In this document: piece by piece, positions 1 through 53,806 of the stretch | Numbering within the stretch: position 1 is the first letter of the stretch | Layout of the letters: the number at the start of each line of letters is the position of its first letter | IMG/VR virus record: IMGVR_UViG_3300018933_000006 | Coordinates: 1-53,806 of that record | DNA from: a virus | Strand: one strand, 5' to 3' | DNA length: 53,806 nucleotides | Made by a program: the position numbers and the translations under genes | The notes under the pieces: generated by a model | Told to the model about the DNA's origin: nothing | The model's input: only the letters and a program-made list of their open reading frames with translations | Databases searched by the model: none

Positions 1-188
1 AGGTCACCCCCGGTGTCCTCGGCTTCATCGTCTTCGCCGTGATGGGCCTGGCCGTCTGGGCCCTGATGAAGTCGATGAACCGGCACATGGGCAAGGTCGA
101 CTTTGAGGAACGCGAAAACAGCGAGGCCGCTGCGGTGACCAGTGGGAACGGTCCAGGGGAGGCTGACGCCTCAACTGCTGGAAAGTAG
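1..188 (+). CDS. Host target gene: small membrane protein, 5' part fused to a phage-encoded C-terminus (partial at left edge)
   Basis: The reading frame enters from outside the window (first full codon GTC at 3-5). It encodes one hydrophobic helix (LGFIVFAVMGLAVWAL), then the basic segment MKSMNRHMGKVDFEE, then a polar tail ending at TAG 186-188. The MKSMNRHMGKVDFEE segment is encoded by the att core, so everything after about base 110 comes from the phage. The phage tail is rich in Ala, Glu and Gly, like the displaced native tail (APAADAETPAAG...) at the right edge, so integration appears to keep a functional protein. I do not recognise the host family. Confidence 0.85.
   Translation, partial: VTPGVLGFIVFAVMGLAVWALMKSMNRHMGKVDFEERENSEAAAVTSGNGPGEADASTAGK
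64..103 (+). repeat. attL: attL core (40-bp direct repeat)
   Basis: Identical over 40 bases to 53709-53748. After a single mismatch (T at 104, C at 53749) five further bases match. The preceding bases differ (C at 63, G at 53708), which fixes the left limit. The repeat lies in the coding sequence of the host gene and preserves its frame. It has no tRNA character. Confidence 0.95.
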
Positions 189-195
189 CGGCTAC

Positions 196-224
196 CTAGA
201 GATTATTAGAGATTTCTAGAGGGT
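196..224 (+). promoter_or_regulatory. Left-end operator array, TAGNGATT octamers at 10-bp steps
   Basis: Octamers start at 197 (TAGAGATT), 207 (TAGAGATT) and 217 (TAGAGGGT, degenerate), exactly 10 bp apart on the + strand. The 13-mer GAGATTTCTAGAG (209-221) recurs inverted at 51322-51334 and CTAGAGATTA (196-205) recurs inverted at 51318-51327, both in the lysogeny switch. The site is 180 bp upstream of the first phage gene. It is most likely bound by the prophage repressor or Cro-like protein; an integrase arm site is the alternative. Confidence 0.6.
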
Positions 225-247
225 GGTCAGGGCTACTCCGCAAGATC

Positions 248-274
248 ATCTCCCATGATTCTCCCATGGGAGAT
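248..274. promoter_or_regulatory. Nested inverted repeats ATCTCCCATG / CATGGGAGAT
   Basis: ATCTCCCATG (248-257) and CATGGGAGAT (265-274) form a perfect 10-bp inverted repeat with a 7-base spacer. TCTCCCATGGGAGA (260-273) is by itself a perfect 14-bp palindrome. It could be an operator for the gene at 403 or a terminator for the target gene; no U-run follows. The rest of 275-390 holds nothing I can name. Confidence 0.4.
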
Positions 275-402
275 GGTGGCGCGTCCGCTCCTGCCGGCCG
301 GATCGCCGGTCGGCGGGGGCTGGCGCTACCGTCCCGGGAGCCTGGACACTGGCCATCCCGGCAGCGGAAGCTGTGACGGTCACACGCGTAGAGGTGAGGA
401 TG

Positions 403-810
403 ATGACTGCCGAGGCTGCGGGAGCGCCGCGCACAGATCTGTCCGACCTCGTACGTCAGCGCATGCAGGAACTCGGGCTGAGCTTCCGCACCCTCGCGGA
501 CGCGTGCATCGACCCTGAGAACCCTGAAGACGGCCCGTTGTGGAGGCGTAGCACCATCGACGCCCTCTCCAAGGGGCAGCGCATCAAGGCCCCGGACTTT
601 CCCCAGCTGCGGGCCCTCGCTGCCGGCCTACGGGTCCCCATATGGCAGGTCCAGGAGGCTGCTGGCTCGCAGTTCCTCCATATCGACACCGTGTGGTCGG
701 CCGACGGTCGAGTCCGGGCACTGGTCGAGGGCTTCCGGGAGATGAGCCGTGAGGACCAGGACAAGGTGATGGCCCTCATGGAGTCTCGCCGCCAAGTTCG
801 GCAGCGGTGA
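403..810 (+). CDS. Putative XRE-like helix-turn-helix regulator
   Basis: A protein of about 135 residues whose N-terminal half reads as a lambda-repressor-like HTH: DLVRQRMQELGLSFRTLADAC, then a Pro/Asp-rich insertion, then STIDALSKGQRIKAPDFPQL. The C-terminal half is a charged helix suited to dimerisation (FREMSREDQDKVMALMESRR). GAGGTGA at 391-397 favours ATG 403; ATG 400 and GTG 373 are in frame. It follows the left-end octamer operators, so it probably responds to the prophage repressor. It could be a second repressor or an antirepressor. The HTH is recognised by pattern only. Confidence 0.65.
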   Translation: MTAEAAGAPRTDLSDLVRQRMQELGLSFRTLADACIDPENPEDGPLWRRSTIDALSKGQRIKAPDFPQLRALAAGLRVPIWQVQEAAGSQFLHIDTVWSADGRVRALVEGFREMSREDQDKVMALMESRRQVRQR

Positions 811-995
811 TTGTTTTTGGTCAACTGACGCCCCGTTGAACCTAGTTGAGCTGCGGTAGTTACAGAGGGTTCCAGAGGTATTGGCTGAAAGTCACCGGCG
901 GTGCATGATGGTCGTCCGCCTGGGGGCGAATTGAACGGCATCTGCGCTGCCTGCCTTGCGAGCAGGGGCGGGCGGCGCGGGCAAACGGAGGCGAT
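811..995. other. Intergenic region with TCAACT/AGTTGA inverted repeats
   Basis: TCAACT (821-826) pairs with AGTTGA (844-849), and GTTGAAC lies between them. A weak promoter-like pair, TTGAAC (836-841) and TAGTTA (857-862), has only 15 bp spacing. This region probably carries the promoter of the 996 gene. Nothing else is recognisable. Confidence 0.3.
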
Positions 996-1502
996 ATGTC
1001 GCATCAGTACTCGTCAGCCGTCTACCACCTGGACTTTTCAGGTCGCATCCCTTCGGGTCAGCTCATCCACGTGGAGGACCATCCCGGCGAAGTGGCCGAG
1101 ATCTACCTTCATCGGCTCCACGTGCGGAGCCCCCTCCTCTGGCAGATCAACTGGCTCACCCGTCAGCAGGTGGGGTACGGCCTGTGGCGTCAGCGATGGA
1201 CCGAGGACGGGCGGATGTGCGCGCCCGCCGAGGGTCTCGGCGTCGCCGTCTCCCGGTGGGACATCGTGCCTGCCTCGGAGATGCCGAGCGACTGCTACGT
1301 CTTCCCGGTCGAGGACGACGGCAGCTGCGTATGGCTCATCCGGGTCGGCTACTGCACAGTCGAACTCCAGTCCGAGATGAATCGGATGCTTGAGCGCATA
1401 GCGGGCGACGGGTTGTGGCTTCAGGATTGGTATGGAGACGTCCGGACCACCGCGCTGACGCTCCCGGCGCCCTCCGGGCTGGCACCCGTGCTGACCCCAT
1501 AG
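996..1502 (+). CDS. Hypothetical protein, 168 aa
   Basis: Start ATG 996 follows ACGGAGGCGAT, a good ribosome site. The protein is soluble, with no signal peptide or membrane segment, and is rich in Trp and Tyr (SPLLWQINWLTRQQVGYGLWRQRW, WLQDWYGD). I do not recognise the family. It stands alone on the + strand between two HTH genes and is followed by a strong hairpin, so it is an independent unit in the lysogeny-expressed left arm. A superinfection-immunity or host-modifying role is possible but has no direct support. Confidence 0.65.
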   Translation: MSHQYSSAVYHLDFSGRIPSGQLIHVEDHPGEVAEIYLHRLHVRSPLLWQINWLTRQQVGYGLWRQRWTEDGRMCAPAEGLGVAVSRWDIVPASEMPSDCYVFPVEDDGSCVWLIRVGYCTVELQSEMNRMLERIAGDGLWLQDWYGDVRTTALTLPAPSGLAPVLTP

Positions 1503-1519
1503 GAGGTGCTGAAAGTGAC

Positions 1520-1546
1520 GGCGCCCCCGCAGGTAGCGGGGGCGCC
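1520..1546 (+). terminator. Strong hairpin terminator after the 996 gene
   Basis: GGCGCCCCCGC (1520-1530), loop AGGTA, GCGGGGGCGCC (1536-1546): a perfect 11-bp GC stem, 18 bases after the stop codon. There is no U-tract, which is usual for Streptomyces. The following 1547-1705 shows only the leader of the next gene. Confidence 0.7.
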
Positions 1547-1705
1547 GCGGTCCCTCCCGCTCCGCCTGGGGGGCTGATGTGGGAGGGCCGTAACGAGAGG
1601 GGGGTGGCTGATCATCTACACCGGAACTTCCCGGTCCCTCGCTAGATCAAACAATGTAGGCCTACGCCTACTGACAGAGGATCTTGAACCGGCGACGGTG
1701 GGCGG

Positions 1706-1942
1706 GTGCCGTCTGCCTCGCCCCCGCCGGATTGGGTGCTCGCCCGCCGCCGGGCTGTAGGTGACCGCATCCGCGCCGTGCGCCTCAATGCCAACCTCAC
1801 CCAAGAGGCGGTCGCCCTCGCCGCCGGCGTCGACCGGCCGTCTGTCGTGCGTATCGAGCAGGGACAGCAGTCGCCCACCCTGGACACCCTGATCCGTCTC
1901 GCCGACGCGATCGGCGTGCCGCTCGCGGACCTCGTCCGCTGA
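1706..1942 (+). CDS. Small XRE-family transcriptional regulator
   Basis: The 78-aa protein is essentially one HTH_3 domain: VGDRIRAVRLNANLTQEAVA (helices 1-2), ALAAGVDRPSVVRIEQG (recognition helix), QSPTLDTLIRLADAIGVPLADLVR (helices 4-5). Start is GTG 1706 with a weak GGTGGGCGG upstream. It is the last + strand gene before the convergent late region. Single-domain proteins of this kind usually repress their own promoter. Confidence 0.85.
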   Translation: MPSASPPPDWVLARRRAVGDRIRAVRLNANLTQEAVALAAGVDRPSVVRIEQGQQSPTLDTLIRLADAIGVPLADLVR

Positions 1943-1957
1943 CACCCGGGCAGCGAG

Positions 1958-2001
1958 AGGCCCCGCCCATCCGCCACGGGGGGAGCAGACGAGCGGGGCC
2001 T
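1958..2001. terminator. Bidirectional terminator between convergent genes
   Basis: AGGCCCCGC (1958-1966) pairs perfectly with GCGGGGCCT (1993-2001) across a 26-base loop. It sits between the stop codons of the + strand XRE gene and the - strand array, where a shared terminator is expected. Confidence 0.6.
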
Positions 2002-2008
2002 GGTCCGG

Positions 2009-2134
2009 TCACGGCTTGCTGATCACGAAGGCTCGCACCGGACGCTCTTCCTTCGGGTCACGCGACGTCGGCTGCTGCGTGCGCTTCCACGCCGCAACCA
2101 GTTCCGCGTAGCGCGGGTCGATCCACTCGGACAT
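2009..2134 (-). CDS. Small hypothetical protein, 41 aa
   Basis: ATG on the - strand at 2134 follows a near-perfect ribosome site, CAGGAGGTGGTC. The product starts MSEWIDPRYAELVAAWKRTQ and ends in VRAFVISKP. It is basic, with no membrane segment, and its function is unknown. It is the last gene of the late strand, 21 bases after the GRDP-like gene. Confidence 0.7.
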   Translation of the reverse strand: MSEWIDPRYAELVAAWKRTQQPTSRDPKEERPVRAFVISKP

Positions 2135-2155
2135 GACCACCTCCTGGCGGGCAGG

Positions 2156-2674
2156 CTATGCCACGCCAGGCTTCTTCGGCTTCGGCGTGATGACGATCGT
2201 GCAGTCCGGGGCGTGCTGGCACTTCGCCGCCACCGACACAAGCGTCTCGTCGGACGGCGGCCCCCACAGCTCCGGGTCCGCTTCCCAGCCGAGGCTTGCG
2301 ATGGTCTCTCGGGTCCGGTCGATGATCGGCGGGTCGTAGTTGGTGGGGTCGTAGCCCGGGTAGTGGTGGACGAAGCTCCCGCCCAGGCTCTCGCACAGCT
2401 CGGCGTACATGGCGGTGTGCAGGATCAGAGCGTGCCAGCCCTCATCCACGATTCGCGATGGGGCCAGACTGACGCCGGGGTTCTTGGCGCAGGCCGCGAC
2501 GAACTTCATCGCCTCCTCGACGATGTGGCCAGCCAGTGCCTCGCTCATGTCGGGGTTGGCGTCCATCACCGTGCTGCGGACGCTGGCGAACTGGTCGTCG
2601 GTGATGAGCATGCGCGCGAGTGCGGGCACAGCGGGGTTGTCCGGCGGGTCCATGGGGCCCGGAGGTATGGTCAC
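2156..2674 (-). CDS. Glycine-rich-domain-protein-like (DUF1399-type) protein
   Basis: The 172-aa protein carries a central motif VDEGWHALILHTAMYAELCE followed by HHYPGYD. This recalls the WHxHIL...HH signature of DUF1399 proteins found in actinomycetes and their phages. Start GTG 2674 follows AAGGAGACCCC. It has no signal peptide. Its biochemical role is not known. It lies in the accessory end of the late operon, where genes altering the lysogen are common. Confidence 0.6.
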   Translation of the reverse strand: MTIPPGPMDPPDNPAVPALARMLITDDQFASVRSTVMDANPDMSEALAGHIVEEAMKFVAACAKNPGVSLAPSRIVDEGWHALILHTAMYAELCESLGGSFVHHYPGYDPTNYDPPIIDRTRETIASLGWEADPELWGPPSDETLVSVAAKCQHAPDCTIVITPKPKKPGVA

Positions 2675-2802
2675 GGGGTCTCCTTCGCTTGGTGCGGATG
2701 GGGATGGCCCGCCCGGGTCGGGGCACCTTGCCGGGTCTGCCCGGCCTGGGCGGGAGTGGGATCCGCTGTCCGGCGCGGTCGGCGGGCGCCGGGAGCGGGG
2801 GT
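2675..2802. other. Short intergenic gap with a possible GC stem
   Basis: CCCGCCC near 2709-2715 can pair with GGGCGGG near 2748-2754. This may terminate or attenuate the upstream genes. I see no gene here. Confidence 0.25.
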
Positions 2803-3129
2803 CTACATGAGCCGGGCTATGGCCTCAGGGAGAAACAGGCCGCGGGCCCGGTGCTCACGCCAGAGGCTACTGTCGTCGTGCTGGTCGTAGTGGGCGCACA
2901 GCTCGCAGCCGTCCGCGTGCGGCGACGGGACGACCTCGGGGTGCTCGGCGGCGATATGCCGGGCTACGAGGATCTGCGCGAGGAATCCGGTGTCCGACTC
3001 GTCGTGCAGCAGGGCGATCATCAGATCGTCCATCAGGTCGCGGCAGGCGTCACAGCTCGTCAGGGGCGGGCGCAGGATGGGCCAGTGGATGGGCTGGGGC
3101 AGCGGCGGCCGGTTCGCGGTCTGCGTCAT
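2803..3129 (-). CDS. Hypothetical protein with paired Cys motifs, 108 aa
   Basis: Start ATG 3129 follows CGGAGGACTCG and overlaps the upstream stop (ATGA). The motif CDACRDL near residue 27 and the pair CELCAHYDQH near residue 80 form a likely CxxC/CxxC zinc site. The family is unknown. It is the last of four overlapping small genes (3903 to 2803) that must be co-translated. Confidence 0.65.
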   Translation of the reverse strand: MTQTANRPPLPQPIHWPILRPPLTSCDACRDLMDDLMIALLHDESDTGFLAQILVARHIAAEHPEVVPSPHADGCELCAHYDQHDDSSLWREHRARGLFLPEAIARLM

Positions 3130-3311
3130 CGAGTCCTCCGTGCCCGGTGGTGGTTGCGGATCTCCACGTTGCAGTCGCTGACCCGCGACCAGTCGCCGAC
3201 GGCGCGTGCCTGCTCGCGCTGTTTCACCAGGGCCTGGCAGACGTCGCAGTCCTTCAGCGGCTCGGGAGGGTCCGGCAGACCGAGGTCGAGGGGCTTCTCC
3301 TGAACGCTCAC
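3126..3311 (-). CDS. Hypothetical protein, 61 aa
   Basis: GTG 3311 overlaps the stop of the preceding gene as GTGA, and its own stop overlaps the next start as ATGA. The protein has one CDVC motif and a basic tail (NHHRARRTR). It lacks recognisable domains. Together with the Cys-rich 108-aa neighbour it may form a small zinc-binding pair; that is inference. Confidence 0.6.
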   Translation of the reverse strand: MSVQEKPLDLGLPDPPEPLKDCDVCQALVKQREQARAVGDWSRVSDCNVEIRNHHRARRTR

Positions 3312-3673
3312 GATTCGACCTCGCGCAGGTTCTCGTAGTGGTCGCAGAGGGCGTTGACCGAGCGGGCGAGCCGTTGCGCGTGTGCGATCCGCGCGGGAAG
3401 GGCCTGCCGTGGCTCCAGGCCGAGGCGCATGCGGGCCTCTCCGATGCCGGCGTGGGCGCACGCGCGGGGCACGTCGTCCTCCGGGAGGCGGGCGGCCAGG
3501 GCCTCAACGACGGGGATGGCGAGCATGAGGTGGCCGCGCAGCTGGAGCGTCAGCGTGTCCAGCTCGTCGTCGGACGGCAGTTCGGCGTCCTCAACGAGCA
3601 GACGGCGTGCGGCGGTACGCATCGCCTCGACGTCCAGCGGCGTCGCGTCCAGCACGTCTTTCGTGAGGATCAC
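3308..3673 (-). CDS. Hypothetical protein, 121 aa
   Basis: A mostly helical acidic protein (VEAMRTAARRLLVEDAELPSD, LTLQLRGHLMLAIPVVEALA). Start GTG 3673 overlaps the upstream stop. It resembles small helical Streptomyces phage proteins I have seen without known function. Confidence 0.6.
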   Translation of the reverse strand: MILTKDVLDATPLDVEAMRTAARRLLVEDAELPSDDELDTLTLQLRGHLMLAIPVVEALAARLPEDDVPRACAHAGIGEARMRLGLEPRQALPARIAHAQRLARSVNALCDHYENLREVES

Positions 3674-3903
3674 CGGACTGCCTCCAGGCCGCGAGGTGCC
3701 GGAACGGAGTGGACCAGGCCCAGGGCCTCGGCCAGCTGTGTGAAGAGGCGGTGTGCCTCTGTGCGGGACAGGACCAGGTCCACGTCGCCGCGGCGCTCGT
3801 CGACCGCGTACAGGGCGAGGGGCACCCGGACCTCGCCGGTGACGTGGACGGTGGTCAGCGGTTCGCCGCGGCGCGTGGACGCGTGCAGTCGTGCGGGGAG
3901 CAT
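3670..3903 (-). CDS. Hypothetical protein, 77 aa
   Basis: First gene of the 3903-2803 cluster. It has a beta-rich middle (VHVTGEVRVPLALYAV, GDVDLVLSRTEA) and no membrane segment. ATG 3903 has only a weak ribosome site. It begins downstream of the GGGGGACA hairpin, which may regulate or insulate it. Confidence 0.55.
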   Translation of the reverse strand: MLPARLHASTRRGEPLTTVHVTGEVRVPLALYAVDERRGDVDLVLSRTEAHRLFTQLAEALGLVHSVPAPRGLEAVR

Positions 3904-3968
3904 GCCGTACCCCGTTCAGTAGGCGACTGAGTGCGGAGCGTCACCGTACTGATGCGGGCAAGAGAGAA

Positions 3969-4005
3969 GGGGGACAGATTGTCCCCCTGTCCCACTCTGT
4001 CCCCC
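3969..4005. promoter_or_regulatory. GGGGGACA/TGTCCCCC inverted repeat plus two further TGTCCC copies
   Basis: GGGGGACA (3969-3976) and TGTCCCCC (3980-3987) form a perfect inverted repeat with a 3-base loop. TGTCCC recurs at 3988 and TGTCCCCC at 3998. It lies just after the stop of the XRE regulator and 66 bases upstream of the next start. The hairpin may terminate the regulator transcript; the repeated half-sites also suit an operator. Confidence 0.5.
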
Positions 4006-4008
4006 TGG

Positions 4009-5307
4009 TCAGCCGGTCGCGATGCCGACCTTCTCGGCGAGCGCGCCTGCCTCCCTGCGCATGGCCCGGGGAGCGTTCCGCCACAGGTCGGCGGCCACGG
4101 TCCGGGCGGACGGCGTGTAAGCGACGGTCTCGGCGCCGATCCTGTGGGCCATCTGCATGACGTGCAGGGCGGCGGTCCGGTCGCCTCGCTGGAGGTGCCC
4201 GCGGGCGACCTCGACCCACAGGCGGGCCTGCCGCTCGACCGAGGGCATGGTGTCGGGGTCGATGTCGTCGGCCAGGCCGATCGCCTTCTGCGATTTACGC
4301 AGGTCGGTGGCGACACTCACGGCGTGGAAGTCCACGTTGGCGCGCCCGAACACCGTGCTCGGGTGCACGTAGCTGGCGGGTAGGGACTTGGCGACCTGGT
4401 CGCCCTTGTCCCAGTACCGCCAGGCGTCGCCCTCGCGGCCCTCGCGCGCGGTGGTGACTGCGGCGTGCAGCTGGAGCGCGCCGTAGATGCCGCGCCAGTC
4501 GTCGGGTGCGGAGTCCAGGTGCGGCCGGATGAGGTCGGCCGCCTCCAGAACGACGCGCAGCGCCTCCTCGGGGTAGCTCGTTTCGCGCAGGATGTTGCCC
4601 ATGTTCCAGGCCGCGGCCGCGATCGCTGCGGGCTGATCGGCGTCCTGCGCGGCCGCCAGCGCGCGGTCCGCGACGACCCAAGCGAGTTCGGCCGGCGCGA
4701 CGTAGGCGGTGGCCTGCCCGGTCAGGCGGTAGACATCGGACAGGGCGACCAGCGCGGTGCGTCGCTGCTCGCCGTCGAGGGTGCGCACGGCTGCCTCGAT
4801 GTCGCGGATCAACTCGGGGAGAACGGCGCCCACTTCGGTGCGGTTGTGCTGGGAGGTGTGCCACAAGCGCCATGTCTGGTCGACGCGGCCCTGGAGGATT
4901 GCCGGTTCTATCGGTGTGTCAGAGCGTCGGGCGGTCAGTGTGCGCTGCATGACAGCGGCCCAGATGCCGGGCATGGCCGGGTGGGGCAGCCTGCCAAGTG
5001 GTACCGAAGCGGCTGGCCCGTCGGTGCCGGTGATGACGGCCAGGTCGTGGACCTGGAGGGCGGCGGCCAGACGCAGCAGCAGCGTATGAGAGCGCAGTTC
5101 GCGTTCGCCCGTTTCGATCTTCTTCAACCAGTCGCTACTACGACCGCAAAGCTGTGCGAGTGCGGCCCGAGACATGCCGCGGGACTCCCGCAGGACCCTG
5201 ATCCGTTCGCCGACGCTGAGTTCCGCTGAGAGATCCAATGGTGCCCCCTTGGGTGCCGGTGCCGGTGCCGTTGTCGTCAGGGTAAGGCGGCCGTCAATGT
5301 CGAACAT
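4009..5307 (-). CDS. XRE-family regulator with C-terminal TPR-like helical repeats, 432 aa
   Basis: A DNA-binding domain at about residues 30-85 (VGERIRVLRESRGMSRAALA, QLCGRSSDWLKKIETGERE) precedes a helical region of about 300 residues rich in Ala pairs (ALVALSDVYRLTGQAT, AIAAAAWNMGNILRE, ALQLHAAVTTAREG). This is the common Streptomyces XRE-TPR architecture, in which the repeats sense a ligand or peptide. ATG 5307 follows GGGAGGGGG; an upstream in-frame start at 5355 is less likely. Its position between lysis and accessory genes suggests a cargo gene that alters host regulation. Confidence 0.85.
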   Translation of the reverse strand: MFDIDGRLTLTTTAPAPAPKGAPLDLSAELSVGERIRVLRESRGMSRAALAQLCGRSSDWLKKIETGERELRSHTLLLRLAAALQVHDLAVITGTDGPAASVPLGRLPHPAMPGIWAAVMQRTLTARRSDTPIEPAILQGRVDQTWRLWHTSQHNRTEVGAVLPELIRDIEAAVRTLDGEQRRTALVALSDVYRLTGQATAYVAPAELAWVVADRALAAAQDADQPAAIAAAAWNMGNILRETSYPEEALRVVLEAADLIRPHLDSAPDDWRGIYGALQLHAAVTTAREGREGDAWRYWDKGDQVAKSLPASYVHPSTVFGRANVDFHAVSVATDLRKSQKAIGLADDIDPDTMPSVERQARLWVEVARGHLQRGDRTAALHVMQMAHRIGAETVAYTPSARTVAADLWRNAPRAMRREAGALAEKVGIATG

Positions 5308-5351
5308 GACGAATGGCCCCCTCCCGCCCGAAGGCGAGAGGGGGCATGAGG

Positions 5352-6050
5352 TCATGGGTACTGTCGTCGCTGCGGGTCGAGGCCTGCGGACAGCAGGTTC
5401 CCGCCGCCGCTCGGCTCCGGGTTGGGTGCGCCATCGCGGCGGCAGACGAGGGCGTCGGGGTCCCAGCTCGGGGCCTGGAGGCTGTACCCGTCGGGGCAGG
5501 AAGGTCCGGCGGGCCCGGGTTCCCCGCGCTCGCCTTGCGGTCCCTGCTCACCTTGAGGCCCCGGCGGGCCGACCGGTCCGGCCGGGCCCGGTTCCCCTTG
5601 CGGTCCTGGCGGTCCTGCCGCGCCTGCCGCTCCGGGCTCCCCTGCGGCACCCGGTTCACCTGCGGCGCCCGGCTCGCCGGCCTCCCCGGCGGCTCCGTCT
5701 CCTCCGCGTGCCCCCGTCTTCCCCGGCGCGCCGGAGGGCCCAGCGGGTCCGGGCGGGCCCGGCTCACCCTGTGGCCCTGGCGGGCCGGACGGTCCTGGCG
5801 GGCCGGTCACCGACGGGCCGGGCTCGCCGCGGCTCCCCGGGGGCCCGGCCACAGGCTGCGCCCCAAGAGCTTCCACCTGCCTGGCCAGTGCGTCCCGCGC
5901 TGCGTTGGCGGTGTGCAGATCGTGGCTGAGAGCCTGGACGCTGAGGACAATCCATGCGACCGCGGCCCCGAGGCCGACAGCGGCGACGACGGTCCACGCG
6001 TTGCCGCGCCGCCACCGGCGCTCCTCGGTCCGCATCTGCGACTGCGTCAC
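5352..6050 (-). CDS. Membrane-anchored collagen-like protein, 232 aa
   Basis: After a basic N-terminus comes one membrane helix ([20 protein letters not shown], about residues 18-38) and a short coiled stretch. About 115 residues of Gly-X-Y triplets follow ([24 protein letters not shown]). The tail is a compact Cys-containing segment (CPDGYSLQ...LVCRRDG). Collagen-like repeats occur in phage fibres, but here the gene ends a holin/endolysin cassette and has an N-terminal anchor. A surface or lysis-related trimeric stalk is therefore as likely as a virion fibre. Start GTG 6050; ATG 6035 is an alternative. Confidence 0.85.
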
Positions 6051-6052
6051 GG

Positions 6053-6343
6053 TCAGGCCCCCCGAGTCAGCAGGATGATGACGGGCAAGAGGATTCCGAT
6101 CAGCGGCACGATCACAGCGCCGATCAGCCAGCGCCTGGTGGTGACGAGCCGCTCGGCGTCCTTCTCCCGCAGCGTCTCCAGCGTGGTGACCCGCGCGCCG
6201 AGTGCCTCGTGGCGCAGGTCGTAGATGCGCTGGTCGACCTTCTCGTCCATGCGCCGGCCGAGCTGCTGGATGTCGTCGCGGAGGTCGACGAACCGGTCCT
6301 CGAACCGCCTGACGACCTCGCCGAGGGTCGGCTCATCGGTCAC
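6053..6343 (-). CDS. Coiled-coil protein with C-terminal membrane helix (holin-associated candidate)
   Basis: The 96-aa protein has a charged helical region ([36 protein letters not shown]) and one C-terminal helix ([20 protein letters not shown]). Small tail-anchored coiled-coil proteins beside holins are frequent in Streptomyces phages. It lies 12 bases after the holin gene, so a role in timing or gating lysis is plausible but inferred. Confidence 0.7.
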
Positions 6344-6355
6344 GTGCTGCTCCGA

Positions 6356-6721
6356 TCAGAGAGCGGTCGGCCTGGCGTGCTGCGAGGCGGGCGCGGTGGG
6401 GGAGGCCGGGGAGACCTGGCCTCGGGTGATGAACATCAGGACGGAGAGGACCAGTCCGTTGATGGCTGCGGTGGTGGTGGGCTGTACTTCATAGCCGAAG
6501 GCGGCGATGGCCGAGGCCAGGGTGGCGACAAGGGTCGTGAAGGCCTGCACGGCGATCGGCCGGGTGAGGGCGGCGGCGATGGCGCCGAGGATCGCGGAGA
6601 CGCCGGCCACGGTCCAGCCAGCTTGCTCCTCGGTGAGGCCGACGTTGAAGGTGACGACCAGGCCGAGGATCGCGCTGAGGCTGTTCAGCCAGAGCGCGGG
6701 TTCGCGTCCGAAGATCTTCAT
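6356..6721 (-). CDS. Holin
   Basis: The 121-aa protein has three to four predicted membrane helices: LNSLSAILGLVVTFNVGL, WTVAGVSAILGAIAAAL, FTTLVATLASAIAAFGY, AINGLVLSVLMFI. The tail is polar. Size, topology and position directly downstream of the endolysin cluster fit an actinophage holin, which permeabilises the membrane so that endolysin reaches the wall. Confidence 0.75.
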   Translation of the reverse strand: MKIFGREPALWLNSLSAILGLVVTFNVGLTEEQAGWTVAGVSAILGAIAAALTRPIAVQAFTTLVATLASAIAAFGYEVQPTTTAAINGLVLSVLMFITRGQVSPASPTAPASQHARPTAL

Positions 6722-6733
6722 GGTGGTCTCTTC

Positions 6734-7087
6734 CTAGACGGGCTGCGCCAGCTGGCGGCAGCCGATGACGGTGCCCGCGCTGTCGCGGACTTCGCGGTAG
6801 GGGACGAGCAGATCCGACCGGCGCGGCGCCAGGGCCAGCGCGACGGGCAGTGACACGACGTAGGAGACGCCTGCGTGGCGGCGGGGCAGGCCCTGGGCGT
6901 GCCCGTACTGCACCACCTCGACCGGGACGCCATCGCGGTACTCGCGGGACAGCGGCACCACGCCGAGCCGGGCCGGGCGCTCCCCGGGTTCGATGACGTG
7001 CAGGAGGCCGGGCACCAGGTCGTCGATGCCGTCGGGCCGGTCGTCCGCGTAGAGCCTGATGGGGTGCGGGGTGAGGTTGACGATCAC
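6734..7087 (-). CDS. Conserved small protein (NLTPHPI motif), 117 aa
   Basis: Begins VIVNLTPHPIRLY and ends with LLVPYREVRDSAGTVIGCRQL. I recall both conserved blocks from many small Streptomyces and actinophage proteins of unknown function. GTG 7087 overlaps the endolysin stop (GTGA), so the two are translated together. No membrane segment or catalytic motif is visible. Confidence 0.7.
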   Translation of the reverse strand: MIVNLTPHPIRLYADDRPDGIDDLVPGLLHVIEPGERPARLGVVPLSREYRDGVPVEVVQYGHAQGLPRRHAGVSYVVSLPVALALAPRRSDLLVPYREVRDSAGTVIGCRQLAQPV

Positions 7088-7950
7088 GCCACCACCCGGA
7101 ACCCGTACTTCTGGCCGAGGCGGGTCAGGGAGTCCCGGCCGAAGTAGCCGTCCGCAGGCTCGCCCGGCTTCCGGCCGCGGTAGCCGCACCGCTCCTGCCA
7201 CTCCGAGACGGCCGGCCGCGTCCGACTGCCGAGGGAGCCGTCGACCCACCGCAGCGCCAGGAATCCGGCCTTGTACAGGGCGGTCTCGACGATCAGGCCC
7301 TCCGCCCGGTAGGTGGTGCCACCCTGCGGCAGGCCCGGGTCGCGGCGCTGCGCGGCCTGGATGTGCGCCAGGCTCACCGTCGGTGGCTTCGATGGGGTCG
7401 ACGGGGTCGGCGGGGCCGTCGGCTTCCCGGCCCGGGCGATGATGGCGGGCAGCAGCTCGGCGTGGAACTGGGCCGCCCGCCTGTCGCCGGGGCACTTGGT
7501 GCCGGAGGGGGACCACTCGGGGTGCATCCGGTGGATGCCGAACCCGGGGTCGTCCCAGTCGCGGCAGGCCCGCAGCGGGATGCCGTGCGTGCGGTGCGCC
7601 CACACGCCGAGATCGGCTAGCGCGTCGAGCTGGTCGTCCGTCCACGAGTCCGAGGCCTTCGTGTTGGAGGCGGTCTCGACGCTGACGGCGCCGGTGCCAT
7701 CCGACCTGAGGTTGGCCCTGTAGTTGGCGTCGGCGCGGGTGGTGGTGGAGAGGTACTGACCGAGGCTGCCGTCGAAGTCGCAGCCAAAGTGCGATTCGAG
7801 GCTGGTGCTGTTCTTCCAGTAGGCGTACAGGCGCTGCTCGTCCCACGGGGCGACGATGCTGTGGAAGATCAGCTGTGTGGGTCTGATCGTGGGCTGCTCG
7901 CGTGCTTCCGGCTGCAACTCCAGCCGGACCGCGTCCGTGTACCAGGCCAT
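7084..7950 (-). CDS. Endolysin: N-acetylmuramoyl-L-alanine amidase with C-terminal wall-binding domain
   Basis: Residues 20-170 match an Amidase_2/PGRP fold: the first Zn ligand H30 in QLIFHSI, then HRMHPEWSPSGTKCPGD giving H140 or H143 and C153. The C-terminal 90 residues (ETALYKAGFLALRWVDGSLG, GYFGRDSLTRLGQKYGF) look like a peptidoglycan-binding repeat. ATG 7950 follows TGGAGGCCCC; the longer in-frame extension has no coding character. Length 288 aa is normal for the type. It hydrolyses the glycan-peptide bond for host lysis. Confidence 0.9.
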   Translation of the reverse strand: MAWYTDAVRLELQPEAREQPTIRPTQLIFHSIVAPWDEQRLYAYWKNSTSLESHFGCDFDGSLGQYLSTTTRADANYRANLRSDGTGAVSVETASNTKASDSWTDDQLDALADLGVWAHRTHGIPLRACRDWDDPGFGIHRMHPEWSPSGTKCPGDRRAAQFHAELLPAIIARAGKPTAPPTPSTPSKPPTVSLAHIQAAQRRDPGLPQGGTTYRAEGLIVETALYKAGFLALRWVDGSLGSRTRPAVSEWQERCGYRGRKPGEPADGYFGRDSLTRLGQKYGFRVVA

Positions 7951-8012
7951 GGGGCCTCCAGACATGAGAAAGGCCCCGGCCAACTGGGCGCGGGGCGGGC
8001 GGTAGAGGGTGG

Positions 8013-8465
8013 TCAGGTGGCGGGCTCGACGATCAGCTCGCGGGACGCGAACGACGCGGTATCGGTGCCCACGGACGACCTCATCAGCAGGCGGGTGTTG
8101 TAGGTCTCTCCCGGTGTGAGCCCGGTCAGCAGATGGACCACGCCGCTCCGGGCGAACGTGTTGCCGTAGTGGCTGGCGCCGATCGCGTCGACCGGGGTCT
8201 CCACGACGGTGCCGGCGCCGACGGTCCCACCGAGGCGGGTCTCCGGTGCGAGCAAACTGCCCGACGTCGCGGATGAGTTGACCATGCGGGCCGCCGCGTG
8301 GATCTTCACCCGGCCCGTGGTCGGCGCGACCCACACGACCGAGCAGTCCGCGCCGGACGTGGTGTACGCGGTCGACGTGGTCGTCACCGTACTGGACTGC
8401 GTGTCGGCCACCGTCGGCGGCGTGTCCGCCGCTTTGATGATGCTGCCGGGCGGCAGGTCAGGCAT
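8013..8465 (-). CDS. Small beta-rich virion protein, probably tail-associated, 150 aa
   Basis: The sequence is rich in Thr, Ser, Val and Gly (TQSSTVTTTSTAYTTSGADC, HLLTGLTPGETYNTRLL). It has the look of a jelly-roll or fibronectin-like decoration found at the tips of actinophage tails. It lies between the large tail protein and the endolysin. ATG 8465 begins MPDLPPGSIIKA. Function is inferred from position and composition. Confidence 0.65.
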   Translation of the reverse strand: MPDLPPGSIIKAADTPPTVADTQSSTVTTTSTAYTTSGADCSVVWVAPTTGRVKIHAAARMVNSSATSGSLLAPETRLGGTVGAGTVVETPVDAIGASHYGNTFARSGVVHLLTGLTPGETYNTRLLMRSSVGTDTASFASRELIVEPAT

Positions 8466-8477
8466 GCGCCCTCCTCC

Positions 8478-11400
8478 TCAGAGTGCTCGGACGGCGGGCC
8501 GTGCGAGCGTCACGGCCTGACCGGCCGTCTGCGGTTTGATGACCCCGTTCACGGACCGCGCCACCGTCATGATCTGCGGGTTGATGACCTCGAAGTTGTC
8601 GTACCTGATCTCGACCGTGGCCGCGTTGGTGTTCGTCGCGGGCCGACTCGACCGAGTGCCGATCTGATAGGCCGACGCGAGTGAGGTGTCGGTGCCCTCC
8701 ACATGCCAGACGCTGGGCTCAGGAGCAGAAGCGAGCCAGGCCTTGGCCCTCAGCTGGCTGCCGCGGCCCTGGAACCGCACCCGGACGAACTGCCCGGGGG
8801 TGTGCGAGAAGGGCAGCGTGTAGACGCTGCCGACCGCCGTGTTCGCCCCGGCGAGCAACTTGCGGATGGACAGGACGACCGAGTTGCCCACGTTGAACCC
8901 AACTCTGGCCTGGTACATGTTGCTGGCGTCCTGCATACGCGCTGTCGGTCCCCCGAACAGGGCGTCGCCGGCCGCCGTGGCGCTGGTCGTGACGTCGCAG
9001 TACAGGTCGAAATCGGCGTGCACGGCGTTCACGGCGGTGCGGCGGGAGACGTCCACGGTGGTGAGGACTTGCACCCCGTACCCGGACTGGACGGCATAGT
9101 CCGACGCGGCCCCGCCGCCGACGACGGCCCACGGCGTGCCGGTGTCCGGCGAGCCCCAGCCGCCCGCGACGGTCCGGGAGAAGGTGTCCCGCAGCCACGA
9201 TCTGACCACGCTGGCTGCGACCTCCTCGCCGCCGACCGTCAGCGCCAGCGGCATGTCCGCGGGCGCAGTGGTCCACGGCAGCCCGGCCGTGGTCAGGACG
9301 TGCAGAGTGGTAGCGTCCGCCGTCGCCGCGGCGGCCAGCTGGCTCCCCGAGGACTCCCGCCGGGCCAGTGAGAAATCGTTCCGGACCGCCACCCTCCACG
9401 GGGTGGCCGGGGCGCACACGAGATCGATCTCCCACGTGCGGACACCGATCCGCTCCGTGTAGCCCTGCACGAGCAGGTCGACGGGGCCGGGCGGCAGCCA
9501 GTCCGGCAAGTCCGTGATCCGGATCAGGTCGCCCTCGACGAGATCGAGGACGGAACCGATCAGCTCCGGTGCCTTGTGCAGGCGGATGGTGATGACCGGG
9601 TAGCGTGCCTCGTCGACGGTGCCGAGGTGCATACGCCAGTACGCGATGGGCTCCGTCTGCGAGTCGGAGTACAGGTTGAGGGTGACTGTGTCGTCGTAGC
9701 GGCCGACCCCGGCGGGCGGCGGGCTCACCGAGAGGGGGCCTGAGGTCAGCTCCGCCCGGCCCGACGAGCCGCCGATGCGTTCCACGGTGACGTCGTTGCG
9801 GACGGTCGAGTCGTCATCGATCGGCTCCAGCCGCCCCAGCGCCTTCGACCCGTAGGACAGGATCAGCACGGGCGCCTGGTTGTACTGCGACGTCCGCGAG
9901 CGGTACCTGAGCCCCAGCCGCTCGCGGCCCTCGACGAGGATCCCGCCGTCCGCCTGTTCGCACTGGAACAGCTGCTCCAGCAGTGTGGCCGGACGCTGAG
10001 GGCCCATCCGCGTAGTCTCGCTCTGCGCGCCGGTGACGAGGATCGGTAGGCCCTCTTCGCGCCCCAGCCTTAGCAGACGGGCAGCGGCGGTCTCGCCGAG
10101 GTAGCCGTCATCGGCTCCGTCGAAGATCTTCGTGTCCGTGGCCTGGAACACGGCGACATGGCCGATGACGGTGCCGTCCATGCCTACGCCGAAGGAGCTG
10201 CGGATCTGGCGGACAGTGCCGACCTGCCCGGGGAATGAGCGGGAGTGAAAAACCCCGGACGCGCTGACGTTGAGCCAGGCGATATCGACATCGACGTTCG
10301 CCCCGTTCTGCCGCGCGAAGATGCGCAACCGGTTGTTGCTGCCGAAGAAGTTCGGGGTCGTGCCCGCCGTGCTGCTGACGGACAGCAGCTGGGTGCCGTT
10401 GGCGTCGAAGGCCCTGAAGCGCACATTGTCGGTCTGAACCTCCACGGTCCAGCGGGTGGCTGTGCCGGTAGTCGCCAGCTCGAAGAACGTAGCCAGCGCG
10501 GTCGGCGCCGTGGGGATGCGGTAGACCATCTCGACCTGCCACGGCCCGGTGCCGGACGCGGGCGGCGGGACGTCAGCCGACCAGGCTGCTCCAGCTTCCA
10601 CGACCGGCAGGGGAGCCGACCCGAAGAACGAGTCATCGCTGGCCATCGCGAAGTTGGTCAGCTTCGCGGGCTTCACGCCCCGGATAGGGCTGGAGGCCCG
10701 GTTGGCCTCCCTGTCGTCCTCCATCGGCCAATACGCGATCAGCGTGGGATCCGACGGAATACGGCGGCGCAACGTGGAGGCGAGGAGCTTCTCACCCGTG
10801 TTCAGGCGGCGCAGGATGCCGGCGCCCTCGCCCTCCACCGTGATCAGATGTCCGCCTCGGCTCCACTCGGCCGGCCAGTCGGAGTACTCGCCGACGAACC
10901 GAATCTGCCGGTTGGTGATCTCCGCGCCGCCGGACGGTGTCCACGTACGGCCCACAGCATCCACGAAGGAGACCGCGCCCGCCGCGGGCTGTGAGAAGTT
11001 CGGGTTGGCGACGATGGTGCCGTTGATGCCGGAGCGCAGCTCGAAGGCGTGGATCCGGCCGGATGGCCGCTCGAAGCCAAGGTCCGGACTGTCACCCACG
11101 ACGACAGGCGCTGTCGAGGAGAACACCGAGGTGATCCCCGTGTTGACGACCGGGGCACCAAGCTGCGTCCAGGGCCCGGCGATGGTGGGGGCGGTGTAGA
11201 AGGTCACCACGTGGCCACCCGACCCGTTATCCACGTCGAGTGTCGCCCGCACGGCGAGGCGCCCTGAGGGAGGCACGGCGATCGGCGAGGTCGAGGTGTA
11301 CTGCGAGACGGTGGAGCCGTCGGCCGTCCAGCGCCAGATGAGACAGCCGTTGGTCCACACGAAGAGCGCCCACGACCGTTGGTTGCCCGGCACTCCGTAC

Positions 11401-11816
11401 TTCGAGGCCAGCTCCCGGGAGTTGCTGGCGGCGAACCACGTGTCCAGGGTGGCATCCACCCTGACGTCGAGGTCGCCTGTGATGCCGAGACTCGGGTGGT
11501 CGGGTGTAGAGGCTCCGTTGCCCGCCGTATCCGGGAGCCACAGGTACCGCTCTCCGGCATGGAAGCTGACCCGCATCGGAGTGTTACGGCCGATCTTCCC
11601 GTAGTACGGGCTGCGCGGGTTGCGCGGCGAGAAGAGGCCGTTCGGCGACTTGAGGGTGAGGGAGCAGGAGGCCGGGTCGACCGTTGCTCCCTCACCCGTG
11701 CGCCCGCGGGTGTGCGTGATGATGTCGCGCAGCTGCGCGTACTGCGTGACGTCCGTCCATACGCCCCCGATCTGGAACTCCACCGTTGTGCCAAGCGGGT
11801 CCTCCGGGAACGCCAT
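8478..11816 (-). CDS. Large minor tail protein, 1112 aa
   Basis: It follows the tape measure gene directly with a TGATG overlap. The N-terminus ([40 protein letters not shown]) is characteristic of Streptomyces phage tail proteins that follow the tape measure. Two laminin-G/concanavalin-like stretches appear, at about residues 130-280 and again near 900-1060 ([25 protein letters not shown]). It probably combines baseplate-hub and carbohydrate-binding roles. No protease or depolymerase motif was recognised. Confidence 0.85.
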
Positions 11817-14800
11817 CAGCGGCTCCTCCTTCCAGCCAGCACCAGGTCGACGTCGCCGCCGCCCTTCTTCCGGATGCCGCGCCGCATCCGCTCCACCAGG
11901 TAGTCGTCCTCACCGCGGCCGGACGAGTGCATCTCCAGCACGATCCGCTGCGACGCGGAGGCGCGCGCCCGCGCGCTCGCCATGTCCCACGAGCCCGGCG
12001 CCGGCGTCTCCACCAGGGAGGCCATGGACCGGTTGACGGCCCGACGGCCGCCCTCGATGCCCTGCCGCAGGCCCTCCGCCGTGTATGCGCCGACCTGCGC
12101 CATCACCCGCGACGGGCTCTTGATGCCCAAGGCCTTCTTGATCGCCTTGGACATGCTCTGCGCGATCCGCATCATCTGCGTCTCGATCGCCTTCTGCTGC
12201 GCCTTCAGCCCGCGCACCAGGCCCTGCCCGGCCCGGATGCCCGCGCCGTACATGGCGTTCCCGGCCGTCGCCCCGGCCTGCCCAGCGGCAGTGACGAGCG
12301 CGCCCTGTTCCTTGTTGATCGCCTTGATCTGCCCGCCGGTCGCGTTCGCCAGCGCCGCAGCGGCAGACGAGCCCTGCTCCACCCCGGCCTGCGCGATCTG
12401 CGCGATCAGGTCTGACCTGACGCCCTTCTTCCGCAGGGTCGCCAAGTTCTTGGCGAACTGCTCGGCGGCCTTACGGTCGGCCTGGAGCCCGGCAAGGATC
12501 GTGTCCGCGGTCTGCGGCCAGCCGCCGGTGTCCTGGCCGGTGATGTTCGCGCCCTCCAGGACGCCCTTGCGCACGTCTGCCGCCAACTTGTCGCGGGCCT
12601 TGATCTGGTTGGCGAGCATCTTGGTCGCGGACTTCATCCGGCCGGCGAGCCGGGCCTCTCTGTTGGCGAGCGTGAGCAGCTGCTTCGTGCCCGTGGCAAT
12701 TCGGCCGAGGGCTTTGGACCGTTTCTTGCCCGGCGACAGGGCATCCCGGACGATGTCCGCCAGCTTGGTCGACGCGGCGCGGACCTGCTTCGACGAGCCG
12801 GTCAGCCCCTGCACGAGACCGCGCGCGATCCACTGGCCCTGCTTGGCGGTCACCTTGGACGGCGACGCGATGCCCAGGGCCTTCGCGATCGGGCCGGGGA
12901 TCACGCTCTTGGCCCATCCGATCAGCGTGTCCTTCAGCCAGCCGCCCATCGATTTGATGCCGGACCACAGGCCCCGGACGATGTCCGCGCCCTTGGACAC
13001 GAGCAGACCACCGAGCGAGCCGACAGCCCGCGAGATCGAGGCGGGCCAGTTCCTCATCCACGTGACCAGCTCCCCGGCCTTCCGGACCGCGGCGTCCTTC
13101 ATCCGGGAGAAGTAGCCGAGCACCAGCCCGGGCACCTGGGCGAGCATCATCACCGCGGTGACGACGCCGCGGACGGCACCCTTCACCTTGTCCCACACCC
13201 ACCGCCAGGCGGCGGACGTGTACTTCTTGACGCTGTCCCAGTTCGCGATGATCAGCGCAGTTAGGCCGACGATCGTCGCGATCACCCAGCCCACCGGGCC
13301 CATCGCCACCAGCCACTGCGCGGCCATCACAGCCGCCCACGCGACCGCCCGCGCCGCCATCAGAGCGAACTGCCCGACGGTCACCGCAGCGACCCGCAGC
13401 ACGGTGGCCAGGAAGGTCACCGTCATCCGCACGCCGGCGGCCACCCAGGCGGCAGCCACCCGCAGCGCGTTGGCCGTAGCCGACGCCGCCATCGCCAGGA
13501 ACGCCCCGACCGCGCGCAGCTGCATCGCCACCCACGCGCCGGCCGTACGCAGAGCCGCGCCCACCTGGATCGCGGCGCCCTTCACGGCCGCCGCACCCGC
13601 GGTCACCCAACCCCACATCACCCGCCCGGCCGCGGTCATCGCGGTCACGCCCATGAGGACGAGCGCGGGCACCAGCACAGCCGTGATCGCCAACCCGGCG
13701 ACCTTGAAGGCGGTCGAGTGCTCCTCGACAAAGCGGAAGAGCTTCATGAGAGCCGGGATGGCCTGGTTGCCGAGGAAGTCGACCAGTTCCTGCATTGCGC
13801 GCCGCTTGAAGGCCTCGACGTTCGCTCCCGCGTTGTCGCGCAGGGAGTCGCCCATCTTGTCGGCGGCACCGCCGACCTCGCCCAGTGCGCTCGTCGCCTT
13901 AGACGGGTCCAGCGCGAACAGTGCGCGCTGGGTGTCCTCGGCCTTCGTGCCGAACAAGGCCAGCGCGATGGCCTGCCGGTCGCTCTCGCTGCCGACACCG
14001 CGCAGGCCGTCGAAGACCTTGTCCAGGGCTGCGCGAGCCTCCGGGCCGCCCTCTGAGAACGCCGTCTGCATCTCCTTGCCGGAGAGGCCGATCTTCTTGA
14101 ATGCGTCGTCGACTGCCTCGCCGCCGCCCTGGGTGATCAACACGAACTCTTTGAGGCTGTCGGCGATGACGTCGGTGTCGCGAGCGCCCGCCTGCATGCC
14201 CTGGCTGAGCAAGCCCGTCGCCGTCTTGGCGTCGATGCCTGTCTGCCGAAAGATCGTGGAGTACTCGTTGAACGTGTCCATCAAGTCATCGGCCCTGGGG
14301 CCCATGACCTGGAGGCCCCGGGTGAAGATGTTCAGGGCTTCCGTGCCGTCCTTCGCCAAGCCGGTCTTGATGGCCTGGCCGACAGCGTTCGCCGTCTGGC
14401 CCAAGTCCAGCTCGAACGTGGTCGCCAGGTCAGAGACCTTGGTCGCGAGGGACTGGAGTTGAGCCTCGGTGGCCTGCGGCGGGGCGATGCCCGCCCGCAT
14501 CGTGGCCGAGATCGCGTCCGCCGCGCTCTGGAAGTCCTGCGTGACGGCGTCGGCGTACATGCGTCCGGCGATACGCCCGTACCGCTGTGCCTCCGCCGGC
14601 GTCGCTCCGAGCTGAGCGCCCAGCCGCCCCGTGATCTGCGACTGCTCCATCGCCTGCGCGAACGCATTCATCATCACTGCGCCGGCCGCCAGCCCTGCGG
14701 CAGCAGCGACCATCTGGAGGCGGCCGAGGCGGGACTCGGTCTCCTGCACTGCCTCGTCGGCCCCGTCGGCGGCGCTGTCGGTGAGCCCGTCACCGACGGC

Positions 14801-15040
14801 GTCCCCCGCGCGGCGGCCGGCGGCGACGAACTGCCCGCGCGCGTTGCGCAGGCGGCCGTCGGTGCCGCGGACGATGCCGTCACCGAGCTGCTCGCCGACC
14901 TCGTCGCCGGTTCGCTGAGCGTCGTCGCCCATGCGCTGCCCGGAGGCGCGGATGGCGTCCTCGGTGCGGCGCAGGGCGGGGTCCACGGCGCGGTCGTCTA
15001 CGGACAGAATCGCGTTCAGCTCGCCGACGGTCAGCGCCAC
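11816..15040 (-). CDS. Tail tape measure protein, 1074 aa
   Basis: GTG 15040 follows AAGGAGGTAGCC. The N-terminus is helical and charged. A central domain ([40 protein letters not shown]) matches the phage tail tape measure family. Then come long hydrophobic stretches ([40 protein letters not shown]). The C-terminal part holds repeated KALGI.SPSRV motifs (near 745 and 1010). Length sets tail length, about 150 nm by the usual 0.15 nm per residue rule. It sits just after the gpGT genes as expected. Confidence 0.93.
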
Positions 15041-15042
15041 GG

Positions 15043-15806
15043 CTACCTCCTTCGGGGTGTGCGGGGGTGGTGATCCTCGGGAGGCGGCGCGAAGTGGCGG
15101 TGAAGGCGCGTCTCGGCGGAGAGGAGGCCGAGGATGCGGACCTTCAGCCACCGCCAGGTGCGGCGCTGGAGGATGCTGTTGCCCTCGGCGCGGCCGTCCT
15201 CGACGTCAATGCCGTACTCGCTGTGAAGGTCGGCTTCGATGAGCGGCCACTGCTCCAGCAGCCTGTCCCAGGTCAGGTCCGGGGCGCCTTGCCCCGTCCG
15301 CCCCTGCTTCGGCGCTGGGATCCCGCCCTCGTACCACTCGTAGAGGCCGGTGACGGGGTCCCGTTCGCCGCGGCCGACTCCGAGGAGCCGCGCGACGCCT
15401 GCCGACGCTCCGCCCTGTTCCTCGCTTTTCCCGGTTGCTGGCCCGTTCGCCAGAACTGCTCGGCGGTCTCCTTGTCGGTGGTCACCCAGAACATGGCCGT
15501 GAGCGCGACGTGCTTGAACGCGCCCCACTTCAACTCCGTACGGAGACGGTCGTAGGCGTCGCCGAGGCACATCCGGTACAGGTCCAGCTCCTCCTCGTCG
15601 TCGAGGACAGGGCTGTCCGGGGCCTTCCCGCCGGCGGCGAGCCGGGCCGCCAGCGAGGTGATCCGCTCGATACGGATGCCGTCCTCGGCGGACGGCTCCT
15701 CGATGCGGTACACGCGGGTCTGCCCGTCGCGGCCCTTCACGGGGAGGTCGAGGTAGTCGTCCAGGAACGCGTCGAGCGCCTCGAACGTGGTGCCGCCGCC
15801 GGCCAT
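15043..15806 (-). CDS. Tail assembly chaperone gpGT, -1 frameshift fusion, 254 aa
   Basis: Translation starts with gpG at 15806. It slips back one base on GGGAAAA (15432-15426, - strand) and continues in the second frame to 15043. The 0 frame reads GGA AAA GCG; after slipping it reads AGC GAG GAA. The extension carries GLYEWYEGGIPAPKQG and LTWDRLLEQWPLIEADLHSEYGID, typical of T-domain tails. Such fusions load the tape measure before tail tube polymerisation. The extension frame has no credible start of its own. Confidence 0.85.
15273..15806 (-). CDS. Tail assembly chaperone gpG, 177 aa
   Basis: The unshifted product starts MAGGGTTFEALDAFLDDYLD and ends in a basic Ser/Arg tail. It contains the helical middle (LDLYRMCLGDAYDRLRTELK) common to actinophage gpG proteins. 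It lies between tail tube and tape measure genes and overlaps the tail tube stop. Residues after 127 differ from the fusion form. Confidence 0.88.
   Translation of the reverse strand: MAGGGTTFEALDAFLDDYLDLPVKGRDGQTRVYRIEEPSAEDGIRIERITSLAARLAAGGKAPDSPVLDDEEELDLYRMCLGDAYDRLRTELKWGAFKHVALTAMFWVTTDKETAEQFWRTGQQPGKARNRAERRQASRGSSESAAANGTPSPASTSGTRAGSQRRSRGGRGKAPRT
15426..15432 (-). promoter_or_regulatory. Slippery heptamer GGGAAAA for -1 frameshifting
   Basis: GGGAAAA is a classical X XXY YYZ heptamer in the right phase (G GGA AAA). It lies exactly where the gpG frame overlaps the downstream tail-chaperone frame. No rare-codon or downstream pseudoknot analysis was done. Confidence 0.85.
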
Positions 15807-16279
15807 CAGGCGACCGGGTTCGTGATCGGGAGCAGCGGGCCGGTGCCGGTGAGGGTCATCTCGACCTGGTCCAGGGCGGTGTACTCGCCGCCGGACGGCG
15901 CCCAGGTGACCAGGGCGGTGCCCTCGTAGGCCTCGGGCAGGCCGTTGCGGTCGAAGTAGCGGACGTGGACCTCGGAGGCGGAGCCGAAGGCCAGGCTGGC
16001 GAGCCGGAAGGCCTCGTGGGTGGGGTGATAGACCTTCACCGTGTCGTTGATCTTCCGGTTGATGGTCACCCCCAGCTCCCAGGCCTGGCCGGTCTTCGTG
16101 TTCTCGGCCCAGCCCTCGCTGTCGTAGCTGGAGCTGTCCTCGATGTTCGGCTCGGCGGAGGGGTTGAACTCGGTGATGCCCGGCACCATCTGCCAGTCCG
16201 AGCCGTCCTTCGCGGCCGACATGTCGATCTCCAGCCGCCACCGTCGGGCGAGTGCGGTCACCGGGGTGGGTGTGGCCAT
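15806..16279 (-). CDS. Major tail (tube) protein, 157 aa
   Basis: The protein begins MATPTPVTALARRWRLEIDM and has strand-rich segments (GQAWELGVTINRKIND, QVEMTLTGTGPLLPITNPVA). The C-terminal L-T-G-x-G end is typical of siphovirus tail tube proteins. It is directly upstream of gpG, the canonical order. Assembles into the stacked hexamers of the tail tube. Confidence 0.88.
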   Translation of the reverse strand: MATPTPVTALARRWRLEIDMSAAKDGSDWQMVPGITEFNPSAEPNIEDSSSYDSEGWAENTKTGQAWELGVTINRKINDTVKVYHPTHEAFRLASLAFGSASEVHVRYFDRNGLPEAYEGTALVTWAPSGGEYTALDQVEMTLTGTGPLLPITNPVA

Positions 16280-16289
16280 TGCGGTCCTC

Positions 16290-16721
16290 CTAGTCGATCA
16301 AGTGAGACCCGGACCGCGCGGTCCGGAAGTAGAAGTTCGAGGTCAGTTCCATGCGCCCGTGGGCGTCCTGACCGATCCACGCCTGCGACTGCCGCCACGA
16401 CAGGGCCACGTGGATGCCGCCGCAGGCGTAGTGCTGCCGGTTGTGCAGCGCGTCGAACACCGCGTCGGCGAGGTCGTCGATCACGTCCGGGTCGCGGCCC
16501 GCGCGGATGCGGAACTGCACTCCAGTGATCGCGTTCGTGGTGTCGTCGTCCGCGACCGGGTAGGCGGTCATGCCGATCGCCCGGTCCGGCTGGTCAGGCA
16601 TCACGGCGCGGAAGATGCCGGTCTCGTGCTCCTCAACCACGCCGTCGGGTCTGAAGACGCCGACGCCGGCCTCAGCGAGGAGGCCGGCGATCCCGTCGAG
16701 GAGGCTGCTGGTGTAGCTCAC
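16290..16721 (-). CDS. Tail terminator / minor capsid protein, 143 aa
   Basis: GTG 16721 overlaps the preceding stop (GTGA). The pattern LLDGIAGLLAEAGVGVFR, then VQFRIRAGRDPDVIDDLADAVFDALHNR, fits the phage minor capsid/tail terminator family, whose members cap the tail tube. Gene order (gp10-like, this gene, tube) agrees. Confidence 0.75.
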   Translation of the reverse strand: MSYTSSLLDGIAGLLAEAGVGVFRPDGVVEEHETGIFRAVMPDQPDRAIGMTAYPVADDDTTNAITGVQFRIRAGRDPDVIDDLADAVFDALHNRQHYACGGIHVALSWRQSQAWIGQDAHGRMELTSNFYFRTARSGSHLID

Positions 16722-17068
16722 CGCATCGCCCGCCTCAGCTCGGCGGCGATGAGCGCGGCGACCTCCTGGCGGCTGGCGTTGAGGCTGTTCTCCAGATACT
16801 TCGCCGTCCGACCAGGGGCATGACGCCAGGTCAGCTCCTCGTGCTGGCGCACCGCGTACGGCCCGTCGAAGCTCACCATCCCGGTCAGCGACGGCACGTC
16901 CACGCTCGCTGTCCCGGTGGACTGGAGGTACCCCTCGTCGAGCGGCACCCGGTCCGTGGCCAGGCCAAGGACGTGTTCGGTGCCGAAATACAGGCCGCGG
17001 GCGGCAGCTGCGCGTAGCTCGCGTGCCGCTGCTGCCGCCTCGAAGCGCATCCGGAAGTTCTGCGGCAC
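16718..17068 (-). CDS. HK97 gp10-like / minor capsid protein, 116 aa
   Basis: The motif TDRVPLDEGYLQSTGTASVD, then SFDGPYAVRQHEELTWRHAPGRTAKYLENSL, is the usual signature of the gp10-like tail-completion family in actinophages. Start ATG 17068. It acts at the head-tail joint. Confidence 0.8.
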   Translation of the reverse strand: MPQNFRMRFEAAAAARELRAAAARGLYFGTEHVLGLATDRVPLDEGYLQSTGTASVDVPSLTGMVSFDGPYAVRQHEELTWRHAPGRTAKYLENSLNASRQEVAALIAAELRRAMR

Positions 17069-17079
17069 GGCGGCCTCCC

Positions 17080-17107
17080 ACTATTCGAGTTGGACTATTC
17101 GAGTTGG
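17080..17107 (+). repeat. 14-bp perfect tandem duplication at a gene end
   Basis: ACTATTCGAGTTGG occurs twice back to back (17080-17093, 17094-17107). The second unit holds the TAG stop (17095-17097) and last codons of the connector gene. The first is a non-coding copy just downstream of that stop. It looks like a recent slippage duplication. Confidence 0.85.
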
Positions 17108-17415
17108 ATCTCCACGTGGTTCGGGGTGCCGAGCCCGCGGCCGTCGCGCCGCGCGGTCTGGATCACCTTCGTGACCCGGCCCGAGGGGAGCGTCACCCGC
17201 GACAGTGGCGGCACCTCCTGCTCCTCCGGGCCCGCATACGCGGTGGAGGTAGAGGTGACCTGCTCGCCGCCCGGGTTGCGGACGGCTCGTGTCGTCTCGT
17301 CGACCAGGCAGCGCACCGTGCGCGCGGGCCCGTACTTCGGTCCCTTGCTGGTGTTGCCGAGGTAGGCCTCGATCGTGATCGTGTGCACCAGGAAGCGGCG
17401 CGGCAGACCGGGCAT
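17095..17415 (-). CDS. Head closure / head-tail connector protein, 106 aa
   Basis: ATG 17415 overlaps the upstream stop as TGATG. The small beta-rich sequence (FLVHTITIEAYLGNTSKGPKYG, VPPLSRVTLPSGRVTKVIQT) fits the head-closure proteins found between the connector and gp10-like genes. The C-terminal end is adjacent to the 14-bp tandem duplication. Confidence 0.7.
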   Translation of the reverse strand: MPGLPRRFLVHTITIEAYLGNTSKGPKYGPARTVRCLVDETTRAVRNPGGEQVTSTSTAYAGPEEQEVPPLSRVTLPSGRVTKVIQTARRDGRGLGTPNHVEIQLE

Positions 17416-18077
17416 CAGACCGTCCAGGCGACGAGACGGAACCGGTCGCCCGGCAGGGACCGCAGCGCGCGAAGCATCTTCGGCGCGTAGTACGACGGCC
17501 CAGAGCGGTTCTCGCCGGCGCCGTACTGGATCTGCACCGAGCCGATGCTCACGCCCTGGAGTGGGCCGCTGATGTCGTTCTCCACGCCGACCTCCATCCA
17601 GAACTCGGCCTGCGCACACACGGCTTCGGCCAGCGCGGAGGCGACGACCGGGTCTGACGGCAGACCGTCATCGGTGGTGTCGTAGACGGCCGGGACGAGG
17701 AAGTCCCGCTCCAGCATTCGCGACGCCTCCAGCAGCAGGCGAGCCGAGTCGAGCGGCGGCGCCGCACCGAGGTACTCGGCCAGCTGCGTCGTCGTCGCAT
17801 ACACCCGGCCCGTCACGCCCACGGCCGGTGCCGGGGCTACGGAGACGACTTCGTGCTGCACGCTCGCGCCGGTCCCGGTGACCGTCCACGACAGCCGCCA
17901 CAGCCCCGCCGCGGTGTAGGTGAGCGTGGCCGTCCACGTCTTCCCGCCGTCGGCGGTGCCGGTGGTCGGTGTGGTGACCGCGCCGCTGGGCGAGGTCACG
18001 GCGAGGACGGCGCTGGTGGTGGCGTCGTGCGGGTCGACGGTGAGGGAGGCGGTGACGGTGTCGCCGACGTCGGGCAT
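17415..18077 (-). CDS. Head-tail connector with N-terminal Ig-like domain, 220 aa
   Basis: Residues 1-85 form a beta-sandwich-like segment (VGDTVTASLTVDPHDATTSA, WTATLTYTAAGLWRLSWTVTG). Residues 95-220 look like a gp6-type connector: QLAEYLGAAPPLDSARLLLE, DPVVASALAEAVCAQAEFWMEVG. Start ATG 18077 follows CAGGAGGCTGACC. The Ig-like part may decorate the capsid neck or help adsorption. Confidence 0.75.
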   Translation of the reverse strand: MPDVGDTVTASLTVDPHDATTSAVLAVTSPSGAVTTPTTGTADGGKTWTATLTYTAAGLWRLSWTVTGTGASVQHEVVSVAPAPAVGVTGRVYATTTQLAEYLGAAPPLDSARLLLEASRMLERDFLVPAVYDTTDDGLPSDPVVASALAEAVCAQAEFWMEVGVENDISGPLQGVSIGSVQIQYGAGENRSGPSYYAPKMLRALRSLPGDRFRLVAWTV

Positions 18078-18079
18078 GG

Positions 18080-18928
18080 TCAGCCTCCTGTCGTCGTGGT
18101 CGGGGTCAGGGTCGGCCTGCTGGTGGAAGGCGTGAGCGTCGGCCCGGTCGTGCTCGGGGTGAGGCGGCGGGCCGGCCGGGGCAGGCGCGCAATTGTGCCC
18201 GCGCGGGCGCGGGTGCGCGCGGCGCCGAGCTGGACAACATGGGCCGCGCTGATCGGCCGCGCGGTGACGGCGGCTTGGGCGGCGCCCAGGGTGTGGGTCT
18301 TCTGCCCTGCCAGCGGCCGAGCGGCGACCGCGGTGCGAGCCGCGCCGAGGAGGGCCAGGCTGGTAGGCAAGTTGACGTTGTCGACCTCGGCGAAGTTGTT
18401 CGCGCCGTCGGTGCGGGTCGACTCGATCAGCAGCGACAGATCCGCGTCCGCCACCCACGCCGGGGACGGCGAGGACCGCAGCACGGTCCAGCTGGTGCTG
18501 TCCGGGGAGACCTCCCACAGCAGCGTCCCGCCGGTCTCCCGCAGCCGCAGCCACGCGTGCGCGACCGGATCGTACGGCGGGAAGAGCGCGCCGCCGTCCG
18601 CGTAGCCGGTCCGGGAGTACAGGCCCATCGCGCCCTGGGCCGTGTCGATGATGAAACCGGCGTCCGTGCCGCCGGCCGAGCTGAGCACCAGCAGCGACAG
18701 GGCAGCCGTGGACGTCGCGCCGTTTGCTGGGGGCGGGTAGGCCCGCAGCAGAAAGTGGCTGTCCGCGAGGGTGTAGATCGTGGCCGAGCGGAGCCCGGAG
18801 AACCCCCCGACTGTGCAGGGGATCCGGGCTCTACCGCCGCTGGTGCCCGGGTCGCCGTAGGAGTTGGGCCACTTCGTGGTGTCAAGTGCGCCGGTGAAGC
18901 TGTCCTCCAGCGTCTCCAGGACCGGCAT
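18080..18928 (-). CDS. Lectin-like virion protein with C-terminal repeats, 282 aa
   Basis: Residues 1-185 look like a laminin-G/concanavalin-like sandwich (EDSFTGALDTTKWPNSYGDP, HAWLRLRETGGTLLWEVSPD). Then come about three 20-residue units starting LGAA (LLGAARTAVAARP, TLGAAQAAVTARP, QLGAARTRARAG) and a Thr/Pro/Ser-rich end (TPSTTGPTLTPSTS). It probably decorates the capsid or neck. The repeat number may vary between relatives. Confidence 0.65.
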   Translation of the reverse strand: MPVLETLEDSFTGALDTTKWPNSYGDPGTSGGRARIPCTVGGFSGLRSATIYTLADSHFLLRAYPPPANGATSTAALSLLVLSSAGGTDAGFIIDTAQGAMGLYSRTGYADGGALFPPYDPVAHAWLRLRETGGTLLWEVSPDSTSWTVLRSSPSPAWVADADLSLLIESTRTDGANNFAEVDNVNLPTSLALLGAARTAVAARPLAGQKTHTLGAAQAAVTARPISAAHVVQLGAARTRARAGTIARLPRPARRLTPSTTGPTLTPSTSRPTLTPTTTTGG

Positions 18929-18950
18929 GCCAGCCCTCCTCCCGGGCGGG

Positions 18951-19400
18951 TCAGGCGTTGGACTCGACCATCACGCCGTCGGCGTGGACGCGGGCGACGA
19001 TGTCTGTGCCGTCCGGGGTGACCGCGAAGTCGTGGTAGGTGAGCGGCACGAGCTGGGCGTCCGTTCCGCTGGTGGTGTCGGGGTCGTAGGCGATGACGAG
19101 CTTCCCCGTCGGCGCGCCGGTCGCGAGCGGCCAGCTGATGTCGTTCGCGTCGACCGAGGCGGTGTTCGCGACGTCGTTGACCGACACCACCACCCCGGTC
19201 AGCGCCACCCGCCCCATCGACGTCTGCTCCGTAGCCGGGCCCGCCAGCAGGTCGGCCACCGTGTCGTAGTCCTGGAGCAGATCGTCCGAGGGCAGTCCGG
19301 CTGCCTCCAGCGGGATCGCCACCAGGCCGTCGGCGGCCAGCGGGAGCCCGGCATAGTGCAGGATCCGGCCCTTCGCGATGTTGGCCACCACGTCCGCCAT
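18951..19400 (-). CDS. Virion structural protein, 149 aa
   Basis: Starts MADVVANIAKGRILHYAGLP. The block ANIAKGR...YAGLPLAADGLVAIPLEAAGL, then DTVADLLAG, is familiar from Streptomyces phage head-neck genes of unknown role. No membrane segment. Its place between connector and capsid genes supports a structural function. Confidence 0.65.
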   Translation of the reverse strand: MADVVANIAKGRILHYAGLPLAADGLVAIPLEAAGLPSDDLLQDYDTVADLLAGPATEQTSMGRVALTGVVVSVNDVANTASVDANDISWPLATGAPTGKLVIAYDPDTTSGTDAQLVPLTYHDFAVTPDGTDIVARVHADGVMVESNA

Positions 19401-19426
19401 CGGCGGCCTCCTCTCTCAGGCGCGCG

Positions 19427-19457
19427 CGAGGGGGGCCCACCGCCAGGGCCTCCCTCG
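19427..19457. terminator. Hairpin between capsid and neck genes
   Basis: CGAGGGGGGCCC (19427-19438) pairs with GGGCCTCCCTCG (19446-19457), a 12-bp stem with one G-U pair and a 7-base loop. It lies in the 73-bp gap after the 19474-19983 gene. A partial terminator here would lower expression of neck and tail genes relative to capsid genes. Confidence 0.55.
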
Positions 19458-19473
19458 TCGCGGATCGGGTCGG

Positions 19474-19983
19474 CTACGCGGAGGTGCCGACGATGCAGAT
19501 GTCGTACGTCACCGTGGACCCGCCGGCGCTGTTGGCGACCTTGAGGATGTCGCCGGTCGAGGCGGTCACGGCGTACGTCGTGGGGTCTGCCGCGCCCGCG
19601 ACCACGCCGAGTGCAGCGCCGGGCCGCAGTGTGATCGTTCCGGTGGCGTTGAGCAGCGTGGCCCAGGCGTTGCTGGTCGCGTTGCCGATGATCACGTTGT
19701 TCGTGTTCGCTGACGACGCGGCGATGAACAGGCCCTTGACCTTGGCGAATGTGATGCTCGCGCCGAAGGCATCGGTGAGCACACCGGCCAGGTCGAGGTC
19801 TTCCGACCCGGACGCGGCGATCGTGCGGCGGGCGGAGTAGACCTTGTCGGCCCTGCCCGCGCCCGTGCCGGAGGCCAGCGTCACCGACCGGGACAGGCCA
19901 GCCGGGACCCGGCCAGTGCCGAGACCCGACGCCTGGGACAGCTCGGCGAACGCAGCGACCGCGAGCGTGCTGGAGAGCGCCAT
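19474..19983 (-). CDS. Putative capsid decoration/stabilisation protein, 169 aa
   Basis: A Ser/Thr/Ala/Gly-rich beta protein (LSRSVTLASGTGAGRADKVY, LLNATGTITLRPGAALGVVA, TYDICIVGTSA). It has no catalytic motifs. It is encoded two genes after the coat protein, the usual place for decoration or spike proteins. Confidence 0.6.
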   Translation of the reverse strand: MALSSTLAVAAFAELSQASGLGTGRVPAGLSRSVTLASGTGAGRADKVYSARRTIAASGSEDLDLAGVLTDAFGASITFAKVKGLFIAASSANTNNVIIGNATSNAWATLLNATGTITLRPGAALGVVAGAADPTTYAVTASTGDILKVANSAGGSTVTYDICIVGTSA

Positions 19984-19986
19984 GCT

Positions 19987-20361
19987 CTACGCCCCCTCGC
20001 CGTACTTCGCGATCAACATGTCCTTCGTCAGGCCCGGGATCTCCTGCCGCTCCTCGTCGGACACCGCCCGCTTCAGCGCGTACTCGATCCACGTGTCCTT
20101 CGAAGCGGAGCGGGCCGGCGGGTCGCCGGCCTCCTCCTGCTGTTCCTTGAACTCCTCCTCGACGGCCGCGCGCGGGCCCTCGGTGTCCGTGAGCGCGGTT
20201 CCCGGGGCGGTCTGCGGGCGCTTGAGGACGCTGTCCGGGGCGGTCGGCTCGGGCGTTTCGTCGCCTTCCAGCCGCTGCCAGTTGTCCAGTGCTTCCAGCC
20301 GCGCGTCTTCGGTCTCGCGTTCGACGACCTGGCCCGTGTTGTGGTTGTGGTAGCGGATCAT
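19987..20361 (-). CDS. Small head-region protein, 124 aa
   Basis: Begins MIRYHNHNTGQVVERET and has an acidic disordered middle. It ends with a small helical domain (DEERQEIPGLTKDMLIAKYG). Proteins with this start regularly follow the coat gene in Streptomyces phages. Start overlaps the coat stop (ATGA). Confidence 0.65.
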   Translation of the reverse strand: MIRYHNHNTGQVVERETEDARLEALDNWQRLEGDETPEPTAPDSVLKRPQTAPGTALTDTEGPRAAVEEEFKEQQEEAGDPPARSASKDTWIEYALKRAVSDEERQEIPGLTKDMLIAKYGEGA

Positions 20362-21308
20362 GCGGCGTCAGCTCCCTTGATCAGCACGGCACGGTCGGGG
20401 TCGAGTGTCTTGGTGCCGTACAGGCAGTCGACGCTGACGACGGTCTGCTTGTACTTGATGTCGTAGTCGTATACGACGCGCAGGGCGAAGCCCTTGTAGT
20501 TCATGATCGTGGCGTCCTGCGCGCCGGGCGGGACCTCCAGCGTGCGGGTCACCAGCGCGAATGCCGTCTTGTGAAAGGCGACGTCGACCTCGGTGGTCGG
20601 CTGGCCGGTCGCGGGGGTCGCGGCGGGGCCAGCGATGTTCTGCGTCATGAACGGGTCGAACCCGCTGACCCTGGAACCGAACTGCGCCTCCGTCAGACCC
20701 ACGGTGGAGCCGCGGTGGTCGGCGTACCGCCACGCCTTCTCCGCCACCCAGCGGGCCTTCGTGCGCGGGCCGACCACGACGTACCGGTCCGCCTGCGGCA
20801 CGTTCTTCGTGTCGAGGATCGCGCCGGCCTCGATGAGGACGCGAGAGTCGGACCACGGGTACTCGCCGTCGGCGTAGTTGTGGTCCTCGCCGTCCGCGTT
20901 CTCGGTGACCGCGCCGACTTCCTGCGTGATGTCGTCGCGCAGGGCGAGGATGTCCCGGTCGATCTTCTGGGCCATGGCCTCCATCGCCGGGTCCAGGAGC
21001 TGCTCGCCGAAGTCGTTGATCTCCAGGGTGAGCTGCTCGGTCGTGACGGTGAAGCTGACGTCCGGCATGTGGTTCAGCACCACCGGGAAGCCGGACTCGG
21101 TCGCGTTCTGCGGCACGATGCCGGTCGCCCGGTTGAACTCGTTCGCCGTGAACACTGCGGGCTTACGCACGGTGATCGTGTCGCCCACGCGGCCCGCGAA
21201 GTCGGCCTCGTAGTCACGGTGCACGAGCTGCGCCATGTGCGTGGCCTCGTAGAGCGTGGCCAGGGCCCGGCGGGCGATGGTGTCGGGGGTGAGGAACGTG
21301 TTGGCCAT
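20358..21308 (-). CDS. Major capsid protein, P22 coat (gp5)-like
   Basis: The 316-aa protein begins MANTFLTPDTIARRALATLY. It contains DTITVRKPAVFTANEFNRA and QKIDRDILALRDDITQEVGA, matching the P22-coat-like family common in actinophages (HK97 fold). A separate scaffold gene precedes it, consistent with the P22 assembly route. Forms the icosahedral shell. Confidence 0.92.
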   Translation of the reverse strand: MANTFLTPDTIARRALATLYEATHMAQLVHRDYEADFAGRVGDTITVRKPAVFTANEFNRATGIVPQNATESGFPVVLNHMPDVSFTVTTEQLTLEINDFGEQLLDPAMEAMAQKIDRDILALRDDITQEVGAVTENADGEDHNYADGEYPWSDSRVLIEAGAILDTKNVPQADRYVVVGPRTKARWVAEKAWRYADHRGSTVGLTEAQFGSRVSGFDPFMTQNIAGPAATPATGQPTTEVDVAFHKTAFALVTRTLEVPPGAQDATIMNYKGFALRVVYDYDIKYKQTVVSVDCLYGTKTLDPDRAVLIKGADAA

Positions 21309-21325
21309 GGGGCCCTCTCTCTAGG

Positions 21326-22123
21326 TCACCCGGTGCGCGCCTTCCGGCGCGCCTCGCGGTGGGCTTCGATGGAGTCGTTGTCCTTGGGGCGTCCTCCGGT
21401 GCCTCCGGAGAAGTCGCCGCTTGTGCGCGCGGGCGCCTGGCTCGCGGCCTTGAGCTTGGGGTTGGCCTCGACGGCCTTCTTGATGGCGTCGGCGACCTTC
21501 TTCGCGAACCCCTCCTCCGAGGGGTCGAGGCCCTTGATGGAGTTCAGGAAGGTGCGGGAGTCGGTCAGGGCGTCGGGGTCGGCGCCGTGGCGGCCCGCGC
21601 TGCGGTACACGGCCAGCTCGATCGCGGTCTCGCGGTGCGCCGCGGTGGCGCGCTCGATCTCCGCGGTCAGCTTCGCCGGGTCCGGCGCCTCGTCCTTGTC
21701 GTCCTTGATCAGGCCGAGAGCGCGGCCCATCTGCTGGACGAGTTCGGCCTTGGCCTCCTCGGCGGCGTTCTTCTTCGCCGTGGTGCGGGCCTTCGCGGCA
21801 TCGGCGTTGGCCTGCTTCAGCTCCTTGCGGAGCCGCTCCAGCTCGGCGGCCGGGTCCTCGTTCCTCTTGGCGGGCGGCTTCGGCTTGGGCTTGTCGTCCG
21901 TCGCCGTACCGTCGCCAGAGGAGTCGTCGCCGGTCCCGCCGGCGCCGTCGTCCTCGGACTCGTCTGCCCCGTCGTCACCGTTGTCGCCGCTGTCGGATCC
22001 GGAGTCGTCTCCGTCCCCGCCGTCGGCGTACAGGTACGGGTCGAAAGGGCCCGTGGCGTAGGGGTGTGCCCAGCCGACGTCTTCGCCGTTCCGGCGCTGG
22101 CGGGCGAGGGTTCGCTTGTTCAT
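21326..22123 (-). CDS. Capsid scaffold protein, 265 aa
   Basis: ATG 22123 follows CCAGGAGTGCACGC. The sequence has an acidic Asp/Gly/Ser-rich region (about residues 30-75), a Lys/Glu coiled coil (ELERLRKELKQANADAAKAR) and a basic C-terminus (IEAHREARRKARTG). This is the standard scaffold layout. It lies immediately upstream of the coat gene. Lost from the head on maturation. Confidence 0.88.
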   Translation of the reverse strand: MNKRTLARQRRNGEDVGWAHPYATGPFDPYLYADGGDGDDSGSDSGDNGDDGADESEDDGAGGTGDDSSGDGTATDDKPKPKPPAKRNEDPAAELERLRKELKQANADAAKARTTAKKNAAEEAKAELVQQMGRALGLIKDDKDEAPDPAKLTAEIERATAAHRETAIELAVYRSAGRHGADPDALTDSRTFLNSIKGLDPSEEGFAKKVADAIKKAVEANPKLKAASQAPARTSGDFSGGTGGRPKDNDSIEAHREARRKARTG

Positions 22124-22281
22124 GCGTGCACTCCTGGTGCGCGTCGTGGTGGAGAGGCCCCGCGCCTGGCGGGGGTCATGCCATCCGGCCCGCACCGGGC
22201 GGGCGGAAGCTTCTGGCCCCGTGACCTGGGGCGAAAGGGAGCAGGGGGAACAACTGAGACGGGCGGGCTTACCGTGTGCTC
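22124..22281. other. 158-bp gap around the inserted + strand gene
   Basis: Leader of the scaffold gene on one strand and upstream region of the + strand 22282 gene on the other. It has GC-rich short stems (CCCCGCGCCTGGCGGGG near 22161). No convincing promoter consensus was found for the + strand gene. Confidence 0.3.
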
Positions 22282-22494
22282 ATGACTGATAACCAGAGCG
22301 AGTCTCAACTCGCAGACCAGGCCCGCGCCGCACTGCTCGATGCCATCACCAAGGCTGCGCAGAGCGGCCGAGGGGAGAACGCACGTCACCTCGCCGAGGC
22401 GTACGGCATCGTCACCAAGTCCGCACCCCGGAACGCGGAAACAGCCATAGGAACCGCCCAGTACGACGACAGGCGCCTGGAGGGGCGCCGGTAG
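22282..22494 (+). CDS. Small + strand accessory protein inside the head operon, 70 aa
   Basis: The only + strand gene in the virion block. It begins MTDNQSESQLADQARAALLD and contains GENARHLAEAYGIVTKSAP, an amphipathic helical protein. The stop (22492-22494) abuts the stop of the minor capsid gene at 22495. Opposite orientation, small size and compact placement mark it as a moron. Function is unknown. A GTG at 22276 is an alternative start. Confidence 0.6.
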   Translation: MTDNQSESQLADQARAALLDAITKAAQSGRGENARHLAEAYGIVTKSAPRNAETAIGTAQYDDRRLEGRR

Positions 22495-23598
22495 TCACCG
22501 GGCTGTCGTGAGCTGCTCGCGGTGCGACTTGCGCGGCAGGCCCGTCTCCGCGACCAGCTCACGCACCCGCCCCTGATACGCACGCACCCGTGCCCGCGCG
22601 GCCGTACGCGCGGCATCGGTCATCGCCGCAGCCTCCAGCCGCTTCCACTTCCGGATCTGCCGCTCCAGATACCGCTGCTGCTGCGACTGCTCATACGTCG
22701 CCCGCGCCGGATGAGGCTCCGGCCGCCTTGTCAGCCCTGGCAGGAAGGCGCTCACGGTGTGCCGGCAGTTCGGATGCTGCAGCCCAGCCGCCCGCGCCTC
22801 ATCCAGCGACCCAGCCACCTGCACCGTGACCAGACGGCCGTCGTCGGTCGCATGCTCCACCCGCACTTCACGCGCGCCCGGCGCCCCTGTACGCACCAAC
22901 ACCTTCCGCTCCCAGGGCTTGCACAGAGGGCACTCCTCCGGCGCCTGGGACACGATCACCAGATCCACCCCGGCCGCGCCGAGCCGCTCGGTGTGCGCCT
23001 GGATCGCGGCCCGGCCGACCGCGCTGCGGGTGGCCATCTCGATGTACGACCGCATGTCCCAAGATCGGCCGCGACTGTCGACGAACCCCTTGACGCCGCG
23101 GCCGGCGAACTCGTTGAGGGCAGTCTGCGCGGCCTGCCGCCGGGTCTGCGCTCCGAGCAGCGGCGCCGCCGCGGCCCGCCCGATCACGTCCCGGTACACG
23201 TCGACCGCCTGCCGCAGGATCCGCACGTACACCGGGCGGGTGTCCTCGATGAGGGCCTGCGCGAGCCGGTCCACCGCCTGCGTCCCGGGAGGGATCGCCG
23301 CGACGGTGGGGGCGAGCGCCCCCAGTTCGGCCACGGCAGCGTGCGCCCCTCGCTCGTAAGCGTCGGCGACGGCCCGCTGGATTGCGCCGGAGGCGTCGCC
23401 CTGAAGCGCGGCGATGATCTCCTCGATGGCCGTCTGGAGGTGGCCGACCGCGGTGAGCTTCATCTGCACCCACGCTGGGCTGTCGATGCCCTGGGCGAGC
23501 GCCTGACGGATCCGCTCGATGAGCGTGCCTTCGGCGGCCTCGTACAGGTCCGCCACCGCGGCGGCGAGGTCTTCGGCCATGGCCGGGGAGACGGGCAC
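22495..23598 (-). CDS. Minor capsid protein 2 / head morphogenesis protein, 367 aa
   Basis: The central block YIEMATRSAVGRAAIQAHTERL, VIVSQAPEECPLCKPWERKV and LQHPNCRHTVSAFLPG is diagnostic of the phage minor capsid protein 2 family. These proteins follow the portal gene and take part in head assembly. It ends in a basic tail. No toxin domain is fused. Confidence 0.88.
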   Translation of the reverse strand: MPVSPAMAEDLAAAVADLYEAAEGTLIERIRQALAQGIDSPAWVQMKLTAVGHLQTAIEEIIAALQGDASGAIQRAVADAYERGAHAAVAELGALAPTVAAIPPGTQAVDRLAQALIEDTRPVYVRILRQAVDVYRDVIGRAAAAPLLGAQTRRQAAQTALNEFAGRGVKGFVDSRGRSWDMRSYIEMATRSAVGRAAIQAHTERLGAAGVDLVIVSQAPEECPLCKPWERKVLVRTGAPGAREVRVEHATDDGRLVTVQVAGSLDEARAAGLQHPNCRHTVSAFLPGLTRRPEPHPARATYEQSQQQRYLERQIRKWKRLEAAAMTDAARTAARARVRAYQGRVRELVAETGLPRKSHREQLTTAR

Positions 23599-23612
23599 GG
23601 CCGATCACCCCC

Positions 23613-25127
23613 CTACGGCAGGTCTCCGAGCTGCATCGGGTCGGGCACCGCGGTGCCGGTCTCCTGCTGGATCCGCGCCACCTCGGCCTGCACCTGGTCC
23701 TCGTCCCACTCCGGGTGCGCCATCCGCACCAGGGTGTCCGTCGAAGCCGCCTGCGCCCGCCGCAGCACGTCAGCCGTGTTCGCCAGCGCCAGCGGGTCCT
23801 CCTGCACCGAGTCCTCGAACTCGACCGTGGGCCGCTGCGGCACGAGGGCGCCGCCGTAGACGTACTGGTCGACTGCGAGGAGCGCTTCCACCAGATGCGC
23901 GAGCGCCGGCCGCCAACGCAGAATCTTCCGGCCGCGGGTCGTCATCGAGCGGCGCTCGCGGGCGGTGACCTCCGTGGCGGTTACGGCGACGTCGCCTCCG
24001 ATGCCGAACGTCTGGCCGCTGTATCCGGCGGAGCGAAGGATCTGGTTGACAAGATCCTCTGCTGTTTCCTTGTGCTCCCGCACGCGGATCGCGAACTGGG
24101 CCACGGTCAGCTGGCTGCTGGCGTCGCCGCGAGCCAGCATCTCCAGCCCGGCGAACGCTTCCTGGTCCGGGTCCCACGACGCGCCGCGTCCTGGCCCGGC
24201 CGACTGAAGGTAGGCGTTCGGGACGATGATGCGGCCCTTGCCGAGGCGGATGTCCCGCATCCAGCTGGAGTAGGTCTCGTCGAGGGCGTCCATCAGCGGC
24301 TCGACGCCGTCCAGGTCGCTGCGGCCGAGGTCTTTCAGCTTCGGCTGGCTACGCCAGCGGCGGCTGCTCTGGTTGGGGATGTGGACGACGTCCAACTTGT
24401 TGTACCCGGTGGGGATGCTGCCGTCCTCGCCGACCAGGGCGGCAAAGCCTGCGGTCTCCTCGCTGTCCTCCAGCGGGACCGGCTGGCCGAGTTTCTCCGC
24501 GGTGCCCTGGTACAGACCGTGCAGGATCACCCCGGGTTCGTGTCGCTGAAGCCACCGCCAGACCTGTCCGTCCTGCTCGCGGACGACCTTCCAGAACGTG
24601 ACCGCGCTGAGCCTGCCCCAGGTGAACTCGGGGACAGCCCGGTCGGCGTGCTCCGCTGTGATCCACGACCGGTCCGCGATGTCCTTGTCGTACACCGGGC
24701 GGAGGTACACCCCGCCGAGCGCGGCGCCGACCTCGGCGGCGGTCTGGAGAGTGGCGAGCATGCCGTCGTCGGTGAGGTCATCGAGGCGGGCCTGGGTGGT
24801 GTCGTCGTCAACGGTGAACCGCGGCGGCTCGGAGAACAGGAGGTCGGCGGAGCCGCCGCACAGGTCGCCAGCGATGGGCACGTGCAATTTCGTGCGCCGC
24901 TCGCCGGGTGCGGTGGGGGTGCCCCACCACCAGCGGGCCAGCCTACCGACGACGCCACCGGCGAACTGGTAGCGCTTCGGGTCGGGGCCGATGCCCGTTC
25001 CGCCGCCGTAGAGGCGTTCGAGGCGGTCGATGTCGCCGCTCCACCAGGTGTCCCAGGTGTTCATCGCGTCGAGGGCGGGGCCAAGATGCGGCGGGGGCCA
25101 GGGAGCGTCACCTGCGGGCAGCGACAT
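23613..25127 (-). CDS. Portal protein (SPP1-like), 504 aa
   Basis: Recognised by order (after the large terminase) and blocks such as RYQFAGGVVGRLARWWWGTP, WMRDIRLGKGRIIVPNAYLQ and RSAGYSGQTFGIGGDVAVTATEV, which match actinophage portals of the SPP1 gp6 type. Start ATG 25127 overlaps the previous stop (TGATG). Forms the dodecameric ring for DNA entry. Confidence 0.9.
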   Translation of the reverse strand: MSLPAGDAPWPPPHLGPALDAMNTWDTWWSGDIDRLERLYGGGTGIGPDPKRYQFAGGVVGRLARWWWGTPTAPGERRTKLHVPIAGDLCGGSADLLFSEPPRFTVDDDTTQARLDDLTDDGMLATLQTAAEVGAALGGVYLRPVYDKDIADRSWITAEHADRAVPEFTWGRLSAVTFWKVVREQDGQVWRWLQRHEPGVILHGLYQGTAEKLGQPVPLEDSEETAGFAALVGEDGSIPTGYNKLDVVHIPNQSSRRWRSQPKLKDLGRSDLDGVEPLMDALDETYSSWMRDIRLGKGRIIVPNAYLQSAGPGRGASWDPDQEAFAGLEMLARGDASSQLTVAQFAIRVREHKETAEDLVNQILRSAGYSGQTFGIGGDVAVTATEVTARERRSMTTRGRKILRWRPALAHLVEALLAVDQYVYGGALVPQRPTVEFEDSVQEDPLALANTADVLRRAQAASTDTLVRMAHPEWDEDQVQAEVARIQQETGTAVPDPMQLGDLP

Positions 25128-25300
25128 CAGACGCCCTCCCGTTCCATCAGCAGGTGCGCCAGTCCCAGCCAGGACGTGGCGAGTTCGTCGAGCCGCTCCA
25201 TTAGAGCGAGGTTCGTCTCCAGCTCGGCCGCGCGCAGCAGCCGTGCCGCGTTTTCAATCGCAGCGTCGGGGGTGATCCGCTCCTCGGGGCTGCTGGACAT
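25127..25300 (-). CDS. Small helical protein between terminase and portal, 57 aa
   Basis: ATG 25300 overlaps the large terminase stop, and its own stop overlaps the portal start. The protein is one or two acidic helices (DAAIENAARLLRAAELETNL, MERLDELATSWLGLAHLL). Its conservation of overlap on both sides suggests a real gene, perhaps a packaging accessory. Confidence 0.7.
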   Translation of the reverse strand: MSSSPEERITPDAAIENAARLLRAAELETNLALMERLDELATSWLGLAHLLMEREGV

Positions 25301-26571
25301 CAGGCGGCCACCTCCAGTCGAGTCGGCAGGTACGGCCGCCACAGGGCCTCGGTCGTGCGCACCCCGTACCGCAGCGCGTCGCAGCTGTGGTCGTTCTCCT
25401 TGATCGGCCGGTCCTCGCCCCGCTCGGCCGCGCCGTCGTCCCAGCTGTAGCCCGGGAGTTCGTCGATCAGGCCCTGCGCGGACTCGTGCACCAGCAGGTC
25501 GCCGGTTGAGAAAAGACTGCTGACCGTGCGGATGCCGTCGAGGACCGAGTTGTCCGCCGCCGTCACACCGCTGACGCCGTCGCGGTGCAGCTGCTCGATG
25601 TACGACGACGCGGATGGGTCCACGATCGTCCATTCCGGCTGCACGCCCATCACGTTGGTCTGAGGCTGCGGCACTCGCGCGAGCCACTGACGGCGGGCAC
25701 GGGAGTACTCGGAGTCCGTCATCTGCCGACGCGCGGTGCGGGAGTCGTGCCGGTACTCCGAAACCACGTACAGGCGCCGGTCCGTGCCGACGCCGATCAG
25801 GACATCGGCGTACGGGTTGACGGTGCCGTAGTCGATCGAGTCGCACAGCCACCGCTCGATCTGCGGCAGCGTCCGAACGACGTGCCGGTGCGCGTCGAAC
25901 ATCTCGTAGATCGCGCCCTCGGACTGCACCCAGTGCCCGGCGATGAAGCGCCGGTACCACAGGCCGACGTACTCGGCCTTCAACGAGGCCACGTAGGCCG
26001 GGTCGAGGGCGGGGTTGTCGTCGAGGGTGAAGTGCCACTGGCGGAGGTCGAGGTCTCCCTGACGGTCGAGGAACTCCTTCTTCAACCAGTGGCCGGGGTT
26101 GTCCGGGTTGGTCGTGGCCATCAGCCGCGCACCAGGTACCGACAGGCGGCCCAAGAGCTGGTTCCAGAAGCCGCGCGGGATCAGCGTCGCCTCGTCCACG
26201 TAGGCGAGGCAGGCGGTCAGGCCGCGGAGGCGGCCCTCGGCACGGGAGTCTGCTGCGCCGATCAGGTGGATCGTGCGACCGAGGACGGTCGCGGTGGTGG
26301 CGCCCCGGGTGTGCTGCACCAGCCGGGCTACCGGTCCGAACAGCGTCTCGTCTTGCAGTGGGTCGAGGACGTTGCGCTCGATGGTCTGGAGGGATCGGCC
26401 GACGATGACGATCAGTCCGGACGCCGGCGCGGCGGCGACCGCGATGAGGAAGGCGATCAGCGAGGAGATCGTCTTGCCCGACCGGATCGCCCCGTGCCAC
26501 ACGTTGATGCGGGCCGTGGCGTCGGCGATCGAGCGGATCTGCTTGCGGGACAGGGGCAGCGAGTCGAGCAT
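25300..26571 (-). CDS. terL: Terminase large subunit
   Basis: The 423-aa protein has Walker A GAIRSGKT (27-34), Walker B with acidic pair LAYVDEA (D126, E127), and the coupling motif MATTNPDNPG. Its RNase H-like nuclease has likely metal ligands D247 (SIDYGT), D318 (IVDPSA) and D394/D398 (NDHSCDAL). All key residues are present, so ATP-driven packaging and cleavage should be functional. Confidence 0.95.
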   Translation of the reverse strand: MLDSLPLSRKQIRSIADATARINVWHGAIRSGKTISSLIAFLIAVAAAPASGLIVIVGRSLQTIERNVLDPLQDETLFGPVARLVQHTRGATTATVLGRTIHLIGAADSRAEGRLRGLTACLAYVDEATLIPRGFWNQLLGRLSVPGARLMATTNPDNPGHWLKKEFLDRQGDLDLRQWHFTLDDNPALDPAYVASLKAEYVGLWYRRFIAGHWVQSEGAIYEMFDAHRHVVRTLPQIERWLCDSIDYGTVNPYADVLIGVGTDRRLYVVSEYRHDSRTARRQMTDSEYSRARRQWLARVPQPQTNVMGVQPEWTIVDPSASSYIEQLHRDGVSGVTAADNSVLDGIRTVSSLFSTGDLLVHESAQGLIDELPGYSWDDGAAERGEDRPIKENDHSCDALRYGVRTTEALWRPYLPTRLEVAA

Positions 26572-27119
26572 CAGCCCTCCTCGCGATCGTCCTCCCCAGT
26601 GTCCAGACCGGCCAGCCTGTTCAGGCCCTCGGCGAGGGAGCCCAGCATCGAGCGGGCGGCCTCCACTCCGGGGTCGCCGTCGAGCTGTTCGAGCTTGACG
26701 GCCTGGTTGAGGTACTGGGTGATGGCGCCGGCGAGTGCCTTCTCCTCCTGGCCCGGCACGTGGTCGAGGTGCTCGGTCTCGATGCCGTTGACGGTGCTGG
26801 CCGTGAACTGGAAGCCGCCGTGCTCGGCGGCGTCGAGGCGGTCAAGCAGCTTCTCGACTCGCGCGTATGCCCGGTCGACGATGGCTGCGCGGCGCGCTTT
26901 GGCGTCGGTCTTGCGGGCCTCGGTGGCGACCGCGGTGGCCGTACGGTCGAAGGTGAGGTCCATCTCGGCGGCGTACACGCTGATCGTGCGGGGTGAGCGC
27001 TGCATGAGGGTGGCGATCTCGTTGCGGCCCTTGCCTTCGGCGTGCAGCCGTCGCAGTGTCTCGCGTTCCTCGTCGCTGAACTCGCCGCCCTTGCTGGTCT
27101 TGGGCGCGACCACGTGCAC
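26571..27119 (-). CDS. terS: Terminase small subunit
   Basis: The 182-aa protein has an N-terminal HTH (FSDEERETLRRLHAEGKGRN, EIATLMQRSPRTISVYAAEM) and a C-terminal helical region. It precedes terL with a one-base overlap. Binds the packaging site; that site was not identified. Confidence 0.85.
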   Translation of the reverse strand: MHVVAPKTSKGGEFSDEERETLRRLHAEGKGRNEIATLMQRSPRTISVYAAEMDLTFDRTATAVATEARKTDAKARRAAIVDRAYARVEKLLDRLDAAEHGGFQFTASTVNGIETEHLDHVPGQEEKALAGAITQYLNQAVKLEQLDGDPGVEAARSMLGSLAEGLNRLAGLDTGEDDREEG

Positions 27120-27137
27120 CTCCTCGGGGCATGCGAA

Positions 27138-27168
27138 GGCCCGGCCACCGTGTGGGAATGGCCGGGCC
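27138..27168. terminator. Terminator between lipoprotein and terminase genes
   Basis: GGCCCGGCCA (27138-27147) and TGGCCGGGCC (27159-27168): a perfect 10-bp stem with an 11-base loop, 15 bases after the lipoprotein stop. Confidence 0.75.
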
Positions 27169-27182
27169 GAGTCAGCGGGACA

Positions 27183-27578
27183 TCAGACCTCGCAGAACTT
27201 GAGGCCCTTCAGCGCCTCGTTGATCTGCTTGCCCTGCGCCTCGGTCGTCGTGACGTCCTCGAACGTGAACCGCTGCGAGGCGAAGTAGTCGAGGTTCTGG
27301 GCGCCGCCGTTGATCGCCATGCACTGGTTGCGGGCGGCGTCGATCGCCTTGTCCTCGTGCTTCCCGAGGTCCGGGTTGGCGGCGCGTAGCGCCCGGAGCA
27401 GCTCCTCGCGGTCGGCGCCGGTGGGCTCGGGCGGGAGGCCGGCGGCCTTCGCCGGGTCATCCTGCTGGCTGGCCGAGGCGGAGGCGCTGGGCTTGGTGTC
27501 GTCACTGCTGTCGTTGCTGGAGCAGGCGGCGAGTGTGAGCGCGGTGATGGCGACGGCTATGACGGTGCGGAGTCGCAT
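27183..27578 (-). CDS. Secreted lipoprotein, prophage cargo, 131 aa
   Basis: It begins MRLRTVIAVAITALTLAAC, a signal peptide with lipobox LAAC (Cys19), then a Ser/Asp-rich linker. The globular part ends with NQCMAINGG and LKGLKFCEV, two Cys that may pair. It recalls small actinobacterial secreted DUF732-like proteins, but weakly. ATG 27578 follows CAGGGGGGGACC. Two strong hairpins isolate it and a palindrome lies upstream, so it may be expressed in the lysogen, for example to exclude superinfecting phage. Confidence 0.8.
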   Translation of the reverse strand: MRLRTVIAVAITALTLAACSSNDSSDDTKPSASASASQQDDPAKAAGLPPEPTGADREELLRALRAANPDLGKHEDKAIDAARNQCMAINGGAQNLDYFASQRFTFEDVTTTEAQGKQINEALKGLKFCEV

Positions 27579-27690
27579 GGTCCCCCCCTGGAGCGGTGTG
27601 GATGAGGGGGCATCATGCCGTACCCGGTGTGATCGTTTCCGGGCATGCCAGATCTGCGGCTCAGTGTGAGGCATGATCGCGCGGAACGCA

Positions 27691-27704
27691 ACTACGGCCG
27701 TAGT
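27691..27704. promoter_or_regulatory. 14-bp palindrome upstream of the lipoprotein gene
   Basis: ACTACGGCCGTAGT is a perfect palindrome 113 bp upstream of the lipoprotein start and 28 bp from a terminator hairpin. It is a candidate operator for an independent lipoprotein promoter; no clear -10/-35 pair could be fixed. Confidence 0.45.
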
Positions 27705-27731
27705 GCTGATTGCCTCAGATGGAACGCACGA

Positions 27732-27765
27732 GGCCCCGCCGTCCACGGGGGGAGACGGCGGGGCC
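27732..27765. terminator. Strong terminator after the Spd-like module
   Basis: GGCCCCGCCGTC (27732-27743) and GACGGCGGGGCC (27754-27765): perfect 12-bp stem, 10-base loop. It lies 49 bases after the stop of the 56-aa gene and upstream of the lipoprotein. Confidence 0.8.
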
Positions 27766-27813
27766 GGTTGTCGGGCGCTACTCGACGCGAGCCACCAGTG
27801 TGGCAGGACGGCG

Positions 27814-27984
27814 TCAGGTCAGCTCATCGACGTCGGCCACACCGTTCTGCTCGCGCATCGCCCGATCGGACTGGATGGTGAACCGCCGGCGCTGCTCCGG
27901 CGTCCACGCGGCCGGGTTCTTGGGCAGCCCGGCGACCGTGTCCCGCAGCTGCTCGGTCTCGCTCTTGCGGTTGAAGAGGGCCAT
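27814..27984 (-). CDS. Small hypothetical protein, 56 aa
   Basis: ATG 27984 with ACAGGAGACCGCCATC upstream. It begins MALFNRKSETEQLRDTVAGL and continues KNPAAWTPEQRRRFTIQSDR. It is charged, helical and unknown. It lies between the iteron region and the terminator, so it may be the last gene of the Spd-like operon or a separate unit. Confidence 0.65.
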   Translation of the reverse strand: MALFNRKSETEQLRDTVAGLPKNPAAWTPEQRRRFTIQSDRAMREQNGVADVDELT

Positions 27985-28019
27985 GATGGCGGTCTCCTGT
28001 CTCGTGATCGGGATGGGAA

Positions 28020-28058
28020 CCGGGGCGGCCGGTAGCTGGCAGGCGCAGGCCGCCCCGG
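28020..28058. terminator. Hairpin CCGGGGCGGCC / GGCCGCCCCGG
   Basis: Perfect 11-bp inverted repeat (28020-28030, 28048-28058) with a 17-base loop. It lies between the iteron array and the 56-aa gene and may end transcription of the Spd-like operon. Confidence 0.6.
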
Positions 28059-28117
28059 TGTTCAGCGAGTGGGCTACTTGCCGTCGCTCTTGGTCATCTC
28101 GGCGAGGTTCTCCTTGG

Positions 28118-28203
28118 GGTAGACCGGCGGTAGATTCGCCGGTAGATCGGGGTAGATCGGCCGGTAGACGTGCAGGTCAGGCGGCGGTAGACGGCGCGGT
28201 AGA
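28118..28203 (+). repeat. Phased GGTAGA iteron array
   Basis: GGTAGA starts at 28118, 28129, 28141, 28151, 28163, 28186 and 28198, with a degenerate copy GGTCAG at 28175. Steps are 11, 12, 10, 12, 12, 11 and 12 bp, mean 11.4, so all face one side of the helix. Five lie after the stop of the membrane-wHTH gene, the degenerate copy contains that stop, and two lie in its last codons. Arrays like this serve as plasmid iterons, partition centromeres or conjugative clt loci; which applies here is unknown. Confidence 0.8.
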
Positions 28204-28782
28204 CATCTCGCCGGCTACAGCCGGGGAAGGGGCCAGATCGGCCCGCCGCACACCCCTCGTCGGGCTCTTGGAGCCGGGCACCTTCACTTTGGGCTGGACG
28301 GGGATGTGAAGGGCCTCCAAACGGGCCCTCAGGTCGGCCACCTTCCAGCCCTTTCCGTGGCCCTGCTCCTGGAGGTGGGCGAGGACGGTGCGGAGGTGCA
28401 CCGCGTCGGCGGTCCCCATGGCCTCCAGCAGGAGGGCGCGCACGGCGTCCAAGTCGGGCTCCGCGGAGGCCTCGTCGTCGGCCGCGGGGGCGGCCGTCGT
28501 CCCGGCCTTCCAGGCGGCGCGGATCCACCACCCGACGAGGAGCCACATCAGCCACGGCAGGGCGCGGACGACTGCCCACAGGGCGTAGGCCGCGGCGCCG
28601 AGCACGGCCAGGCGCAGCAGCGGACCGAGGGCGGCGCGCCACCCGTCGAGGTCGTCGCGGCGGCCGGCGCGCACCCACGCGGTGAGGGCGTCGGTGCGGC
28701 GCTGCCAGACGAGGGCGCTGCCGCGGCACAGCCGGTCGGCGGCGGTGGTGCGGGCGGCCCACAGAGCGAGTTGGCGGCGCAT
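28177..28782 (-). CDS. Membrane protein with C-terminal winged-helix-like domain (plasmid-spread type), 201 aa
   Basis: Two adjacent hydrophobic helices at about residues 55-95 (LLRLAVLGAAAYALWAVVRA, LPWLMWLLVGWWIRAAWKAG). Then comes a soluble domain, AVRALLLEAMGTADAVHLRT, KGWKVADLRARLEALHIPVQ and a basic TRGVRRADL end, which reads as a winged helix. I recall this architecture from Streptomyces conjugative elements beside spdB. It could tether the iteron array to the membrane. ATG 28782 overlaps the upstream stop. Confidence 0.7.
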   Translation of the reverse strand: MRRQLALWAARTTAADRLCRGSALVWQRRTDALTAWVRAGRRDDLDGWRAALGPLLRLAVLGAAAYALWAVVRALPWLMWLLVGWWIRAAWKAGTTAAPAADDEASAEPDLDAVRALLLEAMGTADAVHLRTVLAHLQEQGHGKGWKVADLRARLEALHIPVQPKVKVPGSKSPTRGVRRADLAPSPAVAGEMSTAPSTAA

Positions 28783-29282
28783 CACAGACCGTTCTCCAGG
28801 ATGGTGCGGCCCTCGGCGCCGATGGCGTTGACGAGGTCGGGCCACCAGCCGAGGAGCTCGGCGACGCCGGGCAGGAACCCGAGGACGGCGAACGAGCAGA
28901 TGCCGCCGACGATCCGCCGCTTGTCCTGCTTCCCCGAGCCCTTGAACAGCAGGATCACGCCGAGCAGGATCAGGCAGACCACGATGGCGCCCTCGTAGGT
29001 GAGGGTGCCCATGCGGCCGGTCGGCATCGGCGCCGCCCCGGACGTGCCGGTCACCTTGGACACGCCGGCGTCGCCGCTGCCGGTGAAGATGCCGGCGATA
29101 CCGGCTGCTCCCCAGCCGAGCGCGCCGCCGATGCAGATGGTGGCGAGGGAGCCGAGGCCGGCGCCGCTGGCGTAGGGCACGAGGGCCTTGGGGTCTCGGC
29201 CTCCCTTCCACCAGGGGCGCAAGTTGGCGTAGAGGATGCCGAGGGCGACGGCGGCGCCGGCGAGGGATAGGCCTACGTTCAT
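28782..29282 (-). CDS. Spd-like polytopic membrane protein, 166 aa
   Basis: Starts MNVGLSLAGAAVALGILYAN (helix 1), then LRPWWKGGRDPKALVPY. Further helices are GSLATICIGGALGWGAAGIA, GAIVVCLILLGVILLF and GGICSFAVLGFLPGVAELLG. The NLRPWWKGGRDPKALVPYA block is familiar from proteins near spd/tra genes in Streptomyces integrative conjugative elements. Overlaps both neighbours. Confidence 0.7.
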   Translation of the reverse strand: MNVGLSLAGAAVALGILYANLRPWWKGGRDPKALVPYASGAGLGSLATICIGGALGWGAAGIAGIFTGSGDAGVSKVTGTSGAAPMPTGRMGTLTYEGAIVVCLILLGVILLFKGSGKQDKRRIVGGICSFAVLGFLPGVAELLGWWPDLVNAIGAEGRTILENGL

Positions 29283-29947
29283 CGGGGGACTCCGGTGAGG
29301 AACTGGATTGGGTCGTACCAGGAGAGGGCGCCGAACGCGCCGATGAAGGTGACGGCGAGCGCGAACAGGCGTAAGGGGCTGCCTCCCTTGCGGACGATGG
29401 CGGTGATCGCGAGGGTGAGGGGGATGAGGCCGAGGGCGTAGCCCCAACCCACTCCCCAGTCCTCACGGGCGAGGCTGACGGTGAAGTGCCACGTGGTGGC
29501 GACTGAGTAGCCGGTGTGTGGGATCGGTGTGACGGCCAGCGTCAGCCCGGTGACGGCGTGCCAGGGGCGGACGTACCGGCCGAGCCAGGCTGTAATCCGT
29601 TCCCAGCGGGACGGTTCCGGATCGGGTTCCGCCCACGCCAGCACGACCTCGTGGACGTGACGGATCTCTACGGGGCGCGGCTGCGGATCGGGTGGAACGG
29701 GCGTCGGATCTGGCACTGCGGGTGGGGGCGGAGGGGGCGGCGGTGTCCGCCAGGGCGGGGCTTCACCGGGCTCCGGCGGCCGGGCGGGGAGCGGGGCGCC
29801 GGCGGGGATGATCCGGGTGGGGGTGACGGGGCGGGGCTCGGGGTCGTGCATGGGTGGCTCCTGGTGGCCGAGGGGGCGGGCGCCGAGGCGGCGGAGGTGG
29901 TGGCGGGCGCGCAGCTCGTCGCCGCCGGGCGACGGCCGCGCGCCCAT
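29279..29947 (-). CDS. Proline-rich membrane protein of the Spd-like operon, 222 aa
   Basis: A cytoplasmic Pro-rich N-terminus includes a run of eight prolines (about residues 75-82). Three helices follow: WHAVTGLTLAVTPI, WGYALGLIPLTLAITAIV and FALAVTFIGAFGALSW. ATG 29947 overlaps the upstream stop as TGATG, and third codon positions stay G/C from there. ATG 29851 (190 aa) with CAGGAGCCACCC is an alternative. Function unknown; membership in the Spd operon suggests an inner-membrane complex. Confidence 0.65.
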   Translation of the reverse strand: MGARPSPGGDELRARHHLRRLGARPLGHQEPPMHDPEPRPVTPTRIIPAGAPLPARPPEPGEAPPWRTPPPPPPPPAVPDPTPVPPDPQPRPVEIRHVHEVVLAWAEPDPEPSRWERITAWLGRYVRPWHAVTGLTLAVTPIPHTGYSVATTWHFTVSLAREDWGVGWGYALGLIPLTLAITAIVRKGGSPLRLFALAVTFIGAFGALSWYDPIQFLTGVPR

Positions 29948-30819
29948 CAGGCGCCGACCCGGAGGGCGCGGAGGTAGCGGTCGACGCTGCTCTGCGGGAC
30001 CTGCTTGCCGGTGGCGTTCCGGACGGTCCGGAGGACGGCTTCCGGGTCGCGGATTCCGGAGTCCCAGGCGTTCCGGACTGCTTCCTGCGTGGTCACGCGG
30101 CCCGAGCGGATCGGGCTGACCTTGGGATCCGGATCTTCCGAAGTGGGCTCCGGAGTTCCGGGTGCCTCCGGAATTGCGGATCCGTTCTCCTCGGGGGTTC
30201 CGCCGAGGCTGCGCCGCTCGGCGTCTACGAGGGCCTGGCCGCGCTGGAGTTCCCGCCGGATCGGGATCATGGCGAGCTGGCCGTCGACCTTCGCGCGACG
30301 GGCGGTCACCCACTGCTGGGTGCGTGGGTCGAGCGGCCGGGCGTGCACGCGCATCGCCATCGACCAGCCGCCCTTGGCGAGCGCGGACACGACCGCGCCG
30401 ACCGCACCGATCACCCACGTGTCGGCGATGAGGTAGCCGTGCGCGAAGACCGCGCCCATGGACACGGCGAGCGCCCACCGGCCGGCCCGCCGCGCGACCT
30501 GCGCCCGTTCGGGGTCGTAGCGCAGCAGCCACTCCACGCCCATGCACATGATCCAGCTCGCGTCGAAGGCGACCGCGGCGGCGTAGGCGACGGCGGCGAT
30601 GGTGACGGCGGACAGGAGGTCGCCGATGCTGGCGGTCGTCCAGGCAAGGGACGCAGTGACGAGGATGATGGCGCCGATGGTGACGGCGGTGCGGACGATG
30701 TGGTCCCAGTCGCGGGGCGGTGCGGGGACCTCGATCTGTTCGCGGTCGAGGACCATCTCGGTGACGCCGTCGACGGTGTGAGGGACGAGCCGGGTCCGCT
30801 CGATGGTGCGGGTCTTCAC
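29947..30819 (-). CDS. SpdB-like (DUF2637-type) membrane protein, 290 aa
   Basis: Residues 40-155 hold four membrane helices (IVRTAVTIGAIILVTASLAW, AVTIAAVAYAAAVAFDASWI, ALAVSMGAVFAHGYLIADTW, VIGAVGAVVSALAKGGWSMA). Then QQWVTARRAKVDGQLAMIPI and a C-terminal wHTH-like segment (AVRNAWDSGIRDPEAVLRTV). This is the SpdB layout of Streptomyces plasmids, where it supports intramycelial spread of DNA together with TraB. No TraB is present here. Start GTG 30819. Confidence 0.75.
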   Translation of the reverse strand: MKTRTIERTRLVPHTVDGVTEMVLDREQIEVPAPPRDWDHIVRTAVTIGAIILVTASLAWTTASIGDLLSAVTIAAVAYAAAVAFDASWIMCMGVEWLLRYDPERAQVARRAGRWALAVSMGAVFAHGYLIADTWVIGAVGAVVSALAKGGWSMAMRVHARPLDPRTQQWVTARRAKVDGQLAMIPIRRELQRGQALVDAERRSLGGTPEENGSAIPEAPGTPEPTSEDPDPKVSPIRSGRVTTQEAVRNAWDSGIRDPEAVLRTVRNATGKQVPQSSVDRYLRALRVGA

Positions 30820-30885
30820 GGTGCAGCTCCAAGAGGTGGCCGCCCCGCGCCGGGGGAATGTCGCGCGGGGCGGCCGGTCTGGTGG

Positions 30886-31053
30886 TCAGCTGTGGTCGTC
30901 GGTCCAGCCGAGGCGGGTGCGGATGTCGGCGCCGGCGGCGTAGTCGGCCTGGCAGGCGGCGACGGTGGCGGGCTGGGTGGCGACGCTGCCGAGCTGGGGC
31001 TCGTAGTGCTCCGGGCTGTGCTGCTCGGGCTGCTGGTCGGTACCGTGGGGCAT
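30886..31053 (-). CDS. Small hydrophilic protein, 55 aa
   Basis: First gene of the Spd-like operon. ATG 31053 has AGGAGAG at proper distance; ATG 31059 is too close to it. Sequence MPHGTDQQPEQHSPEHYEPQ is His/Gln/Pro-rich, then QADYAAGADIRTRLGWTDDHS. No domain recognised. Confidence 0.65.
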   Translation of the reverse strand: MPHGTDQQPEQHSPEHYEPQLGSVATQPATVAACQADYAAGADIRTRLGWTDDHS

Positions 31054-31171
31054 GGTCATCTCTCCTGTTCACGGCAGGTGGATGGCTGGCCCCGACCCAT
31101 GTGGAGCTGCAACTCCGGGCCGGGGCCTTGTTGCTGAGCGGAGACCAGGGCGGCCTCGCCCGACCAAGCTA

Positions 31172-31205
31172 AACCCCGGGGTTGTGGTAGCGCAACCCCG
31201 GGGTT
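31172..31205. promoter_or_regulatory. Twin palindromic operator AACCCCGGGGTT in a divergent promoter
   Basis: The perfect 12-bp palindrome AACCCCGGGGTT occurs at 31172-31183 and 31194-31205, centres 22 bp (two turns) apart. A promoter-like pair TTGTGG (31182-31187) and TTAGGGT (31204-31210) for the + strand overlaps both. It sits between the Spd-like operon (-) and the HTH gene (+), so one regulator, most likely the 31244 product, can silence both directions. Confidence 0.75.
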
Positions 31206-31243
31206 AGGGTCGTGTTGGCCGCACCGCAGAGAGGAGCGCGGTA

Positions 31244-31558
31244 GTGGCAGACCAGCCCGAGGAGGTGACACGCCTGGTGGAAGCCATCAAGGCGTTCGAG
31301 GCGATCGAAGACGACGAGGCGTGCGCCGTCGCCGTGTCGCAGGCGTTGAAGGACTGGACCGGCCACCAGACGAGGCTGCGCCAGCTGCGGCAGCAGCGTG
31401 TCCAGGCGCTCAAGGCGCAGGGGAGGACGTGGGAGGAGATCGGCCGGCTCCTCGGTGGGATCAGTGCGGCGCGGGCGCAGCAGATCGCGGCTGGGGTGAG
31501 CGGGGCGTCGCGGCGGAAGGCGGAGACAGCGAAGCGGGCGGAGGCGTCCGATGGATGA
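31244..31558 (+). CDS. Small HTH DNA-binding protein, likely local regulator, 104 aa
   Basis: An N-terminal helical part (ALKDWTGHQTRLRQLRQQRV) leads into a sigma-like HTH (ALKAQGRTWEEIGRLLGGIS, AARAQQIAAGV). GTG 31244 follows GAGAGGAGCGCGG. It lies directly downstream of the twin palindrome, so autoregulation and control of the Spd-like operon are the simplest reading. Confidence 0.75.
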   Translation: MADQPEEVTRLVEAIKAFEAIEDDEACAVAVSQALKDWTGHQTRLRQLRQQRVQALKAQGRTWEEIGRLLGGISAARAQQIAAGVSGASRRKAETAKRAEASDG

Positions 31559-31979
31559 GTTCGTGGAGTGGCTGCGTGCCCAGCTCGACGAGGACGAGCG
31601 GATCGCGTTCTCCGCCGGGCACACGCTGGGCGGTCAGCTCGCGCTCGACTGGGAGGTGGCTGGCGCCGGCGTAGGCGTATGGACCGTGGAGCGGCCAGTG
31701 AACGAGCCGCCCGTGGTGCCCGAGACGCTGATGGAGGACATGCCTGGTTACGAGGCGGCCCGGGCGAGGGCTCTGCATATCGCGAGCCACGGTCCGGCGC
31801 GGGTGCTGCGCGAGATCGACGCCAAGCGTCGGATCCTCGTCGAGCACGCGCTCAACGGCTGGGTTTGCACCACCTGCGATACCGGGGAAGTCGAACAGGT
31901 CTTTCCCTGCCCGACGCTGCGCATCCTCGCCCTGCCCTACGCGGACCGGTCGGGCTACCGCGACGAGTGGCGGCCGTAG
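31551..31979 (+). CDS. DUF6221-family protein, 142 aa
   Basis: The N-terminus MDEFVEWLRAQLDEDERIAF, the block HIASHGPARVLREIDAKRRI, and the end CPTLRILALPYADRSGYRDEW are the conserved parts of the Streptomyces DUF6221 family. The middle has a CTTC pair. Overlaps the HTH gene by 8 bases. Function is unknown; the family is common in phages and integrative elements. Confidence 0.8.
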   Translation: MDEFVEWLRAQLDEDERIAFSAGHTLGGQLALDWEVAGAGVGVWTVERPVNEPPVVPETLMEDMPGYEAARARALHIASHGPARVLREIDAKRRILVEHALNGWVCTTCDTGEVEQVFPCPTLRILALPYADRSGYRDEWRP

Positions 31980-31994
31980 CCACGCCGCATCGCA

Positions 31995-32022
31995 GCCCCC
32001 GTCTCGCGGTCGAGGCGGGGGC
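31995..32022 (+). terminator. Terminator after the DUF6221 gene
   Basis: GCCCCCGTCTCG (31995-32006), loop CGGT, CGAGGCGGGGGC (32011-32022): 12-bp stem with one G-U pair, 16 bases after the stop. Confidence 0.75.
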
Positions 32023-32118
32023 AACCTGGGCCTCCGGCTCGAAGTGTGATCATGCGCGTCATGTACCAAATTAGATTACAGGGGGTATGGCTTGGGGGCT
32101 GGCCATTCGGAGCATCCA

Positions 32119-32514
32119 ATGTACGAACCCAAATATCACTCCCCAGGACTGTTCACCCACGGACTGCATGTATATGACGACCGGATCGAATTCACCTTCG
32201 ATCTCTATGTCTCAGTGCCGCCACTGGGGAATCCAACCGCTATAAGGCGCTTTCTATTCCGCAGTTACAACCCTGGCGGCCTGCGTACCTATCAGGCGAA
32301 GCAAGGCGTCGAATCGTCTCACGGACTGATGGGCGGACCAGCCATCCACGTGCCGCCTTTCACGGACGCGCGGCTATTGACGATACCCGATTCGGCTCCC
32401 GTATCGCTGACTCAGAGGCTGCTGCTGTACGTGAATGTGTTTCGTACGGAGATGTGGGACGTTACCTTCGAAGCCGGTGTGAGCGGCTTCGACCTGCACG
32501 GACATTGGAGCTGA
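32119..32514 (+). CDS. Hypothetical protein in an AT-rich patch, 131 aa
   Basis: ATG 32119 has CGGAG at 7 bases. The product starts MYEPKYHSPGLFTHGLHVYD and is beta-rich (RIEFTFDLYVSVPP, MWDVTFEAGVSGFDLHGHW). The gene and its 5' region (about 32050-32300) have clearly lower GC and more A/T third positions than all neighbours. This marks recent acquisition. No family recognised. It is bounded by a terminator upstream, so it has its own promoter, probably in ACCAAATTAGATTACAGG. Confidence 0.6.
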   Translation: MYEPKYHSPGLFTHGLHVYDDRIEFTFDLYVSVPPLGNPTAIRRFLFRSYNPGGLRTYQAKQGVESSHGLMGGPAIHVPPFTDARLLTIPDSAPVSLTQRLLLYVNVFRTEMWDVTFEAGVSGFDLHGHWS

Positions 32515-32562
32515 GCGGCAGGTCGACACGGGGGCGTCCTGCGCCCGCCGTACGATCCGCAG

Positions 32563-32835
32563 GTGGCACACACCTTCGAAGAACTCGTCGAGATGCAGCG
32601 CGCCGCGGACGAGGCGCACGCCCAGGTGCTCCAGCTGCGTGACGAGTACGGGCCGCCCGCCCACACCGAGTGGACCCAGCAGCAGACTCAGACGTACGAG
32701 ACCGCCTGGCGGGCCTGGCGCGACCTCGCCCGCGACATCCAGGCCGCCGTCACCGAGCACGCGCGCGATGAGGGGCGATCCCGCTACGAGGTCGAGGCGG
32801 ACGTGAAGAAGGCCGTCCGGCACCCGGAGAGCTAA
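32563..32835 (+). CDS. Hypothetical helical protein, 90 aa
   Basis: GTG 32563 starts MAHTFEELVEMQRAADEAHA, continuing as long charged helices (WRAWRDLARDIQAAVTEHAR). I recall similar small proteins from Streptomyces phages. Convergent with the next gene; stop codons overlap by 3 bases. Confidence 0.6.
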   Translation: MAHTFEELVEMQRAADEAHAQVLQLRDEYGPPAHTEWTQQQTQTYETAWRAWRDLARDIQAAVTEHARDEGRSRYEVEADVKKAVRHPES

Positions 32836-33005
32836 CTACCGGCGCGCGTCGACAGCCGGTACTCGCCGACCCACAGCGGATCGGTGGCTGCCTCGTCCAC
32901 CGGCTGTGGAGGCTGCGGGCGAGCCGCAGCCCAGGGTTCGACGGGGCCCCAGTGGCGGTCGATCTGCCGACGGGCGCGCTCGATGGAGGGGTACGGGCGG
33001 TGCAT
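32832..33005 (-). CDS. Hypothetical protein, 57 aa
   Basis: ATG 33005, product MHRPYPSIERARRQIDRHWG..., ending PLWVGEYRLSTRAGS. There is no good ribosome site, so the start may be leaderless or the gene weakly expressed. It is divergent from the 33073 gene and convergent with 32563. Confidence 0.5.
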   Translation of the reverse strand: MHRPYPSIERARRQIDRHWGPVEPWAAARPQPPQPVDEAATDPLWVGEYRLSTRAGS

Positions 33006-33072
33006 GGTCGTCAGGATGGCAGACGGAGCAGCCGCGGGTGCGTCCCGCGTCAACTCTGCGCATTCTGGACGC

Positions 33073-33288
33073 ATGGCCAGCGACCGCCCCGTGATCGTGT
33101 ATCCGCCCGACGAGACGGGCGGCCGGCGGGTACGCGCGGACGGCACGATCTTGGGGCTGGCGTACTCGGTGCAGGACGTCGCCCGGTTCATGCAGGAGGC
33201 CGGGCTTCAGGACTGGGACGAGATGGATGTGGTGCGGTCCTCGCTGATCGAGTGGCGCGGCGGCGGGCCCGACGTCTGGGGCCGGTGA
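33073..33288 (+). CDS. Conserved small protein, 71 aa
   Basis: Product begins MASDRPVIVYPPDETGGRRV and ends DEMDVVRSSLIEWRGGGPDV. This VYPPD...VVRSxLIEWRGGGP pattern is familiar from Streptomyces accessory genes of unknown role. No ribosome site precedes the ATG. Confidence 0.65.
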   Translation: MASDRPVIVYPPDETGGRRVRADGTILGLAYSVQDVARFMQEAGLQDWDEMDVVRSSLIEWRGGGPDVWGR

Positions 33289-33320
33289 GCGATGTCAGTG
33301 ATCGCCGCTATCGTCCCGCC

Positions 33321-33773
33321 ATGGATTTCGGAGACATACCCGCGTGGCTGGCACTCGCCTTCTCGGCCGGCGCTCTGTGGGTCAGCATCAAGACCAGCAG
33401 CGACGGAAAGAAGTCGGCTGACGCTTCAGCGCGCTCCGCGGCCGCCGCTGAGGCGGCACTCGCACTCCAGCGGCAGGAGGCCGAGGAGCGCCGGGCCGCT
33501 GAGGAGGAGGCCGCGCGCCCGCGCGTTGACCTGCGTGTCGAGTGGGTGCGGAAGAGCAAATACCGGATCGTCAATCACGGTGACGCGGTCGCGTCGAACA
33601 TCACGTGCCTCAATGTCCCAGGGATTTCGCGCGCCCTGGACGAGCCGTTCACCCTGGAACGGCACGGCGCGCACGAGTTCATCATGAGCGGCTCGATGCA
33701 GGAGCCGATGCCTGCCTTCCTGCGCGTGGTGTGGGACGGCCAGGAAGAACCGGTGAACCTGCTGATGCCATGA
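33321..33773 (+). CDS. Membrane-anchored coiled-coil protein, 150 aa
   Basis: An N-terminal helix (IPAWLALAFSAGALWVSI) is followed by an Ala/Glu coiled coil (AAEAALALQRQEAEERRAAE) and a C-terminal beta domain (VNHGDAVASNITCLNVPG). A GTG at 33285, overlapping the upstream stop, is an alternative start. Similar proteins are frequent in Streptomyces accessory regions; function unknown. Confidence 0.65.
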   Translation: MDFGDIPAWLALAFSAGALWVSIKTSSDGKKSADASARSAAAAEAALALQRQEAEERRAAEEEAARPRVDLRVEWVRKSKYRIVNHGDAVASNITCLNVPGISRALDEPFTLERHGAHEFIMSGSMQEPMPAFLRVVWDGQEEPVNLLMP

Positions 33774-33784
33774 CCGACCAGGGA

Positions 33785-33818
33785 GCGGCCCCCCCACCGC
33801 GCTTTAAGGGAGGGCCGC
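33785..33818. terminator. Bidirectional terminator
   Basis: GCGGCCCCCCC (33785-33795) pairs with GGGAGGGCCGC (33808-33818), one mismatch, between the convergent genes ending at 33773 and 33825. Confidence 0.65.
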
Positions 33819-33824
33819 ACTGGA

Positions 33825-34049
33825 TCAGGGCTGGGGCGCAGGCTCAGTGCGCAGGTACACGTAGACCCACAGCGGGCCGTCATCTGCACCCGTCCGAGGA
33901 CGGGGCGTATAGACGTCCTGCATGCCGTTGCCGTCCTGGTGGATCAGTTGGTCGGGCGGGCTGAGCGGGTCGCCAAACAGCGGGAACGTTCGACCGTCGA
34001 GGGGACCGCCCTGGGCGAGGATGCCGTCGGGGATGCGCGTGGTGTCCAC
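33825..34049 (-). CDS. Hypothetical protein, 74 aa
   Basis: GTG 34049 lies 5 bases after AGGAG. Sequence DGILAQGGPLDGRTFPLFGD ... GPLWVYVYLRTEPAP suggests a small beta fold. Unknown family. It may be the end of the - strand array beginning at 39492. Confidence 0.55.
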   Translation of the reverse strand: MDTTRIPDGILAQGGPLDGRTFPLFGDPLSPPDQLIHQDGNGMQDVYTPRPRTGADDGPLWVYVYLRTEPAPQP

Positions 34050-34136
34050 TACCACTCCTAGTTGTTGAGGCCCCGCGCCTGCACACCATTCTGCGGCACG
34101 CCACTGACAGTTGCCCCAGCCCGGCCGTTAACCGCC

Positions 34137-34286
34137 TCAGGATGTCGCGGCCACCCATGCCACGACAGCGAGTGCAGCGAGCAACAGTGCCCACCCGGTG
34201 AGCCGGATTGCGAGCCGCCGCCGATCCCAGGCCTCCTGGCGGCGCAACTGCTGCTCCATCTCCCGGCGGTAGTCCTCCGGCTTCAT
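34137..34286 (-). CDS. Small tail-anchored membrane protein, 49 aa
   Basis: MKPEDYRREMEQQLRRQEAW then a C-terminal helix (IRLTGWALLLAALAVVAWVA). ATG 34286 overlaps the upstream stop. Topology resembles phage-encoded small membrane effectors; role unknown. Confidence 0.65.
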   Translation of the reverse strand: MKPEDYRREMEQQLRRQEAWDRRRLAIRLTGWALLLAALAVVAWVAATS

Positions 34287-35038
34287 GCCGCGATCACCCC
34301 GCCCTCCGTCCAGATCCGTCCGCACCCGGTGCAGTGCGCGACCGGCACCCGGCCCTCACCGCCGTGCACGTCGATCGTCCCGCCGCACACGCACGGCTGC
34401 TCCAGCGTCCGCCGCTGCGCCGCGATGTCCAGCGCGCGCTCGACCCGGGCCGCGGCGCCGGCAGCGACGTTCCCGATGCGCTGCTCCTCGACATCGGTGA
34501 GGCGGCGGCACGGGCCGGGCGCGCGCTCGATCCGGGCCAGCAGCCACAGCGCGGCGTGCGGGGCGGTTCGCCGGCCGGTGTACTTCCAGCGGCGCGGGTC
34601 GACGAGGTCCGCGTGGGCCAGCTGCTGGCGGCGGCGCCGGTCGGCGGCGGCAGTGTCCGCCTCGCGCTGGGTGGCGTATGGGGCCACGGCGGTCCGGCGG
34701 GCGGTCGGCATGGGGATGGGTGCGCGCTGGGCGGCGTGGGCGATGTCGTCGGCGCAGTGGACGAGGGCGGCCTCGACAACACGCATGGTGTCGAGGATGT
34801 GGAGGCGGATGGGGACGGGCCGGTCGCCGAGCTGGATCGGGTCGCGCTCCAGGGAGCGGAGGTAGGCGGCGTGGTGGCGCTCGTACTCGATCTGTTCGGC
34901 GTCGGCTTGGTCGAGGCGGGCGAGGTAGCCGCGGAGGCCGAGGCCGAAGGCGCCGAGTTGGGCGGGGGTGCCGGCGGCTTCGCGGAGGTCGGTCCAGTGG
35001 AGGGCGATGGTGCGGAGGTGGGTGGCGGTGGTGGTCAT
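34283..35038 (-). CDS. Hypothetical protein with C-terminal zinc ribbon, 251 aa
   Basis: Begins MTTTATHLRTIALHWTDLRE, a start I recall from many Streptomyces phage and integrative-element proteins. The middle is helical and Arg-rich. The end has CVCGG and CTGCG motifs about 25 residues apart, a four-Cys zinc site. Possible DNA-binding protein. Function unknown. Confidence 0.75.
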   Translation of the reverse strand: MTTTATHLRTIALHWTDLREAAGTPAQLGAFGLGLRGYLARLDQADAEQIEYERHHAAYLRSLERDPIQLGDRPVPIRLHILDTMRVVEAALVHCADDIAHAAQRAPIPMPTARRTAVAPYATQREADTAAADRRRRQQLAHADLVDPRRWKYTGRRTAPHAALWLLARIERAPGPCRRLTDVEEQRIGNVAAGAAARVERALDIAAQRRTLEQPCVCGGTIDVHGGEGRVPVAHCTGCGRIWTEGGVIAA

Positions 35039-35133
35039 CGTGCGCTCCGTGGGGCTGTTGGGCGGTACGGTGGGGCCACCGGATGGGGCGTGCCTGGCCT
35101 GGCAGGGTCGGAGGGCGCGCCCCTTCGTCGTAC

Positions 35134-35358
35134 TCAGATGCTTGGCGGCAGGGTGATCCGGCTCGGGGACCGCGAGGCGCGGCGCACCGCGCGCCGGAGG
35201 TCGGCTTGGATCGCCCGCTGCATGGACTCGCTGAGCCGCTGCATCGTGCCGTTGTCGGGCGGAACGGCGGGCTGCTCCTGGTGCAGCTCGACGGAGGTGA
35301 TGCCGGGCACCTCGTGCCACTCGCCGTCGTCGCCGAGGATCTCCAGTCGTACGGTCAT
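35134..35358 (-). CDS. Hypothetical protein, 74 aa
   Basis: MTVRLEILGDDGEWHEVPGI at the start, a basic helix near the end (QRAIQADLRRAVRRASRSPS). ATG 35358 overlaps the upstream stop. Unknown. Confidence 0.6.
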   Translation of the reverse strand: MTVRLEILGDDGEWHEVPGITSVELHQEQPAVPPDNGTMQRLSESMQRAIQADLRRAVRRASRSPSRITLPPSI

Positions 35359-35984
35359 CGGTTCCTCGCGATCTCGCAGCGCCCGGTCTCGGTGTGCTGC
35401 TCGGCGCAGGCCGGGCCGCAGCGCTGCGCCAGCTCGGCCGCGGTCGCGGCGATGTGCTGGTACTTCTCGGCGGTGGTGTGGCCGTCCCACAGCGCGCGCA
35501 GGTCCAGGGCGCCGACGCGCTCGACGTGCTGGAAGAGGTCGGCGTCCCGCGGGGCGATGTGCCAGCTGCACTGGCGTCCGCCGATGGTGAGGTAGACGAT
35601 CTGCCAGCCGGGCTCCTCGACGTCGGGGGCGTAGGTGATGACGGCGTCGTCGGTCATGGCGGCGAGGAGGGCGACGAGGTGGGCGCGCTCGCGGTAGGCG
35701 GTGTCCCGCTCGGCCTCGGCCTTCTCTGCGCGGGTCCGCAGCGTCTTGGTGCGGCGGGCCATCAGTTCCTTGGTGTGCGCGGTGACGTCGTCGGCGATGT
35801 CGGCGCGCTTGCAGCACTGGCTGTCGCAGCCAGGCACGGCACTGCACGGTGGTCCTTCGGGTTCGGTCGCTTCGGTCGCTGCCGGGCCGGATGGCTTCAC
35901 CATGTCGGTCGGGTACTGGGTGCAGCCGCCGCACAGGCCGTCGAAGGTCGGGGCGGCTGGGTGCTGCTCGCAGGGCTGGGTCAC
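35355..35984 (-). CDS. Cys-rich hypothetical protein, 209 aa
   Basis: GTG 35984 after GGAGGAAGAA. N-terminal Cys cluster (CEQHPAAPTFDGLCGGC), then CDSQCCKRAD, a coiled coil (LRTRAEKAEAERDTAYRERA), and a C-terminal Cys pair (CGPACAEQHTETGRC). Likely metal binding. Overlaps both neighbours. Confidence 0.65.
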   Translation of the reverse strand: MTQPCEQHPAAPTFDGLCGGCTQYPTDMVKPSGPAATEATEPEGPPCSAVPGCDSQCCKRADIADDVTAHTKELMARRTKTLRTRAEKAEAERDTAYRERAHLVALLAAMTDDAVITYAPDVEEPGWQIVYLTIGGRQCSWHIAPRDADLFQHVERVGALDLRALWDGHTTAEKYQHIAATAAELAQRCGPACAEQHTETGRCEIARNR

Positions 35985-36154
35985 TTCTTCCTCCGTGCTG
36001 CGCGCGCGAGTGCGCGGCGGGTCTGCCGGTTCGGCGGGGTGGGGTCGGGGGCGTCGTCGTCGACGAGCTGTTCGACGCGGACGAGGTGCTGCTCCCAGGT
36101 GACGCCCGGGGCGGGCGCGTGCTCGCCCCGGGGAGTCGACGACGGGCCGGTCAT
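35981..36154 (-). CDS. Hypothetical protein, 57 aa
   Basis: MTGPSSTPRGEHAPAPGVTW, then a helix and a basic end (RRALARAARRKK). Overlaps GTGA with the next gene. Unknown. Confidence 0.55.
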   Translation of the reverse strand: MTGPSSTPRGEHAPAPGVTWEQHLVRVEQLVDDDAPDPTPPNRQTRRALARAARRKK

Positions 36155-36471
36155 GACTCGGCCCTCGCCTGCTGCGCCGCAGTGTCTTCCGTCGTCGCCG
36201 GAACGCACCGCGACGGCTCAGCAACCAGCCACCCCGTCCCCGGCATGTCGCACGAGATGGCCGCCGGGTGCCGATCGACGTACACCAGCGTCCGCTGGAC
36301 GGCGGCCATGTGTTCGTCGCAGACCAGCGAAAAGTCGGCCTTCGGAGTGAGCCACCAAGCGATGTGCCAGGTCGCCGGTGTCCCGCAGGCGGGGCCGCCG
36401 GGCGTAGGGGTGCTCAGACAGAGCAGGCGTCCGAGCCGGGGCGTCGGACCATTGAGGTGGGGGAAGGTCAT
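36151..36471 (-). CDS. Hypothetical protein with Cys/His pattern, 106 aa
   Basis: MTFPHLNGPTPRLGRLLCLS; CGTPATWHIAWW and FSLVCDEHMAAVQ suggest a small zinc-ribbon-like fold seen in Streptomyces phage proteins. Ends TEDTAAQQARAES. Unknown function. Confidence 0.6.
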   Translation of the reverse strand: MTFPHLNGPTPRLGRLLCLSTPTPGGPACGTPATWHIAWWLTPKADFSLVCDEHMAAVQRTLVYVDRHPAAISCDMPGTGWLVAEPSRCVPATTEDTAAQQARAES

Positions 36472-36806
36472 GCCGCGCTCCGGCGAGCGATCGTCCGGCA
36501 CGTCCTGTCGTGCTCGGCGCCGGCGGATGTCCACCAGCGGTCGCAGCATCCGTCGTCCAGTTGGCGGCGGGCGTCGGCGGGCGGGAGCTGCTCGTCGGCG
36601 AGGGCTGCGAGCAGGGCCTGTTCGTGCCGGGCCCGGATCCGGCGGTCCTCGATGCGGTAGCAGTCGGCGACGCTGAGGAACACGGTCGCGGCAGTGACCG
36701 CGGGGAGGGCGTACAGCCAGTGGTGGGTGGCGAGGTAGGCGGCGCTCACGCTGAGGGCGGCGGCGAGGGCGTAGCAGGTGTGGGTGGTGCGGCGGGCTGG
36801 GGTCAC
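36468..36806 (-). CDS. Two-helix membrane protein with Cys-rich tail, 112 aa
   Basis: GTG 36806 follows GGGAGCTACCT. Helices TCYALAAALSVSAAYLATHH and LYALPAVTAATVFLSVADCY, then a helical tail with DGCCDRWW and RTC. Role unknown. Confidence 0.65.
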   Translation of the reverse strand: MTPARRTTHTCYALAAALSVSAAYLATHHWLYALPAVTAATVFLSVADCYRIEDRRIRARHEQALLAALADEQLPPADARRQLDDGCCDRWWTSAGAEHDRTCRTIARRSAA

Positions 36807-36964
36807 AGGTAGCTCCCGGTGAGCGTGATGGTCTCCATGTCGCGGACTTGGTAGCGGGTGAGCTGGTGGCGGAGGTCGCGGTCGTGGGGGTCGAAGTCGT
36901 CGTCCTGGTCCTCGTCGTCCCAGTCGGGGTCGTAGTCGTCGAGGGCGAGCTGGTCGACTGTCAC
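36803..36964 (-). CDS. Acidic small protein, 53 aa
   Basis: GTG 36964 overlaps the upstream stop. The first half is strongly acidic (DDYDPDWDDEDQDDDFDPHD), the rest amphipathic. It could mimic DNA, as anti-restriction proteins do, but the size is small and this is speculative. Confidence 0.55.
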   Translation of the reverse strand: MTVDQLALDDYDPDWDDEDQDDDFDPHDRDLRHQLTRYQVRDMETITLTGSYL

Positions 36965-37389
36965 GGCTGCTCGACTCGGGTGAGCCGGGCCCGAATCCAC
37001 TCGGCGTCGGACTCGGCGACGTGCGCACCAGCGGCCCGCTCGACGTACAGGCGGATCGGCTGGCCGTCGCCGTCCCGCTCGGGGGCGACGTGGACGTGCC
37101 AGGGCTGGGAGCCGCTGTCGGCCGGGGTGTGCCCGTCGGGGCAGTGCGGGCAGTCGCCGCGCGGGGCGGGCTCGGGGTCGTCCCAGACGATGCGGGTGTG
37201 GCCGCCGTGCCCGTGGACGTGCTCAGCGTGGGCGAGGTTGTCCCAGAAGACGGTGGAGGGGCGCTCGCCGAGCCAGCGGACGGACACGGTGCCGTCAGTC
37301 CAGAGGATGCCGTCGGCGACGCGGCCGGTGCCGGAGACGCCGGTGATGTCGGTGGTGCGCTGGAGGTGGAAGCGGCGGGGTTGGGTCAT
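36961..37389 (-). CDS. Conserved hypothetical protein, 142 aa
   Basis: MTQPRRFHLQRTTDITGVSG, GRVADGILWTDGTVSVRWLG and HGHGGHTRIVWDD form a pattern I know from many Streptomyces phages and integrated elements. A CPHC pair lies near residue 82. Function unknown. ATG 37389 overlaps the upstream stop. Confidence 0.75.
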   Translation of the reverse strand: MTQPRRFHLQRTTDITGVSGTGRVADGILWTDGTVSVRWLGERPSTVFWDNLAHAEHVHGHGGHTRIVWDDPEPAPRGDCPHCPDGHTPADSGSQPWHVHVAPERDGDGQPIRLYVERAAGAHVAESDAEWIRARLTRVEQP

Positions 37390-37505
37390 CGGGTGCTCCT
37401 TCGGGTGAGGTTGCGGAGGGTGCGCCCGGCCCGGCCGAGGCCGAGCAGGGCAGCGGAGATGAACGGGCCGAGAACGACCGCGACGCCGAGCGCGCGGCCG
37501 ATCAC
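37386..37505 (-). CDS. Very small membrane protein, 39 aa
   Basis: GTG 37505 overlaps the upstream stop (GTGA), and its stop overlaps the next start (ATGA). One hydrophobic helix (LGVAVVLGPFISAALLGLG) and a basic tail ending in RRSTR. Overlap on both sides supports it as real. Confidence 0.6.
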   Translation of the reverse strand: MIGRALGVAVVLGPFISAALLGLGRAGRTLRNLTRRSTR

Positions 37506-37729
37506 GCGGCTTCCTCGTAGTCGGGTCGGGTGCGGCGGGCGAGTCGTCGGGCTTCGCGCCGGCCGCGGGCCCAGGCGGGGCGGGCGGTACGCCAGGCGAG
37601 GCGTGCGGTCCAGGCGCCGGTCGCGGCGGCGGCGAGGATGAGGATGCTGGCGACGGTGGCGAGGAGGGTGAGCCAGGCGAGGGCGGCCCAGCCGAGGGTG
37701 ATGAGGGTGTCGATGGCTTCGGCGATCAC
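37502..37729 (-). CDS. Small membrane protein, 75 aa
   Basis: GTG 37729. Hydrophobic stretch ITLGWAALAWLTLLATVASI plus LILAAAATGAWTARL, then an Arg-rich tail. It forms a pair of tiny membrane proteins with the 39-aa gene. Unknown role. Confidence 0.6.
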   Translation of the reverse strand: MIAEAIDTLITLGWAALAWLTLLATVASILILAAAATGAWTARLAWRTARPAWARGRREARRLARRTRPDYEEAA

Positions 37730-38463
37730 GACGGCGCTCCGTCCTGTCGCGCCTCGACGGTGGGGCCCATGGCGGACTCCAGCAGGAGCCTGGCCGTGAT
37801 GTGGTTGCCCGCTCTCAACGCGTCCAGCGCGCGGTCCACGGTGGCCCGGTCGACGGCCGGGCCCTGGGCGGCCGGTGTCTCGTCGGCCATGCGGCGCAGC
37901 TCGTCCTCTGCCTGGTCTGCGCGCAGGATCTCTGCACCCAGTTGGCGGCGCACGCCGTCGATCTCCCGCTCCAGAGCCCGGATCTTCTCGCTGTACTCCA
38001 GGACGGTCTTGCCGCGCCGCCGGGACTCCTCGCCTACTTCGTCGCGGCGCCGCTGTACGGCAGCCAGCTGCTTCTCGGTCTTGTTCAGCTCGCAGCGCGG
38101 GCACACGGGCTGCCCGTCTCGCATGGGGATGTCCATGCCGTCGTGGCCGTGCCAGCGGAAACCGCACTCGGGGTGCTCGTAGTACGGCGACAGCGGAGGC
38201 TCGGCGGCCTGGTCGACGGGCGGCGGCAGCACGGCCAGCACCGCGTCGGCCGACTCTCGGTACGCGGGTTCCATGCCCGTCTCGTGCAGCGGTACAAGGT
38301 GGCTGGGGTGATCGTGGCCGTACAGCGCCTCGGCGATGCGGTCGCGGAGCGCGGCCCGCTCAGCGAGGTAGGCCTGGAACGCCTCGACGGCCTGGCGGTC
38401 GCCGTCGCTCATCCGGTAGTTCGGGTTGTTGCCGCAAGCGGGGCCGGTCGGGCGGTCGGTCAT
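37726..38463 (-). CDS. Coiled-coil protein with Cys motif, 245 aa
   Basis: MTDRPTGPACGNNPNYRMSD, a helical region, a C-x(n)-H segment (ECGFRWHGHDGMDIP, CPRCELN), then a long coiled coil (EYSEKIRALEREIDGVRRQL) to the end. Probably a conserved phage structural-unrelated accessory protein. ATG 38463 overlaps the upstream stop. Confidence 0.65.
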   Translation of the reverse strand: MTDRPTGPACGNNPNYRMSDGDRQAVEAFQAYLAERAALRDRIAEALYGHDHPSHLVPLHETGMEPAYRESADAVLAVLPPPVDQAAEPPLSPYYEHPECGFRWHGHDGMDIPMRDGQPVCPRCELNKTEKQLAAVQRRRDEVGEESRRRGKTVLEYSEKIRALEREIDGVRRQLGAEILRADQAEDELRRMADETPAAQGPAVDRATVDRALDALRAGNHITARLLLESAMGPTVEARQDGAPS

Positions 38464-38651
38464 CGGGTGGCTCCCGTCGGGGCGCAGCTGGGGCAGTAGT
38501 CGCGGCCCTCGACGTCGCTCCAGCCCTCCGCGGCGAGCTGGGCGCGGTGGGCGGAGGCGAGCAGCTGGCGGGTGATCGGCTGCAGGCTGGACGTGATGGA
38601 CCACTCGGGGCAGTCCTCGCCGGCGCAGGTGACTTGGTGGGTGTGGGGCAT
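38460..38651 (-). CDS. Small zinc-binding-type protein, 63 aa
   Basis: ATG 38651 after ACAGGAGCCACACC. MPHTHQVTCAGEDCPEWSIT then YCPSCAPTG, two Cys pairs. First gene after a terminator, so its promoter lies in 38652-38689. Unknown function. Confidence 0.65.
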   Translation of the reverse strand: MPHTHQVTCAGEDCPEWSITSSLQPITRQLLASAHRAQLAAEGWSDVEGRDYCPSCAPTGATR

Positions 38652-38689
38652 GGTGTGGCTCCTGTCGGATGTGGTGTGATCGGTGGGGT

Positions 38690-38718
38690 GGCCGCCCCTG
38701 CTTGCTTCAGGGGCGGCC
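38690..38718. terminator. Strong terminator after the DUF4326 gene
   Basis: GGCCGCCCCTG (38690-38700), loop CTTGCTT, CAGGGGCGGCC (38708-38718): perfect 11-bp stem, 11 bases downstream of the stop at 38729. Confidence 0.8.
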
Positions 38719-38728
38719 GTCCTGCTGC

Positions 38729-39121
38729 TCACTGCTCGCTGGTCCTGTTCGCCAGCTCCAGGAGCACGTCGGCGTGGCACGGCTGGTCGGGCGGGCACCA
38801 GCACATGAGGTCCCGGCCGGCCAGCTGACGGCGTGCAGCCGCGGCCAGGCCGGACTGCGAGGCGGCCCAGCTCCCGTACCAGTCGACGGCGACGCGCCGG
38901 GCCTCATGCTCGTGGCGGCCGCCGTAGACGACGCCCTGGGTTCGGGAGTCGATGACGGCGTAGGTCGGGCCGCACTGCTGGACGAGGTACGGGTTGCCCC
39001 ATCGGGTGCCGCGGCCGACGTAGCGGGCCCCGGCGGGTGCGCGCCAGCCCTTGGTGCGGCGGCGCTGGATGCGGCGGGGCTGGGTGTCGAGGGCGATCTG
39101 ACGCACGGTCATGGCGGTCAC
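38729..39121 (-). CDS. DUF4326-domain protein, 130 aa
   Basis: RRTKGWRAPAGARYVGRGTR, WGNPYLVQQC, then GRDLMCWCPPDQPCHADVLL is the clear DUF4326 signature: Cys/His-rich, in many phages and in bacterial genomes. The biochemical activity is not established. Start GTG 39121 overlaps the upstream stop. Confidence 0.9.
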   Translation of the reverse strand: MTAMTVRQIALDTQPRRIQRRRTKGWRAPAGARYVGRGTRWGNPYLVQQCGPTYAVIDSRTQGVVYGGRHEHEARRVAVDWYGSWAASQSGLAAAARRQLAGRDLMCWCPPDQPCHADVLLELANRTSEQ

Positions 39122-39492
39122 TCACCCGTCTCGGCGGCGGCCGGCGCCGCGTGCGTCGGGCAGAAGTCGTCGCCGTCCTCGGTGTGCTCCCAGCCCTTGC
39201 TCTTCACCAGGTGCTGGCGGGCGACGGCGAGACGTTGGGTGCTGGTCATGCCCTCGTGGACCATGTAGTCGGCGGTCTCCTCGGCGCCGCAGTGGTCGCA
39301 GAAGACGGTGATCTGCGTCGGGTAGTACGGGCTGTCGGGGTCCCGGACGATCGCGTTGACGATCTCGGGGGTGAGGGTCTGGGGCTCGTCGGGCTGGCAG
39401 GGGACGAGGTTCGAGTGGGCGTCCTTGCCGCATCCGCAGGGGATGCCGGTGCGGCCGTAGGTGAGCGGGTCGGGGGTCGGCTGGGTGGTCAT
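39118..39492 (-). CDS. Zinc-ribbon hypothetical protein, 124 aa
   Basis: MTTQPTPDPLTYGRTGIPCG with PCGCGKDAHSN at the start, FCDHCGAEETADYMVHEGMT in the middle, and FCPTH near the end. Several Cys/His pairs suggest metal binding. Preceding gap 39493-39577 contains the leader only. Confidence 0.65.
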   Translation of the reverse strand: MTTQPTPDPLTYGRTGIPCGCGKDAHSNLVPCQPDEPQTLTPEIVNAIVRDPDSPYYPTQITVFCDHCGAEETADYMVHEGMTSTQRLAVARQHLVKSKGWEHTEDGDDFCPTHAAPAAAETGE

Positions 39493-39577
39493 CGGGGTCC
39501 CTTCGTGGGTGGCTGGATTACGCGCGGGGCTGGCTGTAACCGGATGCGCGCGGGCGGGTGGTTGGTCGGCGTGCTGG

Positions 39578-39892
39578 TCAGGCGGTGGGCGGCTGCGTCT
39601 CGCGCGGGTCGTAGGGCCACGCCATGTCGCGCGTCCCCCACGGGGCCTTGTGCGAGCCTCGGTGGCCCTTGGCCTGGGTGCAGCGGGTGTCGGTGTGGTG
39701 GGGGTAGAAGGCGCCGCAGGCGGGGATGCGGGCGCCGGTGGCGATCCAGTCGGCGACGTTGGCCCAGTCGCCGTCTCGACCCTTGATGACGACCTCGCCG
39801 AAGAGGGCGCGGAAGGCATCGGCGAGGACGGCGGGGGTGCTGGGGCTCTCCGCGGCGGGCTCGTAGCGGGCTTCGTAGTCCTGCTCGGTCAT
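39578..39892 (-). CDS. Hypothetical protein, 104 aa
   Basis: MTEQDYEARYEPAAESPSTP, a helix with VLADAFRALFGEVVIKGRDG, then ACGAFYPHHTDTRCTQAKGH. ATG 39892 overlaps the helicase stop. Unknown. Confidence 0.6.
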   Translation of the reverse strand: MTEQDYEARYEPAAESPSTPAVLADAFRALFGEVVIKGRDGDWANVADWIATGARIPACGAFYPHHTDTRCTQAKGHRGSHKAPWGTRDMAWPYDPRETQPPTA

Positions 39893-41709
39893 GCGCTGTG
39901 CCTTTCGTGGTCGGTGGTGGGGTGCTGGGGGCGGTCGGGGTGGCTGCCGGTGGCGGGGTCGCATCCGAGGTGGGTGTCGTATCCGCGGTTGGCCCAGTCG
40001 GGGTTCATGGGGAGGGCGCAGATGGTGCAGATCGGGCGTTCGTCGTCCCGGGTCCCGGGGTCCCCCTCCGTACCTCCCCCCGCCTTAGAGGCGGGGCGGG
40101 GGGAGGGAGGTCGGGGAGGGACGTCCCCCGGGGCTCCCCCGGGATTCGGGGGGAGGTTTGACCTGCGGGTTTGCGTGTTCTCCTCGGAACTCCCCCCTTG
40201 ATCGTGGGGGAGTTCGCTTTCAAGATCGCGGGGGAGGTTCGGGGGGAGGTCATTTCGGGCATCCCGAACCTCGTCGAAGGAGTCCCTCCGCTTGCGGATC
40301 CGGACGGCCTCCTCGACCTTCTCCTTGCGCATCGAGATGCCGTACTCGGCGCACCACTTGATGACCCGGGGGCTGCCCCACTTCAGCGGGACCGCGGCCT
40401 TGTCGAGCACGCTGACGAGCCACTCCGGGGTGCCCTTGACCAGCTCGGCGGGCCGGTGGTCGAGGGACTCCAGCACGACCGATGTGACCGGCCGGCCGTC
40501 GGGCTTTGCTTCGCCGTCGAGGGTGATGACGCGCAGCCCGAATTGGAGGTCGGCGCCTTCCTCGTCGTCCTTCTGCTTGCCGACCTTGACGGTGACGATG
40601 ATGTTCTTGGCGTTGTCGCCCTTCTTCGACACGTGCAGCTCGGACTGGAGGGCGCCCTTGGCGGAGGAGGCTCCGCGGCCGTGTTCGCCGACGTGGCCGG
40701 TGTGGTGGACGACGAGGACGCAGGCGCCGGTGGCGCGGCGGAGGTCTTCCATCCGCTCGATGACGACGCCGACTTCGGTGTTGGAGTTCTCCTCGACGCC
40801 GACGGAGACGCGGGCCTGGGTGTCGATGACGATCATCTCGGGTGCGAGGCGGCGCATCGCCTCGATGAGGGTGTCCCACTCCGGGCCCATCGCCTGCACG
40901 GGGCGCGGGAGGAAGAGGACGTTGTCCATGCGGACGCCGTAGTGCTTCTCCCAGGCGCGGACGCGCTTGCGGATGCCGCGGGCGCCCTCGGCGACGAGGT
41001 AGACGACGGTGCCCTGGCGGACGTAGTGGCCGTGCCACTGCATGCCGGTGCCGACGTGTCCGGCGAGGTCGATCGTGACGAAGCTCTTCATGTGGCCGGA
41101 CGGGCCGATGATGCGGGCGAGGGAGTCCAGGTGCAGGAGGTCGCCGACGAGCGGCTCCAGCGTCGGCATGTTGTCGAGACTGGAGGCATCGAGGAGTTCC
41201 GCCAGCAGCGCGTCGGCGGGGTCGCCGGAGCGGCCGGCGGCGCGTTCCTTCTGCCGCTTCAGGTAGTCGTCGATGAAGGTGACGGCCTGGCCTGGCTCGG
41301 CCTCTGGTGAGGTGGCCTGCTGGACGATCAGGCGCCCCAGTTCGGCCTCGGCGCGCAGTTCGGCGCGGCGGCGGACCTCGCGGGCGTAGTACTCGGGGTT
41401 GCCGCCGTAGTCGCCGAGGCGAGCGACGTAGACGAGGCCGCCCGCGCGGCGCAGCTCCTGGCGCTTCTCCAGCTCGATACGCAGGGACATCGGGTTGACG
41501 GGCTCACCCTTGTCGTACAGCTCGCCGAGGACGTCCCAGATCAGTTCGTGGGCGGGCAGGGCGAAATCGCTGCGGGTGAGGATGCCGCGGATGGCGGGGA
41601 TCTGCTTGGGCTGGTGGATGCAGCCGCCGAGGACGTACCGCTCAGCCTCATGTTGGTCGGGGCCGTCGTGGTCCGCCTGCTGGTGCGGGATATGGCGGAC
41701 GTTGCTCAC
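39889..41709 (-). CDS. Replicative helicase: DnaB N-terminal-like plus RepA/AAA_25-like ATPase, 606 aa
   Basis: Residues 20-130 resemble the DnaB N-terminal domain (EAERYVLGGCIHQP, EPVNPMSLRIELEKRQ). Residues 195-400 form a RecA-fold ATPase with Walker A GPSGHMKS (202-209), Walker B IVIDTQAR (D296), VLVVHHTGH and RGASSAKGALQSELHV, as in RepA/AAA_25 helicases. A disordered Pro/Gly-rich linker with two NLPPN units leads to a C-terminal Cys motif (CTICALPMNP, HLGC). It probably unwinds DNA at the phage origin. Confidence 0.85.
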   Translation of the reverse strand: MSNVRHIPHQQADHDGPDQHEAERYVLGGCIHQPKQIPAIRGILTRSDFALPAHELIWDVLGELYDKGEPVNPMSLRIELEKRQELRRAGGLVYVARLGDYGGNPEYYAREVRRRAELRAEAELGRLIVQQATSPEAEPGQAVTFIDDYLKRQKERAAGRSGDPADALLAELLDASSLDNMPTLEPLVGDLLHLDSLARIIGPSGHMKSFVTIDLAGHVGTGMQWHGHYVRQGTVVYLVAEGARGIRKRVRAWEKHYGVRMDNVLFLPRPVQAMGPEWDTLIEAMRRLAPEMIVIDTQARVSVGVEENSNTEVGVVIERMEDLRRATGACVLVVHHTGHVGEHGRGASSAKGALQSELHVSKKGDNAKNIIVTVKVGKQKDDEEGADLQFGLRVITLDGEAKPDGRPVTSVVLESLDHRPAELVKGTPEWLVSVLDKAAVPLKWGSPRVIKWCAEYGISMRKEKVEEAVRIRKRRDSFDEVRDARNDLPPNLPRDLESELPHDQGGSSEENTQTRRSNLPPNPGGAPGDVPPRPPSPRPASKAGGGTEGDPGTRDDERPICTICALPMNPDWANRGYDTHLGCDPATGSHPDRPQHPTTDHERHSA

Positions 41710-41719
41710 GGGCGGTCTC

Positions 41720-42016
41720 CTAGAAGAGCGTGGTCGGCGGGCACTGGTGGGTCAGGAGGTGCTGGTGGGGGCAGTCCGGCGGGTGCCGTCCGGTGGTCCA
41801 GCGCAGGCGGAGGGGGCCGTGTGCGCGGCGGGGCAGGCACCAGACGAGGTCGTGCGGGGTGCTGGCTGCTGCGGCGGGCCCGTAGGGGCGGGGTTCGTCC
41901 GGTGGGGGGAGGTCGACGCGTGCTTGGAGGGCTGCGCGGTCGCCGACCCACTGGACGAGGAGGGGCTGGCCGCAGGCGGGGCAGCGGGTGTCGTCGCCCC
42001 GCCTGCGGCCGGCCAT
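41720..42016 (-). CDS. Zinc-finger hypothetical protein, 98 aa
   Basis: CPACGQPLLVQWVGDRAALQ at the start and DCPHQHLLTHQC near the end frame a small Cys/His protein family seen in Streptomyces phages next to DUF2303 genes. Start overlaps the upstream stop as TGATG. Confidence 0.7.
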   Translation of the reverse strand: MAGRRRGDDTRCPACGQPLLVQWVGDRAALQARVDLPPPDEPRPYGPAAAASTPHDLVWCLPRRAHGPLRLRWTTGRHPPDCPHQHLLTHQCPPTTLF

Positions 42017-42849
42017 CAGGCCGCGCTCCCGTTCATGACCGGCACGTCGATCTGCTCGCCGATCGCGGTGACGACGTCCGTGAACGCGGTGCGCAGGATC
42101 TCCGTAGGCCGCTCCAGCTTGTAGCCGAGGCGGAGGCCGTCCAGGGTGATGCGTGGGCGGAGACGGGCGGTGAGCCGGTAACCCTCGCTGCCCTCGAACG
42201 GCACCAGGCCGATCTTGAACACCTCAGGGATGGTCAACTGCCCCTTCTGCCCCGCCTTGGCCTGGGTGGTCTCGACGTACTGGAACTGCCGCTGCCCGCT
42301 GCTGAGACGGGTGGCGGACTGGAAATCGACCTTCGTGGCAGCCTGGAAACTCTGGGCGATCTCCAGCATCTCCGCGGCGGCCGGCTCCAGGAGTTCGGAG
42401 ACGTGGTCCTCCAGGAACTCGGCGAACGTTTCCTGCCCGAGCAGCTGACCGTCGTTGCGGATCCACTGCTCCCAGGCGTCGGTCTTGCGCAGGGCGAGGT
42501 GGAGGCGGTGTGCGGCCCAGCGGGCCCCGTCGGGGGTGTGGGCGTCGAGGACGGCGGTGACGGTGAGGCGGTCGCTGTCGGCGTAGACCTCGCTGTAGTC
42601 GTCGTGGTGCTTGTCCCAGTACGCCAGGAAGGACTGGGCGTCGCGGACGGTGGTGGTGCCCGCCTTGCGGGTGGGGTTGTCCTTGTACTGGTCGCCGGTG
42701 AGGTCGATGCGTTCGACGCCGCGCGGGGTGGTGACGACGTAGTAGCCGCCGGTCTCCAGGCGTTCAGGCTTGGCGGCCTGCTGGGCGATGTCGATGACGG
42801 ACTGGGTGCCGTCGAGGTCGGCGGCCATGCCGCTGGTGTAGGTCGTCAC
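42016..42849 (-). CDS. DUF2303 (YfdQ-like) protein, 277 aa
   Basis: YVVTTPRGVERIDLTGDQY, SFLAYWDKHHDDYSEVYADS, LLGQETFAEFLEDHVSEL and FQSATRLSSGQRQFQYVETT match the DUF2303/YfdQ family of phages and prophages. Family members lie among recombination genes; exact activity is not known. Confidence 0.88.
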   Translation of the reverse strand: MTTYTSGMAADLDGTQSVIDIAQQAAKPERLETGGYYVVTTPRGVERIDLTGDQYKDNPTRKAGTTTVRDAQSFLAYWDKHHDDYSEVYADSDRLTVTAVLDAHTPDGARWAAHRLHLALRKTDAWEQWIRNDGQLLGQETFAEFLEDHVSELLEPAAAEMLEIAQSFQAATKVDFQSATRLSSGQRQFQYVETTQAKAGQKGQLTIPEVFKIGLVPFEGSEGYRLTARLRPRITLDGLRLGYKLERPTEILRTAFTDVVTAIGEQIDVPVMNGSAA

Positions 42850-42853
42850 GGTT

Positions 42854-43225
42854 TCAGGCGTCCTTGTACTCGGTGGTGGTTGGGGCGGTGCGGAAGTCGA
42901 GCGCGATCTGGCGCGGGTCGTTGCGGGTGGGATTGCCGTCGTCGTCGACGAAGTAGATGGCGGCCGGCGGGGTGCTCTTCGGCGCCTTGAGGTCGGACTC
43001 GACGCTGATGGCGAGGGGGTCGCCCTCGACGTGCCCCTTGGACGGCTCGACGAGGACCTTGATGACGAGCTGGCCCTTCTTGCCGTGGGTGGAGACGGCC
43101 TGGAGGAGTTCGTGCAGCTCCTCGCTGAGGGCGTGGTGGACGCGGCCGTTGAGGTGGCCGACGAGGAACGCGGCGAACTCGGCGGGCTGCGTGCCGGTCT
43201 CCGTCTCGGGCTGGTGGATGGTCAT
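42854..43225 (-). CDS. Conserved phage protein, 123 aa
   Basis: MTIHQPETETGTQPAEFAAF, FLVGHLNGRVHHALSEELHE and GQLVIKVLVEPSKGHVEGDP: a companion protein found upstream of DUF2303 genes in actinophages. May act with it in DNA metabolism; inferred from pairing only. Confidence 0.75.
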   Translation of the reverse strand: MTIHQPETETGTQPAEFAAFLVGHLNGRVHHALSEELHELLQAVSTHGKKGQLVIKVLVEPSKGHVEGDPLAISVESDLKAPKSTPPAAIYFVDDDGNPTRNDPRQIALDFRTAPTTTEYKDA

Positions 43226-43263
43226 GTGGAGGTGGTGCCTTTCTCTGGTGTGGTGCTGGCGGG

Positions 43264-43551
43264 TCAGGTGGTCTGGTGGCTGATCGCGGCCTGGGCAGCG
43301 CGGTAGGCCTGCGGGGTGGAGCGGCGCTTGCCGGAGGCGATGGCGCGGGCGTCGTGGACGCGGCTGTCGGACAGCGGGGACGGAGTGGTCCAGGCGCCGG
43401 CGGGGAGGCCGGGCCCGGGCTTGATCTCGTCCAGGCCTTGGAGGGCTCGCGGGGTGTGAGCTGGGCAGCACGGTCCCGTGAGGTACGGGCGTACGTCCCG
43501 GGTGGCCCCGCAGTGGCGGTGCTCGGCGCCGATCCAGTGGCGGCACCTCAT
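43264..43551 (-). CDS. Small Cys/His protein, 95 aa
   Basis: MRCRHWIGAEHRHCGATRDV and YLTGPCCPAHTPRAL resemble a small zinc-binding family recurrent in Streptomyces phages. Overlaps the WhiB stop. Unknown function. Confidence 0.7.
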   Translation of the reverse strand: MRCRHWIGAEHRHCGATRDVRPYLTGPCCPAHTPRALQGLDEIKPGPGLPAGAWTTPSPLSDSRVHDARAIASGKRRSTPQAYRAAQAAISHQTT

Positions 43552-43823
43552 GCCGCCGCCTGCTGCTGGGCCTTGCGCTGCCGGTCGTAGAGGTAGCGGC
43601 GGGCCCGGGGTGCCAGGCCTCCACGGACGCCGTGCCTGCTCTCGTGTCCGCAGCCGCCCTCCTGGCGGAGTGCATCGTCGAGGCAGGCCTGGCGGACCGG
43701 GCAGGCGGCGCAGACCTGCTTGGCGAATTCGAGCTTGGCGCGCTCGCCCGGGCGGGGAAACCAGACGTCGCGGAGCTTGCGGAACTCGGGCTGTGCGCAG
43801 AGGGCTTGGGTGTACCAGCTCAT
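43548..43823 (-). CDS. WhiB-family iron-sulfur regulator, 91 aa
   Basis: Four conserved Cys: C9, C38, C41, C47 (CAACPVRQAC, C-x2-C-x5-C), then the G(V/I)RGG turn (HGVRGGL) and a basic tail. These are all WhiB hallmarks for a [4Fe-4S] cluster and sigma-factor contact. Start ATG 43823. Phage WhiB proteins can interfere with host WhiB regulation of septation or development; a role here is inferred. Confidence 0.92.
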   Translation of the reverse strand: MSWYTQALCAQPEFRKLRDVWFPRPGERAKLEFAKQVCAACPVRQACLDDALRQEGGCGHESRHGVRGGLAPRARRYLYDRQRKAQQQAAA

Positions 43824-44413
43824 CGGGTGATCACCGCCGCTCGCTCCGGCCACTGGCAGCCCGCCAGAGCCTCACGCTGCCCCGGCGAGACCTCGGCGAG
43901 GGGGAAGCCGAGCCACTCGTAGCCGATCGCAGCGAGCGCGAAGCCGTCGCACTCGTCGTTCGCGGCGGGCCCTTGGAAGGTGCGGCCGAAGATCTGCTCG
44001 GCAGCCGCGCGCATCTGCGCCTTCGATGCCTTGCCGTATCCGGCGAAAAACAGCTTCAGCGAGGACGGCGGGATGATGGCGTACGGGATCTCGCGGCGCC
44101 ACAGCCAGTGCTGCACCATGACCCGGAGCCCGGCCAGTTCCTCGTGCCCGCCCTGACCGGCGTGTCCGAAGGACGGGCCTTCGAGGACGACCAGGTCGGC
44201 GGCCTTGAGGAAGCTGCCGATCTCCTGCATGAGGTAGGCGAGGCGGGGGTGGCCGCGGAGCGCCGTCTTAGGTTTGACGTAGTCGGTCCACTCGGCGGAG
44301 CCGATGCCGGTGCAGCGCAGGGAAAGGTCGCCGCCGATAACGAGGGGTCGCCGGGGCCCGGCCGCCGCGGGGGCGGCCGGGGCATCGGTGGTGAGATCGA
44401 AGAGCGTGGTCAC
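43820..44413 (-). CDS. RuvC-like Holliday junction resolvase, 197 aa
   Basis: GTG 44413. VIGGDLSLRCTGIG gives the first acidic residue of the RNase H fold, VVLEGPSFGH the second, and ANDECDGFALAAIGYEWLG the C-terminal acidic pair. KASKAQMRAAAEQIFG is typical of actinophage RuvC-like proteins. Likely resolves branched replication intermediates before packaging. Confidence 0.85.
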   Translation of the reverse strand: MTTLFDLTTDAPAAPAAAGPRRPLVIGGDLSLRCTGIGSAEWTDYVKPKTALRGHPRLAYLMQEIGSFLKAADLVVLEGPSFGHAGQGGHEELAGLRVMVQHWLWRREIPYAIIPPSSLKLFFAGYGKASKAQMRAAAEQIFGRTFQGPAANDECDGFALAAIGYEWLGFPLAEVSPGQREALAGCQWPERAAVITR

Positions 44414-44676
44414 TGGGCACCACCGTTCTGGCGGCCCTGCCACTGCTCCTCGGTCAGGTAGCCCTCTGCTTTCTTCCGCTCGGCGTACCGCTCCTTGGTG
44501 TAGGCGTTCTCCGCCAAGCGGCAGGGCTCGCACAGCGGCTCCTTGCGGTACCGGTGCTGCCGGGCGCCCCGGTAGGTGCCGTGGGCGATGGGCTTGCGCT
44601 GGCTGCCGCCGCGGGGGCGCTTGAGGCCGATGTCCTTGATGAGCTGGTCGAGTTCGGCGTCGGTGAGTTCAGGCAC
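44410..44676 (-). CDS. Small Cys-motif DNA-metabolism protein, 88 aa
   Basis: [28 protein letters not shown] is a recurring motif in Streptomyces phage proteins near recombination genes. It has a single CEPC pair. ATG 44676 overlaps the next gene upstream by 8 bases. Unknown. Confidence 0.65.
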
Positions 44677-44959
44677 CGTCGGCCTCCTCTCGGGCGGTGA
44701 TCGGGGTGGGTGCGTCAGGACTGGGGTTGCGGCAGTCGAGGCAGATCAGCTGCCGCGTGACCCGCAGGCGGGCGTGGACCGTGACCCGGCCCTCCGTCGC
44801 GCACAGGGCGGCGACCTTCTCCAGGGCCTCGACGGGCGGCGGGAGCGGGGTGCCAGCGCGGCGGCGGCCGGTCGGCTTCGGCCAGCTGCGGGCGACGGTG
44901 ACAGCACCGACGCCTACGGCGGTGATGGCACCGGCGAGGGCGGTGGCGAACTGGCTCAC
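44669..44959 (-). CDS. Small membrane/Cys protein, 96 aa
   Basis: GTG 44959. N-terminal hydrophobic segment ([20 protein letters not shown]), then CATEG and [10 protein letters not shown]. Overlaps the exonuclease stop. Unknown role. Confidence 0.6.
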
Positions 44960-45693
44960 GGGGCCTCACCACCCGCGCGCTGCGCCGGGATGAACGGCCA
45001 CTCGGTGCGCACGCCGTCCGCCCACGACTCCTTGCCGGGCGTGCGGGCGAAGTACTCCCGAAGGCTTTCGGCCTGCTTCCGGGCCCACGAGACCTGCCAC
45101 AGGTGCAGAGCACTGATCGGCGCCCCACCGATCCGGGGATCTTTCGTGGCGATCCGCCACGCCACCCGGCACGCGGCGATCGCGTCTGCGTCCGCCGAGT
45201 GCGCGCCGTCGAGCGCGACCTCGTAGTGGCGGCACAGGTCTTCGAGCTTGCGCCCGCCGCGCCGGTACGGGTCGATCTGCTTGTCCAGCACCCGCGGGTC
45301 GACCACAAGGAGGTCGTCGCCGACGATGTCCACCAGGGGCTGCACGCCGTGGCGGCGGGCTTCCCTGTCCAGGATGGTCAGGTCGAACGAGGCGTTCATC
45401 GCGACGACCGGCAGCCCGGCGAGCACCGACTCGGCGAGCGCGGCCACCAGCTGCTCGACGACCTCGGCCGCCGGCCGCCCCTCGGCGCGGGCCCGCTCGG
45501 TGGTGATGCCGTGGACCTTCGCGGCCTCCTCCGGGATGTCGATCCCGGGGTCGGCGAGCCAGGTGAAGGACTGGGTGGGGGTGCCGCCGCCGCACTGGAC
45601 GACGCAGGCGGTGACGATGCGGTCGGTCTCGACGTCGACTCCGGTGGTCTCCAGGTCGAATCCGGCGAGGCGGCCCTCGAACCAGGCGGCCAT
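44956..45693 (-). CDS. DnaQ-like 3'-5' exonuclease, 245 aa
   Basis: DEDDh motifs: FDLETTG (D13, E15), [17 protein letters not shown] (Exo II), and [12 protein letters not shown] (Exo III with His and Asp). The protein is a stand-alone proofreading-type exonuclease. It acts on DNA ends in replication or recombination. No polymerase is encoded in the window. Confidence 0.9.
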
Positions 45694-46850
45694 CAGAGGT
45701 CACCGCCCTTGAGCGCGGTGAGGAAGGTCTCCAGCTGCGCGACGGTGGCGGAGGAGGGGTGGAGGCCGCCATGGCGCTGGGCGAACGCGGTCTCCAACTG
45801 GGCGGTGGTCATGCCGCGCGGTCCGGCGGCGGCCATGATCTGGAACCACATGGCCTCGGCGGCGGCCGGGTCGGGGGCGTCCACGACCTCGGCCTCGTAC
45901 ACGCCCTCGTCGTCCGGCGTCGGCTCAGGGAAAGCGTCGCCGTAGTCGGCCGGGTTGAGCTGCCGTTCGACGTCGTCCGGGTGCGGGCCCTCCTGCTCCG
46001 GCTGCTTCACCGTGGCGCCGAGCGCCGCGGCCCGCGCCGTGAGCGTCTTGGCCAACTCCTCGTCCATCTCACGGCGCTCGACGGCCTGCTCGTACAGCGC
46101 GCGCACCTCGGCCGGGGTCTTCGCCGCTGCGGCGAGCGCCGCGTAGTCCGGACGGCCCGAGGTGATTGCCACCCGCTCGGGGCCCGATGCCACGGCCTGT
46201 GCGCCGCCGCCGGTGATCTGCCCGGCCATCAGCGCGGCCGGGGTGATCTCCACGTCCAGCGTCGGCACCATGAACCGGGCCGGGCCCTCGTTGCGCTGGA
46301 CGAGCTTCTCCTCCATCCCGAGCCACCCGGCGACGTACCCGCCGGCCTGCGCAAGCAGCTCGGCGGCCGGGGGCAGGGTGATCGCGGCGTAGTAGCCCTT
46401 GGAGATCAGCAGCCACTGGCCGAGCGCGGGGACGTCGCGGAGCATGACGTTCACGCGGGTGGTGATGGCGCACTGCCGCTTCTCGGGGTTGCACAGGCAG
46501 GGGCGGTCGCTCTTGTGCTCGGTGACGCCGTCGCAGCGGCGCTGGCACTTCGATCCGGCGTACAGCTCGTACCACTGGGAGACGGCGTCGCGCGGGGGGA
46601 TGAGGACGGGGAGCCGGTCGGCCTTCGAGTAGACCTCGAACTCGCTGGGGCCGCCGTTTGCCGGCGTCCAGGGCTTCACCTCGCCGCCGTAGAGGTTGGC
46701 GACCTCGGTGAGGATCTCCCGGGAGGGTGACGTGAAGCGGAACTTGTTGAGCTTGGCCGGGCGGGTCTTGCCGCTGGCGGTCGGGACGACGTGGCCGAGG
46801 CGGATTTCGCCGAGCTGCCGCATGCGGCGCTGGAGGTCGATGATGGGCAT
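45693..46850 (-). CDS. phiC31 gp3-like / recombination directionality factor-family protein, 385 aa
   Basis: Starts MPIIDLQRRMRQLGEIRLGH, then ASGKTRPAKLNKFRFTSPSR, YGGEVKPWTPANGGPSEFEV and CQRRCDGVTEH, with a CLCNPEKRQC Cys site and GYYAAITLPPAAELL. This is the Streptomyces family often labelled recombination directionality factor. The C-terminal 150 residues are a variable extension. Its place beside nucleases suggests general DNA metabolism. The integrase here is a tyrosine enzyme, so an RDF role with a serine integrase is impossible in cis. Confidence 0.75.
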   Translation of the reverse strand: MPIIDLQRRMRQLGEIRLGHVVPTASGKTRPAKLNKFRFTSPSREILTEVANLYGGEVKPWTPANGGPSEFEVYSKADRLPVLIPPRDAVSQWYELYAGSKCQRRCDGVTEHKSDRPCLCNPEKRQCAITTRVNVMLRDVPALGQWLLISKGYYAAITLPPAAELLAQAGGYVAGWLGMEEKLVQRNEGPARFMVPTLDVEITPAALMAGQITGGGAQAVASGPERVAITSGRPDYAALAAAAKTPAEVRALYEQAVERREMDEELAKTLTARAAALGATVKQPEQEGPHPDDVERQLNPADYGDAFPEPTPDDEGVYEAEVVDAPDPAAAEAMWFQIMAAAGPRGMTTAQLETAFAQRHGGLHPSSATVAQLETFLTALKGGDL

Positions 46851-47788
46851 CAGGCAGCCCTCTCTTCGCTGATGGTGGGGAGGGTGAGGGCGGGGCGGAT
46901 GACCGTCTTGGACAGGCCCGAGGTCCACTCGGCGTTCCGCTTGACGGTGAGGAAGGCGTCGAACACGGCGTCGTCGGCGACGGCAGGGATGAGCCGGTAG
47001 CCCTCCGGCCGCAGGTGCAGCACCACACCGGCCCAGAACGTGCGCGGCATCGGGATCTTCGTGCCGTCCCGTAGCCACGCGACGCGGGCCTTGCGGTAGG
47101 CGGCCATCTGGAGCGAGGCCTCGGGGTACACGCCCTTGAGGTCCAGCTCGCCGCCGGTCTTGGTGTCACCGCAGAAGACGGTGTCCGCTGGGATGTCCAC
47201 CTCGAAGTACGCGGCGAGCGCGGCAGCGATGAGCGGGGAGCGGAGCAGGTAGTCGAGGGTGCCCGCGTAGCCCTCCTCCTCGTTGCCCACGACCATCTCG
47301 GAGGCCTCGAAGGTGACCTGCCACTCCTCGACGAAGCGGAGGAAGTGGTCTAGGAACGGGGCCAGCTCCTCGTCAGTGAGCAGCTCGGCGGGCATCGGCG
47401 TGCCCAGAACGTGGGCTTCGATGAGCCGGTGGACGGCGGAGCCGACGTCCTTGCGCTCGTCCTTCTTGCGGGTGTGGGCGCGGCGGAGCCAGTCGTACGC
47501 CTCGGTACGGCGCTCCGGGTGGAGGGAGGAACTCACCAGGTACGGGAGGTTGTTCATCGCCGTCTCGGCGGTGATGTTCCCGGCCCAGAAGGTGAGGGCG
47601 TCGCCCTTGGAGCAACCCTGTTCCAGGATGGTGGTGACGCGGCGGAGCTTTAGGTCGGTGCCCTTGACGCGGTACCAGCCCTGGCTGGGCTTGGGGATTC
47701 GGTCGGTGCCGGTCGGCTCCTGCTTGGTGCGGGAGCGGCGGCCGGCGGCCGGGGCCTGGCGGGCCCCGGCGCGCGCGGTGGTCGTCAT
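46850..47788 (-). CDS. RecB/Cas4-like PD-(D/E)XK exonuclease, 312 aa
   Basis: Motifs in order: GSAVHRLIEAH (His), EGYAGTLDYLLRS (Asp), VFCGDTKTGGELD (D-x-K) and EASLQMAAYRKA (Q-x3-Y). These fit the RecB nuclease family used by phages for end resection. ATG 47788 (MTTTARAGARQ); upstream in-frame residues lack coding character. Likely works with gp3-like and DUF2303 proteins in homologous recombination. Confidence 0.85.
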   Translation of the reverse strand: MTTTARAGARQAPAAGRRSRTKQEPTGTDRIPKPSQGWYRVKGTDLKLRRVTTILEQGCSKGDALTFWAGNITAETAMNNLPYLVSSSLHPERRTEAYDWLRRAHTRKKDERKDVGSAVHRLIEAHVLGTPMPAELLTDEELAPFLDHFLRFVEEWQVTFEASEMVVGNEEEGYAGTLDYLLRSPLIAAALAAYFEVDIPADTVFCGDTKTGGELDLKGVYPEASLQMAAYRKARVAWLRDGTKIPMPRTFWAGVVLHLRPEGYRLIPAVADDAVFDAFLTVKRNAEWTSGLSKTVIRPALTLPTISEERAA

Positions 47789-48261
47789 CAGGCGGCGTCC
47801 TTGAGGTTGAGAGAGGCCAGGGCGGCGGCCCACAGCTGGCGGCGCAGGGCCTCGGCGGGCGTGCCATCGAAGGCGTCGCCGTACGCCTCTTGCTGGCGGG
47901 CGGCGATCTCCCGCGCAGCGTCCGGGCCCACCCAGACCTCACCGCGCTCGATCTGTCCCAGGACCCGCTCGGTGTCGGGCGACATGTGGACGCGACGCTG
48001 GTCGTCGCGGGCGATCCGGCTCACGGGCGGCCGTCCTTCCGGGTTGTGCGTGGGGTGGTAGATGCGGCGGCCGTCGAGGTCGACCACGGTGAGGAGCCCG
48101 TGCCGGGCCAGGCCGCGCAAGTCCTTCCGGGTCGTGTTCCGGCCGGTCGTGGGCCACGGCGAGCCGGTCATCAGCTGCTCCGCGAGCTGGGTGGTGACCG
48201 GGCGGCCGTGCGCTCTTATGGCGGCGAGCAGGTAGCCGCGCCGGGTGGACTGCTCAGGCAC
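47788..48261 (-). CDS. Winged-helix DNA-binding protein, 157 aa
   Basis: GYLLAAIRAHGRPVTTQLAE, RNTTRKDLRGLARHGLLTVV and DLDGRRIYHPT form a winged helix, followed by a helical C-terminus. GTG 48261. Possibly regulates the early operon or acts in replication initiation. Confidence 0.75.
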   Translation of the reverse strand: MPEQSTRRGYLLAAIRAHGRPVTTQLAEQLMTGSPWPTTGRNTTRKDLRGLARHGLLTVVDLDGRRIYHPTHNPEGRPPVSRIARDDQRRVHMSPDTERVLGQIERGEVWVGPDAAREIAARQQEAYGDAFDGTPAEALRRQLWAAALASLNLKDAA

Positions 48262-48775
48262 GGTTGCTCTCCCTCTGGGCGGGCTCGTACCAGCGCACGC
48301 CCTTCTCCTCGAACCGGATCAGGTGGCCGCCCGCAGCGAGGGCGGCAAGGTCGTGCGACGCGGTGCTCTGGCCGATCGACGTGAAGCCGAGCTGGTGCAG
48401 GGCGCGGAGGGCGCGGCCGGACTTCCACCCGCCGCCCTCGGCGAGGACCACGTTGAGGAGCGCGGCTTGGCGGGCGGTGTCGGCGGGCCGGTCAGCGATG
48501 GTCCGGAACGAGGCGAGTGCGGCCCCCTCGTCCGCGGAGTGCTGGTGCAGAAGGCGACGCACCTCCCGCACGTCCACGTCGTCGGGGCGGACCACGACCC
48601 GCAGCGTGCGGACCAGGCCGCGCAGCATGGCCAGCTCACCCGGGTACGCCTGCGCGTCCAGCTCGAACTCGCGGACCGCGGCCTTGATGAGGTCGTCGGC
48701 GGTCAGGTCGTCGAGCACTACGCCGGTGCCGTACGCCTCGGTTAGGGCGCGGCGGATGTCGTCGAGGGCGCTCAT
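48254..48775 (-). CDS. Winged-helix-like hypothetical protein, 173 aa
   Basis: The N-terminus is helical (LDDIRRALTEAYGTGVVLDD). The C-terminus reads as a winged helix (SIGQSTASHDLAALAAGGHL, IRFEEKGVRWYEP). ATG 48775. Paired with the neighbouring wHTH gene, which it overlaps by 8 bases. Confidence 0.7.
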   Translation of the reverse strand: MSALDDIRRALTEAYGTGVVLDDLTADDLIKAAVREFELDAQAYPGELAMLRGLVRTLRVVVRPDDVDVREVRRLLHQHSADEGAALASFRTIADRPADTARQAALLNVVLAEGGGWKSGRALRALHQLGFTSIGQSTASHDLAALAAGGHLIRFEEKGVRWYEPAQRESNRA

Positions 48776-49161
48776 GCGGCAGCACCACCCTCGCGGCGCT
48801 GACCGTGGATTGGCGCGACCGCCGGCCGCTCCGGCGCCAGCGCCCGCAGCCGATCCGCGAGCGCCGTCACCTCGCCGCCGTACACCGGCAGCTCGTAGCC
48901 GACCGCGTCCGCGATCTGCTCCAGCAGCAGCTGCTCCGGGGCGTGCCCGTCGTGCCCGCGCTGGACGCCGCGTTCGTCGGCGAACTCCAGCAGCAGGGCG
49001 AGGAGTTCCTCGTCGTCGGCGATGGTGGTGAGGACGTGGGTGAGGTAGTGCTCCACGTCCAGCAGGGCCCCGGTGGGGATGCGGCGGACGTAGAGGCGGT
49101 ACGGGCCGGTGATGGCCGGGCGGCGGAGCAGGCGGTGCCAGTAGAGGCGGAGGCGGTTCAC
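48772..49161 (-). CDS. Hypothetical protein, 129 aa
   Basis: GTG 49161; VNRLRLYWHRLLRRPAITGP, then helical HYLTHVLTTIADDEELLALL and QIADAVGYELPVY. Overlaps both neighbours. Unknown. Confidence 0.6.
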   Translation of the reverse strand: MNRLRLYWHRLLRRPAITGPYRLYVRRIPTGALLDVEHYLTHVLTTIADDEELLALLLEFADERGVQRGHDGHAPEQLLLEQIADAVGYELPVYGGEVTALADRLRALAPERPAVAPIHGQRREGGAAA

Positions 49162-50246
49162 TCGTCGGCCTCCTCGTCGTACGCGGAGGCGACGTCCAGC
49201 GCGGTGACGGCGTAACCGGTGACGGACTCCTCGTTCTGACCGGCGACCACCGTCAGCTCGGCGACGCCGTCCTCCTCGTCCTCGATCCAGTCGAAGGTGA
49301 GGTCGGTCCCCGTCGGCCACGAGCGGCGCTCTTCCGCCTCGCAGTGCGCGCGGGCCTCGGCGGCCGTGGTGTACAGGCCCATCTCGATCGAGTCGTGCGA
49401 CGCCCGGTGCACCTTCGGGGTGGTCTCGCCCGGCTGCATCGGCGTTCCGACCGTCGCTTGCTGGAGCAGGTACAGGGCGCCGAGCGCGGCCGTGCCAGGG
49501 TCTTCGAGGTCGTGGCAGAAGGACGCCAGGGCTGCCCGCCCTTCTACGGCGGCCTTCTCCAACCTGGCGATGCGGTCCCGGTCTACGCGCAGCTGCTCGG
49601 CCGCGTCGGACAGGGCCTCGTTCGTGGTGTGCCGCTCCGTCTCCAGCTCCGCGACGCGGTTGATCAGCCAGTCCACGGCCGGGGCCAGCGTCTCGCCGAG
49701 CGGGAACGGAACCTTGCGGTCCTCGCCGTTCGGCGCCAGCGACCCGCGCATGTTCAGCGCGTCGTTCTGGAGCGCGACCAGCCGGGCGCGGCGTCGGTCG
49801 CGCTGTTCCTCCAGTTCGATGACTCGGAGTCGGGCTGCGTTTCGCTGGTCCCGAGTTTCCTCCAGCGTGCTTTGCAGGGCGCACGCGATTTCGTGCAACG
49901 CCTTCTCCGTACCGGAGTCGTAGGTCGCGGTCGACCAGGCCTTCGTGCGCTCGCCGTATTGCGCGAGCCGGACTTCGGCCGGGGTCAGGTTGTCCTGCGG
50001 GATGCGGTGCACGTCCGTCAGTCGGGCCCGGAGTCGCTCCAGCTCGGCGGCGGTCTCGGGGGCCTGGAGCAACTGCGCCGACTCCAGGGCCTCGGCGAGC
50101 ATCGCGGGCGCCGTGTGACCCTGCCGCATCGCGGCGGCGATCACAGTCTCGGCCACGCCTCGCAAGGTCGGCCTCGATCGGGCGGGCATCGGCAGGGCGC
50201 CGTACTCGCGGACAGCGGTCTCCAGGTCGCGAATCGGCTCGGTCAT
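49158..50246 (-). CDS. Coiled-coil hypothetical protein, 362 aa
   Basis: Long heptad-rich helices (HEIACALQSTLEETRDQRNA, RVIELEEQRDRRRARLVALQ, VAELETERHTTNEALSDAAE) precede a small C-terminal domain (MGLYTTAAEARAHCEAEERR, LTFDWIEDEEDGVAELTVVA). The latter is a common Streptomyces module. ATG 50246 overlaps the upstream stop. Unknown; perhaps a scaffold for the early protein complex. Confidence 0.7.
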   Translation of the reverse strand: MTEPIRDLETAVREYGALPMPARSRPTLRGVAETVIAAAMRQGHTAPAMLAEALESAQLLQAPETAAELERLRARLTDVHRIPQDNLTPAEVRLAQYGERTKAWSTATYDSGTEKALHEIACALQSTLEETRDQRNAARLRVIELEEQRDRRRARLVALQNDALNMRGSLAPNGEDRKVPFPLGETLAPAVDWLINRVAELETERHTTNEALSDAAEQLRVDRDRIARLEKAAVEGRAALASFCHDLEDPGTAALGALYLLQQATVGTPMQPGETTPKVHRASHDSIEMGLYTTAAEARAHCEAEERRSWPTGTDLTFDWIEDEEDGVAELTVVAGQNEESVTGYAVTALDVASAYDEEADE

Positions 50247-50593
50247 GCCGCCACCGCCTCGGTGGCCAGGTCCAGCCCGAACCCGGTCAGGTCCACGGTC
50301 ACCCCGTGGAACACGCCGACGGCCGCCAGCCACGCGTCTCCGCGGAACGCCTTCAGGACCACGTCGCCCGGGCCGATCTGAAGGGCGGCCCGCCACGCCT
50401 CGAAGGCGCTCGGGGAGTCCGCCTGGAGGTGGAGGACGTGCGTGCCGGACGGGAAGGTGATGTAGGGCTTCGGCAGGTGGCCGAACATCCGCACCAGCTC
50501 GACCAGTGCCTCGGCGACCGGCGCCGTGTCGACGAACGGGGCGGTCACAGGCACGCTGACCTGCGGGGCGGGGGAGGTAATCTCAATGGTCAC
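50243..50593 (-). CDS. Hypothetical protein, 116 aa
   Basis: GTG 50593. Ser/Pro/Val-rich N-terminus then helices and strands (VAEALVELVRMFGHLPKPYI, GVFHGVTVDLTGFGLDLATE). Unknown. First gene of the long early operon after the switch. Confidence 0.55.
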   Translation of the reverse strand: MTIEITSPAPQVSVPVTAPFVDTAPVAEALVELVRMFGHLPKPYITFPSGTHVLHLQADSPSAFEAWRAALQIGPGDVVLKAFRGDAWLAAVGVFHGVTVDLTGFGLDLATEAVAA

Positions 50594-50687
50594 GGGGACC
50601 TCTCTTCGATGGTTGATGGGGTCGCCGAGTCGGGGGTCGCTCGGGCCGGGAAGCTGTGAGCGGCCCTTCGGCGCGTTCAGGGCTGGA

Positions 50688-51014
50688 TCAGCCGGTGATG
50701 ACGGCGGCGGCCGGGCGCCGGCGGCGCCGCGGCTTGCTGCGGCCGTCGACCTTGTTGCGCATCAGCGCGGCGATCTCGGCGAGGTCTGTGTCGCTGAACA
50801 TCAGCTGGCCGGCCATGCGGTGGCAGGGGAACCGAGGACCGTCCTTCGGCTTTCGGTTCACGCCCCGGCGGAGCCAGTCCTGGCCGCGCTTGTCCTCGGG
50901 GTCCTCGGTGGCGAGGCCGAGTCGAACGGTGGCCTGCTTGAGGTTGTAGAAGTTCTCCAGGACGGGCTCAGGCTTCTTCGGGGTGCGGGCGGGCGGCGCC
51001 GTCGTGGCTGCCAT
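50688..51014 (-). CDS. Excisionase-like DNA-binding protein, 108 aa
   Basis: ATG 51014 follows GGAAAGGACAGCC and lies 47 bases inside the end of the Cro-like gene. Sequence FYNLKQATVRLGLATEDPED, RRGVNRKPKDGPRFPCHRMA and QLMFSDTDLAEIAALM fits a MerR-type winged helix as in phage excisionases. A basic tail (RSKPRRRRRPAAA) follows. It may act as Xis for the tyrosine integrase; immediate-early expression with Cro fits. Confidence 0.75.
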   Translation of the reverse strand: MAATTAPPARTPKKPEPVLENFYNLKQATVRLGLATEDPEDKRGQDWLRRGVNRKPKDGPRFPCHRMAGQLMFSDTDLAEIAALMRNKVDGRSKPRRRRRPAAAVITG

Positions 51015-51267
51015 GGCTGTCCTTTCCGTGCTGCTCCTCGGGCGAAGCGAGGAGCGACTCGTCGTCGGGCTGGATTCGCAGGGCGGTGCGCAGGCGCTGG
51101 TACGTGGGGGGCCGCATGTCACGTCGGTCGCCGTTCTCCAGCTGGCTGAGGTAAGGGCCGGTGATGCCGGCCTTCCTGGCGCACTGGTTGCGGGTGAGCC
51201 CGAGTTCTTTGCGGCGGGTGCGGATGGCCGCCCCGTCCACCTGGTAGGTGGGGAGGGGTCTGTGCAT
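50968..51267 (-). CDS. Cro-like XRE regulator, 99 aa
   Basis: GAAIRTRRKELGLTRNQCAR, KAGITGPYLSQLENGDRRDM and YQRLRTALRIQPDDESL form a complete XRE HTH, then an acidic/His tail. ATG 51267 lies just inside the octamer operator array. Divergent from the repressor gene at 51436, so it is the likely lytic-side regulator. Confidence 0.85.
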   Translation of the reverse strand: MHRPLPTYQVDGAAIRTRRKELGLTRNQCARKAGITGPYLSQLENGDRRDMRPPTYQRLRTALRIQPDDESLLASPEEQHGKDSHGSHDGAARPHPEEA

Positions 51268-51278
51268 GTAGAGAAAGC

Positions 51279-51426
51279 TAGCGACTATGAATAGCGATTG
51301 CTAGTGATACTCGCTAGTAATCTCTAGAAATCTCCAACTGTGCTCAGCGGCAGCCCTTTGGGGTTCGCCAAAGAAGGGCCAAGATCTGGCCAGGAAGGTG
51401 GAGATTTCTGGCGGTAGCTAGAGGTA
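51279..51426. promoter_or_regulatory. Lysogeny switch operators: TAGNGATT octamers at 10-bp phase
   Basis: On the + strand: TAGCGACT (51279), TAGCGATT (51292), TAGTGATA (51302). On the - strand: 51309-51316, 51319-51326 and 51329-51336, in 10-bp steps, giving a head-to-head array. Nearer the repressor start, TGGAGATT (51399), TGGCGGTA (51409) and TAGAGGTA (51419) again step by 10 bp. Both divergent promoters must lie here. Repressor and Cro-like protein are the expected ligands. Confidence 0.75.
51353..51379. terminator. Hairpin within the switch region
   Basis: GCCCTT (51353-51358) with AAGGGC (51374-51379), and inner CTTTGG with CCAAAG, can form a stem. It may block read-through between the two divergent promoters or act as attenuator. 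Confidence 0.35.
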
Positions 51427-51435
51427 GCTGCCATC

Positions 51436-51900
51436 ATGTGCGGCATGGCGCTCACCAGCGATGACACCAGCCGTCACCGGCGGAGACTCGGATCCCTCGT
51501 GACCCAGCGACGCGCTGCGCTCGGCATCACGGACAAGCGCGTCGCCGCGAAGCGCTGCAACATGTCGGTGACGACCTACACCAAGATCGAGAACGGCGAC
51601 CCAGTCAACCCTCTGAGCTACGCGAAGCTGGAGCAGGGTTTCGGCATGGTCGCGGGTTCGTGCGGGGCGGTGCTCGACGGCGCGGAGTCGATCATGCTGC
51701 TGGATGGTGGCGAGCTGTTCGTCGCCGGCCGCTCGGTGGCCGTCGATCGCAGCCAGCTTGAGCCGACGCTCCGGGAGGCCATCACGAAATGGACGAGGCT
51801 TGTCCGACCCGACATCACGCTCGGTGAGGATCAGGCCATGACTGACGGCATCCTGGAGGAGCTGCGGAGGCGCGGACTCCTTCCGGATTCCGAGAAATAG
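51436..51900 (+). CDS. Prophage repressor, XRE-family, 154 aa
   Basis: An N-terminal HTH (LGSLVTQRRAALGITDKRVA, AKRCNMSVTTYTKIENGDPV) is followed by a helix (SYAKLEQGFGMVAGSCGAVL), a short beta region and a helical C-terminus (ILEELRRRGLLPDSEK). Start ATG 51436 has GAGGT 10 bases upstream; ATG 51445 is possible. Divergent from the Cro-like gene across octamer operators and upstream of integrase, the usual repressor place. No LexA-type autocleavage site is visible, so induction may be RecA-independent. Confidence 0.85.
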   Translation: MCGMALTSDDTSRHRRRLGSLVTQRRAALGITDKRVAAKRCNMSVTTYTKIENGDPVNPLSYAKLEQGFGMVAGSCGAVLDGAESIMLLDGGELFVAGRSVAVDRSQLEPTLREAITKWTRLVRPDITLGEDQAMTDGILEELRRRGLLPDSEK

Positions 51901-52052
51901 TGAGCGCTGACGTACAACCTTTTGGTGTGATCAGATCGTGACCATTGTTGACCGAAAATTCGGTCAACACCCCTGTCGTCACCCTCCGCCACATGCGAGT
52001 CTGGCGTCTCGCCTGCCTGGGGGGCTTCCGAAACCTCGACGAGGGGGGACAC
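51901..52052. other. Intergenic region between repressor and small CxxCxxC gene
   Basis: Contains TTGACCGAAAATTCGGTCAA (51947-51966), a perfect 20-bp palindrome TTGACCGAAA/TTTCGGTCAA, 86 bases upstream of the next start. It may be an operator or contain a -35 (TTGACC). Otherwise nothing is visible. Confidence 0.55.
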
Positions 52053-52289
52053 ATGCCGACAGCGAAGGCCATCACGTACGACCGGGAGCCCGGCTTCATC
52101 GCCGACGTGCTGGAGATCGACGGCGCGAGCGTCTGCGTAGTGAACCCCGCAGCACTCAAGGACGCCGGCACCCGGTCTCTGGTGCGGCAAGTGGCACAGG
52201 GGCGCGGACTCGACTGCGGGACATGCCGCGGATGCCTGGTCGGTACAACCGTGCAGGACGGTGGCGGCGGAACCGTGACGGCGGAATGA
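52053..52289 (+). CDS. Small conserved protein with CxxCxxC motif, 78 aa
   Basis: ATG 52053 follows GAGGGGGGACAC. MPTAKAITYDREPGFIADVL, then RQVAQGRGLDCGTCRGCLVG: Cys at CGTCRGC suggests metal binding. It lies in front of the integrase and probably shares its transcript. Could be a regulator of integration or an immunity factor; no family recognised. Confidence 0.7.
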   Translation: MPTAKAITYDREPGFIADVLEIDGASVCVVNPAALKDAGTRSLVRQVAQGRGLDCGTCRGCLVGTTVQDGGGGTVTAE

Positions 52290-52334
52290 ACCACTGACGG
52301 TCCGCTCCCGCCAGAGACCTCTGAGGGAGGGCGC

Positions 52335-53711
52335 ATGCCCTACGTGGAGCGACGCGGCAACAGCATCCGCGTCAAGTGGTGGGGCGGCGAGTACAAGCCA
52401 GGCCCGGACGGCAAGCCCACCAAGACCAAGAAGTACGAGTCCGCCTCCGGGCCAGAGCCCGGCGTTCCGTTCAGGGATGAGGAGGAGGCGTACAACTACG
52501 GCCTCGACCGGGAGCACGACGTCCGCCACGGCAAGCACATCCCGCGCGCGGACGCGAGGACGCCGATGGAGGAGTACTGCTGGACCTGGTTCGAGGCGGC
52601 GGAACTCCGCCCGAATTCCGTCGACACCTACAAGTCCATGCTCAACGCGGTGATCATCCCAGACTGGCAGGGGCGTGCTGTCGGTGCCATCACGCCCCCT
52701 GAGTACGACCTGTGGAAGAAGAGCATCGAACGCAGGTACTCCGCGAACTACGCCAGCCAGCTGCGCGGGGTGTTCCGCATGCTGATGGAGGACGCCGTCC
52801 TCAAGTACAAGCTGCGCACGGACTCGCCGATCGTCGAGCAGCACCGACGCGGCCGGTACACCAAGAAGCAGACGCGCCGGAAGAAGCGGCAGCTGCCCAT
52901 CGAGGCCGTGCACAAGCTCGCCGTCAACGCCTACCACGTCTGGGGCTTCACCGGCTGGACGTACATCTGGACCGTCGCCTTCACCGGCATGAGGCCGCCC
53001 GGCGAGATGTACGGTCTCCAGCGCGGCTACACCTCGGCGCACTGGCCGGCCTCCGACCCGGATCCGGAGAGGCGCAAGGAGGCCCTGGAGCGGTACCAGG
53101 GCAAGCTGCACGCGCTGCGTGTGCAGCACCAGCTCTACCGAGCGGACGGCCTACCGACACTCGCCGGTCCGAAGTATGAGTCCTACCGGACGCAGGTGAT
53201 CCCCCCGTTCCTGCACGAGATGCACGCCGCGCTGCTGGCCTCTCATGACAAGCCGTTCGTGTTCCTATCGCTGACCGGCAAGCCGCTGCTGGGAGCGCAG
53301 TTCGAGCGGGACTACTGGCATCCGATCCGGGACGGCGCCAAGGAGCGGAAGGCGCGCAAGGGCTACGAACGGTTCACCCGGCCCAAGCTGCCGGCCGTGG
53401 AAGAGATGGCAGGGCAAGATCTCTACCGATTGCGGCACTGGCACCGGGAGCTGCTGGACGAGCCGGGCGCCGACATCGCGCGCGTCGCGAAGGAGGCCCG
53501 GATGGGTCACGAGCTGCCGGGCGTTGAGGGCGTCTACAGCATGGTGACCTTGGCGATGGAGGAGCGCATCGTCGAGTACCTCCAGGAGGTCTGGGAAAAG
53601 TTTCTGAGCACGGGCCCGTGGCTTCCGCCTTTTCCCAACGCTCTCCCAGATGATCAAGGAAACGCTCCGTCCGCGCTGTTCAGCGACTTCCGCATCCTTG
53701 AAGGAGAGTGA
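52335..53711 (+). CDS. int: Tyrosine site-specific integrase, 458 aa
   Basis: N-terminal arm-binding part (IRVKWWGGEYKPG), SAM-like core-binding domain (about 85-190), catalytic domain 200-410: R220 in TGMRPPGEMYGLQ, Y364-x-x-R367 in LYRLRHWHREL (Tyr at the usual His position), H392 in RMGHEL, nucleophile Y401 in VYSMV. ATG 52335 follows GAGGGAGGGCGC. The TGA stop (53709-53711) is the first three bases of the att core, so the gene abuts attR, as usual for integrases. It catalyses integration and, with Xis, excision. Confidence 0.95.
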   Translation: MPYVERRGNSIRVKWWGGEYKPGPDGKPTKTKKYESASGPEPGVPFRDEEEAYNYGLDREHDVRHGKHIPRADARTPMEEYCWTWFEAAELRPNSVDTYKSMLNAVIIPDWQGRAVGAITPPEYDLWKKSIERRYSANYASQLRGVFRMLMEDAVLKYKLRTDSPIVEQHRRGRYTKKQTRRKKRQLPIEAVHKLAVNAYHVWGFTGWTYIWTVAFTGMRPPGEMYGLQRGYTSAHWPASDPDPERRKEALERYQGKLHALRVQHQLYRADGLPTLAGPKYESYRTQVIPPFLHEMHAALLASHDKPFVFLSLTGKPLLGAQFERDYWHPIRDGAKERKARKGYERFTRPKLPAVEEMAGQDLYRLRHWHRELLDEPGADIARVAKEARMGHELPGVEGVYSMVTLAMEERIVEYLQEVWEKFLSTGPWLPPFPNALPDDQGNAPSALFSDFRILEGE

Positions 53712-53748
53712 TGAAGTCGATGAACCGGCACATGGGCAAGGTCGACTT
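53709..53748 (+). repeat. attR: attR core (40-bp direct repeat)
   Basis: Perfect copy of 64-103. It begins with the integrase stop codon. The flanks differ by one base immediately outside on each side. Confidence 0.95.
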
Positions 53749-53806
53749 CGAGGAGGCCCCGGCGGCCGACGCCGAGACCCCGGCGGCCGGAGCCAAGGCC
53801 GACAAG
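53711..53806 (+). pseudogene. Displaced 3' end of the host target gene
   Basis: Reading from ATG 53711 gives MKSMNRHMGKVDFEE (att core) and then the native tail APAADAETPAAGAKADK to the window edge, 32 codons without stop. It lacks the membrane helix. AAGGAG at 53701-53706 precedes the ATG, and the integrase stop overlaps it (TGATGA), so the fragment could still be translated. The true stop lies outside the window. Confidence 0.8.

Follow-up and report, generated by a model that had tools for sequence, protein, structure and literature searches.

A putative Spd-derived membrane module in temperate Streptomyces phages

Comparison at the sequence level shows that gene b, the first of four overlapping membrane-protein genes in a viral DNA stretch of 53,806 nt (the whole of which we call the window), is a distant homologue of the plasmid spread proteins SpdB and SpdB2 over its four-transmembrane (4-TM) region. 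The same comparisons show that genes d and e, and often c, recur together with b, or with a DUF2637 protein in the b slot, in many phages and prophages and on a small plasmid. Our tentative explanation is that temperate Streptomyces phages may carry in this block a self-contained, self-regulated membrane module of Spd descent, the products of which would form a complex that binds phage DNA and aids its segregation or spread in the mycelium; we rate this as possible, somewhat short of probable.

How a phage spreads inside a multicellular, septate bacterium is an open question that such a module addresses, and one review raises the question of internal membranes as a barrier to spreading phage infections (PMC5133688). 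In the open-licence literature searched we found no account of an Spd/DUF2637 module in phages, and nothing joining an actinophage with intramycelial spread.

Organisation of the block

An exact 40-bp repeat, one copy at each end, makes the window look like a complete integrated prophage. Genes b, c, d and e lie on the minus strand from 30819 to 28177, and overlap by 1 nt (b/c), 4 nt (c/d) and 1 nt (d/e). On one side are the large terminase gene (26571-25300) and the presumed small terminase gene (27119-26571, so called from its position and an HTH_38 domain); on the other is a divergent helix-turn-helix (HTH) gene. A sequence-only reading of this DNA had proposed four overlapping membrane-protein genes between terminase and early genes, and the genes and their place next to the terminase genes were borne out. 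Gene calls came from a codon-bias script trained on VWB rather than from a standard gene finder; since all four have homologues that keep this order at other loci, they are not chance open reading frames (ORFs): b, c, d and e are real genes. A simple hydropathy count gives three membrane segments in b, two in c, four in d and one in e.

Gene b (30819-29947, 290 aa) is SpdB-like by HMM and hhalign. Its AlphaFold2 model (pLDDT 87.4) has an N-terminal beta hairpin, four transmembrane helices, a long helix and a C-terminal three-helix HTH-like domain. Gene c (29947-29279, 222 aa, with a possible later ATG at 29851; phrog_15316) has a proline-rich N-terminus and C-terminal transmembrane helices, and is the most variable of the four in its presence. 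Gene d (29282-28782, 166 aa; phrog_16379) encodes a polytopic membrane protein, modelled by AlphaFold2 at pLDDT 85.7. In gene e (28782-28177, 201 aa; phrog_5650), for which the codon-bias caller favoured a GTG at 28785, the alignment reveals one or more transmembrane segments and a conserved C-terminal domain that, by eye, looks like a winged helix. The PHROG matches of c, d and e are to families of unknown function only, and in all four PHROG families so labelled gain a context here. Neither the b nor the d model has a fold relative in the PDB at E ≤ 0.001, and the best sequence matches to solved structures are at E 0.073 (b) and 0.078 (e).

Two small minus-strand genes flank these four. Gene a (31059-30886) encodes a small soluble protein of 57 aa with homologues 5' of b in loci L013, L015, L017, L037, L041 and others, while f (27984-27814, 56 aa), 3' of the module, has 56% identity across 45 residues to the protein at the gp86 place of Kromp.

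On the plus strand, the divergent gene r (31244-31558) encodes an HTH protein of 104 aa (phrog_686, E 5e-4) that is presumably the repressor of the block, and it is followed by s (31551-31979, 142 aa), a DUF6221 protein (Pfam E 6.7e-30). The gap between r and a holds the presumed operator (31172-31205), formed by two perfect 12-bp palindromes, AACCCCGGGGTT, at 31172-31183 and 31194-31205, a sequence absent from the rest of the window. Among 63 distinct regions, an r homologue is the divergent gene in 24, and 9 of the 63 divergent gaps contain a palindrome 16 bp or longer, an enrichment over the 0.32 expected. Perfect hairpins stand in the a/b gap (13 bp, 30838-30875), in the e/f gap (12 bp, 28019-28059) and between f and a lipoprotein gene (12 bp, 27732-27765), the last being the presumed end of the block. 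All are GC-rich perfect inverted repeats of 12-13 bp lacking a T-run, and a standard terminator scan returned one site against 1.0 expected; these hairpins are therefore putative terminators. Of the operator, regulator and terminators that had been ascribed to the block, the divergent HTH gene and paired palindromes stand, while the terminators are represented by the hairpins alone. A scan for sigma-70 promoters found none, other Streptomyces promoter types lying outside its scope.

Kinship of b with plasmid spread proteins

Against 3227 ORFs, a 16-member HMM of the b family matched Kromp gp82 (E 5.9e-7), SLP2 SpdB2 (1.3e-6) and pIJ101 SpdB (6.4e-6), and nothing else beyond its training members. 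With the small-plasmid members removed, the resulting 13-member profile gave pIJ101 SpdB at E 1.4 and no match to SLP2. Alignment of the b family with SpdB plus SpdB2 by hhalign scored 93.7% (E 1.8e-7) over 134 columns of the membrane region, so that it is the 4-TM core of these two proteins, the two that were compared, that is homologous to b.

The DUF2637 label fared differently. Pfam PF10935 (DUF2637, curated cut-off 22.8 bits) does not match b at E up to 1, nor anything in the window with the limit raised to E 10, nor either of pIJ101 SpdB and SLP2 SpdB2, and hhalign of b against DUF2637 proteins scored 10.6%. At E ≤ 10 the same profile has matches in 8 of 14 control genomes, none above the cut-off, while those in VWB and Kromp are above it. 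We therefore rejected DUF2637 as a direct label of b; of the proposed SpdB/DUF2637-type protein, the SpdB half is upheld. DUF2637 proteins do occupy the b slot in VWB, Kromp and plasmid NBC_01454, and account for three of the seven b-slot proteins without a b label that were tested. One b-slot protein (L111) carries an HTH_17 domain at its C-terminal end.

Recurrence in phages and on plasmids

Among 38 viral contigs with full context, b is followed by d and e in 34, and c is present in 22 and absent by profile in 16. Of 27 genome loci with full context, 20 have d and e after b, and c is likewise present in 20. It is important to note that the c, d and e HMMs were built from members chosen partly by position, so label and position are not fully independent in these counts. 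The d family occurs in 51 of 295 genomes of our Streptomyces sample. The cassette sits beside differing terminase types and is also carried by a 10-kb plasmid. Near 111 regions we found phage structural markers in 53, conjugation markers in 2, both in none and neither in 56, where a missing marker is weak evidence because the marker set was small and made by hand.

The plasmid NBC_01454 (10.3 kb) has a divergent regulator, a DUF2637 protein in the b slot, and then genes resembling c, d, e and f in module order. It differs from the phage block in its annotated replication gene, in having a GntR gene instead of r and in the replacement of b by DUF2637; an FtsK search of this plasmid gave no match. 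A module of the same type is present in doubled form in NBC_01456. The similar gene order on a small Streptomyces plasmid, together with the matches of the b profile to SpdB and SpdB2, supports the resemblance to Spd spread genes proposed beforehand. In pIJ101, too, a GntR gene is divergent from the tra-spd genes, as the HTH gene is from the phage block. A further likeness is the integrative element (AICE) pSLS, described as bearing the spd genes spdB123 contiguous to tra (PMC3218068): the parallel lies in integration, one element bearing spd genes and the prophage a spread-type module, but the pSLS genes adjoin tra, whereas the phages here have no tra match. A phage-capsid-like gene has been reported on a conjugative plasmid (PMC3583192).

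Motor and transfer signals

The pIJ101 and SLP2 genes lie beside or near a traB-type gene, whereas the phage genes keep company with d, e and mostly c, without FtsK or TraB in the records searched. No FtsK/SpoIIIE match was obtained in the window at E ≤ 0.1, as had been anticipated for a TraB/FtsK-like translocase, and a search of 14 phage or viral records with PF01580 (FtsK/TraB) gave no match in any of them. A two-sequence TraB HMM found nothing within eight genes of 71 b loci, though the same HMM also failed to pick up the L056 and L060 ATPases. A b-like gene is near a conjugative-type ATPase in six cases, all of them lacking d and e. The block is thus a natural instance of Spd-type proteins without an adjoining TraB gene.

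As candidate TraB recognition repeats we considered clt-like GACCCGGA copies (the pSVH1-type 8-mer only). Eleven scattered copies are present against 5.8 expected, a number reached in 3 of 100 shuffles. Given this weak excess and the lack of any cluster, such repeats were rejected.

Proposed function and alternatives

The spread of plasmids is stated to require TraB, and a traB-deleted plasmid spreads when the recipient has TraB (both from passages of PMC5133688), and SpdB2 of pSVH1 is described as binding double-stranded DNA non-specifically, oligomerising and interacting with TraB (PMC4170104). By analogy with that protein, the HTH-like C-terminus of b may bind phage DNA, and e may be a second DNA-binding protein. 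We suppose that b, c, d and e would assemble at the cytoplasmic membrane and at hyphal cross-walls, and that the resulting complex would retain phage DNA there, whether newly injected or excised and replicating. DNA so held could be helped to segregate into, or pass to, adjoining compartments, with a motor supplied in trans by a host FtsK-type protein or by TraB from a resident plasmid or AICE; alternatively, the complex might work without a motor, as an anchor or channel on its own. Gene r would repress the operon until needed, akin to Kor control of plasmid transfer genes. Such a module suggests a means to hold or move virus DNA within a multicellular host, and its recurrence, with plasmid-spread ancestry, in VWB (S. 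venezuelae) and Kromp (S. lividans) makes it directly testable.

Several points count against this explanation. The 14 records lack a motor gene although plasmid spread requires TraB, clt-like repeats do not cluster, the 13-member profile loses pIJ101 SpdB and SLP2, b scores poorly against DUF2637 proteins, c is often missing, and c, d and e belong to families of unknown function. A lysogen of what seems to be an integrated prophage would, moreover, have no need of phage-DNA segregation. The extrachromosomal form envisaged in the sequence-only reading would be hypothetical for this phage, in which the end repeat points to integration, but may fit some relatives, since pSITFR-21c, a related circular plasmid record with capsid and ParB-like genes, carries the module. 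A bolder version, which we think rather unlikely, is that the block is a bacterial counterpart of plant-virus movement proteins: naked DNA would enter neighbouring compartments without lysis or virions, by a self-regulated machine taken from, or common to, plasmid spread systems, its motor borrowed or its place filled by c, d and e.

The main rival to spread or segregation is exclusion, in which the membrane complex, produced by the lysogen or at an early stage of infection, would block the entry or intramycelial spread of competing phages and conjugative plasmids; a decoy SpdB that poisons the TraB/Spd machine of a competitor is one conceivable means. In its favour, temperate phages carry the membrane-protein genes as an operon next to a divergent HTH gene, a tyrosine integrase and an immunity repressor are annotated in both Kromp and TurkishDelight, and b is kin to a plasmid spread protein and occurs without the motor. 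We nevertheless find it doubtful. A similar module is on a plasmid, where anti-plasmid action must spare its own carrier, and b, and perhaps e, ends in a DNA-binding-like domain, which is unusual among exclusion proteins. Nor did the PADLOC anti-phage defence models match any of eight proteins at E ≤ 0.01 (the best, AbiEi, reached E 0.013 over 44 residues of b), and a known defence system was rejected on this basis.

The same C-terminal domains could instead belong to a membrane-tethered regulator or to an anchor for the prophage, in which case b and e would control or position genes of phage or host from the membrane, with no passage of DNA. The three-helix domain of the b model, the HTH_17 domain in L111 and the conserved C-terminus of e would suit such a role, but the SpdB homology spans the membrane region and two more membrane proteins are left without a clear use, and we regard it as improbable. 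Least credible to us, and very improbable, is that a plasmid-derived cassette is retained as a moron, passive cargo of no gain to the phage. Its presence in different phages and on plasmids is compatible with this, as is the finding that dN/dS of d exceeds 1 in two comparisons out of five; against it, most full-context loci keep b, d and e together, and dN/dS relative to the closest relative, L062, is 0.30 for b, 0.50 for d and 0.39 for e.

The block and its setting in the window

The block described in the sequence-only reading is borne out in its genes, overlaps and intergenic repeats. On the minus strand lie a (31059-30886), b (30819-29947), c (29947-29279), d (29282-28782), e (28782-28177) and f (27984-27814), and on the plus strand r (31244-31558) and s (31551-31979). 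Along b-c-d-e, which encode membrane proteins, neighbours overlap by 1, 4 and 1 nt. Fifteen inverted repeats are listed for 27600-31260, of which four are fully complementary with a loop, and each of these four is intergenic, in the r-a, a-b, e-f and f-lipoprotein gaps. The r-a repeat consists of two perfect 12-bp palindromes, unique to that gap within the window. Beyond the block, on the same strand, come the genes for large terminase, portal and capsid. The lipoprotein gene (27183-27578) separates the module from the presumed small terminase gene, and in loci L066 and L068 the module is followed by related lipoproteins.

An exact 40-bp direct repeat shared by the window ends (64-103 and 53709-53748) adjoins gene 52335-53711, whose protein has no Pfam match (E <= 0.01) or PHROG match (E <= 0.001) and which, judged by eye from its C-terminus, is likely an integrase. 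The repeats are probably attL and attR of a prophage. Given a virus record with such an end repeat beside a likely integrase, we take the window to be, most likely, a complete prophage in its integrated state. The repeat apparently falls within a small membrane-protein gene of the host, in its 3' part.

Identity of b

The products of b, c, d and e fall into PHROG families without function and have no Pfam match above cut-offs. Gene b had been called SpdB/DUF2637-type; Pfam DUF2637 does not match it, and we have corrected the label to SpdB. That profile also misses both pIJ101 SpdB and SLP2 SpdB2, plasmid intramycelial-spread proteins, so its silence on b is no argument against SpdB membership.

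The proposed Spd kinship is supported by profile comparisons. A b-family HMM trained on 16 proteins (13 phage-type, one of them on pSITFR-21c, and three from small plasmids) was searched against 3227 ORFs from 15 stretches of named records and the window. Beyond its training set it matched only phage Kromp gp82 (5.9e-7), SLP2 SpdB2 (1.3e-6) and pIJ101 SpdB (6.4e-6). Rebuilt without the three small-plasmid members, the HMM recovered those members (E at most 1.4e-31) and Kromp gp82 (3.7e-7); pIJ101 SpdB came at E 1.4, and SLP2 SpdB2 gave no match in the 3227-ORF search. By hhalign, 64 b proteins scored 93.7% (E 1.8e-7) against pIJ101 SpdB and SLP2 SpdB2 over the four-helix region, and 10.6% against seven DUF2637-group proteins. 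In an AlphaFold2 model (pLDDT 87.4, pTM 0.56) b opens with a beta hairpin, followed by four long helices and then one more; a linker of low confidence leads to a C-terminal domain of three helices.

A recurrent phage module

The finding is wider than the sequence-only reading: the module recurs across phages and includes a presumed regulator and operator of its own. Gene b is encoded in 40 viral contigs and 31 genome loci (71 loci, 66 distinct proteins, some sequences occurring twice). Where context is full, both d and e follow b in 34/38 viral contigs and 20/27 genome loci, and at least one of them in 35/38 and 26/27. Gene c is recognised in 22/38 and 20/27; loci lacking a recognised c often have, after b, a short gene (46-57 aa) whose product contains two membrane segments. 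In a genus sample of 295 genomes centred on that of L062 (titled Streptomyces sp. SW4), d occurs in at least 51 and b in at least 33, both lower bounds, as few candidates were scored per genome. Thirty short d loci from this sample have a b label upstream in 13 cases and none in 17, in some of which the short flank cuts the gene.

In phages VWB and Kromp a DUF2637 protein occupies the b slot alongside homologues of c, d and e; TurkishDelight has b plus c-, d- and e-like genes, and SF3 has b alone of the module. Seven of the b-slot proteins without a b label in the short d loci comprised three DUF2637 proteins, one with an HTH_17 domain and three without a match above cut-off. Tyrosine integrases and immunity repressors are annotated in Kromp and TurkishDelight, and VWB has an integrase. 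By BLAST, three terminase types (window, Kromp/VWB and TurkishDelight) occur near the module; the window and TurkishDelight types match phrog_2, and those of Kromp and VWB do not. Beneath VWB gp25 (L021 17668-19508) lie the c and d homologues in two different frames, and the annotated start of gp26 overlaps d in another frame; this annotation looks wrong.

Against its closest relative, L062, the window gives dN/dS values of 0.30 for b, 0.50 for d and 0.39 for e. For b, c, d and e, comparison with L049, L052, L075 and L033 gives 0.27 to 1.31, and segment exchange may inflate these values. Gene d exceeds 1 against L033 and L075, and gives 0.35-0.50 against L062, L049 and L052, which may reflect diversifying selection or exchange.

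Plasmid counterparts and the missing motor

Plasmid-record matches to the window proteins number four for b, none for c, two for d and one, partial, for e. The 103.5-kb circular record pSITFR-21c (NZ_CP134608; L008, L093, L094), listed as a plasmid, carries the module and also encodes capsid, minor head, amidase and ParB-like genes, which together make it probably a Streptomyces phage-plasmid. Streptomyces sp. NBC_01454 carries a 10.3-kb plasmid on which a replication gene is annotated; a DUF2637 gene with a divergent GntR gene is followed there by genes resembling c, d and e (25%, 41% and 30%), and the plasmid gives no FtsK match. Matches to VWB gp24 come from 330 plasmid records, most of them Streptomyces; the 60 that were listed share about 66-74% identity across 43-53% of the length of gp24. 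Among four examined, an ATPase/ParA gene lies just upstream in two (L026, L027) and a T4SS-type gene just downstream in one (L025).

The claim that the motor gene (TraB/FtsK) is absent held: FtsK_SpoIIIE (PF01580) has no match in 14/14 phage or viral records tested. It scores above cut-off in pIJ101 and SLP2, and sub-threshold in three other plasmids. Of 111 regions (40 viral, 31 genome-b and 40 genome-d, the sets overlapping) screened with a small marker set, 53 had phage structural genes, two had conjugation genes, none had both and 56 had neither. The two conjugation regions, L056 and L060, whose own ATPases were part of the query set, have no d or e label; in each, the product of the second gene past b is ATPase-like, at sub-threshold scores, and L060 has a transglycosylase/NlpC protein in between. 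The other four cases of a b-like gene close to an ATPase, conjugative-type or AAA (pIJ101, SLP2, pADI95-16c and a Protofrankia plasmid), likewise have no d or e label. Genes like d and e also occur on an S. scopuliridis plasmid, with sub-threshold FtsK places 16-23 kb off. Co-occurrence of the recurrent phage module with TraB was not observed.

Published work describes Spd proteins as membrane proteins that dsDNA transfer within the mycelium requires (PMC12857230), and SpdB2, where studied, as binding DNA, oligomerising and contacting TraB (PMC4170104). The leading reading of our analysis, by analogy with these proteins, is that the module would help phage DNA to spread or segregate: its protein complex would tether that DNA at membranes or cross-walls and promote either process. 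We count against it the missing motor, the missing cluster of clt repeats (pSVH1-type 8-mer) and the integrated state. Any motor might be the host's or a resident element's, or there may be none; a plasmid with traB deleted is reported to spread given TraB in the recipient (PMC5133688). Exclusion of competing elements would account for the same facts, less specifically than spread or segregation does.

Regulation

Of 63 distinct divergent gaps, 9 contain a perfect palindrome of 16 bp or longer (expected 0.32; the highest count over 200 shuffles was 3), and of the 24 gaps whose divergent gene is an r homologue, 6 do, against 0.18 expected. In seven r-type gaps, that of the window included, a palindrome of at least 12 bp begins 36-41 nt before the r start codon; L078 and L080, both among the seven, share a single sequence. 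The other 17 have no perfect 12-bp palindrome. Outside the seven-gap count, a 24-bp palindrome in L074 spans the predicted r start. The palindromes vary from locus to locus, as expected for repressors with private operators. Upstream of the module, TTGCCATATGGCAA is common to L020, L056 and L079, and CTACAC..GTGTAG to L004, L016 and L038; such sharing between different loci suggests that a few repressor types swap between modules.

Follow-up and report, generated by a model that had tools for sequence, protein, structure and literature searches.

What does a short array of evenly spaced DNA repeats do at the very end of a phage gene for a membrane protein? The question is raised by the window, the whole stretch of 53,806 nucleotides analysed here, which corresponds to virus record IMGVR_UViG_3300018933_000006 and represents a temperate tailed phage. 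Pfam scans of the window proteins gave profile matches for a large terminase (25300-26571), an SPP1-type portal (23613-25127), a P22-coat-like capsid protein (20358-21308) and a DnaB-like helicase (39889-41709); a putative integrase (52335-53711), with no Pfam match, was assigned by its place and sequence. The array lies on the minus strand at 28118-28203 and straddles, as the original prediction held, the stop codon (28177-28179) of the gene for a 201-residue membrane protein with a C-terminal winged helix, here called P0001 (28177-28782, minus strand).

All seven predicted copies of TCTACC (GGTAGA on the plus strand) are exact and were found at 28118, 28129, 28141, 28151, 28163, 28186 and 28198, two of them within the coding sequence and five after the stop. 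Dinucleotide shuffling of the entire window, repeated 200 times, never yielded a hexamer with more than 5 copies within 86 bp. What had been read as a degenerate eighth copy, between copies 5 and 6, turned out to be a separate conserved octamer, TGACCTGC (GCAGGTCA on the other strand), at 28172-28179 on the minus strand, where it overlaps the TGA stop of P0001. In relatives of the TCTACC class the layout counted from the start of this core is -24, -12, 0 (the core), +11, +23, +33, +45 and +56, and the core therefore fills a repeat slot. The same octamer occurs 7 times in the whole window against 2 expected, the copies outside the array being at 8453, 17256, 33527, 40159, 47314 and 50557.

The proposed helical phasing stood in part. 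The 10-12 bp periodicity is real and conserved, with a mean step of 11.43 bp, but the claim that all sites face one side of the DNA is wrong for relaxed B-DNA, since a helix of 10.5 bp per turn would spread them over 223 degrees (resultant length 0.36) and they become aligned only at ~11.4 bp per turn. By analogy with what has been discussed for ParR and TubR (PMC5016525), a gently wrapping or underwound complex would fit the ~11.4-bp spacing. It could also be argued that the array arose neutrally, by expansion of a simple repeat or of some repetitive coding sequence, slippage being able to enlarge short repeats. We find this scarcely credible, and the comparative data already contradict it: words and spacing persist even where the spacer sequence has changed, a core that does not resemble the repeats keeps a fixed place, and the arrangement is conserved across many domain clusters. 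Nor do the steps (12, 23, 12, 10, 12 and 11 bp) follow multiples of three. Together with the non-coding position of the array in several relatives (it lies within the coding region in many others), the step lengths led us to reject a coding or slippage repeat.

The C-terminal half of P0001 is the predicted reader of these sites. AlphaFold modelled a winged helix at residues ~111-183 with a pLDDT of ~90, and a model of the domain alone agreed (pLDDT 85, pTM 0.68), bearing out the winged-helix-like domain that had been suggested; from structure models and covariation we propose residues ~109-183 (28234-28458, minus strand) as the candidate array reader. The two membrane helices of the original prediction are less certain, as hydropathy and the model agree on a hydrophobic membrane segment but render it as a single long helical stretch at residues ~50-94 (28501-28635, minus strand). 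P0001 belongs to phrog_5650, of unknown function, and none of Pfam, NCBIfam and PHROGs gives its family a functional name; searches of Pfam and NCBIfam with the protein gave nothing informative. PDB sequence and fold searches with whole P0001 and with the domain returned generic winged helices only. Comparison by hhalign with pIJ101 Tra and SpdB found no sequence similarity, a weak test in that each target was a single sequence.

P0001 closes a cluster of overlapping membrane-protein genes on the minus strand, comprising a polytopic protein (29947-30819, phrog_35187) with homologs on small actinobacterial plasmids, a small membrane protein (29279-29851, phrog_15316, start codon estimated) and a membrane protein (28782-29282, phrog_16379) that is the immediate upstream partner of P0001. 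On the other side of the array lie a GC-rich hairpin (28019-28059, minus strand) with perfect 12-bp arms, ACCGGGGCGGCC/GGCCGCCCCGGT, and a small gene for a protein of 56 aa (27814-27984, minus strand). Similar hairpins are present in many relatives past the array or gene, just before the ribosome site of the small gene. The gene next 3' of the array varies among relatives; one small gene that recurs there (e.g. in L060, L081, L112 and L212) encodes the pattern MALG..DDPRL.GHETTYQASRGG, which the small protein after the element on a 10.3-kb plasmid, described below, loosely resembles.

Relatives were gathered by protein similarity and, separately, by DNA pattern alone. The first route gave 132 distinct homologs of P0001 with downstream DNA, and in 107 of them the core octamer, counted with 7 of 8 letters exact, lies 40-78 bp past the end of the winged helix, where 0.3 would be expected by chance; all 8 letters are present in 105. 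When homologs were grouped at 50% domain identity, 15 of the 29 clusters contained the core; no other nucleotide feature of the P0001 family is as well conserved. The remaining 25 homologs have no core in the stretch searched, several of them carrying near-variants such as TACCTGC, CCTGGTCA and TGACCAGC. The repeat word itself differs between subfamilies (TCTACC, TCTCCC, AACTAC, GCTAC, CAACAA, CTCTCC, CCTACC and GTCTAC), and copies of the same word tend to lie 10-12, 21-24 or 33-36 bp apart, a pattern of peaks seen in the TCTACC class and again, independently, in the other classes. We looked for relatives that have the gene but no phased repeats, and almost every homolog retains a phased array or a variant still recognisable as one.

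The orientation of the core is informative in its own right. Among the 107 homologs it points one way in 81 and the other way in 26, and in the inverted group it sits in the coding end of the gene with flanking arms that are often reverse complements (e.g. GTTGTTG..core..CAACAAC), which rules out an explanation by protein code or by a single RNA strand. An RNA element was rejected because the core orientation flips; the one Rfam match, below threshold, lies elsewhere.

The second route, blind to genes, was a DNA-pattern scan that gave many unrelated AT-rich repeats and was used for GC-rich arrays only, scored as loci with at least 5 chained repeats found from DNA alone. Among the matches listed, 21 of 21 GC-rich arrays adjoin a P0001-type gene and 20 of 21 have the winged helix directly upstream. 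These counts include L028 among the 21, a locus where the contig edge truncates the gene but leaves its last 35 residues, and L123 among the 20, whose gene has no P0001 similarity by BLAST and was recognised by domain profile only. Querying a phage collection with the class-B domain, and seeking relatives of L158 in viral contigs, gave no useful outcome.

Similarity of the repeat words rose with winged-helix identity after controlling for identity of the membrane half (partial rank r 0.18, 0/500 permutations), whereas for identity of the membrane half, with the winged helix held constant, r was -0.01 (338/500 permutations). The winged-helix effect survived other word lengths, a shifted region and removal of the main class, and the domain effect was absent for control words taken out of membrane-coding DNA. 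In these comparisons of sequences the repeat word tracks winged-helix identity, with the caution that linkage could contribute, the domain being directly beside the array. The correspondence is not letter by letter: the word of phage VWB, TCTCCC, is one base apart from that of the window, and the recognition helices are almost identical, so position 4 is either tolerant or read elsewhere, not strictly by that helix. A word that changes with its attached winged helix around a fixed core offers many natural pairs for decoding winged-helix specificity.

The family was present in 59 of 394 sampled Streptomyces genomes (~15%), and in 4 of 397 genomes of a phylum-wide sample, all 4 of which were also in the genus sample. 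Known temperate Streptomyces phages with the module are VWB (gp26) and Kromp (gp85), besides many prophages. Six distant homologs sit in prophages, as judged from an SPP1-type portal ~4-10 kb away. Plasmids are also among the carriers. The 10.3-kb plasmid NZ_CP109464 of Streptomyces sp. NBC_01454 carries the module with core and arms in the order DUF2637 gene, two small genes, homolog of 28782-29282, winged-helix protein, element and small downstream gene. Its other genes include one annotated as encoding a replication protein and one for a GntR regulator. In S. scopuliridis, a linear plasmid encodes a related protein with CTACC repeats. The 20.7-kb plasmid NZ_CP109459 (L193, NBC_01456) resembles a head-to-tail dimer of NZ_CP109464 (L188), with most genes listed twice, and is possibly an assembly artefact. 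On two further linear plasmids of 10.5 and 7.4 kb (L189 and L190), homologs of the 29947-30819 protein (33% and 27% identity) are followed by unrelated large proteins; this membrane protein therefore also travels without the winged-helix gene.

The original prediction had spoken of Spd-module proteins. In favor of that idea, the first module gene of NZ_CP109464 matches DUF2637 (E 2e-9), and the gene at 29947-30819 corresponds in position to its slot; the window protein itself, however, has no DUF2637 match.

These carriers bear on what the array is for. One reading is transcriptional control, in which the winged-helix protein on the array acts as operator or enhancer complex, silencing the end of its own operon or activating downstream (phage late) genes. 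Winged helices are common in regulators, a Streptomyces wHTH protein, BldC, sets a precedent by binding cooperatively to direct repeats (PMC5859096), many proteins that bind partition centromeres also act as repressors (PMC5016525), and the array precedes the small gene and, further on, packaging genes. However, it lies at the 3' end of a gene, often inside the coding region and in both orientations, the following gene differs between relatives, a small plasmid without late genes retains it, and a membrane anchor would be unusual in a local repressor. We therefore consider regulation rather unlikely, and an operator dedicated to one fixed target was rejected on account of the 3' location, the variable downstream genes and the two orientations.

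Another suggestion is that the array is a cos or pac site recognised in packaging near the terminase genes. In the window the array is 1 kb upstream of a putative small terminase gene, and in other carriers it is a few kb upstream of packaging genes, but the deposited linear genome of Kromp ends ~4.2 kb from its array and the same module is found on a plasmid without packaging genes; these two observations speak against a packaging site, which we consider extremely improbable.

Short phased direct repeats are likewise typical of a replication origin with iterons, one of the functions listed in the original prediction, and in VWB the cumulative GC skew has its minimum 1.5-2 kb from the array. 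The site is GC-rich (~0.7), with no AT-rich stretch, and Pfam scans recognised no initiator gene beside the array, which led us to reject an iteron origin. Moreover, the window and Kromp show no skew minimum at the site, and replication genes lie elsewhere (the helicase at 39.9 kb in the window; the plasmid rep gene at 7.9-9.4 kb, the element at ~0.65 kb), and an origin was very unlikely in our estimate.

A classical partition centromere, with P0001 as the centromere binder and a motor that is either unrecognised or host-encoded, is another reading, which we regard as unlikely. Repeats phased at 11-12 bp with a winged helix as their reader would have parallels in tubC/TubR and parC/ParR (PMC5016525), and plasmids are among the carriers. 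Against this, Pfam scans recognised no partition NTPase of the ParA, ParM or TubZ type among the window proteins, known type II and III centromeres lie upstream of the par operon, and Foldseek with the winged-helix domain returned generic winged helices, TubR being absent among the matches listed.

What is left of the original likeness to centromere, iteron or clt loci is thus a periodic cis-site beside the gene of its likely binder that resembles clt and centromere sites; the iteron origin and a complete clt/TraB system were not sustained, the latter because FtsK is absent in all records searched. No FtsK/TraB motor (PF01580 above cut-off) was found in the window, VWB, Kromp, the module-bearing plasmids or 20 further virus records.

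We hypothesize that the element works much like a centromere or clt: a reader anchored in the membrane would assemble on it and tether the phage or plasmid DNA to membrane or septum, for the purpose of partition or of spread within the mycelium. We give this explanation about an even chance of being right. The element would act in cis, as the place where the product of the gene directly upstream assembles. Several P0001 molecules, with their N-terminal halves in the membrane and their C-terminal winged helices on the 10-12 bp repeats, would cooperatively build up an ordered protein-DNA complex about the core octamer, which might be the center of the site or be read by a second, more conserved factor. 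The DNA would thereby be docked at the membrane, most plausibly at hyphal septa, along with the neighboring small membrane proteins, and docking would serve the partition or spread of the element across the mycelium. Since no motor was found with the module, movement would be either passive tethering or the work of a borrowed FtsK/TraB-type translocase of the host or a co-resident element. Points against the docking hypothesis are the homologs without a core in the searched stretch, the missing motor or NTPase, and the lesser need for partition in lysogens of an integrating phage.

A role in partition or in spread through hyphae is suggested by analogy with Streptomyces plasmids. Plasmid spread involves Spd membrane proteins working with TraB at septa, and a plasmid deleted for traB spreads when the recipient supplies TraB (PMC5133688); SpdB2 is a membrane DNA-binding protein (PMC4170104); and in pWTY27 the 3' end of the binder gene, whose product is membrane-anchored, overlaps the clt (PMC3583192). 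Extending the docking hypothesis, phages and plasmids of Streptomyces might share a motorless docking system by which phage genomes pass between mycelial compartments, perhaps borrowing host FtsK or resident TraB, which would amount to phage-encoded intramycelial spread; this we put forward as a tentative possibility, and a doubtful one. Were the docking role true, it would tie phage biology to mycelial plasmid spread, and the behavior of phage DNA in a multicellular, septate host would become testable.

The element is not described in the literature searched, where the core octamer gave unrelated matches, but its parts have recognisable counterparts. Among these are the Streptomyces clt/TraB systems, e.g. 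of pSVH1 and pWTY27, with 8-bp TRS repeats, which likewise place multiple short direct repeats next to the gene of their binder; in pWTY27 TraA/clt the repeats adjoin or overlap the 3' end of a gene that encodes a membrane-anchored DNA-binder. These systems also lie near spread genes in actinobacterial elements, as the module may do. The window module differs from them in having no FtsK-type ATPase, in its words, its 10-12 bp phasing and its conserved core, and in being found mainly on phages. SpdA2/sps of pIJ101 and relatives is similar in that, on Streptomyces plasmids, a protein gene has its own DNA site within it or next to it, and a stability effect is known for the sps system. However, SpdA binds sps as a 12-bp palindrome, CGTCACGTGACG, whereas the window has phased repeats and a membrane wHTH protein; the palindrome is absent from the window, which rules out an sps site. 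In tubC/TubR and parC/ParR, as may also hold for the repeats of the window and their predicted reader, tandem centromere repeats are read by a small oligomerising DNA-binding protein, a winged helix in the case of TubR, but the window has no TubZ or ParM, its array is at the 3' end of the gene rather than upstream of an operon, its reader would be membrane-anchored, and it includes the core octamer. BldC may share a binding mode, with head-to-tail winged helices on short Streptomyces direct repeats, and differs from P0001 as a soluble MerR-like regulator of 9-bp AATT repeats at promoters. Protein p16.7 of phage phi29 is a phage membrane protein whose C-terminal DNA-binding domain links phage DNA to the membrane, a likeness to P0001; phi29 belongs to a different phage group, and p16.7 is not known to have a dedicated phased array. 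The parts thus resemble clt and centromere systems, and it is their combination, a membrane-anchored winged helix, a phased array with an evolving word, a core in either orientation and no motor, shared by phages and plasmids, that is new to the papers and databases searched.
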